Assembly (NCBI GenBank): GCA_021798935.1
Contig: JAJZBL010000002.1
Coordinates: 62,001-126,000, forward strand
Reading direction: 5' to 3'
DNA length: 64,000 nt
Source: Microcaldota archaeon
Lineage (GTDB): Archaea > Micrarchaeota > Micrarchaeia > Micrarchaeales > Micrarchaeaceae
In this document: in pieces, positions 1 through 64,000 of the stretch
Position numbering within the stretch: position 1 is the first letter of the stretch
Layout: each line of letters opens with the position of its first letter
The notes under the pieces: model-generated
What the model saw: the letters and a program-made list of their open reading frames with translations, nothing else
Database searches by the model: none
Told to the model about the DNA's origin: nothing
Position numbers and translations under genes: made by a program

Positions 1-1
1 A

Positions 2-529
2 GATGTAAATAAAGGCAAGCAAATACTGCTGATGCACGGATATAATTTTAACACACAGATATGGATAGATGTTGGGCTGGTTGAAAAGCTGAATGGCATT
101 GGCTATGATGTATTTTCGCTTGATGTGCCTGGATTCCCAAAGAGCGAGAATCATTTTGAATTATCCAGAGATGATATGGAAAAGATGCTGGAGGTGTTTA
201 TAAAAGATAAAATGCATTCAAAAGCTATTATTCTTGGAGCAAGTGCAAGTGGAAGGATAGCTCTTGAATTTGCAGAAAATCATTCAGACCTGCTGAGCAA
301 GCTTATACTTGTCGATCCTGTATATAAATCAGTTGAATTTGGCAAATTGAAAGGCATTGATGTATTAGGCATATGGGGAAGCAATGATCCGATATCAAAA
401 CCTTTCAGCAGTGTTGCCGGAAACATAAAGCTTGCAATATTAAAAGGTGCAGGCCATGCTTGCTATCTCGACAAGCCAAAAGAGTTCAATTCTGCGATAG
501 CAAACTTTTTGGAGGGCAATATCAGGTAG
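2..529 (+). CDS. alpha/beta hydrolase fold protein (5' end outside window)
   Basis: Frame is open to the window edge (DVNKGKQILLMHGYN...). Nucleophile-elbow-like GASASG, then late D and GAGHACYLDKP His region. Confidence 0.75.
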   Translation, partial: DVNKGKQILLMHGYNFNTQIWIDVGLVEKLNGIGYDVFSLDVPGFPKSENHFELSRDDMEKMLEVFIKDKMHSKAIILGASASGRIALEFAENHSDLLSKLILVDPVYKSVEFGKLKGIDVLGIWGSNDPISKPFSSVAGNIKLAILKGAGHACYLDKPKEFNSAIANFLEGNIR

Positions 530-541
530 TGTAAAACAGGA

Positions 542-2176
542 TCAGCTAGCTTTGGTTGAATTCTTAGTGTCGGATTTGTAAACTTCGTACAGGTACTGGA
601 GGCTGCCAGGCAAGAATGTATATCTTCCAGATACAAATGAACTATTCGTATACCAGTATAATGGAAACTCCGTGCTTATGTTTTCTATCACGGCGTTATA
701 TCTATAGTTGTATAAAGTAGTACCTACGTCCAGTGCACTGTTAGTCAATACTGCAAAATCGGTGCAATTACTAACAGGCAGGGTCACATTTGTTATACCA
801 TAAAACTGTTTGCTTGAGTACTTTCCGAATGATTGGTTATAGCTTTGATATGTGTTATTCTTGGAATTTATTAGGGCATGGTCAAAAGAAGAGGCATTGC
901 TGAATTGAAATATGCTGAAAGGATGGCTGCCATTTAGCTTAAATGCATAAGAATTTGGATAATCGGATTTGCATATGCTGTCATAGGTATAGTATTTTTG
1001 GAATTTTTCAATTCCTAAATATTCTGTATAATTAACTTTTTTGTAGATATCATAGGATATTGTCTTATTGCGGTAGCTAAACTTGCTAACGTTGCTTACT
1101 CTTGATGTTCCTGTGGGCATTATATTGATTGATGGCAGATCCTGTATGGTATGGGATTCATTCTTAGGGACGAAGAACCTCATTTCAAGTGTGGTGTTGG
1201 AACTGCTTATATTCAGCATTACAGGCACAGATGAAAGAGTCTTTATCGATTTTGCTATATCTGCATTTACAGGCTTTCCAGAAAGTGTATAAAATCCGAT
1301 GCTGCTCGCATTGTATACCTCAAGGTTCTTGAATTTTGATAGGTTTAGGTATACATAAGTAAAATTTGCCTTTGAAGATGCGTTTATCCTTAAAGTAGAA
1401 TATGGCAGAAGAGATGGATTAAAAGAAGGATGTGCTGGATATATAGGCAGCAACAGTATTATCACACATATTATAGCAGCAATTATGAAGAATGGTGTAC
1501 TGTTTAGGGTTTTGTAATATGATGAAAGTTTGCTTGAAAATACTCCTCTCTCTTTGCTGGAGATAACTCTTATGGTCACAGCAATTGCTATGCTTATCAA
1601 AAGATAATATCCTATTATCCCAATATTTACTGTAAGGTTTTCATCTGCCTCAAATCCCAATGCTGATGCCAACATTGGCACTGCAAAAGCTATGAATAGT
1701 ATAATCTTGGTGCTCAGCCTTATCTTAGATCCTACAAATATAAGAACAAGTGTGTAAGCAGATATAAGAAAGACCATTATGAATTCAGGAACTTTGAAGT
1801 ATACTGCACTGCTTGCATATAGGAATGCGATTGCTAATCCTAAAGTTATGTTCATGTACTTGTCTTCTGCAATTATCACAAATGACAGGGCTATGAATAG
1901 TATCAATGATGCAAGGATCATCAGTGAATTATCCATTATTATGAAGTAAGAAAGGAACAGCAGGGCCAATACTGCAGATAGGATTGCGGCTGCATAAAGT
2001 GCATAAGGTGTTTTCTTATCCTCAAAGACGAGGCCATTGTAGTATTTTGCCTTTTTCTTATTGTTGAACATTGCAAAACCGCAAGCATTGGATATTCCTA
2101 ATTTGAATATCCAACTTAAAAAACCTTTTGATTTATATTCAAAAGTTCTCTTTCTAATCCGGGATTGCTTTTGCAC
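542..2176 (-). CDS. polytopic membrane protein with large extracytoplasmic domain, unknown function
   Basis: Long ORF with multiple hydrophobic segments in the N-terminal half and an N/S/T-rich C-terminal region. Confidence 0.7.
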   Translation of the reverse strand: MQKQSRIRKRTFEYKSKGFLSWIFKLGISNACGFAMFNNKKKAKYYNGLVFEDKKTPYALYAAAILSAVLALLFLSYFIIMDNSLMILASLILFIALSFVIIAEDKYMNITLGLAIAFLYASSAVYFKVPEFIMVFLISAYTLVLIFVGSKIRLSTKIILFIAFAVPMLASALGFEADENLTVNIGIIGYYLLISIAIAVTIRVISSKERGVFSSKLSSYYKTLNSTPFFIIAAIICVIILLLPIYPAHPSFNPSLLPYSTLRINASSKANFTYVYLNLSKFKNLEVYNASSIGFYTLSGKPVNADIAKSIKTLSSVPVMLNISSSNTTLEMRFFVPKNESHTIQDLPSINIMPTGTSRVSNVSKFSYRNKTISYDIYKKVNYTEYLGIEKFQKYYTYDSICKSDYPNSYAFKLNGSHPFSIFQFSNASSFDHALINSKNNTYQSYNQSFGKYSSKQFYGITNVTLPVSNCTDFAVLTNSALDVGTTLYNYRYNAVIENISTEFPLYWYTNSSFVSGRYTFLPGSLQYLYEVYKSDTKNSTKAS

Positions 2177-2228
2177 TTCCCAGAAAGATATTTATTTTTG
2201 GATCCCTTATGATTAATGATGCTTTATC

Positions 2229-2498
2229 ATGGGATGGATTGCATTTGGCAGTGCTGAGAGAACTGCATATTCCGAAGCAATAAAGCTTAATGAAGGAGAA
2301 TCCATAATCCTGTCCAGCTTTAAGAAAGACAGAGTTATAAAGATAACAAAAGATAAGAAAGGATTTGCAATTGAAGAAGATGGATTTGAGAATTCAAAGT
2401 TTTCAATACCAAATGAAGATCTTAAAAAGAGGATAAAGAAGCTTTTAGCTTTTGAATTTCCAAGAAGCCATAAAATAATGTTAAGCATAAGGAAATAA
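2229..2498 (+). CDS. small hypothetical protein
   Basis: 89 aa ORF in the gap between the flanking genes; codon usage resembles neighbours. Preferred over the antisense ORF 2213-2488. Confidence 0.5.
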   Translation: MGWIAFGSAERTAYSEAIKLNEGESIILSSFKKDRVIKITKDKKGFAIEEDGFENSKFSIPNEDLKKRIKKLLAFEFPRSHKIMLSIRK

Positions 2499-2523
2499 TG
2501 TTTTGCAATTTTCAGGTGAATAG

Positions 2524-3435
2524 ATGAACTATTTATTATCGATACCGATAAACAATGGAGTGGCTGATTTTATAGGGAAGAAAGGTGCGGAGGACAGCCT
2601 TGCATATTACAACAGGATTTACAATGACGATACCATTGTAGCAATATCACCTTCAAATTTGGATGACAAATTCTATGGATTAGCTGAATCCCTTACCCTA
2701 TCTCATATTATAGTAATAGATGCAAAATCGATAGATAAGCAGCTCGGCGAAGTGCTTATAGCAGCTGCATTGGCAGGCAAACCAACTATAATAATAGAAC
2801 ATGATACAATGGACCAAACGCAGCTTGAAGAGATGCTGAAGCAGCTTAAGCTATCAAATTACACCATATGCAAGATGGAGGATATACTTGGAAAGGTAAC
2901 GAGCTACGAGCTAGATTCAAGCGATGCCTCAGGCAACTGCAGGATTGATATAGATAGGTCATTCAATGTAAAAGGTGCAGGTACTGTGGTGTTAGGCATA
3001 GTCAGGAAGGGTTCGGTAAAAGTGCATGATAAGCTATTAGGAAAAGATTTGAAGGAAGTTGTAGTAAGATCAATACAGAGCCAGGATAGGGATATACAGG
3101 AAGCAGGGCCAAGCACCAGGGTAGGGCTTGCGCTTAAAGGTGCTGATCCTGATGAATTCAAGAAAGGTGATACTTTATCAAATTATAAGATAGAAGCAAA
3201 AAAGAGCATAATCGCAACTCTAAATCTTAGCACTATAAACAAAGAGGATATCAAAGAAAAGTCCTCTTACATATTTGTATCTGGTTTTTCTTACACAAGT
3301 GCAACGGTGAATTCTTTCGATGGAACAAGCATCTCGCTGGTATTTGACAAGCCTCTGTGCATAGAGAGTTCAGATTCTTTCATGCTGATACGCAAGCAGG
3401 AGCCAAGGATTTTTGCCTCTGGAAAAGTAAGCTGA
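2524..3435 (+). CDS. SelB/EF-Tu-like protein with beta-barrel domain II but no P-loop (pseudo-GTPase)
   Basis: Domain II signature 'DRSFNVKGAGTVVLGIVRKGSVKVHDKL'; 'IGKKGAEDSLAYYNR' in the N-terminal region; no GxxxxGK[ST]. Confidence 0.65.
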   Translation: MNYLLSIPINNGVADFIGKKGAEDSLAYYNRIYNDDTIVAISPSNLDDKFYGLAESLTLSHIIVIDAKSIDKQLGEVLIAAALAGKPTIIIEHDTMDQTQLEEMLKQLKLSNYTICKMEDILGKVTSYELDSSDASGNCRIDIDRSFNVKGAGTVVLGIVRKGSVKVHDKLLGKDLKEVVVRSIQSQDRDIQEAGPSTRVGLALKGADPDEFKKGDTLSNYKIEAKKSIIATLNLSTINKEDIKEKSSYIFVSGFSYTSATVNSFDGTSISLVFDKPLCIESSDSFMLIRKQEPRIFASGKVS

Positions 3436-3436
3436 T

Positions 3437-4021
3437 TTATGCTGAATTCCACATTGAGTAGAAGTGGTCTGCAAGCTCCTTTACCCTCTTTTTTTCATGC
3501 ACTATCTCTATATGCTCTATGTTCCTGTGCAGCCCACTGTACGTGAAGTTGGCGCTTCCAGTTATCGCTTCATCCTCACCTATATACAGTTTTTCATGCA
3601 CAAACTTTCCTTCTACAAACTTGAACTCTATATGGCTGCGCTTCTTTGGATGTTTGTTGAATGCTAAAAATACAATTAACAAGGCAACTGCCAAAGCTGC
3701 GGCATATATCGCAATGGAAAGCAGTATCATCATCCTTAATAGATAGAACATCAATGAAATAACCACAATTATAAATGCAGCATAGAAGATGTACTTTGTA
3801 TAGCCTTTAGCTCTGTAAACTTTTGCAGTTTCACTGCTTGCAGCTTCCTTTGATGTTATTACCTTTATCTCTTTTCTTGATGAAATCTTTATCAGTTTTT
3901 TGATATAACTTTTGCTTATAAACGGCGAGACTATGAAAAGGTATCGGTCATCGTTTGAGACCAAAGGTTCAATATACTTGTATGATTCATTCCCACTATA
4001 GCTCAAAGATTCTGAAACCAT
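3437..4021 (-). CDS. membrane-associated phospholipase D-like protein, single HKD motif
   Basis: 'VHEKLYIGEDEAITGSANFTYSGLHRNIEH' matches HxKxxxxD...GSxN; central hydrophobic segments. Confidence 0.75.
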   Translation of the reverse strand: MVSESLSYSGNESYKYIEPLVSNDDRYLFIVSPFISKSYIKKLIKISSRKEIKVITSKEAASSETAKVYRAKGYTKYIFYAAFIIVVISLMFYLLRMMILLSIAIYAAALAVALLIVFLAFNKHPKKRSHIEFKFVEGKFVHEKLYIGEDEAITGSANFTYSGLHRNIEHIEIVHEKKRVKELADHFYSMWNSA

Positions 4022-4224
4022 AATTATGCACTTATCTTAAAGGTCGCTGTTCCATAAAGGGTTTCTGCTGCTGTGTTATATTTGATTCTGCATAATATAA
4101 AGTTGCATGTTTATGCAACAAAATTGCAGTAAACTTTAACTTTTATTTGTATCTATATCATTAAACAATAAGCTTATAGAATATTATTAATTTTTATGTA
4201 TATAATTAATATAGGGGGTATTAG

Positions 4225-7200
4225 ATGATAGATCTCGGAGAGATAGAAAATTTTACCAAAGAATATTGGTCAAAAGAAGATCCTATTAAAAAGATTAAAA
4301 AAGAGTCAATAGACAAGAAAAAGTATTACTTCCTAGACGGGCCGCCATATGCGACAGGAGAACTTGGGGTGTACCATGTTTGGGTAGGTGTTGTAAAAGA
4401 CGTGATGCTCAGGTACAAAAGATTCAGAGGATTCTATGTTCATGATAGGGCGGGATTCGATGTACATGGCCTGCCTATAGAAAACAAAGTTGAGCATAAG
4501 CTAGGGCTTAAAACAAAGGAGGATATAGATTCATATGGAATTGACAATTTCATAGAAGCATGCAAGAGCTTTGCAGATGAACAAGTAAGAGGCATGATAG
4601 ATATATACAAGAAGTATGGATCTTCATTGGATTTTGAAGATGCCTATATTCCTTACAAAAAAAGCTACATGAATGCAGGGTGGAAGATGTTCAAAGGCAT
4701 ATATGACAAAGGCCTTGTGTACTCCGGGAAGAAGGCATTAGCATATTGCCCGCACTGCGAAACAGTGCTATCAGCTCAAGGCCCTGAGATAGAATATTCT
4801 GATGATACTGATCCATCAATATTTGTCAGATTTAAGGTTGATCCTGAAAGATCTAAGGATGCGAAGATAAACGTTGAAAGCAATCTTTATCTTGTCATAT
4901 GGACTACTACACCATGGACTCTTCCATCAAATATGGCAGTTGCAGCAAATCCCGAAGGCCTATATGTAAAGGCGCAGTTTGGAGATAATATTTACATAGT
5001 AGCAAAGGACAGGCTTGATGCATTTGCGAAGAGCATAGACCAGAGCTTTACAGTTCTTGGCGAGTTCTATGGCTCGGAGCTGCAGGGAATATATTACAAA
5101 GGGCCATTTGAAGATCAGATACCAAAGCAGAGAGAATTTGCAAAATTCCATAAAGTGCTTATGGAAAAAAGCCTTGTATCGATGGGTGATGGAACAGGGT
5201 TGGTGCATGTTGCTCCAGGGCACGGGCCAGAGGACTTCAACGTTGGATTCAAGAATGGCATACCTATTTATTCTCCTGTAAGTGACCAAGCAGAATACAC
5301 AGATGAAGCAGGAGAACTAATGGGGATAAAGATACCAGATGAAGCAAACAAATTTGTACTTGAAAAGCTGAAGAAAGACGGAAGCCTCCTTTACAGGGGG
5401 TCAATAACACACAGCTATCCTCACTGCTGGAGATGCAATAGCAAGTTGATATACAGATCTACAGACCAGTGGTTCATAGATATACAGAAGATAAAGGACA
5501 AGACGATAAAGGCAAATTCAAAGATAAAATGGCATCCTAAGAACACCAAAGAGTGGCAGGAGGATACATTGCGCAATTCTCCAGACTGGTGCATATCAAG
5601 GCAGAGATACTGGGGTGCACCGATACCAATATGGAGATGCAATAGCTGCGACAATCATATTGCGATAGGTTCTGCCGCAGAGCTTAAGGAGAGGGCTGGA
5701 TTGAGCGAAGAGCCTGAAGACCTTCATATACCTTACATAGATGGCATAACCTTCAAATGCGACAAATGCGGAGGGACTATGCACAGGGTCAAGGATGTAT
5801 TCGATGTATGGTGGGATTCGGGAATCGCACATACAGCAAGCTTGAGTGAAGAGGAGTGGAAAAAATTATTTCCTTCTGATTGGATAACAGAAAGCAGAGA
5901 TCAGTTGAGAGGCTGGTTCTCGATGCTGATAAGGACTTCGGTTGCCCTGTATGGAAAAACTCCTTTCAAGGAGGTTACAATAGGAGGTATGGTATACGAT
6001 GAGCATGGAATGGAGATGCACAGGCATTTGGGCAATCTGATACTTGCAAAGGATCTTCCAAAATATGTATCTGCAGACGGTTACAGGCTTTGGTGCTTAA
6101 GCAAGCCAAGATGGGAGGACCTTAAGGTAAAAGTATCAGAACTAAAAGAAAGCGACAACGTCATTGTGACTTATTACAATATTATGAAGCTTTCCAAAGA
6201 ATTCTCCAACCTATCCGGCTCAGATCCTAAGAAAGTGAAGAAGCCAAACCTTGCGCTTGCAGAAAAGGATGACAGATGGATACTCTCAAGGATAAATACA
6301 TTGGCAAAGAATGTTACAGGTCTTTTCGATTCATATGAGATAGACCAAGCAGTAAACCAAATGTCTGATTTCCTTGTCAATGATTTCAGCAGGACATATC
6401 TCAAAATTGCAAAGCAGAGATCCGAAGAGATGAGCGCAAAGAAGCTTAAGTATCTGTCAAACCTTATAAACTACGTCCTTTACAGGTTTACAGTGCTGTC
6501 ATCTATAGTGCTTCCTTTCACATCCGAGTACATCTACCAGAAGCTATTTTCTATAGACAATGGCAGTGTTTTCTATGAATCATGGCCAAAGGCAGATCCA
6601 AAATACATAGATGAGGAAATAGAAAAGGAGTTTAATATTGCAAAAGACCTTGTAAGCGAAATATTGAACCTTAGAGAGAAGAACAGCATAAGGCTTAGGC
6701 AGCCACTATCAGAAGCAAAGGTAATAACAAGATACAATGCGGTTGCAGATGCAGTTGCGAAGCTTTCAGATATAATAGAGTCCCTTACAAATGTCAAAAC
6801 CATAAGTGCAGAGATCTCTGACAACCTGAACTTGAGGATAATTCCAGTATTTGCAAAATTAGGCCCTGAATTCAAGGAGAACAGCAACATAGTATCAGAT
6901 GCGCTTCGCAAAGCGGATCCGAAGGAGTTATCAAATGCTATAGAGAAGGAAGGATATTACACTTTGCATACAGATAAAGGAAACTTTACCATAAAACCAG
7001 AGATGTACACGATATCCGAGGATCTTATAAAGGAAAATGAGGAGGAATCAAAGTACGGCCTTATATACCTTAATACAGCTATAACCGAAGAGCTCAAAAA
7101 TGAGCTGCTAGTAAGGGAGATAATACGCAGGATACAGATGCTTAGGAAAGAGAAGGGATTTAGCAAATCAGACAAAATTAATGTATACCTTTCAGCAGAC

Positions 7201-7374
7201 GTTGCCCTTTCAGCACTTATAAAAGAGAACATAGAAAGCATAAAGAAGGTAACAAACAGCAGGTCTATAGATGAAAGGCTTTCCGATGCAAATGGATTAG
7301 ATGAAGTGTCATTTGAAATCTCTCCTGGAAATAGCATAAAGATAGCAATAGAGAAAAGCGAAAGAGGCAAATAA
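4225..7374 (+). CDS. ileS: isoleucyl-tRNA synthetase
   Basis: 1049 aa; 'DGPPYATG', 'AGFDVHGLPIENKVEHKLG', 'WTTTPWTLPSNMAV', 'PDWCISRQRYWGAPIPIW', 'DVWWDSG'. HIGH/KMSKS are divergent (see findings). Confidence 0.93.
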   Translation: MIDLGEIENFTKEYWSKEDPIKKIKKESIDKKKYYFLDGPPYATGELGVYHVWVGVVKDVMLRYKRFRGFYVHDRAGFDVHGLPIENKVEHKLGLKTKEDIDSYGIDNFIEACKSFADEQVRGMIDIYKKYGSSLDFEDAYIPYKKSYMNAGWKMFKGIYDKGLVYSGKKALAYCPHCETVLSAQGPEIEYSDDTDPSIFVRFKVDPERSKDAKINVESNLYLVIWTTTPWTLPSNMAVAANPEGLYVKAQFGDNIYIVAKDRLDAFAKSIDQSFTVLGEFYGSELQGIYYKGPFEDQIPKQREFAKFHKVLMEKSLVSMGDGTGLVHVAPGHGPEDFNVGFKNGIPIYSPVSDQAEYTDEAGELMGIKIPDEANKFVLEKLKKDGSLLYRGSITHSYPHCWRCNSKLIYRSTDQWFIDIQKIKDKTIKANSKIKWHPKNTKEWQEDTLRNSPDWCISRQRYWGAPIPIWRCNSCDNHIAIGSAAELKERAGLSEEPEDLHIPYIDGITFKCDKCGGTMHRVKDVFDVWWDSGIAHTASLSEEEWKKLFPSDWITESRDQLRGWFSMLIRTSVALYGKTPFKEVTIGGMVYDEHGMEMHRHLGNLILAKDLPKYVSADGYRLWCLSKPRWEDLKVKVSELKESDNVIVTYYNIMKLSKEFSNLSGSDPKKVKKPNLALAEKDDRWILSRINTLAKNVTGLFDSYEIDQAVNQMSDFLVNDFSRTYLKIAKQRSEEMSAKKLKYLSNLINYVLYRFTVLSSIVLPFTSEYIYQKLFSIDNGSVFYESWPKADPKYIDEEIEKEFNIAKDLVSEILNLREKNSIRLRQPLSEAKVITRYNAVADAVAKLSDIIESLTNVKTISAEISDNLNLRIIPVFAKLGPEFKENSNIVSDALRKADPKELSNAIEKEGYYTLHTDKGNFTIKPEMYTISEDLIKENEEESKYGLIYLNTAITEELKNELLVREIIRRIQMLRKEKGFSKSDKINVYLSADVALSALIKENIESIKKVTNSRSIDERLSDANGLDEVSFEISPGNSIKIAIEKSERGK

Positions 7375-7425
7375 TTAAGATTGGCGATTTATCTCCTTTT
7401 TTATTTTTTTGCCTTGCGTGATGCA

Positions 7426-8544
7426 ATGTCTACTAAAACCATAGAAAACAGTGGAATCATCCCATACAGCAGGCTATTTGAAGTGCTGTCCGGGTACAAA
7501 GTGGAATTGTCCAGCCGGAAGATTTACAAGCTAATCTGCGATTTAAAGGATATGGTTTACCCTAGATCAAGTGAAGGCAGCTTAAACATATATAGCGGAT
7601 TTTACTTGCCTATTGCAATTGATGGTAAAAATGCGCTGATTCCATTCAGGATAGAGGAACATAAGGGCAGGCTCATATTTGACTTTGAAGACCAGAACCT
7701 CAGTTATGCAGTTGTAAAGGATTCAGAAAGCGGCGAGGATAAGGACAAGGAAGTGTTTATGGAAATGCTGCTAACTTCATCAAAAAAGCTTATGGAAAAC
7801 TTAAGAACCATGGATAAAAGTGAGGCTTACTTTTATTTGGATAAAAATGTGCCTTATTCATTCAGAAAGGGATATGTAAGATCAAGATTCCTGAAGGACC
7901 ATTCGACTGGTATGGATGAATGGGAGGCAAAGAGGATTTATTCGGATTACAAGGAATTTTGCAGCAAAGGTTATGAGATTGAAAGTGTATCTCTGCATGA
8001 TTACCTTGATACTGCATACTTATGCTATAAGGTTTTCTTCGGCAAAGAGGAACTTGGCAATCTGTCAACTCTTAGTGCATATAAGAAATATGCCGACTTC
8101 AGGGATGGGGGCATGTTAAGCCTTAAAATGCGAAGAAAAGAGAAATTCGAAGATTGGTACCATTCTGACAGGTGGAAGGGATCTCACCCATTTGAGATAA
8201 TTTCGGGATACTCTTCATATGTTTTGCTTCTGTATCCGCCGCTGAAAGAATCCCCTCAATATTGGGTATCACTTAATATGGATCAAAAAAGCTATTATAC
8301 TAAGTACTTAAATTTGGCTAAGGCCCTGATCAAAGAGAAGATTCCTTTTAGGGCAGCTGGATTGGATTATGTTGCGAAATATGTTGAAGGAGATATGATA
8401 GTGCCAGTAAACAGGGATGAGGCAAATTCGGTAAGCTTTCCATATTTCGGAGATATCGAAAAAGACAGTGAATTATCGAAAAATATATTATGGGAAAGGC
8501 TTAAGGTGCCTAATTTCAAAGGCAATGATATGCTGAGGCGATGA
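7426..8544 (+). CDS. hypothetical protein
   Basis: Long ORF; the supplied track starts at 7381 (TTG), ATG at 7426 is a likelier start. No family recognised. Confidence 0.6.
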   Translation: MSTKTIENSGIIPYSRLFEVLSGYKVELSSRKIYKLICDLKDMVYPRSSEGSLNIYSGFYLPIAIDGKNALIPFRIEEHKGRLIFDFEDQNLSYAVVKDSESGEDKDKEVFMEMLLTSSKKLMENLRTMDKSEAYFYLDKNVPYSFRKGYVRSRFLKDHSTGMDEWEAKRIYSDYKEFCSKGYEIESVSLHDYLDTAYLCYKVFFGKEELGNLSTLSAYKKYADFRDGGMLSLKMRRKEKFEDWYHSDRWKGSHPFEIISGYSSYVLLLYPPLKESPQYWVSLNMDQKSYYTKYLNLAKALIKEKIPFRAAGLDYVAKYVEGDMIVPVNRDEANSVSFPYFGDIEKDSELSKNILWERLKVPNFKGNDMLRR

Positions 8545-8664
8545 GATTTGATTGCATCCAGCTATTTTGGCAGATTTTGCAAAAGATATTTATAATATAA
8601 TGAGAAAATCTTATTGTTATTTCTTAATTATTTCTGATTGAATTAATTATATTAAGGTGTTATA

Positions 8665-8886
8665 TTGACAACAATTTGTGAAAGATGCAAGCGCGAGATA
8701 TATAGGTATGAAGTTTGCGATTATTGCGGAAGAAAGATCTGTGATAACTGCATGAAGGCCTCTCAGAGAGCTTCCAAGACAAGAAGGCTAGTCATATGCA
8801 AGGATTGCTGGAGCAACATGGAGAAGAGGAAGGCATACAAATCCGGAAGGGCATTCAATGAGCCTGCTGAAACACATATAATGTGA
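8665..8886 (+). CDS. small zinc-ribbon protein
   Basis: CERC...CDYCGRKICDNC...CKDC cysteine pattern in 73 aa. Confidence 0.65.
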   Translation: MTTICERCKREIYRYEVCDYCGRKICDNCMKASQRASKTRRLVICKDCWSNMEKRKAYKSGRAFNEPAETHIM

Positions 8887-9066
8887 AATTTATTTCCTGT
8901 TTGGGCTTTTCCTTATTCTTTTATTAAATTTTAGCTTCGTCCTTATTTATTGATATTTCCAGGTAGTTACTTTTGTGTAGGTTATTGCCGATTGGTTTTG
9001 CATTAGTTTATTTATCTTTTTAATAAAAATGCATATTGAAGCGATTTGTATTTTGAATGTGGTATT

Positions 9067-10350
9067 ATGAAGGTTTACGTAAAGACTTATGGATGCACCC
9101 TCAATCAGGCAGATAGTGATATAATAAAAACGCTGCTTAAGGATAACAATATATCAGTTTCAGATGATGAGATGGATTCTGATGCTGTAATAGTAAATAC
9201 CTGCACCGTCAAGACTGCAACAGAGCAGAAAATAATAAACAAGCTTGAAAAACTGCAGAAAAACGGCAAGAAGATTATAGTGACTGGATGCATGGCTTCA
9301 GCCAATCCTGATCTTATATACAAATATATACCTGCAGCCAGCATTGTCACTGCACCAAACATAAGCAACCTCCCAACCGCACTTGAAAATGTTGCAGAAG
9401 GAAAAAGAGTTTTATATGATAGATATAGTGCTGTTGACAGGATGGCTTATTTCAAGCCAGGCAGCAGCATAATATCTCGTATTCCAATAAATGATGGATG
9501 CTTGAGCAACTGTTCATTCTGCGAAACTAAAAGGGCAAGAGGTCCACTGAACAGCTTCTCATCTGATCTTATAATTAAAGCAATTTCATATAGCCTGCAG
9601 AAAGGTGCAAAGGAGATAGAATTGACATCCCAAGATGTAGGTGCATATGGAGCAGACAAGAAGAGCAGCATTGCAGAGTTACTAAGCAAAATAAAAGAAT
9701 TGAATATCGATAAGGATTATTACATAAGGATAGGCATGCTAAATCCAGAGCATGCATTGAAGCATATCGAAGCGTTTATAGAGGCATTGAACGATACCCA
9801 TTTCTATAAATTCATACATCTCCCTGTGCAATCCGGAAGCGATCCTGTACTAAAAGCTATGAACAGGGATTACAATATCTCCCAGTTCTATGAGGTTGTT
9901 GACAGGCTCAGGGCCAATGTAAAGAACCTGATGCTAGAAACCGATATAATAGTTGGATATCCCACTGAAAATGAAAAGGATTTCGAGGATACTCTTGATA
10001 TGATAAAAGAGGTAAAGCCTGGTGTATCTAATCTTTCAAAGTTTGCGAAAAGGCCTCATGCAAGGGCATCGAAGCTAAAACAGCTTCCGGAAGAAGAGAT
10101 AAAGAGGAGAAGTGTTGAGGCAACACGCCTTATACGCAGCGTCCAGAATTCAATAAACAAAAAATTCATAGGTACATTGCAGGACGTGATGCTCACAGAG
10201 AGAACAGGAATCTCTGTAAATGGGAGAAATTCCTCATACAAGCAGGTTATAATAACAGGAGATGGCAGTGGTCTTGCCTTGGGCAATATGTACAATGTGA
10301 AAATATACAAATCCACATCAAATGCTTTATATGGGAAAGTGCTAAATTGA
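9067..10350 (+). CDS. MiaB-like tRNA methylthiotransferase, archaeal/eukaryotic type (radical SAM)
   Basis: 'MKVYVKTYGCTLNQADSDI' UPF0004 domain, 'DGCLSNCSFC' CxxxCxxC radical SAM motif. Start set to ATG 9067 within ORF 9046-10350. Confidence 0.9.
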   Translation: MKVYVKTYGCTLNQADSDIIKTLLKDNNISVSDDEMDSDAVIVNTCTVKTATEQKIINKLEKLQKNGKKIIVTGCMASANPDLIYKYIPAASIVTAPNISNLPTALENVAEGKRVLYDRYSAVDRMAYFKPGSSIISRIPINDGCLSNCSFCETKRARGPLNSFSSDLIIKAISYSLQKGAKEIELTSQDVGAYGADKKSSIAELLSKIKELNIDKDYYIRIGMLNPEHALKHIEAFIEALNDTHFYKFIHLPVQSGSDPVLKAMNRDYNISQFYEVVDRLRANVKNLMLETDIIVGYPTENEKDFEDTLDMIKEVKPGVSNLSKFAKRPHARASKLKQLPEEEIKRRSVEATRLIRSVQNSINKKFIGTLQDVMLTERTGISVNGRNSSYKQVIITGDGSGLALGNMYNVKIYKSTSNALYGKVLN

Positions 10351-10446
10351 TTTGCTGCTCATCTAATGTGGCGCAAAACTTATGCTCTTCGCGGGCAGGA
10401 GTATGCCGCAATAGTTTGCAATTGACGCGTTTGAAATGGTGTAACT

Positions 10447-11787
10447 ATGTATGGGGGGTTGGTAAAGGAGCTGCTTGATAAAAAAGGCTTGAAGATAGGA
10501 GACTTTGCCCAGATTGAATTTGGCAACTCAAAGGAAATAGTAAAGATATTGCCAAATTCCGAATTCACTGAAAAAGATATATTGGTTGCAAAGCTTGAAA
10601 ACGGCTACAATTTTGGAATAGCGGTAGATGAGATAAATAACATAGAGAAAGTGCAGTATAAGGAAAAATCGGATGATTTCACAGAACCTGAATCTCCATC
10701 TATAGAATTAGGCAAGAACCTTCCTAAAGTATCTATAATATATACCGGAGGCACTATAGGAAGCAAGCTCGATTATAGGACAGGGGGTGTCTATATGCTC
10801 CTAAAGCCTGAAGAACTCATCGCGAATGTCCCTGAATTGTCAAGCATCGCAATGGTGCATCCTATACACCTCTTCAGTGTAGCAAGCGAAGACATGACAT
10901 ATTTGGAATGGCAGCAGATAGCAAGGACAGTTGCGGATGAGATAAAGAATGGGAGCAGAGGAGTTGTAATAACAATAGGCACGGATACGATGCATTATGT
11001 TGCATCTGCCTTAAGCTTCATGCTCAAGGATCTCAATGCACCGGTAGTTCTTACAGGATCACAGAGAAGCAGCGATAGAGGATCAAGTGATGCATTCATG
11101 AATCTGATATGCTCCGTGCGCATAGCAGCGGAATCGGATATAGCAGAAGTTGGCATCTGCATGCACAAGAGCAGTTCAGATGACTACTGCCAGTTCATAA
11201 GGGGCACAAAAGCAAGAAAGATGAATACAAGCAGAAGAGACGCATTCAGGCCTATAAATGACTTGCCTATAGCACATTTAGGGGTAAAAGGGGAGATATA
11301 TTATGATAGCGATTACAACAAGATCAAAAATGATAAAAAAGAAATAGACCTTGCAGACAAATTCGATGAAATGGTTGCACTGCTTAAAGTGTACCCAAAT
11401 TCTGATCCAGATATAATAAATTATTACAAGGCAAAAGGCTACAATGGCATAATAATAGAGGGCACAGGACTTGGGCATACACCAGTATCAGGGAAGCCTG
11501 AAAAGTCTTATCTGAAGAATATAAAGGAAGCGATAGATTCTGGCATGATAATAGGGATGACCTCTCAATGCCTTTATGGAAGGGTAAATTCAAAAGTTTA
11601 TACAAACCTTAGGCTTCTCAGCAATGCAGGGGTTATATATTGTGAGGACATGACACCAGAAACTGCCTATGTAAAGCTCGGATGGCTGCTCGGAAACTAC
11701 AGCAAAAGCGAAGCAAAGAAACTGCTTGACAAGAATATTGTTGGAGAGATAAAGGATAGGACCCTTTATGATGAATTTCTCATATGA
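10447..11787 (+). CDS. gatD: Glu-tRNA(Gln) amidotransferase subunit D
   Basis: Asparaginase-like 'IYTGGTIGSKLDYRTGGV', 'GTDTMHYVASALSFM'; directly followed by gatE. Confidence 0.92.
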   Translation: MYGGLVKELLDKKGLKIGDFAQIEFGNSKEIVKILPNSEFTEKDILVAKLENGYNFGIAVDEINNIEKVQYKEKSDDFTEPESPSIELGKNLPKVSIIYTGGTIGSKLDYRTGGVYMLLKPEELIANVPELSSIAMVHPIHLFSVASEDMTYLEWQQIARTVADEIKNGSRGVVITIGTDTMHYVASALSFMLKDLNAPVVLTGSQRSSDRGSSDAFMNLICSVRIAAESDIAEVGICMHKSSSDDYCQFIRGTKARKMNTSRRDAFRPINDLPIAHLGVKGEIYYDSDYNKIKNDKKEIDLADKFDEMVALLKVYPNSDPDIINYYKAKGYNGIIIEGTGLGHTPVSGKPEKSYLKNIKEAIDSGMIIGMTSQCLYGRVNSKVYTNLRLLSNAGVIYCEDMTPETAYVKLGWLLGNYSKSEAKKLLDKNIVGEIKDRTLYDEFLI

Positions 11788-13671
11788 GTGATTAATATGG
11801 ATGAAGATTATTACAAGTCTATAGGATTCATGTGCGGCCTTGAGATACATCAAAGATTAAATACCCGCGAGAAACTTTTCTGCTCATGCACATCAAAACC
11901 TATCGAAGATGATGAGAAGCCAGAAGCAAGCATAATAAGATACCAGCGTGCAGTTGCAGGAGAATTAGGCAAGATAGACGCAGCTGCAAAGATAGAGGAG
12001 GGAAAGAAGAAAGCTTACCATTACAACATATTCAAAAATAATACCTGCCTTGTTGATATAGATGAGGAACCGCCGCACCAGATGAACAAGGATGCCCTTG
12101 GCATTGCACTCTCGTTGGCGGCTGCATTCCAAATGCATATATTTAAGGAATTGGAGCCTATGAGAAAGGAGGTTGTCGATGGAAGCAACACAAGTGCATT
12201 CCAAAGGACAACCATTGTAGGATTGGATGGCAGGATAAAAGTAAATGGCCATGATGTCCTAATACCTTCTATGATGCTTGAGGAGGAATCGGCAGGTATC
12301 GTTTCTAATGGCGAAGATGAAGCAGTTTTCAACACAGACAGGCTTGGCATACCATTGGTAGAGATAGACACTGATCCTTATATAAGAAGCCCTTCAGAGG
12401 CAAAGGATGTCGCCTCCTACATAGGGATGCTTCTTAGGATAACTGGAAAAGTCCAAAGGGGAATAGGGACGATAAGGCAGGATGTTAATGTATCTATAAA
12501 AGGAGGAGCAAGAGTAGAGATAAAAGGATTCCAGGATTTGGGAAGCATGGACAAGTACATAGAGAACGAGATAGAAAGGCAGAAGAAACTTATATCTTTA
12601 AAGGAGGAGCTTGCAAAAGTCGGATGGAATCCAGAATTTGGGAAATTTGAAGACATTACGGATTTATTTGCAAGCACTAGCTCGCACTTGGTAAAAGCTT
12701 CGCTTGAAAATAACGGATCGGTTATCGCAGTCAAGGTTAAGGGCTTCAAAGGTTATCTTGGAAAAGAGATAAATCCAGATAGAAGGATTGGGAGTGAAGT
12801 GAGCGATTACGCAAAGCTTGCAGGTGTAAAAGGATTGATACACGGAGACGAGGATCTGAAATCGAAGTATAGATTCTCCGATTCTGAGATATCAAGTATA
12901 TATAGCAGGCTGGATATTAAAAACAATGATTCGTTCATAATGGTAACAGCACCCAAAGCAAAAGCGGAAAAGGCACTTAATTATGCACTTGAAAGGATTA
13001 CATATTTTGCGAAAGGTGTGCCTCCGGAGACAAGATCTGTATACGATGACAATTTATATACGACAAGATTCATGAGGCCGATAGCAGGAGGTTCAAGGAT
13101 GTACCCAGAAACTGATGCAAAGCCGATAATTGTTACAGATGAAATGGTAAAGGAAGCAGAATTATCAAAACCAAATTTGGAAAATGCTATTGCAGAGTTA
13201 AAAGAGGCAATAAACGATGAAACGATGATAAAGAACCTTCTTCTTTCGCCAAGATATCAATTGTACAAGGAGATATCGTCTTCTATTAATATTGACAAAA
13301 AAGTTATAGCAGATATATTGATGCAGAAATTCACCGAGATGAAAAGAGAAGGCGTCGATGTAGACAGCATAAGCGACGATACCCTGAAATCGATATTTGA
13401 GATGTACAAAGAGGGCAAGCTGACAAAGAGAGGAATTGTTCAGATGGTAAAGGCAGCAGCCGAAGAATCACCTTATGCAGAAAGAAGCAGGCTTTACAGG
13501 ATTGCGGAGGAAAGGAAGTTCAGGAAGCTTAGCAGAGAGGAACTACTTCAAATTATCAAGGAATTCGAAGAGAAGGGAAGCAAAAATATCCTCGCATCTA
13601 TAATGAAGGAACATAATATTGATATAGAGGCAGAAGAATTGAAAGACCTATTAAATAATAGCAAAGTTTAA
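11788..13671 (+). CDS. gatE: Glu-tRNA(Gln) amidotransferase subunit E
   Basis: 'GLEIHQRLNTREKLFCSC', 'GTIRQDVNVSIKGGARVEIKGFQDL', 'RPIAGGSRMYPETDA'. Start GTG 11788 or ATG 11797. Confidence 0.93.
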   Translation: MINMDEDYYKSIGFMCGLEIHQRLNTREKLFCSCTSKPIEDDEKPEASIIRYQRAVAGELGKIDAAAKIEEGKKKAYHYNIFKNNTCLVDIDEEPPHQMNKDALGIALSLAAAFQMHIFKELEPMRKEVVDGSNTSAFQRTTIVGLDGRIKVNGHDVLIPSMMLEEESAGIVSNGEDEAVFNTDRLGIPLVEIDTDPYIRSPSEAKDVASYIGMLLRITGKVQRGIGTIRQDVNVSIKGGARVEIKGFQDLGSMDKYIENEIERQKKLISLKEELAKVGWNPEFGKFEDITDLFASTSSHLVKASLENNGSVIAVKVKGFKGYLGKEINPDRRIGSEVSDYAKLAGVKGLIHGDEDLKSKYRFSDSEISSIYSRLDIKNNDSFIMVTAPKAKAEKALNYALERITYFAKGVPPETRSVYDDNLYTTRFMRPIAGGSRMYPETDAKPIIVTDEMVKEAELSKPNLENAIAELKEAINDETMIKNLLLSPRYQLYKEISSSINIDKKVIADILMQKFTEMKREGVDVDSISDDTLKSIFEMYKEGKLTKRGIVQMVKAAAEESPYAERSRLYRIAEERKFRKLSREELLQIIKEFEEKGSKNILASIMKEHNIDIEAEELKDLLNNSKV

Positions 13672-13682
13672 ATACTTTAAAT
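13659..13682 (+). promoter_or_regulatory. putative promoter element of pilin-like gene 1
   Basis: tagcaaagtttaaatactttaaat; 22/24 identical to 14446-14469, AT-rich TATA-like, 29 nt before the likely ATG. Confidence 0.5.
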
Positions 13683-13710
13683 TTAAGAAATTAAGTGAAT
13701 GGTGGATAAA

Positions 13711-14328
13711 ATGACCAAAAATTTCAAAGCGCAAAGCGCTATGGAATATCTGATGACTTATGGTTGGGCAATTTTGATAATTGCAATAGTACTTGCGGCA
13801 CTGTACATACTTGGAGTGTTCAATGGTTCTGCTTTTATAGGAACAACGTGCACAGCAACATCTGGAGCACTATGTACATCTCCTATAGCGGCACCAGGTA
13901 ACTTTACAGTAACATTAGGGCAGGTTAGCACAACAGATTGGGCAAATACCTCGTTTGCGTTTGTGCCAACAGGATCTGTGATGCCTGCAACAAGCAATAT
14001 GCTATCATATCCTGCTGGTTCTGTAATTGGAAATGTAATTGGTAGTAGTAGTGTAGCTATACATCCTACTACAGTTGGTATTACGGAAGCAAGTTCAATG
14101 ACAAGTGGATTTACTACAAAAGTATCTTTTGTTGATAACAAGACAGGGGCTTGCATATCAGCGCCTGGCGCTCTTGCATCTGGGTGTGCTCTTATAACTA
14201 GCATACCAACGTCAGTGGGATCAACAACATCTGGAGAAATATGGGCAATATACACATTGCCAACATCTGCAGGATCTCCACCTTACTATGCACAGGAACT
14301 CGGAAAGGCAACAATGAAGATATCCTGA
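13711..14328 (+). CDS. type IV pilin-like/class III signal peptide-type surface protein 1
   Basis: N-terminus MTKNFKAQSAMEYLMTYGWAILIIAIVLAALYILGVFNG (charged head, then long hydrophobic helix). Confidence 0.75.
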   Translation: MTKNFKAQSAMEYLMTYGWAILIIAIVLAALYILGVFNGSAFIGTTCTATSGALCTSPIAAPGNFTVTLGQVSTTDWANTSFAFVPTGSVMPATSNMLSYPAGSVIGNVIGSSSVAIHPTTVGITEASSMTSGFTTKVSFVDNKTGACISAPGALASGCALITSIPTSVGSTTSGEIWAIYTLPTSAGSPPYYAQELGKATMKIS

Positions 14329-14445
14329 TTTGATATCTTCTTTTTTTAATTTTTTATTTAAATTTTAATTCATTCTTGTTCTGTTTTTATTATTAACTGA
14401 CAACCTAATTCTATTATTTATAAGTTTATTTTCTTATTTTAGTTA

Positions 14446-14469
14446 TAGCAAAGATTAAATAGTTTAAAT
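14446..14469 (+). promoter_or_regulatory. putative promoter element of pilin-like gene 2
   Basis: tagcaaagattaaatagtttaaat; near-copy of 13659-13682. Confidence 0.5.
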
Positions 14470-14505
14470 AAGATGGATTCTAATTCTTCAAATATATGTG
14501 GTATA

Positions 14506-15108
14506 ATGGCGAAAAATTTCAAAGCGCAAAGCGCTATGGAATATCTGATGACGTATGGTTGGGCAATTTTGATAATTGCAATAGTACTTGCGGCACTGTA
14601 TGTGCTCGGGGTATTTAATGGATCTACTTTTATTGGAACATCCTGTTCTCCAGCTTATGGGGCACTATGTACATCTCCTATAGCAGCACCCTATAATTTC
14701 ACAGTTACCTTAAAAAACATAGGCCAAACTAATTGGGCAGCTACAACATTTGCATTTGTACCTTCAAGTTCTATAATGCCTGCAACAAGCAATATGTTCT
14801 CTTATCCTGATGGTTCTGTAATCGGTAATGTTATAAGCTTAAATGGCGGCAATATTGATGGTGCTCAAGGAGCAATAAATATGAAGGCAGGATTTCCAAC
14901 CCTCGTATTCTTCAATGACAAACCATCCAGTGATGATTGCATAGAAAGCAGTGCTCTCTCCAAATGCCCTAAAGTAGGAAGCATACCTGGAGGGATAGGA
15001 TCAACAACATCTGGAGAAATATGGGCAATATACACATTGAACCCAAAAAACAATACTCCTCCATATTATGCAGTAGAAATGGCAAGGGTTACGATGAAGA
15101 TATCTTGA
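14506..15108 (+). CDS. type IV pilin-like/class III signal peptide-type surface protein 2 (paralogue)
   Basis: MAKNFKAQSAMEYLMTYGWAILIIAIVLAALYVLGVFNG; C-terminal GSTTSGEIWAIYTL shared with the upstream paralogue. Confidence 0.75.
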   Translation: MAKNFKAQSAMEYLMTYGWAILIIAIVLAALYVLGVFNGSTFIGTSCSPAYGALCTSPIAAPYNFTVTLKNIGQTNWAATTFAFVPSSSIMPATSNMFSYPDGSVIGNVISLNGGNIDGAQGAINMKAGFPTLVFFNDKPSSDDCIESSALSKCPKVGSIPGGIGSTTSGEIWAIYTLNPKNNTPPYYAVEMARVTMKIS

Positions 15109-15203
15109 TTTGATATACTCTTTTTATGCTTTTGCAAAGCAGATTAATTTTTAGGTTTTTCATAAAATTTATATTTGTTTAACTTTAATACTAATTGATT
15201 TTT

Positions 15204-16445
15204 ATGGATATTGATGAGCTTTATAGATTTAATTCTCTTGACGAGTTCTACGGCAATAATGAATCCATAAACTCGATAACCTTGTATCTCAAGAACTTCT
15301 CCCCAAAAGATAAGAAGAAGCCGCTTCTTGTATATGGGCCTACAGGAACCGGAAAGACCTCAATAGTTAAATTCTTGGCTGAGAAGCTTGGATATAATAT
15401 AATAAACCTTGATGCGAGCGATTACAGGGATAAGGAATCAATTGAAAAACAGCTTTTCTATGCCTCCAATTCATTATCTCTTTCCAATAAAAAGAACCTA
15501 ATACTTCTTGATGAGATAGACAACCTTGACATTAAATTCGACAAAGGTGCATCATCTGCAATAGCAGAACTTGTAAAAATATCTGTAAGCCCTATAATAT
15601 TCATAGCAAATGATGCATATGATAAGAGCATATTTTTCCTTAGGGATAAGACCGATAAGATTGAGTTCAAAAAGCTTAATGAATCTGAAATTAAGAAGCT
15701 TCTTTCTGATAAAGCAAGCAAATTTAATATCAAGCTAAATGGAGATTTGATAGATTATATAGCAAAAGCGGTAAATGGAGATGCAAGGGCTGCAATCAAT
15801 GATTTATATGCGGTATATGCAGGAGGAATAGAAGATGATGGAGAATATGATGGCTATAATGTCGTTGGCCTCAGGGACAAGACAGATGATATATTCTCAT
15901 TCCTAAACAAAGTCTTCTCTTCAATTACCTTCTCAAGCCCCCTCCATGCCTTATCTCTTATAGACCTGACTCCGGATATGACGATACAGTGGCTAGCTGA
16001 GAATATACCTAAGATATACAAAGGCAATGACCTTGCATCTGCATTCAATATGCTATCGCTTGCTACTGTTTACAATTCAAGGGCAGTGAGGAAGCAGCAT
16101 TATGGATATTGGAGATATATGAATATCTTCATGACAAGTGGCGTTGCACTTTCAAAAAGCCGGTATTATACCTCAAACTCTCGCTACTCTTATCCGAAGA
16201 TGATAAAGGAAAGAGGTATAAGGAAAGATTCTAATGCTAAGATAAATGAGATAGCTATCGATTTAAAGCACATGATAAATGAAAGCAGATCAACAATAAA
16301 AGAATACTACCTGCCACTTATCAAGGAGATGATAAAGAGAAATTCAAAAGATGGAGTTTTGGATTCAGAATCCTATGAGTTCTTTTCAAGCAGATATGGT
16401 CTAAATGCTAAGGAAGTGGACTGGATCAAGGACAACAGCTTATGA
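15204..16445 (+). CDS. rfcL: replication factor C large subunit
   Basis: Walker A 'VYGPTGTGKTSIVKFLAEKLGYNIINLDASDYRD', Walker B 'LILLDEIDNL', 'NGDARAAINDL'. Confidence 0.88.
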   Translation: MDIDELYRFNSLDEFYGNNESINSITLYLKNFSPKDKKKPLLVYGPTGTGKTSIVKFLAEKLGYNIINLDASDYRDKESIEKQLFYASNSLSLSNKKNLILLDEIDNLDIKFDKGASSAIAELVKISVSPIIFIANDAYDKSIFFLRDKTDKIEFKKLNESEIKKLLSDKASKFNIKLNGDLIDYIAKAVNGDARAAINDLYAVYAGGIEDDGEYDGYNVVGLRDKTDDIFSFLNKVFSSITFSSPLHALSLIDLTPDMTIQWLAENIPKIYKGNDLASAFNMLSLATVYNSRAVRKQHYGYWRYMNIFMTSGVALSKSRYYTSNSRYSYPKMIKERGIRKDSNAKINEIAIDLKHMINESRSTIKEYYLPLIKEMIKRNSKDGVLDSESYEFFSSRYGLNAKEVDWIKDNSL

Positions 16446-16480
16446 ATCTCCATTTATTGCAGCTTCTGCTGATCTTTTTG

Positions 16481-17848
16481 TTATTTCGCTATTAAGTCAT
16501 TGAACTTTGATATGATCAGTTCTATCGTTTTCTCAAGGCTATTGTCTTCTGGCTTTACCTTTATGCTTGCAGCCTCGTTGTGCCCTCCGCCATTGCATAT
16601 TAATCCCTCGTCTTCAAGCTCTTTTATAACTTTTAGAAGCTGCACTCTTTCAACAAGGCTGTCGCTCACCCTTATCGATATATATTTGCTGAAATAAACC
16701 ATGGTCACATTGCCTGCTTTGTTGAGCTCTTCCAGCTTGTCATGCAGCTTAGTTGTATACCTTCCATGTTTCATATAGTCGTAGTTCCTTTCATCTATGA
16801 ACTTATAATCCATCGTGTATACGATTATGCCATCTTTAAGCACGTGCTTCTTTGCCCTTTTAACACCTATGCCAAGCGACTCATTAAGTTCTGATATCGC
16901 TTTGTTTAAGACATACCCGAACTCTGCTTGATCCTCTATTACTCCAATCATGTAGGAAGGTGATATCCTGTTGTAATTGTCATAAAACTCAGTTACTGTA
17001 AGGGCGTCTAGTACAGTGGCAAGATCATTCGCTGTTTTGTCATTTAAGTCTGCAAAATTGCTGTGGTCGCTTATCAGCGAAGCTCCTTCTAGATCTTTGT
17101 ATCTCTCCCCTGATATCATTGATGCAAATTCTGCGGTGAGGAATCCTGCTGTCACATTTGAATCCATCCCATACAGCCACGGATTTATGTAGAATTTTAT
17201 CCTGCTAGATGGAAATCCTTCATATATTGGATGGTGCTCCAGCCAAATTATATTCTCCTTGAATTCTTTTATCGCTGGTTCACTCTCTTGGGTAGTCCCA
17301 AAATCGGTGAGCAATATGATTGGTTTTTCTATTGATTCAAAGCTTTGGACATATGACTTATCTATATTGTAAATCCATTGGCTGTACCCTACACCTTTGT
17401 TAGGGCTCCATATGGCATTGAACTTCTTTATACCATATAGGTTTCCAACTTTGCTAAATGCTTTGTAAAGGGCAATTGCACCAGAAGCACCATCTCCATC
17501 CATATGGAACCTCACCGCTATTGGTGCGCCTGACAGCAATGCCCTTTCAAGCAGCTTTGCAGCATCGTTAAGAGGTTTTTCCATCTTCTTTATCCTGCTG
17601 TCTTCAGGCTTCAATCCTTTTATCAATCTTGATAATTCCGACAGGGTTTTCTCATAATATTCCTTTTCTGCAACACCTAATTTCTCAATTGATCCATCTT
17701 CAGGATCATAATTCAATTTATCGTAAAGCTTATACCCTGCTTTGGATTTGAACATGAAAATGCTTCTGCTGTTTATAGCTGTATAATAGCAGTCTTCATA
17801 CCTTGGGTTTGACTTTATCGATGTTATAATTACTTCTTCATTTGACAC
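16481..17848 (-). CDS. DHH-family phosphoesterase (RecJ-like)
   Basis: 'RFHMDGDGASGAIALYKAF', 'IIWLEHHPIYEG', C-terminal 'CNGGGHNEAASIKV' (DHHA1-like). Confidence 0.85.
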   Translation of the reverse strand: MSNEEVIITSIKSNPRYEDCYYTAINSRSIFMFKSKAGYKLYDKLNYDPEDGSIEKLGVAEKEYYEKTLSELSRLIKGLKPEDSRIKKMEKPLNDAAKLLERALLSGAPIAVRFHMDGDGASGAIALYKAFSKVGNLYGIKKFNAIWSPNKGVGYSQWIYNIDKSYVQSFESIEKPIILLTDFGTTQESEPAIKEFKENIIWLEHHPIYEGFPSSRIKFYINPWLYGMDSNVTAGFLTAEFASMISGERYKDLEGASLISDHSNFADLNDKTANDLATVLDALTVTEFYDNYNRISPSYMIGVIEDQAEFGYVLNKAISELNESLGIGVKRAKKHVLKDGIIVYTMDYKFIDERNYDYMKHGRYTTKLHDKLEELNKAGNVTMVYFSKYISIRVSDSLVERVQLLKVIKELEDEGLICNGGGHNEAASIKVKPEDNSLEKTIELIISKFNDLIAK

Positions 17849-17883
17849 AAGACCACTTCAAAATTTGGTAAAATTCTAATTAG

Positions 17884-18948
17884 TTATTTTATTTCATTGC
17901 ACTTTGACTTCAATGTAGCATTAGTTACATATTCGCAATAGCTATAATTCTTTGTTTCGTTTGCCAAGTAATAATATTCTTCGGATATGCACAGGCTGTG
18001 CACCAAAGAGGGTACATCGGCGCAAGCCTCGTTTATCATGCTTGCATTCATCAGTATCGGCTTTGTTACATTATAGCTGCATAAGAATGAAAGTTTGCTT
18101 GGTATCTGGCCGCACAATGACCTATTATTGGTAAGCTCAAAAAGCGACACATAGCAAAGGCTTCTGTCATTCACAATATGATTTTCATATAAGTAAAGTG
18201 AATCTCCAGATAAGTTGTAATCCTCATTTTTATTAAAAGGCAGAAGCTGCAAAAGATCTGGAAGCGGCACTGAAGTATTGTTTGGGATGTTACTGCAGTA
18301 CTTTGGAATATTGTTGTAAATTGCAGACTTGAAGTAGTATTCTGTATAACAGGCAGATTTGTTTCCCGGATTTAGCATAAAGCTGCAGTATTGGTCTGTA
18401 GTTTCATTTGACATCGTCTCTAGCTTAGAAGCACAATCTGATTTCAATGTAGCATTTGTGCTTGATAGGCAAACATTGGAGTTTGAGGTATTTGTGAGGG
18501 TGTATATGCAGTTTTGATAATCTGCAGGAGAAGAATTTACAAGGTTGCAATATGAGATATTTTTTGTGCTATTTGCTATACTTAAGTAGCATCCATCTAC
18601 GCTTGAATTTGGTAGAAGTGTGCATATTGAACTGTTTGATTCAGATACTGCCAAGTTCTCAAGGCACTGGTTCTGGTTCACGAGCTTGCTTTCACACCCT
18701 TTTACAGTATTTGGATTTACACTTGATGCCAGATATGAAAAGAACAGTGTTATTATTACCAACAAAGCAAGCAATGCGATTATAATTAGATACTTATCTC
18801 TCTGTTTTAATACTATTTTGGCATTGCTGATATTGCCATTGGCATCTGCACTTTTGCTTTTGGCAGTTGCAGCTGCTGGCTTTTTTGCTGCAGTATTTGC
18901 ACTATTTCCGCTCTTTGAAGGAGAAACCTTGTCCATCTTTTTCATCAC
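17884..18948 (-). CDS. single-TM anchored protein with Cys-rich, N-glycosylation-sequon-rich repeat ectodomain
   Basis: N-terminal K/A/S-rich tail, one TM (YLIIIALLALLVIITLFFSYLAS), then many regularly spaced Cys and NxS/T sites. Confidence 0.7.
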   Translation of the reverse strand: MMKKMDKVSPSKSGNSANTAAKKPAAATAKSKSADANGNISNAKIVLKQRDKYLIIIALLALLVIITLFFSYLASSVNPNTVKGCESKLVNQNQCLENLAVSESNSSICTLLPNSSVDGCYLSIANSTKNISYCNLVNSSPADYQNCIYTLTNTSNSNVCLSSTNATLKSDCASKLETMSNETTDQYCSFMLNPGNKSACYTEYYFKSAIYNNIPKYCSNIPNNTSVPLPDLLQLLPFNKNEDYNLSGDSLYLYENHIVNDRSLCYVSLFELTNNRSLCGQIPSKLSFLCSYNVTKPILMNASMINEACADVPSLVHSLCISEEYYYLANETKNYSYCEYVTNATLKSKCNEIK

Positions 18949-18981
18949 AAATTATATTTTGAAGATTAAATAGATGATTAT

Positions 18982-19731
18982 TCATCGCACCCCCTGGGTC
19001 TCTGGTGTAAGTATGCTTATGCCAGAACTTGTTATGCTATATGGGGCTAGGAACCAGCTATGGTCACTGCCTCTCATCTTTACCACTTCAAGTGTCAATT
19101 GCCTTTTGTCCTGCTCGCCCAATTCATACATCATTATTATTCCATCAAATGTGAAAAACTCTGGCTCGAACTTTATATTTCTTCTTTCGCTTGATGAGAC
19201 TTCTACGGTAAAGAGCGATGTTACTCCCATCGATCTTAGCTTTGATATAAGAGAGAGTAAAGCTATCCTGTAATTTGTGTTGTCAGGTATCAGAAGGTGC
19301 AGCAGAGAGATTGAGTCTATCACTACGAATTTTGATCCATTTGCAACTATCATGTCATCTATGTCAGATATAATCGAACTAAATGAATAGCTTGAAGAAT
19401 CAGTTTTCTCGGTTATTTTAAGTGCAACCGAACTTCCACCTATCTGGAGCAAATGTTTTTCTTCAAGCTTTTCTATATCATTGAATTCAGTAAATACCTC
19501 TTTAGCATTCTTTATTATACTCTCAGGGGGCTCTTCAAAAGATATGAAAGTTGATGGTATCCCTGATTGGGCCATCTTATAGGCTATTTCAAAACTCATC
19601 AGCGTTTTCCCTGCTCCTGGCACTCCTCCTACCATAATCTGGTTATCTGAGGGAATCCCTCCATAAAGCATGTAGTCTAATCCTTTTATCCCAGTCTTCA
19701 ATTTTACAATTTTATCTTTCATTTCACTCAT
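18982..19731 (-). CDS. KaiC/RadA-like RecA-superfamily ATPase
   Basis: 'GIKGLDYMLYGGIPSDNQIMVGGVPGAGKTLMSFEIAYKMAQSG', 'KFVVIDSISLL'. Confidence 0.85.
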   Translation of the reverse strand: MSEMKDKIVKLKTGIKGLDYMLYGGIPSDNQIMVGGVPGAGKTLMSFEIAYKMAQSGIPSTFISFEEPPESIIKNAKEVFTEFNDIEKLEEKHLLQIGGSSVALKITEKTDSSSYSFSSIISDIDDMIVANGSKFVVIDSISLLHLLIPDNTNYRIALLSLISKLRSMGVTSLFTVEVSSSERRNIKFEPEFFTFDGIIMMYELGEQDKRQLTLEVVKMRGSDHSWFLAPYSITSSGISILTPETQGVR

Positions 19732-19741
19732 CGTTAAGTAA

Positions 19742-19751
19742 TCACATGTGA
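19742..19751. promoter_or_regulatory. palindrome TCACATGTGA upstream of kaiC-like gene
   Basis: Perfect 10-bp palindrome, followed by a half-site-like CTATGTGAC; 11 nt upstream of the 19731 start. Confidence 0.3.
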
Positions 19752-19971
19752 CTATGTGACTTACTCCAACAGCTGGAGGGTGTGAAATTTACTAACCACA
19801 CCGTTAAAGCCGAAACCACCGGTTATTTATTGCAATAAAATATATAAAAGCTTTGTCCCGAAGAACGTATCTTTGTTGCTACTATAATTCTCTATTATTA
19901 AGAGATTTTTATATATTTGCTTCTCCTTACAAAATTATTTAGTTTTTTATGTTACTATCTTTAATGATTTC

Positions 19972-20808
19972 ATGAAGAAGAAATTCTTATACATAGGGAT
20001 AGCTTTAATCCTTGTATCGATTATAATATTTGGTTACATAGTGCATGTAGTAAGCTCTATAAGTTCACCTTCTGTACAATCAAAATTAGGGATAGTTAAT
20101 TATACAATAAGCAAGGGAGGATTTGAAAGTTATAACTTTACATCCAATGGAAATAAAAGTGCATTTATAGCATTAATAGGTAAAAAAATCGACTTCTTTT
20201 TATTCAATTCTTCTGGATATAATTTGTGGCTTGGCAATGCAACATTAGCAAATGCTGAGAATTTGGAAGGCAGAGGGACAATGATTATAGCCTTGAATTC
20301 GACCAATTTTACAATGCCATTGCCTAGCAGCGAGAATATCTATTATATGGCAAAAAGCCTGAATAAAACCGACCTTAAAAATGGCATATTGCCTGTAGGA
20401 AATTATACCTCTGTTTTTTACAATGGGCCTGGAAGCTATTCTGCAAATTACTCTACTTATGTTGTGCTTACATACCTGCCTTCATCTAAACTGTCTTATT
20501 TAGGAGGATTCATCGGCGACTTTGCCATACTTGGTGTTGTAGCCATAATAGCATTCATAGCTGGCATAATCATTATACTCTATGCATTTCTAAGTAAAGA
20601 GAAAGTATCCAACAATTCAAGTTTTCAGGGAAAAGGCAAACCGAAGGGCAAAGATTCAAATAACCAAGAAGATAAATATATAGATGACTTATATAGTTAT
20701 GTTGACAATGGGAAAAATATTACTAATAAAAAGCTCAAATCTGCTAAAGCAACAGTCACTAAAGGACCGAAGAAGGGCAGCAAGCCAAAGCAGCAGGAAG
20801 ACAATTGA
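19972..20808 (+). CDS. membrane protein with two TM segments and basic cytoplasmic tail, unknown
   Basis: N-terminal TM, N-sequon-rich middle, second TM, Lys-rich C-terminus. Confidence 0.6.
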   Translation: MKKKFLYIGIALILVSIIIFGYIVHVVSSISSPSVQSKLGIVNYTISKGGFESYNFTSNGNKSAFIALIGKKIDFFLFNSSGYNLWLGNATLANAENLEGRGTMIIALNSTNFTMPLPSSENIYYMAKSLNKTDLKNGILPVGNYTSVFYNGPGSYSANYSTYVVLTYLPSSKLSYLGGFIGDFAILGVVAIIAFIAGIIIILYAFLSKEKVSNNSSFQGKGKPKGKDSNNQEDKYIDDLYSYVDNGKNITNKKLKSAKATVTKGPKKGSKPKQQEDN

Positions 20809-20814
20809 TTAAGG

Positions 20815-21531
20815 TTGAATCAAATAAAAGTTGGTTTTATGAATAGTTTGGAAGAGAAGATTGCTGGGGAGATAACCCTTTCAGATAGCCCTGGCAGTGT
20901 GATGAAGAAATGGAGGGAGCTTTTTGGAATAACACAGGTAGAACTTTCAAAGGCCCTTAAGATCTCAACATCAACAATAAGCGATTATGAAAGCAACAGA
21001 AGGCTCAGCCCGGGAGTTGGTGTAATAAGGAGATTTGTAGAGATGCTCCTTTACATAGATGAAAATAAAGGAGGAGAGGTAAGAAAAAGCCTGAATATGC
21101 TGAACAATGAAAATGGCGAAAGTGATCTTCCTTACCTAATACATGATTTTATTGCCCCCGTAAACGGAATTGATTTCAACCGCATAATAGAAGGTAAAAT
21201 AGTAGCCAGCCAGAATTATCTGGATAATCTGAGGCTTTTTGGCTATACTAAGCTTGACAGCTTAAGAGTCATATTGGAGATGTCCCCTTCTGAATATCCA
21301 AAGCTGTTTGGTTCAACCAATGAGCGCATTTTCATATTTGAAAATGTATCTACGGGGAGATCTCCAATGGTTGTTATAAGGATAGCACCTATAAAGCCAA
21401 GGATAGTGCTTATACCAAATTTGCAGAATGTTGATAAGTTAGCTATAAGGATAGCACAGATAGAGAAGATACCACTTATAACCACTAGATTGAGCATGAG
21501 TGAAATAGAAGAACGGCTTAACAAATTGTAA
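20815..21531 (+). CDS. HTH (XRE-like) transcriptional regulator with C-terminal archaeal domain
   Basis: 'WRELFGITQVELSKALKISTSTISDYESNRRLSPGVGVIRRFVEML'. Later ATG at 20839 possible. Confidence 0.8.
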   Translation: MNQIKVGFMNSLEEKIAGEITLSDSPGSVMKKWRELFGITQVELSKALKISTSTISDYESNRRLSPGVGVIRRFVEMLLYIDENKGGEVRKSLNMLNNENGESDLPYLIHDFIAPVNGIDFNRIIEGKIVASQNYLDNLRLFGYTKLDSLRVILEMSPSEYPKLFGSTNERIFIFENVSTGRSPMVVIRIAPIKPRIVLIPNLQNVDKLAIRIAQIEKIPLITTRLSMSEIEERLNKL

Positions 21532-21606
21532 GCCAATAAGTTGCTAAGCATTTTGATTCTTTTGGATTATCCAAGAGCACTGCACTTTTATTTAATATTC
21601 TTTCCT

Positions 21607-22332
21607 CTATCCCCATACATCTGCTTTTATCTTCTTTGGATCTACTTTTAGTTCAGCCAATGAATCCTTCATAGCTTTTACGAAATTAAGAGGACCACAT
21701 ATGTAAACAGTCCTTTCGCTTACATCTGGAGCATATTCTTTTATTTTGCTGCTGTCTATGTGCCCTTTTTCGCCATCCCAATGGTCTCCCTCAGAAGGCC
21801 TTGTCACTGTTATCACTTTCTTCATCTTAAGCTCTTTGCTCAAGCTGTAGAGCTCATCCTTCAATATTATCTCTGATGGGTATTTCACACTGTAAATAAG
21901 GATCGCATCAGTACCATAATTATGCTTCTTTATATTTCTCATCATAGATATAAATGGAGCAAAACCTGTCCCTCCAGCTATGAAAAGTACCTTTTTGTCC
22001 TCTTCAGGGACAAACCTAAATTGGCCTGATGGCCCTGATACGATAAATTTGTCTCCTATCTTAGAGTCAAGGAAATGGCTGCGGTGGCCATTGTGCTCTT
22101 TTACTACAAAAAACTCCATTATTTCAGAATCAGGATCTGAGGCTATTGAAAATGCCCTCCCTATATACTGCTTGCCATCAGGATCAATTCCGTATATCAT
22201 GACAAACATTCCGGCATCAAACTTCATAGGCTTTCCATCTACCGGCTTCAACCGGACTATCTGGACTTCTGGGGTGCCACTGAAGTTCTCAACAAGCTCA
22301 TACGTCTTTCTCTCTATTTTATACATTTCCAT
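21607..22332 (-). CDS. ferredoxin-NADP reductase family oxidoreductase (FAD/NAD(P) binding)
   Basis: 'QYIGRAFSIASDP', 'VSGPSGQFRF', 'VLFIAGGTGFAPFISMMR', 'VYICGPLNFVKAMKDSL'. Confidence 0.85.
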   Translation of the reverse strand: MEMYKIERKTYELVENFSGTPEVQIVRLKPVDGKPMKFDAGMFVMIYGIDPDGKQYIGRAFSIASDPDSEIMEFFVVKEHNGHRSHFLDSKIGDKFIVSGPSGQFRFVPEEDKKVLFIAGGTGFAPFISMMRNIKKHNYGTDAILIYSVKYPSEIILKDELYSLSKELKMKKVITVTRPSEGDHWDGEKGHIDSSKIKEYAPDVSERTVYICGPLNFVKAMKDSLAELKVDPKKIKADVWG

Positions 22333-22561
22333 ATTGACTCCCTAAATTTGTCTTTATTAAAAGTGCTGTATTTTGCAATTAGTTTAATAATTATACTTTT
22401 AAATACTGCAGTGGTTATTTTGGATTACAGGATAACTTTGAAGGCAATCATTACAATTCAAGATATCAAGCCCACAAATGCCACAAAGGCTGGAAGCACA
22501 GACTATAATATTATATATCTGTGCAAATGTACCTTTAAACTTTTGCCACTTAACTCTATTG

Positions 22562-23869
22562 TCATATCAGAGTAAGCATGTAGGGATTCTCCAGCAGCCT
22601 CTTCAGCTCATTTCCGAAATCTGCAGCTGCTGCACCATCTACAACCCTATGGTCAAAGGTTAAAGTAAACTCCATTACCTTTCCTGGTACTACGACTCCA
22701 TTCTTTACAACTGGGGTATCCTTTATTATGCCGAATGAAAGTATTGCTACGTCTGGCGGGTTGATTATAGGCATACCCATGTATCCCCCACCCAAGCTGC
22801 CGATGTTTGTTATCGTGAATGATGTTCCTTTCATCTCATTCAGCTGTATAGTTTTGCTGTAAAGCTTTTCCCTCAAATCTGTAAGGTCTTTGGCAATTTG
22901 GAGTATGCTTTTCTTGTCTGCATCTTTTATCACTATTATCTTCAGCCCTTCATCTGTCTTTGCTCCTAATCCTATATTGTAATACTCCTTAAGCGTTACC
23001 TCTTTCTTTTCCGGATCATAGCTTGCATTGAAGTATGGATTATCCTTAAGAGCTATGGTTGCAGCCTTTATCATGAATGGAAGGTATGTAAGCTTTATGT
23101 TGAAATCTTTCATAAAGCTCTCTTTTGTCTTTTCTACAATATCTACCAAGTTGCTTGAATCTATAAGATCCATATGTGATGCTACAGGTATAGAATTTGA
23201 TGCCTCCATGTTCTTTGCTATCACTTTCCTCAAAAATGATAGGGGTACCTTTTTAACAGGTCCATAATTATCTGTTGATCCTATCTGCTCTGTTTGGCCC
23301 TGCTGCGGTTGCTGCATTTTTATATCGCTTGAAGCGGTATTCTCATGCTTTGGCTCTGCACTTTGGTTTCCTGATGCATAAGCTTTCACATCTTCTTCTA
23401 AGATCTTCCCATTTGGGCCTGTCCCTTTCACCTTAGATATATCAATATTCAGATTTAGGGCAAGCTTTTTTACAGCAGGCGTTGCCATTATGCTCCTCTG
23501 TTGGCTAGTTGATACAGGGGCTTCCGGTTTTGGGTTTTCTGATTTTTCCTTTGCTTCATTCTTGCTAGTTTCAGGTTGTACACTTTCGTTCTGGCTGGTT
23601 GCTCCTGCTTTATACGAGGATACCTCATCTTTTGTTCCAACCAATGCAAGCGTGTCTCCAGGCTTTACTTGTGCGCCACTTGCAACTGTATATTTTATAG
23701 TGCCATCTATTGGAGTGGGTATATTTACTACTGCTTTGTCTGTTTCTATCTCCATTATGGTTTCATCTTCTTTTACTTCGTCTCCATCTGCATGGTTAAG
23801 CTTTACCACATTCCCTTCCGTTATGCCTTCTCCTATATCTACAAATTTTACAAATTCCATATCAAACAC
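22562..23869 (-). CDS. 2-oxoacid dehydrogenase E2, dihydrolipoamide acyltransferase
   Basis: Lipoyl domain 'MEIETDKAVVNIPTP', E3/E1-binding domain 'ATPAVKKLALNLNIDISKVKGTGPNGKILEEDV', catalytic 'DHRVVDGAAAADF'. Confidence 0.93.
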   Translation of the reverse strand: MFDMEFVKFVDIGEGITEGNVVKLNHADGDEVKEDETIMEIETDKAVVNIPTPIDGTIKYTVASGAQVKPGDTLALVGTKDEVSSYKAGATSQNESVQPETSKNEAKEKSENPKPEAPVSTSQQRSIMATPAVKKLALNLNIDISKVKGTGPNGKILEEDVKAYASGNQSAEPKHENTASSDIKMQQPQQGQTEQIGSTDNYGPVKKVPLSFLRKVIAKNMEASNSIPVASHMDLIDSSNLVDIVEKTKESFMKDFNIKLTYLPFMIKAATIALKDNPYFNASYDPEKKEVTLKEYYNIGLGAKTDEGLKIIVIKDADKKSILQIAKDLTDLREKLYSKTIQLNEMKGTSFTITNIGSLGGGYMGMPIINPPDVAILSFGIIKDTPVVKNGVVVPGKVMEFTLTFDHRVVDGAAAADFGNELKRLLENPYMLTLI

Positions 23870-23880
23870 ACTTCATTATT

Positions 23881-24846
23881 TCAAGAATTCATAAGCTTCT
23901 TTATGCTGTAAAGTATCCTGTTCTTGTTTGGCACCCAGTAATCCTCATCTCCTGAGAAAGGATATGGGAAACTAAATCCTCCCAGCCTCATTACAGGTGA
24001 TTTCAAATCATACAAAGATTTCTCGCCTATCCTTGCAGCAATTTCTGCTCCTGCACCAAATGAAAGAGGGGCTTCATGCAGCACGAGTGCCCTTCCTGTC
24101 TTTCTCACACTTGAGAGTATTGCAGATTCATCCAATGGATTTATTGTTCTAAGATCCAATATATCAGCAGATAAGTTATTCTCCTTTACCACTTCCTGAG
24201 CGGGCCTTACCATAGTGCCATAGGTTATTATAGTAAAATCATCACCCTCATTCACAAGATTAGCTTTTCCGGCTGGAACTTCATACATTCCCTCCGGAAC
24301 TTCCTGCTTGAAAAGCCTGTATAATTTAGTAGGCTCCAGGAATATTACAGGATCATCCATATGTGATGCTTTTATCAGCATTCCTTTTGCATCATAAGGA
24401 TTTGATGGCTCCATCACAACTAATCCTCCTATATGGGAGAACAATGCTTCTGGGCTCTCAGAATGATGCTCCAATGTCTTTACGCCTCCACTGACTGGCA
24501 TCCTTAATACCATAGGTATCTTTATATTGCCTCTTGTCCTGCTCCTATACCTGGCGGCATGCGCTGCGAGCTGGTTAAATGCAAGATAAGAGAAGCCCGC
24601 AAACTGTATCTCTGGGAATGGATGCATTCCAGAGAGCGCCATCCCTATGGAAGTTCCTATTATAGAAGATTCAGCAAGTGGTGTATCTATTACCCTATTT
24701 GGTCCGTACTTGTCAAAAAGCCCATCAGTTACCCTGAATACTCCGCCATCCTTACCTACATCCTCTCCTAATATTATTGCTTTTGAGTTTTCCTCTAAGC
24801 ATAAATCAAGTGCATTATTAAGTGCAGTTACCATATTCGTTATCAT
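23881..24846 (-). CDS. 2-oxoacid dehydrogenase E1 beta subunit
   Basis: 'ILGEDVGKDGGVFRVTDGLFDKYGPNRVIDTPLAESSIIG', 'PFPEIQFAGFSYLAFNQL'. Confidence 0.93.
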   Translation of the reverse strand: MITNMVTALNNALDLCLEENSKAIILGEDVGKDGGVFRVTDGLFDKYGPNRVIDTPLAESSIIGTSIGMALSGMHPFPEIQFAGFSYLAFNQLAAHAARYRSRTRGNIKIPMVLRMPVSGGVKTLEHHSESPEALFSHIGGLVVMEPSNPYDAKGMLIKASHMDDPVIFLEPTKLYRLFKQEVPEGMYEVPAGKANLVNEGDDFTIITYGTMVRPAQEVVKENNLSADILDLRTINPLDESAILSSVRKTGRALVLHEAPLSFGAGAEIAARIGEKSLYDLKSPVMRLGGFSFPYPFSGDEDYWVPNKNRILYSIKKLMNS

Positions 24847-24855
24847 ATAATCATC

Positions 24856-25938
24856 TCACTGCCAAAAATTATTCTTCAATGCTTCATCTTCTTCTTCCTT
24901 TAAAGTCTCAGGCATGAAACTATATACATTGTCGAACATCGCTTTTGGATTCGCTTTCGCTTCATTAACCTTGGCTGTTGCATTGTCTATTAAAGACTTA
25001 TTCTGATTTTGCATATCTTCTTCCATGGAATCATTCCAAAGCTTGTTTGATGCAAGATACTTTCTCAAGCGCAATATTGGGTCTTTTGGCTTCCAAGGGT
25101 CAACTTCAGACTCTGGCCTGTACTTTGTAGGGTCATCGGAAGTCGTATGCATTCCCATCCGGTATGTCAATGCTTCTATGACAAAGGGCTTGCCAGAATT
25201 TTTTACAGAATCTAATGCATCCTTTGTTGCCTTATATACTGCGATTACATCGTTGCCATCAACCTGTATTGCGTCTAATCCTGCAGCTACAGCCTTCTGT
25301 GCAAGAGTCTTTGAAGCTGTCTGCTTTGACCTAGGCACTGAAATAGCCCATTCATTATTCTCTATTATAAATATTATAGGAAGGTTGAATACACCTGCAA
25401 AGTTCATCGCCTCGTAGAAGTCTCCTTCTGATGTAGAGCCATCACCTCCATAAACTATAACGGCATTTTTGTACTTCTGATATTTCATGCTGAATGCTAT
25501 GCCTGCTGCTTGTGTATATTGGCTTCCTACAGCTATTACTTCAGGGGTAAGATGCTTCTGCAAAACGGATGAATAAGCCTCTTCATATCCCTTTACCGCA
25601 ATGAAGAGATTCTCTAACGGAACTCCTCTTATTATGAATGGAAGATGGTTCCTGAATGTAGGGACTATAAAATCAGATTCTTCTGCAGCATATGCACTGC
25701 CTGCCTGTACCGCTTCCTCGCCATTTAAGGGAGCAAATGTAGCTACCTTACCCAACCTCTGCAATGCAAGCAATTTGTTGCTGACAGCTCTTCCAAGATT
25801 CATAAATTTATAAAGTTCAATTAGCTTTTTGGAATCAAGATCTTTTGGAAATAAACTATTGTCTATATTCCCATCCTCGTCCATTATCTGCATGTTTTTT
25901 ATGCTTCCGTTAAATACCTCCTTTATCATTATTACCAC
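24856..25938 (-). CDS. 2-oxoacid dehydrogenase E1 alpha subunit
   Basis: ThDP motif 'YGGDGSTSEGDFYEAMNFAGVFNLPIIFIIENNEWAIS'. Confidence 0.93.
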   Translation of the reverse strand: MVIMIKEVFNGSIKNMQIMDEDGNIDNSLFPKDLDSKKLIELYKFMNLGRAVSNKLLALQRLGKVATFAPLNGEEAVQAGSAYAAEESDFIVPTFRNHLPFIIRGVPLENLFIAVKGYEEAYSSVLQKHLTPEVIAVGSQYTQAAGIAFSMKYQKYKNAVIVYGGDGSTSEGDFYEAMNFAGVFNLPIIFIIENNEWAISVPRSKQTASKTLAQKAVAAGLDAIQVDGNDVIAVYKATKDALDSVKNSGKPFVIEALTYRMGMHTTSDDPTKYRPESEVDPWKPKDPILRLRKYLASNKLWNDSMEEDMQNQNKSLIDNATAKVNEAKANPKAMFDNVYSFMPETLKEEEDEALKNNFWQ

Positions 25939-26036
25939 ACTCTCAATATTTTAATGAAAATTAAATATTAAGTTTGTTTGTATTCGTTTATTGGCTAATT
26001 GCAATTCGTCATTAATCTAACATTGCAAAAGACCTG

Positions 26037-27188
26037 TCATGCCTTGGCATGTATTGGCTCCAAATAAGTAGCCAAAGGGAGTTCCAGAAAGTTCTTTACC
26101 TCATTGCTATCCTTTATAATAGGCAGGTATTTGAACTTCTCCAGATATTTCCAATATGGGGAGAATATGAAATTCGCATCATCTATGCTGAAGTCGATGC
26201 TTCTGCCTTGGCATAAATCATATAACTTGTCTGCGAAGATCTCTGCTGTATTCTTTCCTACAGGATTGCCAGATTCGAGGACATGGAATTTGTCATCATA
26301 CAGCGTCCATACCCCTTTGTACATCGATGTAAATTCTATATCAGAATCGACATAGTCAAGCCTAAGTGTGTAATTATTGCCAAAAGTGAAATCAACGAAC
26401 TTGTGGGCAAGGCTGCTTACAACTCCTTTTGCTATATATATTTCTGCTTTGAAGTTTTCTGAGAAAAATCTTCCTTTCATGCTAACTACTTCATGAATAC
26501 CTGTAGGGAGAGAGTCATGGTACTTTTGATTAACCCTATATCCCGTGCATGAATCTAAGCTTATTGCATCAGCAAGTGCACCTTTTAGATATATTTCAAA
26601 TGGATGTATCCAATCGAGGAAAATCCCTCCGTTGTCAAGGCCAAAAAGCCACGTAGCCCTTCTGCTGTCTTCCTCATTCTCCTTTTCAAAGAATACACTT
26701 CTGCTACTTACAACCTTTCCATATTCAGTGGTATATTTTTTTAATAAGGAGCTTAGGTTCAATGTGAGGATCTTGTATGCATAATGAAGATGAAGATAGA
26801 ATTTGCTCTCGAGATTATTGGATTTTATATACTCGATTACACGGCTGTAATCCTCGGCATTAGTTGCTATAGCTTTTTCTACAACAGCCTTTTTTCCATG
26901 CGAAAGTGCATCGATTATGTGAGCAGCGTGAAACTCATTAGGGTCTGATACATACACAATGTCGACACCCTCAAAGAAACCTTCAGGCAATGGGGTATTC
27001 GGAGTGACTGAGAAGTACCTGCTCTCATCTATACCAAGAGTTGAGAGAAACTCCTTCTTCTTCTCATATCTGCTTAAGCCAGCTATTTTATAAAGTTCAA
27101 TTCCTTGCTTCTTTTGCAATGATGGATAAAGGCGTGAAAACCAGTGGCCATCCCCTATTGAAGCTATCCTGCAAGTCATGTTAGTCAT
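26037..27188 (-). CDS. Gfo/Idh/MocA-family NAD(P)-dependent sugar oxidoreductase
   Basis: 'VDIVYVSDPNEFHAAHIIDALSHGKKAVVEKAIATNAEDYSRVI' Rossmann plus EKxxA motif. Confidence 0.8.
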   Translation of the reverse strand: MTNMTCRIASIGDGHWFSRLYPSLQKKQGIELYKIAGLSRYEKKKEFLSTLGIDESRYFSVTPNTPLPEGFFEGVDIVYVSDPNEFHAAHIIDALSHGKKAVVEKAIATNAEDYSRVIEYIKSNNLESKFYLHLHYAYKILTLNLSSLLKKYTTEYGKVVSSRSVFFEKENEEDSRRATWLFGLDNGGIFLDWIHPFEIYLKGALADAISLDSCTGYRVNQKYHDSLPTGIHEVVSMKGRFFSENFKAEIYIAKGVVSSLAHKFVDFTFGNNYTLRLDYVDSDIEFTSMYKGVWTLYDDKFHVLESGNPVGKNTAEIFADKLYDLCQGRSIDFSIDDANFIFSPYWKYLEKFKYLPIIKDSNEVKNFLELPLATYLEPIHAKA

Positions 27189-28096
27189 GCCTTTTTGAAT
27201 CCATGCTGGCCGAATTCGTTCCTAAGGCCTGCAAGAACCCTCTTTCCCATTCTATAATCTTGGCGTGATTCGTATCTTTCGTACAATGCATTTGTTATTG
27301 CATGGAATGGTACTGAGAATTCAGCTGCAGTTTGCACAGCCCATTTTCCTTCTCCTGTATCCTCTACAAATGGAGATATCTCCTTTAGCTTTTCATCCTT
27401 TGACAGTAGGTTGAATGTAAGGTCCATCAGATAGCCCCTTATTACAGATCCGTGCGTCCATACCTCTGATACATCCTTGAGGTTCACCGAATCCTTGTAA
27501 GGTCCACTGCTTATCAAGTCAATACCCTCTGCAATAGATTCCATCATTCCATATTCTATCGCGTTGTGCACCATCTTCACAAAGTGGCCAGATCCAGCGG
27601 GGCCAATATACTTGTAGCCATCTGCAACACTGACATCTTTAAAGAGGCTCTCAAGCTTCTCAAATGTTTCCTTGTCGCCTCCAACCATTATCGACATCCC
27701 ATTGCGTGCACCTGATGGCCCTCCGCTGCATCCCGCATCCGCATATTCTATTCCTTTTGATTTAAACATATTATAAAGTTCAACGGAGTTCTTGTAAAAA
27801 GCATTGGAGCCATCAACTACTATATCTCCCTTATGAAGATATGGAAGTATCATCTTTGAAAACTGGTTTGTTACTTCTCCTGCTGGAAGCATGAGCCATA
27901 CTATCCTATCGCCATTTACCATATTAAGCAACTTTATTGGATCATCTGAAACCACTGCACCCTCTGCTTCAACCTCTTTCCTTGGTTCTTCAGACCTATT
28001 GTATGCATATACTTTATACCCCTTTGAAAGCATATTCAAAACTGCATTCTTGCCCATCTTCCCCAAGCCCAAAAATATTATTTCTTTATCTGACAT
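27185..28096 (-). CDS. gnd: 6-phosphogluconate dehydrogenase, decarboxylating, GndA-like
   Basis: 'IIFLGLGKMGKNAVLNMLSKGYKVYAYNR', 'DAGCSGGPSGARNGMSIMVGG', 'GSGHFVKMVHNAIEYGMMESIAEG'. Confidence 0.9.
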   Translation of the reverse strand: MSDKEIIFLGLGKMGKNAVLNMLSKGYKVYAYNRSEEPRKEVEAEGAVVSDDPIKLLNMVNGDRIVWLMLPAGEVTNQFSKMILPYLHKGDIVVDGSNAFYKNSVELYNMFKSKGIEYADAGCSGGPSGARNGMSIMVGGDKETFEKLESLFKDVSVADGYKYIGPAGSGHFVKMVHNAIEYGMMESIAEGIDLISSGPYKDSVNLKDVSEVWTHGSVIRGYLMDLTFNLLSKDEKLKEISPFVEDTGEGKWAVQTAAEFSVPFHAITNALYERYESRQDYRMGKRVLAGLRNEFGQHGFKKA

Positions 28097-28352
28097 TTTA
28101 TCTACCTATAACCAATAACTTTCAGTGCGATAAAAAAACTAAATCCTAACTCGCTAACCAGTTAGATTAAAATCGAATATTAATTAATAACTTTTTGATA
28201 TTTAGGTTTACTGAAATCTACTTTTGTTTGATTGCTCTATGGAATTTATATATGCATTAGATAGAATTTCTTATTCTTATTTTGGATTGCAACAGAAATG
28301 ACAAAATATTTATAGCAATGCTTGGAATATTTGAATAAATACTGGTATATTT

Positions 28353-28931
28353 ATGATTTTAGAATCTGCTGACACGCATATTGCCATGAAGCCACTTGAG
28401 TACAAAGATGCAATTTGCATTAGCGACTTGGGGAGCGACCTTGAGATTGCAAGGGTTACCGCAGAGCCAGGCAAATTCCCTTATCCTTATACAGTGTCAA
28501 ATGCTGTTTCCTTCATAGCATACTCGATAGACAAAATGCAGTCTAAATCTGAGTTCAACTTTGGCATACATGATCAAGATGGGGCACTTATGGGTGTATT
28601 TGGAATATTCAACTTGAATTATAGCGCTAAAAAATGTGAAATTGGTTTCTGGTTAGGCAAGAAGTTTTGGGGAAAAGGATTTGGATCGGAAGGAGTCAAG
28701 ATGCTTCTCAAGTTTTCATTTGGAAATTTAGGGATGAACAAGGTATATGCAAGGGTATTCTCTGACAACTTAAAAGCTTCAAGTTTGCTTGAAAGGTTGG
28801 GATTTAAATTGGAGGGCAATCTCAAAGATGAAATTAGGTTTGGTAAAAAGTATAAAAATGTTCTCATCTATAGTATCTTGAGCAGAGACTACTTGAAGAT
28901 TTACAAAAATTACAATATAAATATATATTAA
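28353..28931 (+). CDS. GNAT-family (RimJ/RimL-like) N-acetyltransferase
   Basis: 'EIGFWLGKKFWGKGFGSEGVKMLLKFSFGNLGMNKVYARVFSDNLKASSLLERLGFKLEG'. Confidence 0.88.
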   Translation: MILESADTHIAMKPLEYKDAICISDLGSDLEIARVTAEPGKFPYPYTVSNAVSFIAYSIDKMQSKSEFNFGIHDQDGALMGVFGIFNLNYSAKKCEIGFWLGKKFWGKGFGSEGVKMLLKFSFGNLGMNKVYARVFSDNLKASSLLERLGFKLEGNLKDEIRFGKKYKNVLIYSILSRDYLKIYKNYNINIY

Positions 28932-28942
28932 CGGGTGCTTTA

Positions 28943-29146
28943 GTGTACTTCAAAAAGGCGACTATTAAAAAATTATTCAAAGATGCAGGAGCAAGCAGGG
29001 TAAGCAATAAGGCATTGCTTCTATTCCAAGATATGATTGAAAAGCAGGCGTATAAGACTGCAGTAAAATCAGTCAATCTTTCGAAACATGCAAAGAGGAA
29101 AACAGTAGAGGAATCAGACATAAAGCTTGCTGCTTCATCCGATTAA
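28943..29146 (+). CDS. archaeal histone
   Basis: 67 aa histone fold: 'IKKLFKDAGASRVSNKALLLFQDMIEKQAYKTAVKSVNLSKHAKRKTVEESDIKLAA'. GTG start. Confidence 0.9.
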   Translation: MYFKKATIKKLFKDAGASRVSNKALLLFQDMIEKQAYKTAVKSVNLSKHAKRKTVEESDIKLAASSD

Positions 29147-29182
29147 TATTAAGAAGGGTTTAAAGATTTTTGTTTCTATAAA

Positions 29183-29623
29183 TTGGTGATTATTATGGGC
29201 AACACGGATTTCAAAAGTGCATTTGCCTTAATTTTGCTTTTAGCTTTAGCTTCAGCTAATATAGTAAATTCATCTGTTGCTAATGAGCAGACCACTGTAC
29301 CTCTTGTATATAGAGCAATAGTTGGTATAATACTTATAATAATAATTATAGTTGCATTATTCAAATTCGTAAAGTACGCTATAACAGGCATATTAGTATT
29401 TGTAATACTTGTAATACTGCTTTCTACTGCTTATTACTTCTTCAAAACAGGAGCATTCAGCATATCTTACAGCTTAAAATTTCTTTCTGACATATATAAC
29501 TTCTTTGTCCAGAATGGAGTATCTCATTACGTTTCCAACACTATTGTAAACCATACCACCAATACTAGTACAGTTATTCATAATTCAACAATCTCGAATT
29601 CTACACCTAATTCAACTAAGTAA
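29183..29623 (+). CDS. small polytopic membrane protein, unknown
   Basis: Hydrophobic ORF with several TM segments and N/S/T-rich tail. Confidence 0.6.
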   Translation: MVIIMGNTDFKSAFALILLLALASANIVNSSVANEQTTVPLVYRAIVGIILIIIIIVALFKFVKYAITGILVFVILVILLSTAYYFFKTGAFSISYSLKFLSDIYNFFVQNGVSHYVSNTIVNHTTNTSTVIHNSTISNSTPNSTK

Positions 29624-29663
29624 ATCCTAAAAATTTTTAATACTTTAAAAATAATAGGTTTCT

Positions 29664-29900
29664 GTGTGGCAAGTGGGCAGCTTACCGAAAGGAGGAAGCT
29701 CTCCCCATGCTAAGATGATCAAAAAAAGCTTAAGGCTTGATTCGGAACAGAAACGGCACCTTGAGACCATTAAATGCTATGACACTACGAGCTAGGAGGA
29801 GAGGATGAAACGGCCGATGTGACCATCGATGTGCATGCAAGGTTTAAACCGCTTAGTCGAATGCTGCCAAAAACAGAAGGGAGGCTACAACTTGCCACAC
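29664..29900 (+). ncRNA. rnpB: RNase P RNA
   Basis: 11-bp perfect P1 (GTGTGGCAAGT/ACTTGCCACAC); CR-I-like GAGGAAGCTCTCCC and CR-V-like ACAGAAGGGAGGCTACA form P4 with a bulged U (AGC-U-CUCCC : GGGAG-GCU); CR-II-like ACAGAAACGGCACC; GATGAAACGGCC. Confidence 0.9.
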
Positions 29901-29914
29901 TTTAATAATTTATT

Positions 29915-30032
29915 GGCGAGGGCGGGGTTTGAACCCACGACCTCTAGATTTCTCGTCATCGCTATAAAAGCTCATCACTCATAATGCTATGCATATGAGT
30001 CTAGCGCTCTAACCAGGCTGAGCTACCTCGCC
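29915..30032 (-). tRNA. tRNA with CAT anticodon (Met, or Ile2) containing a ~44-nt intron
   Basis: Reverse strand GGCGAGG TA GCTCAGCCTGGTTAGAGC G CTAGA CTCATA[intron]A TCTAG ... GGTTCAAACCC ... CCTCGCC; intron TATGAG pairs with CTCATA of the anticodon arm. Confidence 0.88.
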
Positions 30033-30393
30033 ATCATTCAAGATTAATGCAAAAGATAAACAAATAAGTTTAATATAGAATATAATATAAAACTTATCCT
30101 TATTGCAATGCATTTATTTAGTAGCCGCAGCTATTTAAAATGGCAGGTATTAAAATGTAAATATTATTCAGATCTTAAAGCATTATAAGTATTTTGTAAT
30201 ACCTTTTTGGTATAGCAAATATTAAAATTAATCTAAATTGCTTTTTCAAATTTATAGTTTTGAGCACTTCCAAAGCTTCTATATTTTAAAATTTTATTAA
30301 TTACAAATTTTTAGATATAAAAACCGAACAAAAACCTAACTCTCCCTTATTTATATTTAAATTAATTAGTGGCAATTAGTTTAGGTGTTTTGA

Positions 30394-31098
30394 ATGTCCA
30401 AAACTATGGAGACAAAAGATAAAATTTTGAAGAGCTTAAAGGTTAAGAAAAGAACAATAACAGAGCTCAGTGAAGAGTTAGGGTTATCAAAATCTACAGT
30501 TAGCCAGCATCTATATGAACTGATAGATTCTGGTTTAATAGAGGAAGAGCCAAATGATCATTTCAAGAAGCTTAAGTATTTTAGGTTGAAGGATAAAGAA
30601 AGTGCAAAAGAGACTGCTGGCATGAGTATAAAGCTTATAGGAGCTGCAATATTTATAATTGCAATAGTGTCAATTTTCGCAATTGTTCTAAATGGAGGAT
30701 TTCACATTAGTAAAAATAATAATAGCAGTATATTGACAAATGATACAATTGTAAGCCCATCTTTTAACTGCCCTATGCTTCCATATTATAGTACTGCAAA
30801 TTACAGCGATGTGAATAATATAGTGTTTAACAATGCTGAGGGCAGTTGGTGTTTCCTCACCTATATCAACACAAAATCAGAAGTTATAAATATAGGCAAA
30901 GGTGTTCATTACAGCTCTTACAATGGAACTCTTTATGTGCCTGAGTTCAATTATACATACAAAATGGGCCCTAAGCAGGTTCTTAATGTAGAAAATGCTG
31001 CAAAAGAAGGTTATTGCTGGGCATATAAAACAATAGAGATGTTCAATATAACTTACTCAGGAAATGCCACAAATTGCAAGAACCTTATATCAGGTTGA
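30394..31098 (+). CDS. membrane-anchored ArsR-like HTH regulator with extracytoplasmic domain
   Basis: N-terminal HTH 'TITELSEELGLSKSTVSQHLYELIDSGLIEEE', one TM 'IKLIGAAIFIIAIVSIFAIVL', Cys-containing C-terminal domain. Confidence 0.75.
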   Translation: MSKTMETKDKILKSLKVKKRTITELSEELGLSKSTVSQHLYELIDSGLIEEEPNDHFKKLKYFRLKDKESAKETAGMSIKLIGAAIFIIAIVSIFAIVLNGGFHISKNNNSSILTNDTIVSPSFNCPMLPYYSTANYSDVNNIVFNNAEGSWCFLTYINTKSEVINIGKGVHYSSYNGTLYVPEFNYTYKMGPKQVLNVENAAKEGYCWAYKTIEMFNITYSGNATNCKNLISG

Positions 31099-31197
31099 AG
31101 TTTTTGTTTCTTTTTGTTTTTTTGTAATTATTTTATAATTTTAAGTATGCGGTTTCTATCTGTAATGGCTGGGAAAAAGCAGCACTTATTAGATCTT

Positions 31198-31743
31198 TTA
31201 TAGTTCTGTTTTGTCATCGAATTTTAGTATTTTGAAGCTTCTCAGATCCATATCGTGCATCAAGTAAACTTTTTCCCAGCCTATGTTCCCCAATTCATTT
31301 CCCTTTAAGGCAAGCCTGCTTATAGTATCTTTTACCTTTGCTTCAGAGTCTGCTTCAATTTCTATTATTGGAGGAAGCTTTGGCCATTCATCTATAGTAA
31401 TCTCAGCCCCGTCCAAAGAATATACAGTTCTCTTGCTCTCTTGATAAAGAGGTTCAGGTATAATTGAGGATAGAATTTTTGCAACAGTATCGAAATCATT
31501 AACTTCGGTTTCTATCTCTTCAGTATTAGCGAGACCACCACCAATTCTATGTTTATATGTAAGTGTGGTCTTTTTGCCATCTGTTCTTAACCTTACAAAC
31601 CTTTCTCCTCCATTCTTATCTTCTAGGTTGAATATCCACCTTCTGAAAAACTTTTTGCCTTCGAACTTTGCGCCATTTTTCTCAAGAGCCTTTACTGCAT
31701 CCTTTAGGTCTACATTTTCAATCTTCGTCTCTATCTCTATCAT
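31198..31743 (-). CDS. CYTH-domain protein (CyaB/ThTPase-like)
   Basis: 'MIEIETKI', 'FVRLRTDGKKTTLTYKHR', 'ITIDEWPKLPPIIEIEAD'. Confidence 0.88.
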   Translation of the reverse strand: MIEIETKIENVDLKDAVKALEKNGAKFEGKKFFRRWIFNLEDKNGGERFVRLRTDGKKTTLTYKHRIGGGLANTEEIETEVNDFDTVAKILSSIIPEPLYQESKRTVYSLDGAEITIDEWPKLPPIIEIEADSEAKVKDTISRLALKGNELGNIGWEKVYLMHDMDLRSFKILKFDDKTEL

Positions 31744-31799
31744 ATTCTAACCTTTTATTTAACGTAGAACAGGACATAATTTCTTAGTAAAGCACAAGT

Positions 31800-31894
31800 G
31801 CGACCGTCGGGATTTGAACCCGAGTTTTTGGCTGTCTTTTGAACCTTCCTTTTCAATGGAAGGCCAAAGTCCTACCAGGCTAGACTACGATCGC
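31800..31894 (-). tRNA. tRNA-Gly(TCC) containing a ~23-nt intron
   Basis: Reverse strand GCGATCG TA GTCTAGCCTGGTAGGAC T TTGGC CTTCCA[intron]A GCCAA ... GGGTTCAAATCCC ... CGGTCGC; intron GGAAGG pairs with CCTTCC. Confidence 0.87.
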
Positions 31895-32124
31895 AAAATT
31901 CAGTCAAATTATCAAAGTATGTCTTAAGGATGCAATAATATTCTCAACTTATTCTATAAATACTTTTCGTTTTGTGCTAGCATCTATTACAGCAACGGAT
32001 GTTAGTATACAAATAAAAACATATTAATATAAAAAGCAATTCTCATACAAAAGTATTAATATTAGTATATTTAAATTTTAATTGCTTGGAAAATATTTCA
32101 AGCGAAAAAAAGAAAGTGAATTGA

Positions 32125-32400
32125 ATGAATGACGAAGGAAACGGAAATGGCTCATATGAAGGCCATGGTGGTTTTGGAAGGAGAAATGATAGATTTTCTG
32201 GAATGTCTTCGACACCAAAACCTGTAAAGGTAGGAGATGAAATTGACGTAAAGATAGAAGCAGTAGCATCTAAAGGTGACGGAATCGCCAAAAAGGATGG
32301 TTTTGTAATCTTTATAAAGGGTGCAAAGGAGGGGGAAGAGAAAAAGATAAGAATAACAGATGTAAAAGAAAGATTTGCAACTGGAGAAGTAATTTCCTGA
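32125..32400 (+). CDS. TRAM-domain RNA-binding protein
   Basis: 'VGDEIDVKIEAVASKGDGIAKKDGFVIFIKGAKEGEEKKIRITDVKERFATGEV'. Confidence 0.88.
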   Translation: MNDEGNGNGSYEGHGGFGRRNDRFSGMSSTPKPVKVGDEIDVKIEAVASKGDGIAKKDGFVIFIKGAKEGEEKKIRITDVKERFATGEVIS

Positions 32401-32504
32401 TTAGAATCTAAATTAAAGTTGTTTTTCAACCTGTTTCTTTATCAGGTTGGTTTATTTTTTCAGAAATTTTTATATTTTATAGAAATCTTTTCTATGTCTG
32501 CTTG

Positions 32505-32825
32505 CTATTCCTTTGGATTTTTTATTTTATCAGCTGCTATTATCAATGCTGCAGGCCCTACTTTATCCATACCTCTATCTTTACTTACTTCTATTGCTTT
32601 CATTATATAATCAACCGCTTGCTCGGCTAAAAGGCTGGTCAAAGCTATACTAGTTGACTTGTCTATTATATTATGATTTGGAACTGCACTATTCAATGCC
32701 TCTTCAAAATCCACTTTCTTAAGGGCAATTAATATTTTATCCCTTATTTCATTCTTGTCTAAGATTTCCTTGCCTAATTTATACTCTTGAGCATCGCCAC
32801 TAATCATTTGCCACACCATATTCAC
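32505..32825 (-). CDS. small hypothetical protein
   Basis: 106 aa ORF with native-like composition; no family recognised. Confidence 0.5.
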   Translation of the reverse strand: MNMVWQMISGDAQEYKLGKEILDKNEIRDKILIALKKVDFEEALNSAVPNHNIIDKSTSIALTSLLAEQAVDYIMKAIEVSKDRGMDKVGPAALIIAADKIKNPKE

Positions 32826-32923
32826 ATTTATTTTGCGGTTTTGGTTTATTTAAGCATTTTGCGGAAGTTTCTAACAATTTGTTATAATTTTAAGCAACAG
32901 ATTAGGGATCAATTTACATAAGA

Positions 32924-33853
32924 TTAAGAGTTCTTTGACAAATCCTGCACAATCACATAATCATTACCTCTCCAGCTTATTTTATTCATTGAATGTGCAT
33001 ACGCTAAATTAATCAAGTATATGATGTTTATGAATAAGAATATGAAAAGTGAGTAAGCTTTATATTTTGGAGCACGGATATAGGTCCTTGCTTCACCGAT
33101 TGCAAAGGGGGCTAGGAATATAATAAATATAGGGTTTACAAATATAGAGAGCAATATTGAAGAGAAGAAAAGCAATTCTTGACCTGAATATAATATAACA
33201 CCATACGTGAAATTTGATTTTGATCCTAACATAGTCAAAGCTGTCTGCCTATTTGACCATTCCATAAAAGCACTAAACTTGTCATTGGTATTTACAATCA
33301 GACCTAAATCCCCTACATATACTAATTTTCCCAGCGATTTGGCTTTTCTTGTTATAAATATATCATCAGATAAAGAATTAGAGAATTCGGACAGAGAATT
33401 GCTGTCCATTAATGAATTCCTAAATGCCAGTGATCCACCCCATCCAAATAATGTTAAATCTGATTCCATCATCCCATTTCCAACAAAACTCCAGACCATC
33501 TTTACTTTAGACCAAAATCCACCTACAGGGTTGAAATAAGGATAAGATGTAGTTGCCATAACATTGCTTTCACTGAATGGGGCAATCATCTTTTCTAACC
33601 AATAATTAGTAAACTTCACATCAGAATCTGCTATTGCATATATGTCATATCCGGGATATGTAGAAATTGCAGTTGATATTGCTTTTACCTTTCCGCTGCC
33701 TTTTCCTGCGCTTGGATTAGACACAATCAAGCTTAAGCCAAGTTCTCTTATTATCGGTACGGCTGGATCATTCAAATTATCTACTACACAAATTATATTG
33801 TAATTTTTGTAAGTTTGTAGTTTTAAAGAATAGAGATTCTCCTTTAATGTCAA
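32924..33853 (-). CDS. family 2 glycosyltransferase with C-terminal TM segments (true N-terminus probably up to ~34030-34051)
   Basis: 'IYAIADSDVKFTNYWLEKMIAPF', 'FGWGGSLAFR'. In-frame upstream sequence encodes a TM helix and '...EKKVLIISPCKGVDLTLKEN'. Confidence 0.8.
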   Translation of the reverse strand: MTLKENLYSLKLQTYKNYNIICVVDNLNDPAVPIIRELGLSLIVSNPSAGKGSGKVKAISTAISTYPGYDIYAIADSDVKFTNYWLEKMIAPFSESNVMATTSYPYFNPVGGFWSKVKMVWSFVGNGMMESDLTLFGWGGSLAFRNSLMDSNSLSEFSNSLSDDIFITRKAKSLGKLVYVGDLGLIVNTNDKFSAFMEWSNRQTALTMLGSKSNFTYGVILYSGQELLFFSSILLSIFVNPIFIIFLAPFAIGEARTYIRAPKYKAYSLFIFLFINIIYLINLAYAHSMNKISWRGNDYVIVQDLSKNS

Positions 33854-34028
33854 ATCAACTCCTTTGCAGGGGGATATAATTAAGACCTTTTTTTCATTGG
33901 TTGACTCGTATATTACCTTTGCATTTTTCTTCTTTATATACGGATAAATTGATATTGCAAGTAAGCCTAGGAATAAGAGTGCGATAAACGTGATATAAGC
34001 AATCAGTAGAAAATTTGCGCTAATAATC

Positions 34029-36575
34029 TCACCCCAAATACTTCGATAAGCTTATGTTGTTGTCTATCATTTCCTCTGCTTTCTTATAATCCTTTTCTAC
34101 ATCTTGTCTGAGAACACCTTTCTTCTTGAAGAACTTTGATATGTCACTTTTAACTTCGGTATCATTAACTATGGACAATTCAGAAACAAAGTCCCCAAGC
34201 ATCAAGGTTGAAGGATCATATAGATCTTTAAGTTTATCCCAATTATCTTTGACCCATTCCCAATAGACTCTATAATTTCCTCTAATCCTATTTACTGATC
34301 TTATAAGGCGATAAGAATCCTGCATCTTTATACTTCCAGATATTGAGTAATCTAATGCATATTTTACCATTCCAGGCTTATCGAAACTTCCCATTGCTGA
34401 GATTATCAATGGTTTTTCAGAAGGGCTTGCATCTTTATAAAGCCTTTCAAGTTCTTTAAATTCAGATTTTCCACCATTAATGGAAAGATTAACGTATACA
34501 GCTTCTCTTATGTTGCTATCTATCGAATATGTATTTTCTTTGTTTTTTTCAAATAATCTAAATAACTCCGAAGATATCTGTTTGTCCTTTAGCAGAGCTA
34601 AGTTCATTAATGCAGATGCCCTCAATTCTTTATTCTGCAATGGTTCGCCTTTCTTAGTAACTAACCCTACATCTTTAATTGCCTTTTTTGATATTGATAT
34701 TATTGTATTTCTCAATTTCTTAGATATCCCATTCCCTCTTGCAATAAGATAAATTCTATAGAGATTTGAAAGTATAATTTTTGTAGATAAGTAATGGATA
34801 TTGCCAATTGAGGCTTTAATGTAATCTAAGTAATCATTTATAGATATATAACCAGATCTGTAAAGTAGGTACAAATTGAATAGCAGGCCAGCTTTACTTA
34901 AATCAGGTAAATTGACTTTATCAACGTATAAAAGTGTGGATTTTATATAATCTTTTGGGTATTTCACCACATAAAATCCAGATTGGCTTGGATTAAATAG
35001 GATATGGTTGAACGTTCTTTCGTTTATTTTTAAAGATCTGCTTTCTAATATTAGCCTAGATTCCTTGCCGTCTAAGAGGTATTTTATTGGTATAATCCAG
35101 ATGTTAGAGTTTGAATTTTGGGATTTGGATAGTCTAAAACGGCTCTGTGAAATCCATATGGCTTTTTTAGACATTTTAACTTCTAATTGTGGATATCCTT
35201 CACTATTTATCCAATCCTCTAATATCTTTCCGATTTTAGCTCCTTTCAACGCGGGATCTAAGATTGAAGCTTTCTGTATCGAATTCCATAGGTCCTCTTT
35301 TTTGGCATTTTTGTATTTATACGTTTTTAAGTAAATATTCAGTCCCTTGCTGAATACTTTATCTCCAACAAAATCATTGATCATATTTAGCAAAGCTCCG
35401 CCTTTATTATAGCTTATGACATCAAATATTGAATCTGCCTCACCTGATTCCTTAATCAATGTGCTTATGGGGTGCGTGCTCTTAAGTGAATCGCCCAATA
35501 AGGCACTTATTGTACTCTCGTAATAATCATTTTCAATTTTCCATAAAGGGTAGATATTTTTTAGGGCTTTGTAACTCATAAAAGTTGCAAAACTTTCATT
35601 TAGCCATAGATCGTCCCACCATTCCATAGTTACAAGATCGCCGAACCACTGGTGTGCAAGTTCGTGTGCAATTGTATCTGCAACATTATGTTTTGCAGAT
35701 TCTGGTGTTGTCTTTTCATTGACAAGCAAGCTAGCTTCCCTGAAAGTTATTGCGCCCCAATTTTCCATTGCCCCTGCTGCAAAATCTGGAACTGCTATAA
35801 GGTCAACCTTATTTAATGGATATTTAAATCCAAAATACTTTTCATAGAAGCTTATAGATTTCTTTGCACATTCTAATGCAAATTTGCCATCTTTAGATTT
35901 TCCTTGTGTGGTTATAACCCTTAGCTTTAACTTCCCTAAATTAGCTTTTAAATATTCAAATTTTCCAACACCTAAGAAAACTAAGTAAGTAGACATTCTT
36001 GGTGTAAGCTCAAAACTAACAATTTTTCTATTGCTGCTTTTAACGTGTTTGGTAGATTCGATAGGCATGTTAGATATAGCATCATATTCTTCATCAACTT
36101 CCAATGATATCTTGAATTGAGATTTAAATATCGGTGCATCAAAGCATGGAAATGATGATCTTGCGCTATTAGGCTCAAATTGCGAAGAGAGCATATATTC
36201 CAGTTTTCCATTGTCTAAATAAGAACTTTTATAAAATCCATACATCTTGTCATTATTTATGCCTTCAAAATTTATTAGCAAATTGCACTTCCCAGATATC
36301 TCTTCCTTAAATATAAGATGCGCTACTTTATTTTTTTCATCATTCAAAATTTTGTACACTTTTATCTTTTTGTTTTTTGAAACTATATAAGCAGATTTTA
36401 TTTTGATTTGCCAAGAATGTATAGATATCTCTTTTGTAGGTGATTTTATTTCTATGCTTATGTTTTCTTTGCCGTTGTATTTAAAAGTCTTAAAATTTGT
36501 TGATATATTTATATCATACCTAACAGGTAGTATATCTTTGCTCAAACCGTCATAAATAAATTCCAAGGATGACAC
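34029..36575 (-). CDS. M1-family aminopeptidase (tricorn-interacting factor F2/F3-like)
   Basis: 'GAMENWGAITFRE' and HExxH 'IAHELAHQWFGDLVTMEWWDDLWLNESFATF'. Confidence 0.95.
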   Translation of the reverse strand: MSSLEFIYDGLSKDILPVRYDINISTNFKTFKYNGKENISIEIKSPTKEISIHSWQIKIKSAYIVSKNKKIKVYKILNDEKNKVAHLIFKEEISGKCNLLINFEGINNDKMYGFYKSSYLDNGKLEYMLSSQFEPNSARSSFPCFDAPIFKSQFKISLEVDEEYDAISNMPIESTKHVKSSNRKIVSFELTPRMSTYLVFLGVGKFEYLKANLGKLKLRVITTQGKSKDGKFALECAKKSISFYEKYFGFKYPLNKVDLIAVPDFAAGAMENWGAITFREASLLVNEKTTPESAKHNVADTIAHELAHQWFGDLVTMEWWDDLWLNESFATFMSYKALKNIYPLWKIENDYYESTISALLGDSLKSTHPISTLIKESGEADSIFDVISYNKGGALLNMINDFVGDKVFSKGLNIYLKTYKYKNAKKEDLWNSIQKASILDPALKGAKIGKILEDWINSEGYPQLEVKMSKKAIWISQSRFRLSKSQNSNSNIWIIPIKYLLDGKESRLILESRSLKINERTFNHILFNPSQSGFYVVKYPKDYIKSTLLYVDKVNLPDLSKAGLLFNLYLLYRSGYISINDYLDYIKASIGNIHYLSTKIILSNLYRIYLIARGNGISKKLRNTIISISKKAIKDVGLVTKKGEPLQNKELRASALMNLALLKDKQISSELFRLFEKNKENTYSIDSNIREAVYVNLSINGGKSEFKELERLYKDASPSEKPLIISAMGSFDKPGMVKYALDYSISGSIKMQDSYRLIRSVNRIRGNYRVYWEWVKDNWDKLKDLYDPSTLMLGDFVSELSIVNDTEVKSDISKFFKKKGVLRQDVEKDYKKAEEMIDNNISLSKYLG

Positions 36576-36736
36576 CTTTTTTACAAATAATAAATTATAA
36601 TTTAATATAAATTAATTAAGCACTTGCTAAAATATTTTGTATTTATATACTTTTTCTAATAAATTCATACTGCACATAACTAATGGATAATTTATTGTAA
36701 GTATCGTAATTCAATAATTTTTTAAAAGGTAAAAAC

Positions 36737-38038
36737 ATGACCGGCAGTAGCAATGGCAAATTTCTTACTAGTAAAAGCAAATTTTTTAATGATAAAATTA
36801 GGATATTTGCAGGAGCTTCTATTGGCCATTTTGCAAATGATGGAACTCTCCTTATATTTACAATTCTTATGGTTTATTATATAAGGATACCAAATGTTAA
36901 CATTGCAGTTCTTGGCTCTATAGCAGTTACTTACCAACTGCTATCCGGTTATATAAGTACAAGAGTAGGGAAATATGCGGATGCCAAAAGAGATTTTAAT
37001 AAGCTTATTTCTGTTGGCATATTGATTGAAGGGCTTGGGATCTTTCTGTTTAGCATTTCGTTTTTATTCCATAATTTGTTTTATTTATATGCACTTGCAT
37101 TACTGGCTGCTTTAGTCCTTGGATTTGGCCAGGCCTTTTATCATCCACTTGGTGGAGCACTCTTATCTGCTACGTTTGGAAAAAGTTCACCAAAATATAT
37201 GGGCGCTAATGGAGTGTTTGGCAGCTTAGGCAGATCTGTACTGCCTTCATTGATAGCTTTCTCAATATTACTATTTGGAGATGCAGCAGGGCTTATTCCT
37301 ATATCCGCATTTTATTTATTGCTTTCTATTATAATATTCGTATTGCTTGTTAACAGAACTAATAATAAAGTTTTTAGAGGCAAAAATAAAGAGGATCTCT
37401 TAAATTTATCTTCAGATACTGCAGATATGACTACATCCAAAAAGTTTAAAACACATCATAAGCCCTTCAGTTTTTATAGAAGATCTGTTTATAAGTTAAC
37501 ATTTGTCACTGTTCTAAGGTCCGCTTCAATTATGGCTACTATAACATTTATCGGGGTTTATATAAAGCTTATAGAAAAGCTTACTGCAACAGAAGTTGGA
37601 ATCTTCCTTACTATAACTTTCTTTTTTGCTGTTATAGGCCAGTACGTATTTGGTGTTTTAGTCACAAAAGTAGGAAACCGTAAAACGGTAATTTATAGCA
37701 CATTAATATCTGTTATTGCTTTTGGCCTTTTCTTGCTGCTAAGGGGGCCAATTTATTCTTATATTTTCTATTCAGTATTTACATTTGCAGCCCTCACTTC
37801 ATTCCCCATATTTATGAGTTATTCCGCAAATATAGTAGAAAAGGAATATAATGGGTATTCCAACTCTGTAGTCTGGGGTATTGGGTCAATTATAGGTGGC
37901 GCTATGGGTGTGGGGTTAATAACAATATTGTTATATTTTGGGTTTAATATATTTAGTGGAATGGTTGTTGCTGAGGTTATTGGAATAATTTCCATATTAT
38001 CATTACCAATCTTGCCTAAAACCTTGGAGATTGATTGA
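36737..38038 (+). CDS. MFS transporter
   Basis: ~12 hydrophobic segments, MFS-like 'YISTRVGKYADAKR' loop and duplicated halves. Confidence 0.8.
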   Translation: MTGSSNGKFLTSKSKFFNDKIRIFAGASIGHFANDGTLLIFTILMVYYIRIPNVNIAVLGSIAVTYQLLSGYISTRVGKYADAKRDFNKLISVGILIEGLGIFLFSISFLFHNLFYLYALALLAALVLGFGQAFYHPLGGALLSATFGKSSPKYMGANGVFGSLGRSVLPSLIAFSILLFGDAAGLIPISAFYLLLSIIIFVLLVNRTNNKVFRGKNKEDLLNLSSDTADMTTSKKFKTHHKPFSFYRRSVYKLTFVTVLRSASIMATITFIGVYIKLIEKLTATEVGIFLTITFFFAVIGQYVFGVLVTKVGNRKTVIYSTLISVIAFGLFLLLRGPIYSYIFYSVFTFAALTSFPIFMSYSANIVEKEYNGYSNSVVWGIGSIIGGAMGVGLITILLYFGFNIFSGMVVAEVIGIISILSLPILPKTLEID

Positions 38039-38047
38039 AGTGAATTT

Positions 38048-38938
38048 ATGACCAATATAAGTATAATTATACCAACTAAGGACGAGTTGAATGTCAAGAA
38101 TATATTAAAGGATATAGAGAAAAACTTCAAAAGAAATGAAATAGAAATTATAATTGTAGATAAAAGCAAACCTGCGATAAAGCGTAAAATCAAAAGATTG
38201 GGATTCGCTGTGATAGACCAATCATCAAATGGCTATGAAAATGCATTGGTAGAGGGTTTCAAAAAAGCAAAATCACCTATACTGGCTACTATAGATGCTG
38301 ATGGAACTTATTCCGTTAATGACCTTAAATCGGTTATATTGGAATTGAAAAATAGCGATTATGACTTTGTGAGTGGAGATCGCAGCAAGGGCTTAAGGGG
38401 CCTGAAATTTTACATATGGTTTGGCAATAAGTTCCTAACAAAATTATTTAACCTATTGTATCATAAAAAGATGCACGATGTTTTAAGCGGAGTATTCGCA
38501 ATGAAAAAAGAGGTATTTGACAAGATAAAATATGATGATGCCTTTAGAGCAGGCACCCTATTTTTTGAGATAGATGCTGTGAGAAGAGGTTACAGTATAA
38601 AGGATATCCCAATAAGCTATGCAGATAGGCTAAACACCAAATCGAGGATAACAAAATCAAAACCAATATATGGTTTATTTATAGCATTTTATTCGATAAA
38701 ATATGCAAGAGACTATAAGCCACTCCTTCTATTTGGCATTTTAGGAGTTATCTTTATTGTAGCAGGATTAATAATAGGGGCTTTTGTAATACAGAATTAT
38801 ATTGCAACAGGTACACTTATTGAAGTCGGTAGGGCCTTAATATCGTTTATGCTTATAGTATTAGGATTTCTATCTATAATAACAGGGTTAATATTAGATA
38901 TGCTATCTGAAATAGAAAAAGTAATGCTTAGAAAATAA
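38048..38938 (+). CDS. family 2 glycosyltransferase, dolichol-phosphate mannosyltransferase-like, with two C-terminal TMs
   Basis: 'ISIIIPTKDELNVKNILKDIEK', 'ATIDADGTYSVNDLKSVI', 'SGVFAMKKEVFDKI'. Confidence 0.88.
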   Translation: MTNISIIIPTKDELNVKNILKDIEKNFKRNEIEIIIVDKSKPAIKRKIKRLGFAVIDQSSNGYENALVEGFKKAKSPILATIDADGTYSVNDLKSVILELKNSDYDFVSGDRSKGLRGLKFYIWFGNKFLTKLFNLLYHKKMHDVLSGVFAMKKEVFDKIKYDDAFRAGTLFFEIDAVRRGYSIKDIPISYADRLNTKSRITKSKPIYGLFIAFYSIKYARDYKPLLLFGILGVIFIVAGLIIGAFVIQNYIATGTLIEVGRALISFMLIVLGFLSIITGLILDMLSEIEKVMLRK

Positions 38939-38973
38939 AAATTATAAATATCCTTATTTTGGAATTTTTATTC

Positions 38974-40302
38974 CTACCTTAAGGATTTGTTCTTTGTCTC
39001 TGGCGCAAATTTTAATGTAATTAAAAATCCAATAAGCTCAAACACAGCAAAGCATATTATAACAATTTTCAATCCATAAAGAGAATCTATAATAGGAAAT
39101 GAAAACACTGCTACAATTGACCCTACTTTTGATATAGATGTAGCAAAACCCATTGCAGTACCTCTTATCCTTGTAGGGAACAACTCTACAGGATATGCAT
39201 ATGTCATTGGGCTAGGCCCTATATTATCAAACAGATGCACCATGCCAAATGCACTAAATGTCATCAGAAGGCCGACAACCATATACATATTGACAAAGAA
39301 AAATATCGTCAATGTTATAAAAGACCCTAAGAAACCTAACAGCAGCAAAGGTTTCCTGCCTAATCTTTCTACATAATAGATAGCTATCAAAAATCCTATT
39401 ATTACAGGTACTGATTCCGCCATTCCGGTAAAAACTACATAAAGATCTGCATAATGAGAAGCTATCTCTGTAGAAAATATCAATGGAGAATATGTCCATA
39501 TACCATAGCTTACAAGGTTATATGAGAACCAAGCGATTGCAATGAAAATAGAATACACCAGATATTTGCCTTTGAATATATCGCTTATTTTAGTACTTCC
39601 TTTTTCTAATTTAGGGATTTTGTTTATTTTTAATCCTGTATCTTTCTCTATTTCTTCCTTAGATTTTTCTCCTGCTTCCTTGCCATACCTATATTCGATC
39701 CAATAAGGGCTTTCTGGTATCTTTTTCCTTGAGTACACCACTATTAACGGAAATATTGCACCTATCATATACATGAAACGCCATGCATTAATTCCTGTAA
39801 AAAGAACCAGAGGGATAGATATAGTCAAAAATAATATGGATCCTATAGAAAAGGAGAATATATTTATCAGAAGATACCTACCTCTTACCTTTTTTGGGGA
39901 AAACTCTGCTTGTATAGATGAACTGATTGGGTAATCTGCACCAATCCCTATTCCAACAAGAAATTGGAATATGGAAAAGATAACATAGTTTGTTGATAAG
40001 CCTGTCAAAAAAAGAAATATTGAAACGATAACCAAATCATAAATATAGATATATCTTCTGCCATATAAATCTGCAATTTTGCCGAATATTATGCTTCCAA
40101 TGAAAACGCCAAAAATCGATGAAATCCCCATTATTGAGATTTGGTAGCTGGAAAGGTTCATCGCTTTGATTAAATACAGCAGGGCATATGAAAATACTGT
40201 TAAAGTATATCCATCAACCATGATGCCTATTGAAGAAAGGATAGTGATTTTCCTTAACATCGGTGTCTCTGGAAGGTCTTCTATGGTATTATAAGCAGCC
40301 AT
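38974..40302 (-). CDS. MFS transporter, sugar/metabolite porter type
   Basis: 'GKIADLYGRRYIYI', 'VGIGIGADYPISSSIQAEFSPKKVRGRYL', 'VERLGRKPLLLLG', 'ELFPTRIRGTAMG'. Confidence 0.9.
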   Translation of the reverse strand: MAAYNTIEDLPETPMLRKITILSSIGIMVDGYTLTVFSYALLYLIKAMNLSSYQISIMGISSIFGVFIGSIIFGKIADLYGRRYIYIYDLVIVSIFLFLTGLSTNYVIFSIFQFLVGIGIGADYPISSSIQAEFSPKKVRGRYLLINIFSFSIGSILFLTISIPLVLFTGINAWRFMYMIGAIFPLIVVYSRKKIPESPYWIEYRYGKEAGEKSKEEIEKDTGLKINKIPKLEKGSTKISDIFKGKYLVYSIFIAIAWFSYNLVSYGIWTYSPLIFSTEIASHYADLYVVFTGMAESVPVIIGFLIAIYYVERLGRKPLLLLGFLGSFITLTIFFFVNMYMVVGLLMTFSAFGMVHLFDNIGPSPMTYAYPVELFPTRIRGTAMGFATSISKVGSIVAVFSFPIIDSLYGLKIVIICFAVFELIGFLITLKFAPETKNKSLR

Positions 40303-40460
40303 TTAATACAAATAGAAGAGTAAAATATAAAAAGAGTACAATTTACCTATTCTCTAACCGCTTTAGGATTATTTGCAAGTAAACTAAAACATAAGCTTGT
40401 AGATAAGTATTTATTATTATACTAAAGTAAATTATTGTAAACTTTAGTATAGGGATTATC

Positions 40461-40850
40461 TTGGTACTGATTCATAAAATCGATAGAATAAAAAATTATA
40501 TTAGTTTCCTTAAAGTAGTTACGATTCCTTTCATACTGCTTACTCTTCTTATATCTACATATTCTAACGCTTCTCCTGCAAATAACAGTACAATAGGAGT
40601 TGTATCTCAATTAGGCTATGTGAAGAGCCTGCTTTCACAGATTGGGCCTATATTGAGCGCTGTGCTATTCATATTAGCTGGGATATTCTATGCTATAGGC
40701 CAATTGATGACACCTGAGAAAAAGGCTTCATTCCATACAACTGCTATAAATCTGATAATAGGTGCAATAATAGTTGCGGTGCTTAGCTTTACATCTACAA
40801 CTTTGGCTACTGCTTCAACGCACTTCCTATCTAACTCTACGCTTAAGTGA
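40461..40850 (+). CDS. VirB2/TrbC-like (CedA1/TedC-like) pilin candidate
   Basis: Signal-peptide-like N-terminus (...LLTLLISTYSNASPA) then two hydrophobic helices separated by a short polar turn 'GQLMTPEKKASFHTTAIN'. Confidence 0.6.
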   Translation: MVLIHKIDRIKNYISFLKVVTIPFILLTLLISTYSNASPANNSTIGVVSQLGYVKSLLSQIGPILSAVLFILAGIFYAIGQLMTPEKKASFHTTAINLIIGAIIVAVLSFTSTTLATASTHFLSNSTLK

Positions 40851-40856
40851 CTATTA

Positions 40857-41876
40857 ATGCTCGGATATAACATAGACATATATGCACTTAGTATAATGAT
40901 AGCAATAGGAGGTATACTACTTGGCTTGGGCTACGCATTTGATGATATTAACTTAAAGAAGTATGGAAAAAAAGAGCTGCTCGAATCTTTAGTAAATGGA
41001 ATAATAATAGGTACCCTTGTACTTGCTTTTGGGCAAGGCGGGATTATATATAATGTTATGGAATCGACAGTTACTTCAGTTTCACCTGACCTAAACTGTG
41101 GGGCAATGTCAAATAACTATGCTATATGCTTTGCATATAACTTTCTCATTAACCCTGCTTATATATCAATAATGGGAAAATCATACCCATCGCTTATAGA
41201 TGATTCACTTGGCCTACTTATACCAATATCAGCAATTTATACAGTATTGGGAATAATAGCTTCAATGAGCTTTAGCTTAGGTGTAATATCAATAACCCTT
41301 CATTCTGTTATGGCTCCTCTTTTAAGTGTCGGAAGAGATATAATAGAAATTCTGACCTTTGCCAATATATCAATATACACACAGGCAGCATTATTGAAAG
41401 TTATAAGCTTAGTTTCTTTACCCCTTTTAATGCCTATTGGGATAATTTTGAGAAGTTTCTATTTTACAAGGAGGCTAGGAGGATCTATAATAGCACTTAC
41501 CCTAGGCCTGTTTGCAGTTTTGCCTATGATGTATTTATTAAATGCTGTAATAATATCAGATTATTCAACTGCATCTGCATCCAGCATAGCAACACAATCA
41601 TTAGGAACTGCTACAAATTTTGAAAGTTCTATATTCTCTGATGTAATGGCAAATTCTGCTGCTGGAAAAGGGGCTATATCATTTTACAGTTCACTTGCTA
41701 ATTTTATTAAGGAAATGAACCAATTTTTTGAATCTATAGTTAATGCTTTGGCATTATTAATTATAGAAATTGTTTTTCTCCCTATCCTGAGCATTATAAT
41801 GACTATTATATCAACTAGAGAACTTGCACGCATACTTGGTACTGAGATTTCGTTTGGGAAATTTGATATATTTTAG
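40857..41876 (+). CDS. VirB6/TrbL/CedA-like polytopic membrane protein
   Basis: 339 aa, multiple TMs, located immediately after the VirB2-like gene. Confidence 0.55.
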   Translation: MLGYNIDIYALSIMIAIGGILLGLGYAFDDINLKKYGKKELLESLVNGIIIGTLVLAFGQGGIIYNVMESTVTSVSPDLNCGAMSNNYAICFAYNFLINPAYISIMGKSYPSLIDDSLGLLIPISAIYTVLGIIASMSFSLGVISITLHSVMAPLLSVGRDIIEILTFANISIYTQAALLKVISLVSLPLLMPIGIILRSFYFTRRLGGSIIALTLGLFAVLPMMYLLNAVIISDYSTASASSIATQSLGTATNFESSIFSDVMANSAAGKGAISFYSSLANFIKEMNQFFESIVNALALLIIEIVFLPILSIIMTIISTRELARILGTEISFGKFDIF

Positions 41877-42631
41877 TGGTTGCAATGGATTACAGAAATT
41901 TGAATGAAAATTTGATATACATCATTTTGCTGTTCTTGAATTTTATCTTAATTATAATTGCAGCATTGACCTTGAATCTGGCACTTATAGCGTTGGCTTC
42001 AATATCTATCCTAGTTTCATTTTTCACAATCAGGTTTTGGGACTATATAAACGCATTCATAATAAAACATTCAAATTTTATAGAATTATTTAATGGGTAC
42101 GAATTGGATTTGGATTCTTCTATAACGGTTTCTTCTTTCAACGGTATATATAATGCGATTTCCTTGGGGTATTTTAAATTTGAGGACAGCGCTGAATTTG
42201 ACAGGGATAAGATAGAATCAATTATAAAATCAAATTCAGTACCGTTCAGATTTGTCATCAATATTGAACGGGTAAATCAAAACAGGATCTTGAATGATTT
42301 AAAAACTAAAAAGCACATCAAAGAGATAGAACTAGCCAACCTCTCAGGCAATAAGGATTTGGCAAAAGCCAGCATTATAAGGCATAAGATAGATGTTATC
42401 TCGCAGGATATAGAGGATATATCTGCTGGAACCTCATTCAAGCTTGTATACTACCTGATTGCTTATGGCAGTTCGGAGAATAAGTTTAGGGCTGAAACGG
42501 TGGCCAGAGAAAATCTGGAGAAGATTGCTGCGAGCTTTAGCTCCGCATTCAAATGCACCGTAGAGAATTTGAATGGAAGCGAACTCATAAACTTCTTAAA
42601 GTTTGAATCGATGATATCTAATGATTTATAA
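41876..42631 (+). CDS. two-TM protein with soluble domain; candidate VirB3-VirB4 N-terminal-domain-like subunit
   Basis: N-terminal paired TMs, then 'PFRFVINIERVNQNRILNDLKTKK...GTSFKLVYYLIAYGSSENKFRAETVARENLEKI'; 11-nt overlap with the ATPase gene. Confidence 0.5.
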   Translation: MVAMDYRNLNENLIYIILLFLNFILIIIAALTLNLALIALASISILVSFFTIRFWDYINAFIIKHSNFIELFNGYELDLDSSITVSSFNGIYNAISLGYFKFEDSAEFDRDKIESIIKSNSVPFRFVINIERVNQNRILNDLKTKKHIKEIELANLSGNKDLAKASIIRHKIDVISQDIEDISAGTSFKLVYYLIAYGSSENKFRAETVARENLEKIAASFSSAFKCTVENLNGSELINFLKFESMISNDL

Positions 42632-43973
42632 TAAATTTTATAATATATCAAATTCCGGAGTACTGGCAAAGCAGATAAAAATATCTACAATGTCAGAATC
42701 AAAATTATGCGATAGCAGTACAGATGGATTTTATATAGGGAAAAGTTCCATATATAATTTGCCTTTTTTCATAGATTTTGACAAGCTTATGAATAAGCAT
42801 GTTATCTCTTTGGGAATGACGGGTTCAGGAAAGACAAACTTGCTCAAGAACCTTATACTTAAGCTCTTTGCTTATAAATCTGGCACATCTATAGCTATAT
42901 TTGACTGGTCTGGAGAGTACTCCGATATAATTAGTTATGTCCATGGAATTAGGTTGGACTTAAAAAACCAAGGAATTAACCTTCTTGATTTCTATGGAAC
43001 GGATTTATTCAAGCCATTGGTTTTTGAAGCATTAAAGGGCTTTTGCGGGCTTGATGGCAAGGACTGCAACAATGTTTATGATAAAATTGAAAAAAGATTG
43101 GGTTCGAAGGATTATAATTTTGATAAGAGTATTTCAAAATTTTTCCAAAGTGCAAATAAACAGGGCACAGGCAAAAATCTTTTGGCACTTGACCGTTATA
43201 AATTATTTGATCAATCTTCCAACATAGATTTGAATAGTATTTTGAATGGATTCGTATGCTTTGATTTGTCAAATTTGGATGAATTTGGAAAAGCTAATTT
43301 TTCTAAACTGCTTTTGCTTATGCTAAAACTTACGATATACAGGAAAGGCATAAACTCAGGCAAAACAAGTTATTTGGTTTTTGATGAAGCTTGGAAGTAT
43401 ATTAAAGAGGATTCAATATTGAATGGGCTTTTTAGAGAAGGCAGGAAGTACGGAATAAGCCTTCTTATAGCAACACAGATGGCTTCGGATGTATCCAATG
43501 AACTCCTATCAAACGCCGCTTCGGTATTCATATTCCGGTTGCATAAGGAAGATTATAAAGTTTTGGGCAATTACGGAATCGATGCAGATAGATTCAGCAT
43601 GATAACAGAGAATCTTGGCAGAGGAAGCTGCTTGGTAAGCCAGATATTGAAAGGAGGCTCATTTTCTCAAGCAATCATAAGAGATGTAAAGCATTTCTAT
43701 CTATCAGATTACCTTTTAATTTTAGGTGATAAAATGGGCTATATATCAAGGATCAAATTTAAAAATGCTGTTGAAAAGTACTGTGCAAATCCAGATAAGG
43801 TTATTCGTTTCATGGAGGAAAATGAAAAGGTGGATTTATCAAAACTTATAGAGTTGCTTATTTCGGAAGGCAGTGGCAGAATTGCAATTGTCACATTGCT
43901 GCGCTCTGTTGATATCGATGATTCAGATATAGCAAAGGGTTTTGATAATTTGACTGCTGCCTATTTTGAGTGA
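42621..43973 (+). CDS. HerA/VirB4-family ATPase (CedB-like motor)
   Basis: Walker A 'SLGMTGSGKTNLLKNLILKLF', 'IAIFDWSGEYSDII', Walker B 'SYLVFDEAWKYI', 'GISLLIATQMASDVSNELLSNAASVFIFRL'. Confidence 0.85.
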   Translation: MIYNKFYNISNSGVLAKQIKISTMSESKLCDSSTDGFYIGKSSIYNLPFFIDFDKLMNKHVISLGMTGSGKTNLLKNLILKLFAYKSGTSIAIFDWSGEYSDIISYVHGIRLDLKNQGINLLDFYGTDLFKPLVFEALKGFCGLDGKDCNNVYDKIEKRLGSKDYNFDKSISKFFQSANKQGTGKNLLALDRYKLFDQSSNIDLNSILNGFVCFDLSNLDEFGKANFSKLLLLMLKLTIYRKGINSGKTSYLVFDEAWKYIKEDSILNGLFREGRKYGISLLIATQMASDVSNELLSNAASVFIFRLHKEDYKVLGNYGIDADRFSMITENLGRGSCLVSQILKGGSFSQAIIRDVKHFYLSDYLLILGDKMGYISRIKFKNAVEKYCANPDKVIRFMEENEKVDLSKLIELLISEGSGRIAIVTLLRSVDIDDSDIAKGFDNLTAAYFE

Positions 43974-43978
43974 TTTAA

Positions 43979-44611
43979 ATGCAATTTTTTTCTTCTTTTA
44001 TAGCAAAAGGGAAGCTGCTTACAGACTTCCATTCTTTATCAGAAGATATAAGCTATCTGCATATATTCAAAATGGAGAGTTATGGCACTTCATTGGCTTA
44101 TTCGCTAGATATGAAGGATGAGAAATTGTCGCTTGTGTTCTTCACAAATAAGATATCCTATAGCTTTTATTACGACAATCTTTCTGATAACTATTACCTC
44201 CTCAATTTTTCTAGATTTATAAGGGTTATAAATTATTTGAAAAGGCACTATTCGATAGATTTTGAATCTATTTATCCTTACTTGTCAAATTCTTTTAGCA
44301 TAAAGTTAGAATGGACAACGCTTGATTACTTTAAAGATGTTGGAAAGTCACAAGGCAATATTGCAGATTATTTGAAGAATCTCTCAGATGCTAATTTCAA
44401 CTTAAGCGAGAGATTAATGAGGTTAAATAAGTCAAATAAAGATATTTTAAAAGAGCTTTATACATATAAAAGATTCTCTCAGGATGTAATATCAAACTTG
44501 AATAAGGCCAATTTGGAAAAGAGAAGCTTGGTGGAGATAGCAAGCAAGGCATTAGGGATTGATCCGAACTTGGCACATGAAGTGTTGAAATTGCTTAATT
44601 ATAGGTTATAA
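43979..44611 (+). CDS. hypothetical soluble protein in T4SS-like cluster
   Basis: 210 aa ORF 5 nt after the ATPase stop; no recognised family. Confidence 0.6.
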   Translation: MQFFSSFIAKGKLLTDFHSLSEDISYLHIFKMESYGTSLAYSLDMKDEKLSLVFFTNKISYSFYYDNLSDNYYLLNFSRFIRVINYLKRHYSIDFESIYPYLSNSFSIKLEWTTLDYFKDVGKSQGNIADYLKNLSDANFNLSERLMRLNKSNKDILKELYTYKRFSQDVISNLNKANLEKRSLVEIASKALGIDPNLAHEVLKLLNYRL

Positions 44612-44612
44612 T

Positions 44613-45287
44613 ATGGATAGCAAATTATTGCTTGCAGTATTTTTGTTGCTGCTTGTTACCTTATTCCTTTCATTGCATTACCTAGCCTATCTGCATGCTA
44701 GCTACTTCATAATAGGAATATTGGTGCTTGTCGCATCCATATTGCTTTCAAATCTTGCAAATGAAGCCAACAGCTATAGATATGATATGTTCGGCAGGAA
44801 AAAGCAGACTTTTACAATTACTGACCAATTTTTAAATGTAATTGGCATTAAAGGCAGTAAAATTCCAAGAGACCTGAGTTATATAATCAGTGCTTTGGAA
44901 AAAAGTTACCAGTTGCCTATTGAAGATGAAGTTTTCAGAAAATATGAATTAAGGAGTGCATTCGCCAAGAAAGGGTTTTTAATATATGAAGATAGGGTAT
45001 TTGAAGATAGTGGGTTTATCCGAGAAAAGCTTATAGCAAGCAAGGTATATGAGAGATCTATTTATGAGAAGAATTTAGTTTTCTCTGATATTGATAGGAC
45101 TCTTGCTTTAAATAAAGTCGTTGATAACCTTAGCCTTGACAGAAATGCTGCAATTGATTCGAAGTTCATATTTATACTTAATGAAAATGAATTGGCAAAG
45201 CTTAGCTACCTGCTAAATCAGCCTTATAAAAACAATTCCCTTTTGGCATTAAGGATTATTTTTGGGGATGTTAAGGTGATAAGTTGA
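44613..45287 (+). CDS. two-TM membrane protein with soluble C-domain in T4SS-like cluster
   Basis: N-terminal paired hydrophobic segments; starts 1 nt after the previous stop. Confidence 0.6.
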   Translation: MDSKLLLAVFLLLLVTLFLSLHYLAYLHASYFIIGILVLVASILLSNLANEANSYRYDMFGRKKQTFTITDQFLNVIGIKGSKIPRDLSYIISALEKSYQLPIEDEVFRKYELRSAFAKKGFLIYEDRVFEDSGFIREKLIASKVYERSIYEKNLVFSDIDRTLALNKVVDNLSLDRNAAIDSKFIFILNENELAKLSYLLNQPYKNNSLLALRIIFGDVKVIS

Positions 45288-45478
45288 TAATCTTGAATTT
45301 ATTGGTTAAAACCGCTTATGGAATATCTTTTGAATTGATAAGTTTATCTTCTATCCTAATATTTACTAGTTTCAACGGCAGCAGAAAACGTGAGCTCAAG
45401 CTTGGCATAGATATAGCTTATGGAAGTACATTGCTCTTGGCAATTGCGTTTTTTATAAACATGATATTATGGCATTAA
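45284..45478 (+). CDS. small two-TM protein in T4SS-like cluster
   Basis: 64 aa, 4-nt overlap with upstream gene, two hydrophobic segments. Confidence 0.5.
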   Translation: MIILNLLVKTAYGISFELISLSSILIFTSFNGSRKRELKLGIDIAYGSTLLLAIAFFINMILWH

Positions 45479-45762
45479 ATATAACAAATAACATTTACCA
45501 CCATAAAAGGGGCAAGAATTTATTAGACTCATTGCTTTTTGCAGTATCTATCCTGCTGTTCCTTCTTCCAATGCCAGCTATAGCCTCCATTTTATTTGGC
45601 ATAAATATACTCACATTTATAGTAATTTGGATGCCTGCAATTTACCTCCTTTCTTACCTTTATGTAAAATTCGAAAGAATTTATATACAGAAAAAATATT
45701 GGCTTGCAATAGTTGCAATGCAATCTTTAGCTTTAATTATATTGATGGTGATCTTATGGTAA
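45469..45762 (+). CDS. small polytopic (~3 TM) protein in T4SS-like cluster
   Basis: 97 aa; overlaps both neighbours. Confidence 0.5.
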   Translation: MALNITNNIYHHKRGKNLLDSLLFAVSILLFLLPMPAIASILFGINILTFIVIWMPAIYLLSYLYVKFERIYIQKKYWLAIVAMQSLALIILMVILW

Positions 45763-48089
45763 ATGGCAAATTTTGCATTGACTCTGTGCCGGATAATGGC
45801 ATTGATTCCAGCCTTTTCTTTGATGCAGTTAAAGGGATTCCATTTGCTATAATATTTGATTTCAGCGATATAAAAACATATATTCAATTATTCACAGATA
45901 ACCCTGATTTTTATTCAAAAGGTATTGCAAGTAGGATACCTGGATTGGAACTGTCAAAATCTACAGATACTGATTCGAAAGGTAATTTCTTTATTGGATC
46001 CTTTCTTCGCATAAATATCGATTATGAAAAAGACCCAAAATCAAGCAATAGTGTGTTTGAAGACTGCTTCAATTTAGGCATAGAAAAAGGAATTTTTGGA
46101 GTATTATTTTTCCCAGTTAAAAAGGAAGAGATAGAATACAGCAGCAGAGAAATTGAGCGTTCCCTTACAGCAATTGACACAAAAGAAACTCGTTCAATTA
46201 ATGCAAGGATGGCAAGCTATAATTCTTCATATTCTACGCAGCACGATATATTTTACAATTCAGATGATAGGATAGCACTTAATTATATCTTGAATTCGAT
46301 AAATAAGGCAATTCTTAAAGGAAGCTCTATTTATAAAACTTTATTTTTTACAGATGCAGAAAGCTCTTACATAAAACATTATTTAAGCAGTAAATTTCTG
46401 ATTTTGGAAAGTAGCTCCATATCTAATGCAGGCATGCCAGATATTATAAGTTACCTGTCAAAATCCAAACAAATAGCCTTGGGAAGCGATGAACTTGGCT
46501 ATTTGCTCGATTTTGAAGGCATGCACAGGATAAGCCATGTTATTGAAACAGGGATTTCCCCTTCAAAAGGAGATATTTGCATAGGCTCAATCATGAAGCA
46601 TGCAGTATTGGATACAAAGATTAATTTGTCGCTGGATCGCTCAATTTTGAATTTGGGTGTCCTAATATCAGGCCTTCCAGGCACAGGAAAAACTCATGAG
46701 TCAATGGCAATTGTAGAAGAAGCAATTAAGGTTGGAGTTCCAACAGTGGTGATTTCATCAACAAAGGAATGGGATGGCTTTGCCTATGACAACAATTTAT
46801 ATTGCCTTAAATTGCTAAATGACAAAGTGCCTATTAATTTCTTCAGCTGCCCAAATAGATCAAATAGGGATAAATTCTGGAGGGATCTCGCAATGCTCCT
46901 TGCTTCTGCTTCAGATGCAGGACCTTACAGGAGACCATTAGAAAAATGTATGCTAGATGCTTTTAGAAGAGTTTACAAATCTACAGCGAATCCTAATCCT
47001 GCAGATGCAATAGATGAGATAATAAAATCTATAATAGATATGCATGGAAAGCGTACAAACACAGGAGTCAAATATACTAAGCATGGTGAAAACATAAAGG
47101 CAGCTCTTGAAAACCTTATAGACCTATTAAGCAATGCTGAATATTCCTCTCAATTCGGGGTAATGTTTGAGGATTTGATCAGCAGAGGTATAGTCTTTGA
47201 TGCATCTGAAACCGGTTTTGGAATGAAAAAGCTTATTTACTCCCTTATATTAAACCAGTTCTACTCTATAATCTCCTCGATGGATGAATCGGGCGACAGC
47301 AGCCTTAGGATGCTCTTAGTGGTAGAAGAAGCAGAACTTGTATTCAAAGATGATGACTCGCCTGCAGTAGAAGATATGAAGACACGTATACAAGATTTTA
47401 GAAAAAAGGGGGTGGGGCTTATATTCATAACACATGGAGCTTTGGAGGTAGATGCAGACCTCCGGAGACTACTTCAAGTCAAGCTTTATTTTAGGCAATC
47501 ATCAGATATGGCACCTTATGCAGTCAAAGATCTTCTTTCTGACATTGATAATGATAGGTTAGTATCGAAGATAAAGCATATGCCTTCAGGTATATTCGGG
47601 TTAAGCACAATCTCAAAAGAAGGCTACAATAGGTATCCTATTGATTTGGAATTCTTAAGGTCCCTATTTTATAATTATAAAGGCAGCATAGATGGAAAAC
47701 TTATAGAAAAGTATATCGATTCCAAAGGCTTATCCATACCTGAATATGTATATGAGAATCTGAAATTTGAAGGTTATCCAAAACTCAGTTCAAATGATTC
47801 CCAATCTGAGAAAAATTACAAGATCTTGCAGAAGATACGTAGGCTAGCTGTGAAATACCTAGGAAACAAGATTTATGATGTACTATTTGATAAGCTGGAG
47901 TACCAGTTTTATTTGATTAAAGGCAGAGTATATGATTTGGAATTGACAACAGAAAATGAGGTATCCTTGTTGCATCTTCCTATAAAGCCATCAGGTGAAG
48001 GAATAAGCCTTGAATTTGTTTTAAAGTATGGGAAATTGGATATAGCTGAGAAGAAAAGCAATTTTGGCAAATCCCTTAAGGATTCCTAG
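45756..48089 (+). CDS. second HerA/VirB4-family ATPase with N-terminal domain
   Basis: Walker A 'LISGLPGTGKTHESMAIVEEAI', 'VISSTKEWDGFAYDNNLY', Walker B 'MLLVVEEAELVF', 'GVGLIFITHGALEVDADLRRLLQVKLYFR'. Start set to ATG 45756 inside ORF 45627-48089. Confidence 0.85.
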   Translation: MVNGKFCIDSVPDNGIDSSLFFDAVKGIPFAIIFDFSDIKTYIQLFTDNPDFYSKGIASRIPGLELSKSTDTDSKGNFFIGSFLRINIDYEKDPKSSNSVFEDCFNLGIEKGIFGVLFFPVKKEEIEYSSREIERSLTAIDTKETRSINARMASYNSSYSTQHDIFYNSDDRIALNYILNSINKAILKGSSIYKTLFFTDAESSYIKHYLSSKFLILESSSISNAGMPDIISYLSKSKQIALGSDELGYLLDFEGMHRISHVIETGISPSKGDICIGSIMKHAVLDTKINLSLDRSILNLGVLISGLPGTGKTHESMAIVEEAIKVGVPTVVISSTKEWDGFAYDNNLYCLKLLNDKVPINFFSCPNRSNRDKFWRDLAMLLASASDAGPYRRPLEKCMLDAFRRVYKSTANPNPADAIDEIIKSIIDMHGKRTNTGVKYTKHGENIKAALENLIDLLSNAEYSSQFGVMFEDLISRGIVFDASETGFGMKKLIYSLILNQFYSIISSMDESGDSSLRMLLVVEEAELVFKDDDSPAVEDMKTRIQDFRKKGVGLIFITHGALEVDADLRRLLQVKLYFRQSSDMAPYAVKDLLSDIDNDRLVSKIKHMPSGIFGLSTISKEGYNRYPIDLEFLRSLFYNYKGSIDGKLIEKYIDSKGLSIPEYVYENLKFEGYPKLSSNDSQSEKNYKILQKIRRLAVKYLGNKIYDVLFDKLEYQFYLIKGRVYDLELTTENEVSLLHLPIKPSGEGISLEFVLKYGKLDIAEKKSNFGKSLKDS

Positions 48090-48092
48090 GTT

Positions 48093-49334
48093 TTATAAGC
48101 GCCTTTGCTTTAGCAGCCCTGTAAGTATTTTGCTATTTTTTATCCATTCAGAGACATTAATATCCAATTTTTCATTTATGTAGCGGAACATTTCAGAATA
48201 GTTATCCATCTCTATTGGCTTTGTCTGTAGAGTTTGCTTGACGTGCTCACGTACATTCCATACTCCTACTGGCAGCGTATAACCTTCATGGACTTCGCGC
48301 AATATCAGTACTGACGCTTGCCTCTTCATTTCTTTTAACTTTTCCCCAACTACAAGCCTTGCTGCATAGTAGCAGCCACCAATCTCTGCATACTTCTTTC
48401 TCCCTCTATAGCCTTCGTATGACGAATATATGGAGATTTCATCTGAATTCACATTCCATGTAGTTCTTGGGTAAAACGCTTCTATTGATTCGTATTCCCA
48501 GTTATTTGGCATAAATACTATGAGCCATCTATTGTCTAAAGCAACATTGTAGAATATCTTTATATTATCAATTTTTTCATTGACTTTTATCTCTTCGCGC
48601 AATGATTTGGAGATCAAATCGTCTACCATTGTTATGCTCCAACGGGTCGGCACAAATTTTCTGTTAGATTTCAACCCAAATAATCCTGCAGATACCCCTT
48701 TTTGAATACGGTAAATATCTACTTTGCTATTATAAAGTTCCTTTACAGCCGTGCTTGCATCTGCATCGTAATCAGAATAAAGCTTCTCCAGATATCTATT
48801 TGACCTAGAATCAGATACTCTCATATCTTTTATCTTAACCGTTGGCCCAAAAGGACTCAAATCTGTATCTAGCTTTGGCTTTACTAAGGGCTTGCCGATA
48901 AAATTTATATCTGAATCAGCAGGCTTATCAGACAATGCAAGGTCTCTTACTTCTTCCTCAACCCTGCCTTTTTCAATATCATGTACATTGGTGATATGCA
49001 TTCCTCTTACAAGCTGCAATCTCATCTGTATTATTTTTTCTATTGGCATACCTTTCCATAAAGATGGATTTGCCAGCAATGAGGAATCTTTTAAGAAAGG
49101 TGAAATCATAGGCCCTATAAATACTTTTGGATATCCAAATCTGCCTATGAATATCTCAGTAGGGGATGAACCACTGATATAATCTTTGCTCAATATGCTA
49201 TTATATTGATTCTTATAATAACTTGATATTATAGAAGGATTCTTCATATTTCGGTAAACTTCCATGGATCTTTTGACCTTTACTATTGGATGATTGAATG
49301 AGAGTTCGTTTATCAATTTGTTAAGGTCTTCCAT
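48093..49334 (-). CDS. Nre-family archaeal DNA repair protein
   Basis: 'SGSSPTEIFIGRFGYPKVFIGPM' and the overall Nre-like layout. Confidence 0.72.
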   Translation of the reverse strand: MEDLNKLINELSFNHPIVKVKRSMEVYRNMKNPSIISSYYKNQYNSILSKDYISGSSPTEIFIGRFGYPKVFIGPMISPFLKDSSLLANPSLWKGMPIEKIIQMRLQLVRGMHITNVHDIEKGRVEEEVRDLALSDKPADSDINFIGKPLVKPKLDTDLSPFGPTVKIKDMRVSDSRSNRYLEKLYSDYDADASTAVKELYNSKVDIYRIQKGVSAGLFGLKSNRKFVPTRWSITMVDDLISKSLREEIKVNEKIDNIKIFYNVALDNRWLIVFMPNNWEYESIEAFYPRTTWNVNSDEISIYSSYEGYRGRKKYAEIGGCYYAARLVVGEKLKEMKRQASVLILREVHEGYTLPVGVWNVREHVKQTLQTKPIEMDNYSEMFRYINEKLDINVSEWIKNSKILTGLLKQRRL

Positions 49335-49442
49335 TTTATCATTTTGTTAAATTGCTTTATTTTTTTACATTCATAACCTATAAACTATGAGGATTCCCCG
49401 CTCATATTATTAAATTTATTTGCACTAATCATATTAGGTAAT

Positions 49443-50540
49443 ATGCAAACAAATATTTTAATTGATAGGCTTAACAAAATTTTCAGGTCAACCGATCTCG
49501 ATGCAATATTGCTATTTAATTTAAATTCGCCTTTTATAGATAGCAATTTTTATTATCTGACTGACTTCAATAGTGGAGTATTTGAAAAGTCATTCGCAAT
49601 TGCATTCAAAGATCATGTTGTAGTAGGCACATCGGATTTAGAATATGAAAATGCTCTCTTAGAGTCCAATGACCATATCAATGTATATAGGATAAACACT
49701 AAAGATGATATAGAGGAATTTCTTAGCAGAAATTTGACGGACCTTAAAGTTGGCTACAATGAAAATTTCCTTCCTTATATTTATTATCAGAAATTCAAAA
49801 GGTATGCAAAATTCAACAAGCTGTTCAATGCATCTAAGTGCCTATATGAAGCCAGAAATATCAAAGATAAATATGAATTAGAAAAAATAAAAAAAGCTGT
49901 GGAGATAACCAAGAAAAGTTTAGATGAAGTACAGTATTACTTCAAGAGAGGGATTACTGAAAAGGAATTGGCAGCACAGTTTAATTATTTGCAGCTTAAA
50001 AATGGTGCAGACAAGAATTCGTTTGGTACTATAGTCGCATTTGACAAGAACACCGCTTTGCCACATCATTCTCCTGATAATACTATATTAAAAGAAAATG
50101 CAGTTGTGCTCCTTGATGTAGGTGCAAAATGGAAGAATTACTGCTCTGATTTGACCCGGACATTCTTCTTTGAGCCACATAAGAGATCTTTGAAGTATAA
50201 GAAGCTGCAGGATATGTATGATACAGTCGAAAAAGCAGAGTTGCTTGGATTAAGCCTGATTAAAGATGGGGCAGATGGAAAGCAGATATTTGAAGAGGTA
50301 AGCAAATTCATAAACACAGCTAATGGCGGCATATATAAGGATAAATTCATACATTCCTTGGGCCACATGATAGGTATAGATGTTCATGATGCAGGAGCAG
50401 CGGCTTTATCTTATAAAAGTATAAAACTCCAAAATGGCATGGTAATGAGCGATGAACCTGGGATTTACCTTTATGGATTTGGCGGTGTAAGAATAGAAGA
50501 TGATATACTGATAGAAAATGGAAGGGGTATCTTTCTCTGA
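49443..50540 (+). CDS. M24-family metallopeptidase (Xaa-Pro aminopeptidase-like)
   Basis: Ligand motifs 'LLDVGAKWKNYCSDLTRTFFF', 'HSLGHMIGIDVHD', 'MSDEPGIYLYGFGGVRIEDDIL'. Confidence 0.9.
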   Translation: MQTNILIDRLNKIFRSTDLDAILLFNLNSPFIDSNFYYLTDFNSGVFEKSFAIAFKDHVVVGTSDLEYENALLESNDHINVYRINTKDDIEEFLSRNLTDLKVGYNENFLPYIYYQKFKRYAKFNKLFNASKCLYEARNIKDKYELEKIKKAVEITKKSLDEVQYYFKRGITEKELAAQFNYLQLKNGADKNSFGTIVAFDKNTALPHHSPDNTILKENAVVLLDVGAKWKNYCSDLTRTFFFEPHKRSLKYKKLQDMYDTVEKAELLGLSLIKDGADGKQIFEEVSKFINTANGGIYKDKFIHSLGHMIGIDVHDAGAAALSYKSIKLQNGMVMSDEPGIYLYGFGGVRIEDDILIENGRGIFL

Positions 50541-50567
50541 AAACACTCTTCTTACGGTGATAACTCA

Positions 50568-51542
50568 ATGATATTAGGTATTGAAAGCAGTGCACATACC
50601 TTAGGTGTAGGTATAGTTGACAATGGAAAGATATTGGCAAATTCAAAAAGGATGTATGATATTAAGGAATCTGGGATGATTCCAGCTAAAGTTGCTGATT
50701 TCCATGCTGAAAATGTATATGATGTTATAGAGTCTGCACTTGAATCTGCCAAGATAAACATAGATGAATTGGACGGGATTGGCTATACGAAAGGCCCTGG
50801 TATAGGCCCTTGTTTGCATGTAGGGCAACTAGCTGCCTCATACCTTAGTTATAAGCTAAAACTTCCAATATATCCAGTAAACCATGCAATTGCACACATT
50901 GAGATAACCAAGCACTTAGCAGGATTTAAGGATCCTTTAGCTCTTTATGTAAGTGGCGGAAATTCGCAGGTGCTTGGAATATCCAATATACCTAAAAAGC
51001 ATTATCAAGTATATGGAGAAACATTAGATATAGGAGTTGGAAATATGCTTGACAACTTTGCAAGAGCTGCAAAATTAGTCCCCGCTTGGGGGTCTACAGT
51101 TGCAAAGGTTGCAGAAGGTGGTAGATACATAAAGATGCCCTATAGCGTAAAAGGAATGGATTTCACATTTACAGGGCTCCTGACAAATGCTGTAAGATTG
51201 CTTGATTCAAATAAAGTTTCAGATATTGCATTTTCGCTTCAGGAAACTGCATTCTCAATGCTCACTGAAGCAACAGAAAGGGCATTGATGCTTACTGGAA
51301 AAACTGAGCTTGTACTCTCGGGAGGTGTAGCACAGAGCAACAGGCTTAGGAGCATGCTTATGGATATGACAAAATCACATGGAATAAAGTTCTATGATGC
51401 AGATAACCAGTTCAACGCAGACAATGGTGCTATGATAGCTTTGGTAGCTGAGGAGATGTATAATTCTGGGGCAACATTTGGCAAAGATAAATTAGGGATA
51501 AACCAAAGGTATAGAATAGACAAGGTTGAAGTTTTATGGTAA
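50568..51542 (+). CDS. kae1: tRNA t6A biosynthesis protein Kae1
   Basis: 'LGIESSAHTLGVGIV', 'PVNHAIAHIEI', 'LYVSGGNSQVLG', 'VLSGGVAQSNRLRSML'. Confidence 0.95.
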   Translation: MILGIESSAHTLGVGIVDNGKILANSKRMYDIKESGMIPAKVADFHAENVYDVIESALESAKINIDELDGIGYTKGPGIGPCLHVGQLAASYLSYKLKLPIYPVNHAIAHIEITKHLAGFKDPLALYVSGGNSQVLGISNIPKKHYQVYGETLDIGVGNMLDNFARAAKLVPAWGSTVAKVAEGGRYIKMPYSVKGMDFTFTGLLTNAVRLLDSNKVSDIAFSLQETAFSMLTEATERALMLTGKTELVLSGGVAQSNRLRSMLMDMTKSHGIKFYDADNQFNADNGAMIALVAEEMYNSGATFGKDKLGINQRYRIDKVEVLW

Positions 51543-52144
51543 AATTTCTTAAAATATCGGAAGGCAGCGAAGCAAACATATATCTCCAGAACATTCTTGG
51601 CACTAATATAATAATCAAATACCGCAGGAAGAAAAACTACTTAATAAAGGAAATCGATGAGGATTTAAGAAAGCATAGAACCAAGAAAGAGGCTAAAATA
51701 ATGAGCTTAGCATATTCCAGCGGAGTTGACTGCCCAATCCCATTAATAGTATCTGATTATTCTATTTACATGAATTATATCAAGGGCAACAATTTGAACA
51801 AGGTTTTAGATAAAATTAAGGATGTAAAATTTATGCAGATAGGAAAACTGCTATATACACTTCATAAAGCAGGCATAGTTCACAATGACTTTACACCTGC
51901 AAATATAATACTTAAAGGCACGAAATTCTACCTGATAGATTTTGGATTGGCAGAATTATCCTCAAATGCAGAGGAAAGAGCGATAGACCTTCTGCTGATG
52001 AAAAGGTCCATAAACAAGAGGCAGTATTCTCATTTTATAAAAGGCTATTCTGAATCAAACCCTTTTTCAAAGGAAGTAAATGATAGGTTGGCAATTATAG
52101 AGAAAAGAGGTAGGTACCAGGATAGAAGTTTAAGCCTGAAGTAA
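51536..52144 (+). CDS. bud32: Bud32-type atypical kinase (KEOPS)
   Basis: 'EGSEANIYL', 'KYRRKKNYL', 'GIVHNDFTPANIIL', 'YLIDFGLAEL'; overlaps kae1 by 7 nt. Confidence 0.93.
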   Translation: MVKFLKISEGSEANIYLQNILGTNIIIKYRRKKNYLIKEIDEDLRKHRTKKEAKIMSLAYSSGVDCPIPLIVSDYSIYMNYIKGNNLNKVLDKIKDVKFMQIGKLLYTLHKAGIVHNDFTPANIILKGTKFYLIDFGLAELSSNAEERAIDLLLMKRSINKRQYSHFIKGYSESNPFSKEVNDRLAIIEKRGRYQDRSLSLK

Positions 52145-52194
52145 TTTTCTTATATTATAGACAGAGCTTGAATTTGAACATTTATAAATTTTAT

Positions 52195-53418
52195 TCAGAA
52201 TTTTCCTACATTTGGAAAATTGCTCTGAATATTGTCTTCTGTATTTGTGCTATAACTAGTTGCATTTTTTTCAGCTGGTGATCCGGACATTATTGAATAG
52301 ATTATTAACAGAATACTGAAGAATGAAAATATTGCTATCAATATTGTATAAAGCTGCATGTATGCTGCAGATAAATATACAAATAAAGCTATTGCAAGGA
52401 TATCTGCAAACATCCCAAATTTTGGACCATTTTTAGGATTTACAAATGACAGAATTCCTCCGAAAAATTGAAGCAATACAAAAATCATACTTATAGAAAG
52501 CAGCAAGTATGAAAAGTTAGTGGGTGAATTTAATGCACTAATTCCAGAGGTCTTAATAAATTCCAATAAATATGACACCTGTCCAGAAGCTAATATGGCC
52601 ATCACTATAATAGGAAGTATCATTAGAATAGAGCCTAATAATAGGTATTCGCTTGAATTGCTAACAAAAACGCTGCTGCCTTTTGGACCATTTCCGGTTG
52701 AAACTTTATCTATATCTTCTAAACAGTAATAATTTCCATTATAACTTACAAGATCTTCATAGCAGAATGGCCTATGGCAATAGTTGCATATAGCATAAGC
52801 AGGCCTCCATGGATGCCATACACACATCAGGTTGGTAGCCATCCTTCTGCTCTCTAATTGTGCTTTTGTCTCCTTGTGTTTTTCATTTGCCATATAGGAT
52901 TGGTCCATCATTACACTGCCTAGTGCCTGGGAGAATTGTTGGTCTGACATCTGAGAGGCTACAAAAGCTGGGGCTTGAGGCACATTAGGCTGTTGGTATG
53001 TATAGGGGTTTACAGCTGGCGTTTGTTGGGGATAACCTCCAGATGGTGGTATATTTGGATATGGTTGCGTTTCGGTCTGTACTGCCCCATAAGTGCTTCC
53101 ATAAGTTTTGGGCTGCTCAAATTGTGGATTAGCCTTTGGCTTGTTTTCTGGTTTAGGTTGTAAGTTGGTTTCGGGTCTCTGAATCGGTTTGTTTTGTAGT
53201 ACTTTATTATTCCCAGTTATTGCAGTGCTTGAAGCTACCTCTGTATTTATAGAAGGAGGTTGATTAAAATTTATATTAGAATTTGCACCTGCATTTATGT
53301 TAGAATTAGGATTACCTGTATTTGATGCTTGCATTGAAGTATTAACTGAACCGGACTCTCTTTTTTTTCGGACCTTAAAAATAAGAAGATCGTCCTGATT
53401 CAGATCAGCCATCACCAA
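52195..53418 (-). CDS. membrane protein with N/P/Q-rich disordered N-terminus, B-box-like zinc finger and C-terminal TMs
   Basis: ~150 aa of N/P/Q-rich sequence, 'CVWHPWRPAYAICNYCHRPFCYEDLVSYNGNYYCLED', then ~4 TM segments. Confidence 0.7.
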   Translation of the reverse strand: MVMADLNQDDLLIFKVRKKRESGSVNTSMQASNTGNPNSNINAGANSNINFNQPPSINTEVASSTAITGNNKVLQNKPIQRPETNLQPKPENKPKANPQFEQPKTYGSTYGAVQTETQPYPNIPPSGGYPQQTPAVNPYTYQQPNVPQAPAFVASQMSDQQFSQALGSVMMDQSYMANEKHKETKAQLESRRMATNLMCVWHPWRPAYAICNYCHRPFCYEDLVSYNGNYYCLEDIDKVSTGNGPKGSSVFVSNSSEYLLLGSILMILPIIVMAILASGQVSYLLEFIKTSGISALNSPTNFSYLLLSISMIFVLLQFFGGILSFVNPKNGPKFGMFADILAIALFVYLSAAYMQLYTILIAIFSFFSILLIIYSIMSGSPAEKNATSYSTNTEDNIQSNFPNVGKF

Positions 53419-53423
53419 TTACC

Positions 53424-53666
53424 TCATTCTAGTCTTCGATTTGCTCTTGACATTGCCTGTCTTTTTTTCATTTCAAAGATTCCTCTATGCTTAGCACAGC
53501 TTATGCAGTAGAATACTTTGTTCCTTTCTGTAAATCTTATGTCTTTATTGGTTTTCATATCAGTGCTGAACACTGTAAATTTCTCTACTTCTACAGCTTT
53601 GCTTCTAGGTACCTTTCTGCCACACGACTCGCATGTTACTAATGTTTCCCTTCCTCTTCTTGCCAA
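53424..53666 (-). CDS. rps26e: ribosomal protein S26e
   Basis: 'CESCGRKVPRSKAVEVEK...VFYCISCAKHRGI' matches S26e CxxC...CxxC. Confidence 0.75.
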   Translation of the reverse strand: MARRGRETLVTCESCGRKVPRSKAVEVEKFTVFSTDMKTNKDIRFTERNKVFYCISCAKHRGIFEMKKRQAMSRANRRLE

Positions 53667-54079
53667 CTTAACACCTTTATTTATTTTGTAAGTTAAAAGT
53701 TTTTAAATGGTTGTTTTATTTTACCGATACTTCTTTGCCGAAATAAAATCTTTAAAATATGGTAATTTGCAATTGTATTCTATTTGGCAAATAGCATTGC
53801 AACCAATGACAGTATATAGGTATTCAAGAAGATATATATAGGTTTGTATATCTGATCTCAACCACGTTTATAATGACCCTATATTATTGTTAAACAGTAT
53901 ATAGTTTCTAAGATTATATCTTTAACAGCTAGTTCATAAAATTGGAATTTGTTTTGCAGATAACAGAGCATATAACCTGCAAGTTTGTTTTTCTTTTTAA
54001 TACTTGTCAAATAACTCACACAATCGTATACAGCAACCTATAAATAATTTGAATGTGTTATATTAGTTAAGGTCTGCAA

Positions 54080-55219
54080 ATGGAAAAAGTTCCAGCAAAA
54101 GTCCAAGAGGCTTTCGATGAGTTAAAGAACATATATGGGCAGGGTTTGGAACTTAAAATAAGGGATAAAAAATTCTATGTATTCAATATTGATGATAATG
54201 ATAAATCCAGCGAAGCGTATATTGGTTGGATAACCGCAAATGGAATAGTTATACTTGCAGATTCAAAGACTCCTTCTTTTGATTCTAAAGAGATAAAGGT
54301 TAAAAATGAGAGGCTTAAAGGAAAAAATATATCAAGCAACACTCTAAGTAAAGACGATATAAATCTTCTTAAAGTCATGAGCATGAACTCAAGGCTCACT
54401 TTAAATAGAATCTCAGAGATAACAGGCATATCAATACATGCACTTGAGTACCGTATCGAACGATTAGAAAGGATTTTAGGGATAAAATATACACTCGAGT
54501 TAAACATGAACAACCTTGGATTTTCAGAATATATGATTCTTGCAAAATTCACAAGAAACAAACCGGATTTTGAAGGGATAAAACAAGCGTTAGATAGGAA
54601 TCTTAAGGTTCAACTTGCACTTGCAACTAAAGGAATCTATGATTTGGTAATTTTCTGTGTTGCGGAAAACAACAATGTGGTTGCATGGGTACTTGATGAT
54701 ATAATGAAATCAGAAACCTTAAATAACATAGAAGCAGAGTGGTATATAACACCTATTGCAGGTAGTTATGGTTTTATTCCATTAAGGAATGAATTCTTTG
54801 ATATCCTTAAAGAAAGGGTTTGGCAGAGGAAAAAGAAGGGAGAGCATCCAAACTTATCAAGTTTAATGTACAGAGAGTATGTATTGCTTCGTGAACTGAA
54901 CGAAGACAGCCGAAAGAGTTTCTCTTCAATAGATAAAAAGTATAATCTTCCTGCAGGAAGTGCGAAGAGGGCATATAAAGATCTTACCAATGAAGATGGA
55001 AAGAATGTAATAATAAGGCCAACTTTAACAATAAAAGAAATTGATAAAAAATATGATATGGCTGTTATCGCTGTTTTGATTAACTATACACGCTTTATGA
55101 AGTTTAGGGATGAACACCACAAATATATAATAAATGAACCAGATAATTTTATTGACAGGTTCTCTTATATATGTGATTGGAGATACCGAATGGCATATTT
55201 TACCTTTTCCCTATACTAA
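54080..55219 (+). CDS. HTH (Lrp/AsnC-like) regulator, apparently frameshifted near its 3' end
   Basis: 'LTLNRISEITGISIHALEYRIERLERILGIKYTLELNMNNLGFSEYMILAKF'; continuation in another frame at 55177-55416. Confidence 0.65.
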   Translation: MEKVPAKVQEAFDELKNIYGQGLELKIRDKKFYVFNIDDNDKSSEAYIGWITANGIVILADSKTPSFDSKEIKVKNERLKGKNISSNTLSKDDINLLKVMSMNSRLTLNRISEITGISIHALEYRIERLERILGIKYTLELNMNNLGFSEYMILAKFTRNKPDFEGIKQALDRNLKVQLALATKGIYDLVIFCVAENNNVVAWVLDDIMKSETLNNIEAEWYITPIAGSYGFIPLRNEFFDILKERVWQRKKKGEHPNLSSLMYREYVLLRELNEDSRKSFSSIDKKYNLPAGSAKRAYKDLTNEDGKNVIIRPTLTIKEIDKKYDMAVIAVLINYTRFMKFRDEHHKYIINEPDNFIDRFSYICDWRYRMAYFTFSLY

Positions 55220-55416
55220 AAGATGAAGATATGGGAAAAATAGAAAATGAACTTTCAGAAACAATGAGAGGGGTAAAATTTGATTCATTGATCGTAGAAA
55301 AAGTGATAGTAGGAACAATAAATTATAGAAAATTTGACAACCTTTATAGTGACCAATATTTGAGATTAATAAAAAGAAAATCAATTCAACCCAAGCAAAG
55401 AATACGTTATCAATAA
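55177..55416 (+). pseudogene. 3' continuation of the 54080 HTH gene in a shifted frame
   Basis: 'NGIFYLFPILKDEDMGKIENELSETMRGVKFDSLIVEKVIVGTINYRKFDNLYSDQYLRLIKRKS'. Confidence 0.5.
55276..55349 (+). repeat. 74-bp perfect direct repeat, copy 1
   Basis: aaatttgattcattgatcgtagaaaaagtgatagtaggaacaataaattatagaaaatttgacaacctttatag; identical to 55434-55507. Confidence 0.95.
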
Positions 55417-55433
55417 ATTTAGTGAATGGAATG

Positions 55434-55507
55434 AAATTTGATTCATTGATCGTAGAAAAAGTGATAGTAGGAACAATAAATTATAGAAAATTTGACAACC
55501 TTTATAG
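55434..55507 (+). repeat. 74-bp perfect direct repeat, copy 2
   Basis: Identical to 55276-55349, 158 bp offset; lies in mini-ORF 55431-55574 (MKFDSLIVEKVIVGTINYRKFDNLYSSQYLNLIRDKSIKPQKRVPYK). Confidence 0.95.
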
Positions 55508-55682
55508 CAGCCAATATTTAAACCTTATAAGGGATAAATCTATAAAACCTCAAAAAAGAGTTCCCTACAAATAGGGATTAAGATTGAGTATTAAATACAG
55601 TTATAAATAAGTTTGAGTGTTTTATTTTTAGTATATTGCAACTAAGTAATAAAATAAAGATAATTATTTTGTGAGTGTCACA

Positions 55683-56006
55683 ATGAAACTATACTGCGAT
55701 GATGAGGTAAAAAATCTGTTGCCTTCTATAAAAGGGGCTATATGTGAAGATTTAATATTTAAGATGAATTATAGCCAGAAGAAAGCTGCAGACATACTTG
55801 GAATAACGCAACCAATGGTAAACAAGTATTTGCACCATAAATACTCGTTCAGTATAGAGAATACTATATCAATGATAAGGAAGAATAAGAGATATATTGA
55901 AATGATGGGCAAATTCCTTAAGCAAGATAAAATAGAAAATCTAGATTTGCTTATAAATTCACTGTTATCGGATAAGGATTTTGTGGATGGACTAAGGATT
56001 GAATAG
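55683..56006 (+). CDS. small archaeal HTH DNA-binding protein
   Basis: 'MNYSQKKAADILGITQPMVNKYLHHK'. Start ATG 55683 (or GTG 55671). Confidence 0.8.
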   Translation: MKLYCDDEVKNLLPSIKGAICEDLIFKMNYSQKKAADILGITQPMVNKYLHHKYSFSIENTISMIRKNKRYIEMMGKFLKQDKIENLDLLINSLLSDKDFVDGLRIE

Positions 56007-56588
56007 TCATCTTTTAAATAATACTATTTCATTGCCTGCACTTTCTATCTGTATCCTAGCTACATCCTGCTTTTTCCTAAAACCTGGAAGTATAACCTCT
56101 GGAAACCTTATTATCCTTGTTTTATCATATATCTCTTCCATATAATGAAATAGTTGCTCAGATCTCTTTACATTTCTTGACATTAAAAGGCTTATTATTT
56201 CCCTTTTTAACTCACCTGCTACATCCAACATGCCCAATAGATATGACTCGGTTGGTATGCCTATTTCATCTAGAATTATAAATCGGTCATTTATTAACAA
56301 GTTGTAGAATATCTGTGCCTCTGCATACTCTTGGTAAGCTTGTAAAGTGTAATATCTAAATCCTAAATCTCTGCTTAATAGATTCTTTACACTCTTAGAT
56401 AGCAGATCAATTTTATTCTTGGATTCCTTCTTATTGCCATTATGAAGAAGTGTTATTGCTATACCTGAACCTCTTATTATATCCCTAGATTCCAAAGATA
56501 TCTCATCGTATAGATTTTCTTTTTCCTTTAGCTGCTTTTCATATTCATTTATCTCTTTATCTAATGTATTTTTTTTCTTATTTGCCAT
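56007..56588 (-). CDS. translin/TRAX-family protein
   Basis: 'ESRDIIRGSGIAITLLHNG', 'QEYAEAQIFYNLL', 'YLLGMLDVAGELKREIISLL', 'FRKKQDVARIQIESAGNEI'. Confidence 0.8.
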   Translation of the reverse strand: MANKKKNTLDKEINEYEKQLKEKENLYDEISLESRDIIRGSGIAITLLHNGNKKESKNKIDLLSKSVKNLLSRDLGFRYYTLQAYQEYAEAQIFYNLLINDRFIILDEIGIPTESYLLGMLDVAGELKREIISLLMSRNVKRSEQLFHYMEEIYDKTRIIRFPEVILPGFRKKQDVARIQIESAGNEIVLFKR

Positions 56589-57492
56589 TTGCCTTGCCTC
56601 TTCCTAAATTTTTCATACCGTAAAAAAACAGATACTGCTGTGCAAATCCCCTATATGCACCCCATTTTTCTTCAGAGAAGCTATAAAGATCTTTAATCCT
56701 CTGTGGCTTCGAATCAAAATATAACCGTTCTAAAGTTCTCTTCATCCATACATCTATTGGAAATGCATTGAAATTGCCATATCCCATCAGTATTATGCAA
56801 TCAGCTACCTTTGGCCCTATGCCATTTATTTCCATTAAGGTATCCTTCAACTTATTATAGTTGTTTGGATTAAGCTTGTTAAGATTGATATTTTCAGAGC
56901 ATACTTTAGCTGCATCAATTATATATTTTGCCCTAAATCCCATTCCACTTTTAATTAGATCTTGTTTGCTAAGTTTGCTAAGTTTTTCAGGACCAGGAAA
57001 TGACTTAAATCTTATTCCAGTGGCTTCATCAATATGCTCTTCACCGAACCTATTTATTAGGTTTTTGATTATCCCTCTTATGCGTTTCACGTTATTGAAC
57101 TGCGATGTTATAAAGCACACTGTTGTTTCCCATGGGTCATTTAAGGTAACTCTCATCCCTTTGTAAGCGGTGATTGCACGCTCCATATTTTCATCCGTCG
57201 ATATATTTCTGTAAAGCTCATCTAGATTATCTTTAAGCCTAAATTTTTCTGAAACTTTACTAAATTTACATGAATTAGGGTTGTCAATTATTATCTTTGT
57301 ATTATTCCCTTTTAGCTCTTCGAACTTTAATTTGATAAGTAAATCTCCTTCTACATAACTTAGCTTATTTTCATCTGCATAGTAATCGCCATAGAAGGTC
57401 AACGGCTGGGCGCTTTCAAAGGTATACTTTATATTAAATAATTTTGCATATATCGACTTATTATTAGCTGCCAATTCACTTTTTTTATTCAT
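56578..57492 (-). CDS. ogg: OGG1-type 8-oxoguanine DNA glycosylase (HhH-GPD)
   Basis: 'DPWETTVCFITSQFNNVKRIRGII', 'INGIGPKVADCIILMGYGNFNAFPIDVWMKR'. Confidence 0.85.
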   Translation of the reverse strand: MNKKSELAANNKSIYAKLFNIKYTFESAQPLTFYGDYYADENKLSYVEGDLLIKLKFEELKGNNTKIIIDNPNSCKFSKVSEKFRLKDNLDELYRNISTDENMERAITAYKGMRVTLNDPWETTVCFITSQFNNVKRIRGIIKNLINRFGEEHIDEATGIRFKSFPGPEKLSKLSKQDLIKSGMGFRAKYIIDAAKVCSENINLNKLNPNNYNKLKDTLMEINGIGPKVADCIILMGYGNFNAFPIDVWMKRTLERLYFDSKPQRIKDLYSFSEEKWGAYRGFAQQYLFFYGMKNLGRGKANGK

Positions 57493-57493
57493 C

Positions 57494-58993
57494 TTAATTG
57501 CCTAGGTCTTTTAGCTTTACTCGTATCTGTGTGGCATCTGATATGTCTCTTACTGTCACAGTTTCATCATCAAGCGTATTGTAGTCTATAGTTATGCATT
57601 TGCCTATACCTATTTCATCTGCCTTTGCATACCTCTTGCCTATGCTTCCTGTTTCTTTATAAAATACGCTATAGCCCTTTTCTTCTAATATCTTCTGTGC
57701 CTCTATTGACTTATCAATCAACGCATTATCCTTCTGCAATGGGTATACTGCATATTGGAATGGCTGAATTACCTTATTGAGCATTAAAACCTCCCATCCT
57801 CTCTTTTCATCTTTGTAAAGGTTGTTTGACATTACTGCCCAAAATAACCTGTCCAATCCAAAACTGACTTCTATTACATGAGGCAATACACCCTTGTTAT
57901 CATCTAGGACTGTCATATCTGTATTTGACATCTTGCTATGGTTAGATAGATCAAAATCTGACCTATAAGCATTTCCTGCAACCTCTTCGTACTTGCCATT
58001 TACCTTTATCTCCAAATCAATATTGCCCTTTGAATAATGAGGCAGCTCATCTGCCATAAGTATCCTGAATCTTGCTAAGTCCTCATCTATCCCTAAAATT
58101 TCCAATAATCTAGATTCTTTGTAAACCATATAAGCAAATATTTTGTTTGGGATAAGCCGCAACTTTAAAGCTTCAAGCAATGATACCTTTTTAGCATCTT
58201 CATTCTTTGCTTGATCCTCCCTGCTCAGAAGGTAAATTTTCTTGCTCAAAAATTCATCATTGATCTTTTGGTTATTTATCAATGGTAATTCATCAGCTTT
58301 TTCTGGATTAAAGAAGTATTCAAGTTCCATCTGTGAGAACTCTCTCATCCTTATTAGTATTTGCCTTGGTGAAATTTCATTCCTGAAAACTTTTCCTTCC
58401 TGTGCTATCCCTATAGGCAACCTAAAATTATAGCTTTTGTAAAGTTCTTTAAAATCAACAAATACCCCCTGAGCAGTCTCTGGCCTTAAATAACCTATAG
58501 TGCCGCCAGTTGGCCCTACCTCTGTCTTCATCATCAAGTTGAATGCTGTAATTTTTGAGAACTCTCCCTTGCACTTAGGGCAAGTTATATTGTATTTTGA
58601 CACTAAACCTTGCAGTTCATCTAAACTCATATGCCCTACATTCTTTGCCAATTCATAATTTTTTTGCTTTTCAAAAAACTCCTCTAAGAGTTTGTCTGCT
58701 CTATATGTTGAGCCGCATTTTACACACTTTAATATTGGATCAGTAAAGGTCTTTACATGCCCGCTTGCTTGGTATACCTTATCATATCCTATTATTGTAG
58801 ACTCAATTTCTAAGTTTCCCATTTCTTTTACAAACATTTTCCTCCATAGCGATTTAATGTTTGATTTTATGCTTAGACCTATAGGCCCATAATCATAGAA
58901 CCCTGCCAGTTCGCCATATATCTTGAATGATGGTATTATTATTCCCCTTCTAGAACAAAGATTCATCAATTGATCTACATTTTCTTTTTCCAT
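57494..58993 (-). CDS. glyS: glycyl-tRNA synthetase, class II homodimeric type
   Basis: 'LAGFYDYGPIGLSIKSNIKSLW', 'TEVGPTGGTIGYLRPETAQGVFVDF', 'IGIAQEGKVFRNEISPRQILIRMREFSQMELEYFF'. Confidence 0.95.
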   Translation of the reverse strand: MEKENVDQLMNLCSRRGIIIPSFKIYGELAGFYDYGPIGLSIKSNIKSLWRKMFVKEMGNLEIESTIIGYDKVYQASGHVKTFTDPILKCVKCGSTYRADKLLEEFFEKQKNYELAKNVGHMSLDELQGLVSKYNITCPKCKGEFSKITAFNLMMKTEVGPTGGTIGYLRPETAQGVFVDFKELYKSYNFRLPIGIAQEGKVFRNEISPRQILIRMREFSQMELEYFFNPEKADELPLINNQKINDEFLSKKIYLLSREDQAKNEDAKKVSLLEALKLRLIPNKIFAYMVYKESRLLEILGIDEDLARFRILMADELPHYSKGNIDLEIKVNGKYEEVAGNAYRSDFDLSNHSKMSNTDMTVLDDNKGVLPHVIEVSFGLDRLFWAVMSNNLYKDEKRGWEVLMLNKVIQPFQYAVYPLQKDNALIDKSIEAQKILEEKGYSVFYKETGSIGKRYAKADEIGIGKCITIDYNTLDDETVTVRDISDATQIRVKLKDLGN

Positions 58994-59205
58994 GTTAAAA
59001 CCTTGGTTAACCCTTTTACTTTTACAAACTGGACTTTTGCCCTTTTTGCTTTAGGCTTCTTTTTTTTATCAGAAATGCTTGCATAGATATTATTATTTAC
59101 TATTATTCTCCAAAATGCATTATTATAATATTATAAGTATTATAAAAATGTTTTGTTCTAATTCCTCTCTTAGGAAATGGCAATTTCAATGCACTTAATT
59201 AAATA

Positions 59206-60279
59206 GTGTTATTAAATTTTACTGTAATAGCTATATTTGACATTTGTTCAAATAATATATATGGTGTTTTATTGGCAGAAGATAATTTTGATGAGATTAG
59301 GAAAAAAATGCTTTCAGAGGTTAAAAATGAAATAAAAAGCGGATATTCTAGTGAAGAATACACTTTAATCCAGGCTGTGAATGCTTATGATGAGGTTCTC
59401 CGCTCATATAATCTATTTTCAGAGAGGCTTACTGAATGGTACCTCCTTTATTACCCAAACATAAGGGTGCAAAGCCCAAACTTGCTTGCAGATCTGATAA
59501 AAGTAATAAATAACAAAGATGAATTGACTTTAGAAAAAATAGACTCTGTTGTAAACGATATTAATAAATCTAAATCTATTTATGAAAAAGCTACAGTACA
59601 AAATATAGGTAAGGAGATATCCCCTGAAGAAGCCTACATAGTAGAGAGGTATTCAGAACTTATAAAGAAAACAAGTGAAACATTAGAAGAGCTCCAGAAG
59701 TATATAGATACCACTGCCAACAAACTTATGCCAAATACTGTTTATCTGACCAACAGCCTCATAGCCTCGGGATTGCTTAATAAAGCAGGTTCTATGGAAA
59801 AGCTTTCTATAATGCCATCCAGCACAATACAGTTGTTGGGTGCTGAAAATGCCTTATTCAAGCATATAAAATTTGGAAGCAAACCTCCAAAATATGGGCT
59901 GCTGTTCAAGCTTCCTGAGATAAATACTGCAAGAAGGGATATTAAAGGCAGGATAGCTAGAGTTTACGCAAACAAAATAAGTATAGCCCTTAAAGCTGAT
60001 TATTATACTAAGAATTTCATAGCAAAAGAGCTTAAGGAAAGCTTGGAGAGTAGCATAAGCAGGATATCAAAATCACCTGTGAAAATAAAGAGCAGTGCAA
60101 CAATAAATAAGAATTATAATTCAAAAAAACATGGTTTAGACAAGAAAGGAGGACATAGGCAGGATTTCCATGGAAATAATAGTAAGGATTCATTCAGAAA
60201 CAATAATAGATTCAGGAGAAAGAATAGAAAAGACCATTTCACAGGAAATACCGATAAGAGGCCTAATTTTCATAAATAA
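59206..60279 (+). CDS. nop5: Nop5 (Nop56/58) C/D box RNP protein
   Basis: 'LMPNTVYLTNSLIASGLLNKAGSMEKLSIMPSSTIQLLGAENALFKHIKFGSKPPKYGLLF'; basic C-terminal tail. Confidence 0.9.
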   Translation: MLLNFTVIAIFDICSNNIYGVLLAEDNFDEIRKKMLSEVKNEIKSGYSSEEYTLIQAVNAYDEVLRSYNLFSERLTEWYLLYYPNIRVQSPNLLADLIKVINNKDELTLEKIDSVVNDINKSKSIYEKATVQNIGKEISPEEAYIVERYSELIKKTSETLEELQKYIDTTANKLMPNTVYLTNSLIASGLLNKAGSMEKLSIMPSSTIQLLGAENALFKHIKFGSKPPKYGLLFKLPEINTARRDIKGRIARVYANKISIALKADYYTKNFIAKELKESLESSISRISKSPVKIKSSATINKNYNSKKHGLDKKGGHRQDFHGNNSKDSFRNNNRFRRKNRKDHFTGNTDKRPNFHK

Positions 60280-60372
60280 CCTTTTGTAATGTTATTTGCA
60301 GATTTTACCATATTAGTATACCTCCCGATTTTTTAAGAAAGATTTAAATATCTATAACACAACTAACTAATG

Positions 60373-60403
60373 TCATGATTGTATCATGATTGTTATGTGA
60401 TTG
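60373..60403. promoter_or_regulatory. 11-bp-period direct repeats upstream of winged-helix gene
   Basis: TCATGATTGTA-TCATGATTGTT-ATGTGATTGGT. Confidence 0.4.
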
Positions 60404-60429
60404 GTTTAAGAAAGATTCATGGTGGAATA

Positions 60430-60978
60430 ATGCATTCAAAAAAAGAGCTTGAAAAAGAGATTGCAAACATAAAAAACCAGCTCAAAAAGATAAATTCTAC
60501 CAATTTGAATGATTATAAGCCAAATCAAGGATCAGATGAGGATTTTGTTTCGTTGTTCAAATACATGTTAGAGGAAAATAAGAAGACAACTCTTATATTG
60601 GATAGCATACTTAAGAGAATAGAAAAACTAGAAACCGATGTTAGCGAAGTATACGACGATGATGAAGAGGAAGATGAGGAAAGCGGCAAAGTTGAAAAAA
60701 CGGAAAGCTTTGCTGATGAACCTAAAAAGGAAATCCTCTTGGCAAGCACAGATGTAAAAATAGTACAGATACTTCAGCTATCTGAAAACAGCATGGCATC
60801 TGCTGAAGAAGTCAGCAGGAAAATGAATTACAAAGGGAAGAATGCAGCTTCCGCAAGGCTTAATAGGCTTTATAAGATGGGCTTGATTGACAGATATCAA
60901 CTCGGACATAAAGTCTATTATAAATATGACCCAGGCAAGACGACCAGTACCTTGATCATTTCACCCCCACAGTATTGA
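60430..60978 (+). CDS. winged-helix transcriptional regulator with coiled-coil/acidic N-terminal region
   Basis: 'KIVQILQLSENSMASAEEVSRKMNYKGKNAASARLNRLYKMGLIDRYQLGHKVYYKY'. Confidence 0.75.
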   Translation: MHSKKELEKEIANIKNQLKKINSTNLNDYKPNQGSDEDFVSLFKYMLEENKKTTLILDSILKRIEKLETDVSEVYDDDEEEDEESGKVEKTESFADEPKKEILLASTDVKIVQILQLSENSMASAEEVSRKMNYKGKNAASARLNRLYKMGLIDRYQLGHKVYYKYDPGKTTSTLIISPPQY

Positions 60979-60995
60979 GGGGCTTATGGCCCCTC
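60977..60995 (+). terminator. GC-rich hairpin at the 3' end of the winged-helix gene
   Basis: GAGGGGC-TTATG-GCCCCTC, 7-bp perfect stem overlapping the stop codon, followed by CTGTTTC. Confidence 0.4.
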
Positions 60996-61041
60996 CTGTT
61001 TCTAATTCACTTATTTAGATTAGCAAGAGCTTTGAATAAGA

Positions 61042-62073
61042 TCAATCTTTTATAGAAGCTATATCTCCAAATGCCTGAAGCTGTTGTCCGACTTCATCTA
61101 ATGAATTTATTATATCTATTTTCACTCCATAGCTCTCGGCTTTTGCCAGCAGCCTTTTTATATCGTTGTCATTAAGCTTGCTGTCATTTACAATAATCTC
61201 GCCTACCTCGTAGTTGTCTAACGCTTCTTCAACATCTTTTATGCCATATTTTGAATATCCCAATGACAGGTTTTTTAGGAACTTTTCCATAAGTTCAAAT
61301 TCACTCTTTATAAGCTCATTCTCCATAAGCTTTTTCACACTATCACTCTTTATAAGCTCATATACTCCAGATTTTTCTGTATTGCTTACGTCCATTATCA
61401 CTATAGTTTTATTTAGCTTATTTGAAGTCGGCACATTGTCTATATAAGATTTGATATCGTTTTTGGTAAATCCTGGCCCGGCCAATATGACAGTGCTTAC
61501 ATCCATGTTATTGATTACATCTATCACTTTATTGAAAAATTTTGTCTGCAGCTCTGCATATTCCTTTTGGCTTAGGTTCTTGCTTAAATTATTGTATATT
61601 TCACTGCCGAATTCTATCCCATATCCTAAAATTTTTGCTGAAAATGCCTTCTCGTCATCAACTAAAACTATACCTAATTTGGGCCTGCGCGATTCTTTTG
61701 CCTCTTTGTAGAGAAGGTCTAATATGTAATCTTCCCATTTCTCTTTTGTTATCTCAACTTTATCTCCTGAAGCTATATTTAAGGTATGATGGCTGTTCAG
61801 CGATACATATTCAAGAGGCTTTCCGTACGTTATCTTTCCTAATACTCTCAGCCTTGATGCACTCCTATCAAGTTCTATCTTTTCAACTTTAACTTCAATT
61901 ATGACATCTTTTAATTCCCCGACATCAGTCTCACTTGCTTTGTATTTTCTTACTGTTTTAGTCTTTACAAGATCTCCTGGAAATATTATCCTTTCAAGAG
62001 CCCATAGATCCTCAAGGGTCTCCACTAAAACTGATACTTTTGATTCGTCTTTATAGTATTTAAGTATCTGCAA
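61042..62073 (-). CDS. pelA: pelota-like mRNA surveillance protein
   Basis: 'EDLWALERIIFPGDLVKTKTVRK', 'VIIEVKVEKIELDRSASRLRVLGKI', 'VILAGPGFTKNDI', 'LLAKAESYGVKIDIIN'. Confidence 0.93.
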   Translation of the reverse strand: MQILKYYKDESKVSVLVETLEDLWALERIIFPGDLVKTKTVRKYKASETDVGELKDVIIEVKVEKIELDRSASRLRVLGKITYGKPLEYVSLNSHHTLNIASGDKVEITKEKWEDYILDLLYKEAKESRRPKLGIVLVDDEKAFSAKILGYGIEFGSEIYNNLSKNLSQKEYAELQTKFFNKVIDVINNMDVSTVILAGPGFTKNDIKSYIDNVPTSNKLNKTIVIMDVSNTEKSGVYELIKSDSVKKLMENELIKSEFELMEKFLKNLSLGYSKYGIKDVEEALDNYEVGEIIVNDSKLNDNDIKRLLAKAESYGVKIDIINSLDEVGQQLQAFGDIASIKD

Positions 62074-62111
62074 TGATATCTCCTTTTAAACCTTAACAAG
62101 ATAATTTTATT

Positions 62112-62732
62112 GTGATACTAATTTATTACTTGTTGATATCTCTTAGCTCATTATCTAAGGAATTGCCCAGCATAATAGAATCTTATGGTTATGCATCTGT
62201 AGTTGTACTTATGGCGCTGGAAAGTGCATCGCTTCCATTGCCAAGTGAAGTTATCCTCCCTACTGTAGGATTCTTGGTTGAAAAAGGCTTTATGAACTTT
62301 TACATTGCCTTGATAGCTGCATTGATAGGCAGCTTTATTGGGATAATGGTGGACTATTATATAGGGTATTATTTAGGCAAGGACTTTATCTACAAAAACC
62401 TTAGGTTATTTCATATTAAAAAAGAAACTTTGGACGACTTTGATTTGTGGTTTGACAAGAATGGTGAGATAGCAGTATTCTTTTCAAGGATGATACCTGT
62501 AATAAGGGGCCTTATAAGCTTCCCTGCAGGATTTGCCAATATGGACAAAAGGAAATTCATAACTTATTCGATGGTAGGAAGCCTGATATATGACGCTCTG
62601 CTTATACTGTTTGGAATGTATGCATTGTCAATTGGCAATATAGTTGAATTGATGGCAGCAATTAGCATATTCGCAGTGCTATTGATAGCAGTTTATAAAT
62701 TATTCATGCATTATTTAGTAAAGAAAAAATAG
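62112..62732 (+). CDS. DedA-family membrane protein
   Basis: 'ESASLPLPSEVILPTVGFL', 'FSRMIPVIRGLISFPAGFANMDKRKF'. Confidence 0.9.
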   Translation: MILIYYLLISLSSLSKELPSIIESYGYASVVVLMALESASLPLPSEVILPTVGFLVEKGFMNFYIALIAALIGSFIGIMVDYYIGYYLGKDFIYKNLRLFHIKKETLDDFDLWFDKNGEIAVFFSRMIPVIRGLISFPAGFANMDKRKFITYSMVGSLIYDALLILFGMYALSIGNIVELMAAISIFAVLLIAVYKLFMHYLVKKK

Positions 62733-62845
62733 CAAATTTATTGCTTTAAATGCTGGGGTTATATATAAGTTGATGAAATGTCCCTCTTTTCTAACATAGT
62801 CTTAGCATGGAGAGGGGCTGAGAAAGAAAGAATTTTGCCTAAATA

Positions 62846-63955
62846 TCAAAGTGTTACTTTCTTGAAAAGTATTGTCATATGGTCTTTTATTGACTTATTC
62901 TTTTTATTTTTATATTTATCTATGATGTTATCTTTACTAGCTCTAATACGATTACTACGTACTTCAGTATAATGATTTAATATTCCAAGAAGGTTTCCTT
63001 CAACAGCTATCTGTAAACTAATAATATTTATTTTCTTATTTTTATCAGCATCTATCATTTCTTTCAACGGTTTTATTTCTTTCTCCAAATTGAGTTTCTC
63101 GCCCCTTTCCAAATCTAAGTAATGATACCATTGCAGTAACTCTTTCTTAACTTTATGCATTTCTTCTATCGTTAGTTTTTGTTCATCTTCATCTATAATA
63201 TCTTGTACTTTCCTTTTTGCATCCTCATAATCACTTACTGTATCTCTACAATCTTGTATTAAATCGTCTAAATGATTAATTAGTTCTTGATTTGTTTCCC
63301 CTATTTTATTATGTATATCATCAAGCTCTTCATTTAATTCTTCAGAGTATTCTGTATTTCTCCTACTATTAAAATTATTTTTTATACCACTACGTTTATA
63401 CTCCAAATCTGATATTCTTGAATTTAATCTACTAATCTTTTCTCGGTATTTGCTAATCTAGTCTTCAAAATCATATATATCTTCAGCGTCATATTTTTTA
63501 ACTCCTAAACTAATTCGATAGTTGTCATTAGATATAATTTCCTCGTAATCCTTTATTTTCTTTATCGTTTCAGCCAGCTCTACATTTTTACTTTTTAACA
63601 ATTTCTCTCCGTCAAACACCACCTGATTGTTTCTTAATTTAACTTTCTTTATGTTGGTTCTATTCTTTAAGTTCTTATTTACAAAAGTCTCTGTCTTTAT
63701 CTTTGTATATTTATTCTTCTGTTTTTCTATAAGTTTCTCAAGGGCTTCATTTACAATAGTTATCTTCTTTTCCAGTTTCAATAAAGAGTCATAATCAGGG
63801 TCTACATCCAAATTTTCTAAGTCTTTACTAAATTGTCTATACTTAGCACTCTAGTCTTTTAATCCATTCAGAAAAACTTTATTTTCCTCCTTTAGTTTTC
63901 AGTGTTTATTTTCCATTAAACTAAAATTTCGCTCTGGAATTACTATAATCTCACC
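62846..63955 (-). pseudogene. coiled-coil protein frame interrupted by in-frame TAG (63458-63460), TAG (63851-63853) and TGA (63899-63901)
   Basis: ORFs 63458-63811 and 62846-63406 are in the same frame and contiguous in sense across the TAG codons. Confidence 0.55.
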
Positions 63956-64000
63956 TTATTTTCATCATCTTATTCACTGTTTTCTTCTCTAATGTTATCT

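What the first reader, a model, noticed from the sequence alone, without database searches (positions are those of the whole stretch)
40461..48089. Compact T4SS / Ced-Ted-like DNA-transfer machine in an apparent DPANN archaeon
Seen directly: nine co-directional ORFs with gaps of 0-6 nt or overlaps. In order they are a signal-peptide plus two-helix VirB2-like pilin, a polytopic VirB6/TrbL-like protein, a two-TM protein, a HerA/VirB4 ATPase, two further subunits, two small TM proteins and a second HerA/VirB4 ATPase. Established knowledge: crenarchaeal Ced (CedA/CedA1/CedB) and the related Ted system are homologous to conjugative T4SS parts. Inference: this is a divergent member that might import or exchange DNA, or contact a host. 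Functional assignment of the non-ATPase genes is weak.
Basis: partly seen in the sequence, partly recalled or inferred. Interest (0 to 1): 0.82.

Follow-up and report, generated by a model that had tools for sequence, protein, structure and literature searches.

The report
Second DNA-transfer-like machine in tiny archaea
Nine neighbouring genes in a tiny, probably host-dependent archaeon encode what looks like a stripped-down relative of the machines bacteria use to pass DNA between cells, and it is a paralogue of a second, larger machine present in nearly all of this archaeal phylum, which may help explain how these microbes exchange material with their hosts or each other.

Summary
Nine tightly packed + strand ORFs lie at 40461-48089 (the ninth really starts near 45756). 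The eight that could be compared are under purifying selection (dN/dS 0.06-0.20). The order O1-O9 recurs across two families of one Micrarchaeota order with different flanking genes, including in a genome whose length exactly matches cultivated Ca. Mancarchaeum acidiphilum Mia14.

Evidence by gene: O1 is a VirB2-type pilin (T4SS_pilin in 17/26 homologues). O2 is a 7-TM VirB6/CedA-type protein; its wider family shows the pilin-like N-terminal hairpin reported for CedA and VirB6. O4 is a VirB4/CedB ATPase lacking the N-terminal domain. O3 (two TM helices plus an alpha/beta domain) probably supplies it: a low-confidence model picks R388 VirB4 chains out of the whole PDB. O9 is a second VirB4/CedD-like ATPase.

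No relaxase and no VirD4-type coupling protein were found, and inheritance is vertical at family level: a domesticated chromosomal T4SS. Cargo (DNA, protein) and direction are untested. It is not a Ced member by curated thresholds.

The parts
40461..40850 (+). O1: VirB2/TrbC-type pilin (129 aa; hydrophobic N-terminal signal ending ..YSNASP, then a two-helix hairpin with a basic loop PEKK/PPDKK)
   Evidence: Pfam T4SS_pilin E 1e-4 and TrbC 7e-4, both below cut-off in this member; 17/26 homologues match T4SS_pilin, best 4e-7; only PDB hit is the R388 pilin TrwL, E 0.15; dN/dS 0.11
40857..41876 (+). O2: 7-TM VirB6/CedA-like channel protein (339 aa)
   Evidence: Homologous to each of six tandem array proteins (hhalign E 2e-17 to 4e-25, reversed controls >=0.005). 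N-terminal hairpin of the array family resembles the pilin (E 2e-5 to 7e-5 vs reversed >=0.1). No direct match to bacterial VirB6
41876..42631 (+). O3: two TM helices plus alpha/beta domain, read as VirB3 plus VirB4 N-terminal domain; start may be ATG 41885
   Evidence: AF2 topology, pLDDT 55, pTM 0.47; seven of the top 17 PDB matches are R388 T4SS chains, E 0.03-0.6; hhalign to PrgI+TrsD E 2.7e-4 vs reversed 0.08. Suggestive, not conclusive
42621..43973 (+). O4: VirB4/CedB/HerA-superfamily ATPase domain without its N-terminal domain (P-loop near residue 65)
   Evidence: CedB 5e-21, VirB4 CD1110 2e-14, TraC, HerA; PDB HerA 1e-24, VirB4 3e-12; P-loop at 58-66 in 11 homologues vs 238-489 in plasmid VirB4/TraC
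43979..44611 (+). O5: soluble subunit, coiled coil, probable C-terminal winged helix
   Evidence: Conserved in both cluster types; no family hit; winged helix read from the alignment
44613..45287 (+). O6: two-TM protein with a fast-evolving soluble domain
   Evidence: Position conserved, sequence poorly conserved; dN/dS 0.20
45284..45478 (+). O7: small two-TM protein
   Evidence: Position conserved; dN/dS 0.07
45469..45762 (+). O8: small three-TM protein
   Evidence: Position conserved; in some loci a small ORF of this size stays next to O9 when O9 is separated from O1-O5; intact homologue in L037
45756..48089 (+). O9: second VirB4/CedD-like ATPase with an N-terminal domain of about 300 residues
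   Evidence: CedD 7e-6 here, matched in 12/26 homologues, VirB4 CD1110 in 7/26; hhalign to VirB4 E 7e-11 including the NTD region; strong match in 108 of 165 genomes of the order

Best explanation
This is a chromosomal, relaxase-less, single-membrane type IV secretion-like machine. O1 pilins are exported and, with membrane lipid, form a short pilus or conduit on top of an O2 (VirB6/CedA-like) pore. O3 anchors the cytoplasmic motor: its two helices act as VirB3 and its soluble domain as the VirB4 N-terminal domain. O4 is the detached VirB4 ATPase, O9 a second VirB4-like motor (compare CedB with CedD), and O5-O8 are accessory subunits. It most likely moves DNA or another macromolecule through the envelope during contact with a neighbouring cell or host; import or exchange as in Ced/Ted is the leading guess. 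Shown: gene content, conservation, and homology of O1, O4, O9 and of O2 to the array family. Inferred: O2 as VirB6, O3 as VirB3/VirB4-NTD, assembly, cargo, direction. My probability is about 0.85 that it is a T4SS-like apparatus, 0.45 that DNA is the main cargo.
For: Pilin family matches. CedB/VirB4 ATPase matches in all 26 O4 homologues, CedD/VirB4 in part of the O9 homologues. Conserved order O1-O9 with changing flanks. Pilin versus VirB6-like N-terminal homology, the relation reported for CedA1/CedA and VirB2/VirB6 in PMC9905601. O3 fold matches to R388 VirB4 chains. O4 lacks the N-terminal domain that O3 can supply. O2 and O9 co-occur: 97 both, 26 one only, 42 neither of 165 genomes, odds ratio 24.7, not corrected for ancestry. 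Vertical inheritance at family level. No Relaxase PF03432 and no T4SS-DNA_transf PF02534 in the genome, with positive controls. Extensive gene exchange of Mia14 with its host is reported without a named T4SS-like machine (PMC5498576).
Against: No direct sequence match of O2 to any bacterial or plasmid VirB6. The O2 model failed (pLDDT 35). The O3 model is low-confidence and its VirB4 matches have E 0.03 at best and TM-score about 0.26. Profile comparisons of O3 with PrgI/TrsD are weak, and one reversed control reached E 0.005. Nothing tests cargo or direction.
Confidence: 0.62

Rival explanations
1. A symbiont-host interface machine: a T4SS descendant that attaches to the host and injects protein effectors or takes up host macromolecules, as proposed for Patescibacteria; DNA transfer is secondary.
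For: In the epibiont Ca. S. epibionticum, PrgI, TrsD and a pilin array are reported as essential for epibiotic growth (PMC12102498). ARMAN cells touch Thermoplasmatales through pili-like structures (PMC5864196). The locus sits in host-dependent relatives (Mia14) and is kept in genomes near 0.8-1 Mb. Nanohaloarchaeal VirB4-domain giant proteins were given a similar role (PMC10266531).
Against: No effector or adhesin gene is linked: flanks differ between genomes and here are housekeeping genes. No coupling protein of the VirD4 Pfam family.
Confidence: 0.3
2. Transfer module of an integrated conjugative element.
For: Gene set resembles a conjugation module; Mia14 has genomic islands called likely conjugative elements (PMC5498576).
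Against: No relaxase or T4CP, core-chromosome neighbours, family-level vertical tree with 100/100 support, presence in about two thirds of the order, O9 absent from 72,556 plasmid and 50,697 phage records.
Confidence: 0.03
3. A HerA-like DNA-processing or repair complex at the membrane, unrelated to secretion, with the pilin-like and VirB6-like proteins as membrane anchors.
For: Both ATPases belong to the HerA/FtsK superfamily; an Nre DNA-repair gene lies next door in this genus.
Against: O4 and O9 match CedB, CedD and VirB4 as well as or better than repair HerA; the pilin family match and VirB6-type signature; no nuclease such as NurA in the cluster; the Nre neighbour is not conserved.
Confidence: 0.05

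Closest known systems
Ced system of Sulfolobales (CedA, CedA1, CedB, CedD, CedE)
   Same: Chromosomal; pilin, 6-7 TM VirB6-like channel, two HerA/VirB4-type ATPases; pilin-like N-terminus of the channel protein; CedB and CedD together supply the VirB4 N-terminal domain (PMC9905601, PMC11868833)
   Different: ATPases far below CedB/CedD cut-offs; O4 lacks an N-terminal domain, carried by separate O3; O5-O8 have no known Ced counterpart; UV induction and Ups pili not tested
Ted system of Thermoproteales (TedA, TedB, TedC)
   Same: Sec-type signal on the pilin, VirB6-like and VirB4-like partners in one locus (PMC9905601)
   Different: No ParA, Rad50 or HerA-helicase neighbours; split VirB4 and second ATPase here
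MPF_FATA T4SS of monoderm bacteria and Patescibacteria (PrgI, TrsD, VirB4, VirB6, VirB2-like pilins)
   Same: Order VirB6 - two-TM PrgI/VirB3 - TrsD (VirB4 NTD part) - VirB4 in Gram-positive plasmids parallels O2-O3-O4; single-membrane; Patescibacterial versions mostly lack a relaxase (PMC12102498)
   Different: VirB3-like helices and NTD apparently fused in O3 and fully separate from the ATPase; no lytic transglycosylase; no VirD4-family protein; second ATPase O9
Rickettsiales rvh T4SS
   Same: Obligate symbionts with an array of several divergent VirB6 paralogues, five in most Rickettsia (PMC2653234), like the sister cluster here with six
   Different: Double-membrane system with VirB8-VirB10; paralogues of independent origin (inferred)

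Membership tests
Type IV secretion system (broad superfamily) | VirB2-type pilin | tested here: met
   T4SS_pilin in 17/26 homologues, best 4e-7; window member itself below the curated cut-off
Type IV secretion system (broad superfamily) | VirB4-type ATPase | tested here: met
   the window member is far below every equivalog cut-off
Type IV secretion system (broad superfamily) | VirB6-type polytopic channel | tested here: inconclusive
   7 TM, pilin-like N-terminal hairpin in the family, but no direct match to VirB6
Type IV secretion system (broad superfamily) | VirB3 and VirB4 N-terminal domain | tested here: inconclusive
   O3: R388 VirB4 chains among best PDB fold matches, weak profile match
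Type IV secretion system (broad superfamily) | VirD4-type coupling protein | tested here: not met
   PF02534 absent in genome, present in 5 controls; not universal among domesticated T4SS
Conjugative element | Relaxase | tested here: not met
   PF03432 absent, one positive control; other relaxase families not searched
Ced system | CedB and CedD above curated cut-offs | tested here: not met
   O4: CedB 75 of 700 bits, CedD 64 of 600; O9: CedD 25 of 600
Ced system | Imports chromosomal DNA, DNA-damage induced | not testable with these tools
   Needs expression and transfer assays
Ted system | TedA/TedB/TedC homologues at sequence level | not tested
Ted system | ParA, Rad50, HerA-helicase neighbours | tested here: not met
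   Neighbours are peptidase, MFS, glycosyltransferase, Nre, M24, TsaD, RIO kinase
Patescibacterial/MPF_FATA T4SS | VirB4 carrying its own N-terminal domain, with TrsD and PrgI as separate genes | tested here: not met
   O4 P-loop at residue 58-66; VirB4 references 238-489

The most novel reading that the evidence does not exclude
Micrarchaeota run two type IV secretion-like machines. One is near-universal in the phylum and its pore is built from six different VirB6-like paralogues, possibly one of each in a hetero-hexameric ring that matches the six-fold ATPase. The other, in this window, is a compact single-VirB6 copy with a second motor. Both would serve contact with hosts or kin, a parallel to Patescibacteria and Rickettsiales.
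Probability: 0.3. Interest if true: 0.9.

Novelty: new variant of a known kind. Interest (0 to 1): 0.72.

Why it matters
How DPANN archaea exchange DNA and other material with hosts is open; Mia14 shows heavy gene exchange with Cuniculiplasma but no T4SS-like machine is named in the main text of its genome paper (PMC5498576). A conserved locus in a genome with exactly the length of cultivated Mia14 (952,257 bp) makes the question testable by proteomics, immunolabelling and cryo-tomography in that co-culture. It also widens domesticated archaeal T4SS beyond Thermoproteota with a VirB4 that appears split into an anchored NTD and a free ATPase, and adds the six-VirB6 array as a structural puzzle against the VirB6 pentamer and VirB3 hexamer of R388 (PMC12624023).

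Tried and rejected
Mobile-element reading: rejected (no relaxase or T4CP, vertical tree, no plasmid or phage match to O9). Direct VirB6 assignment of O2 by Pfam, PDB sequences and hhalign to pLS20, pKEF9/pNOB8 and Spiroplasma proteins: no signal above reversed controls. AF2 of O2 with two sequences: useless. O3 by Pfam and PDB sequence search: no informative hit. Searches of viral contigs failed because the machine did not answer, so presence in uncultured viruses is untested. Only window and L036 sequences were given to the structure predictor, in keeping with its stated rule, so both models had two-row alignments. My overlap rule first gave five VirB6-like genes in three arrays; a dropped polytopic ORF fills the sixth place in each. 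The phylum search could not be extended to other DPANN phyla or to Sulfolobales for Ced reference proteins.
Full report
Observation. The window lies in an 857 kb genome in ten contigs; its closest named record is a Candidatus Micrarchaeota MAG (L036). Nine co-directional ORFs with gaps of at most 6 nt or short overlaps are present at 40461-48089. The ninth starts most plausibly at ATG 45756, not TTG 45627. Compared with genome G151 of the same genus, the eight genes compared have dN/dS 0.06-0.20 and O8 is intact.

Conservation. O9 has strong homologues in 108 of 165 genomes of the order and O2 in 112, both in 97, neither in 42 (Fisher odds ratio 24.7, not corrected for ancestry; the one-only cases have a mean completeness of 77%). 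The order O1-O9 recurs in 27 of 42 fetched O9 neighbourhoods, in both families, while flanking genes change. Elsewhere O9 lies apart from O1-O5, sometimes still with a small ORF of O8 size. An O9 tree splits the two families with 100/100 support, so the locus has been inherited vertically at that level.

What the proteins are. O1: T4SS_pilin matches in 17 of 26 homologues, best 4e-7, with a Sec-like N-terminus and a two-helix hairpin joined by a basic loop. O4: all 26 homologues match CedB and VirB4 models, the window member far below the equivalog cut-offs; Walker A and the DEAW motif are conserved. The P-loop lies at residue 58-66 against 238-489 in plasmid VirB4 and TraC, so the VirB4 N-terminal domain is missing. 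O3, directly upstream, has two TM helices and an alpha/beta domain. An AF2 model from two sequences (pLDDT 55, pTM 0.47) was compared with 350,542 PDB chains; seven of the top 17 matches are R388 T4SS chains of the VirB4 complex (8rtb, 8rtd, 7o43; E 0.03-0.6). Profile comparison to a PrgI+TrsD fusion gives E 2.7e-4 against 0.08 reversed, though another reversed control reached 0.005. In Gram-positive plasmids the order is VirB6, PrgI, TrsD, VirB4, the same as O2, O3 (both parts), O4. I read O3 as VirB3 plus VirB4 N-terminal domain; this is inference with moderate support.

O2 has seven TM segments. No VirB6 profile or structure matches it directly. Indirect evidence is better: the first hairpin of the wider O2 family resembles the pilin (E 2e-5 to 7e-5, reversed controls 0.1 or worse), the relation reported for CedA/CedA1 and VirB6/VirB2 (PMC9905601). 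O2 of the window on its own shows this only weakly (E 0.0018 against 0.12). O9 is a second ATPase, closest to CedD and VirB4. O5 is soluble with a coiled coil and a probable winged helix; O6-O8 are membrane proteins of unknown role.

A sister machine outside the window. The O2 profile finds further matches at C5:142.5-149.2 kb of the same genome. That cluster (C5:140519-153996) holds a pilin homologue, six tandem O2-like proteins, two O3-like proteins, an O4-like ATPase and an O5-like protein. The six are homologous to each other and to O2 (E 2e-17 to 8.5e-27). Nine arrays from several families show exactly six by profile, and three more have a polytopic ORF in the sixth place. The O3a profile, which also detects O3-type paralogues, matches 262 of 302 phylum genomes. 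In other families the six-VirB6 array and the O3-O4-O5 module can lie apart. The array ATPase evolves more slowly than O4. The window locus therefore looks like a compact paralogue of a phylum-wide system.

Mechanism. A relaxase-less, VirD4-less, chromosomal T4SS-like machine: pilin and VirB6-like pore, anchored VirB3/NTD plus detached VirB4 ATPase, and a second motor. In Ced, CedB and CedD together cover the VirB4 N-terminal domain (PMC11868833); O3/O4 with O9 may be another solution to the same division. Cargo and direction are not shown. DNA import or exchange is favoured by analogy with Ced/Ted and by reported Mia14-host gene exchange (PMC5498576). A host-interface role is the main rival, by analogy with the Patescibacterial epibiont in which PrgI, TrsD and pilins are essential (PMC12102498) and with pili-like contacts of ARMAN cells (PMC5864196).

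Literature. Within the held open-access library I found no description of this locus or of the six-VirB6 array; a 2025 study of 163 Micrarchaeota genomes does not mention secretion, pili or VirB in its main text. Supplements, subscription papers and preprints were not searched, so an earlier annotation cannot be excluded. Five divergent VirB6 copies in Rickettsia (PMC2653234) are the nearest parallel to the six. R388 VirB6 is a pentamer facing a VirB3 hexamer (PMC12624023), so a six-member set is worth structural study; that the six form one ring is speculation.

Noticed in passing
Same genome, C5:140519-153996 (L136), 14.5 kb beyond the window's right edge: Paralogous cluster with a pilin, six tandem VirB6-like 6-8 TM proteins, two O3-like, an O4-like ATPase and an O5-like protein; related clusters through nearly all of the phylum.
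   Followed up: partly
L139, L140, L141, L155 (other Micrarchaeota families): Compact pilin-O2-O3-ATPase (about 500 aa) clusters without an O9-type long ATPase; possible further variants.
   Followed up: partly
L191, L202: Three tandem pilin genes directly upstream of O3-O4, like the VirB2 arrays reported in Patescibacteria.
   Followed up: no
G083 C1:384094-385065 and L154: An O2 copy with an in-frame TAG, beside O1, O3 and O4: possible decay or recoding.
   Followed up: no
window 29665-30032 and 31799-31894: Archaeal RNase P RNA next to a 119-nt tRNA match; a second tRNA match is 96 nt. Both look intron-containing; ARAGORN called only the second and could not assign its anticodon.
   Followed up: no
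window around 28000: G+C falls from about 0.36-0.41 on the left to about 0.30-0.38 on the right, near the RNase P RNA gene.
   Followed up: no
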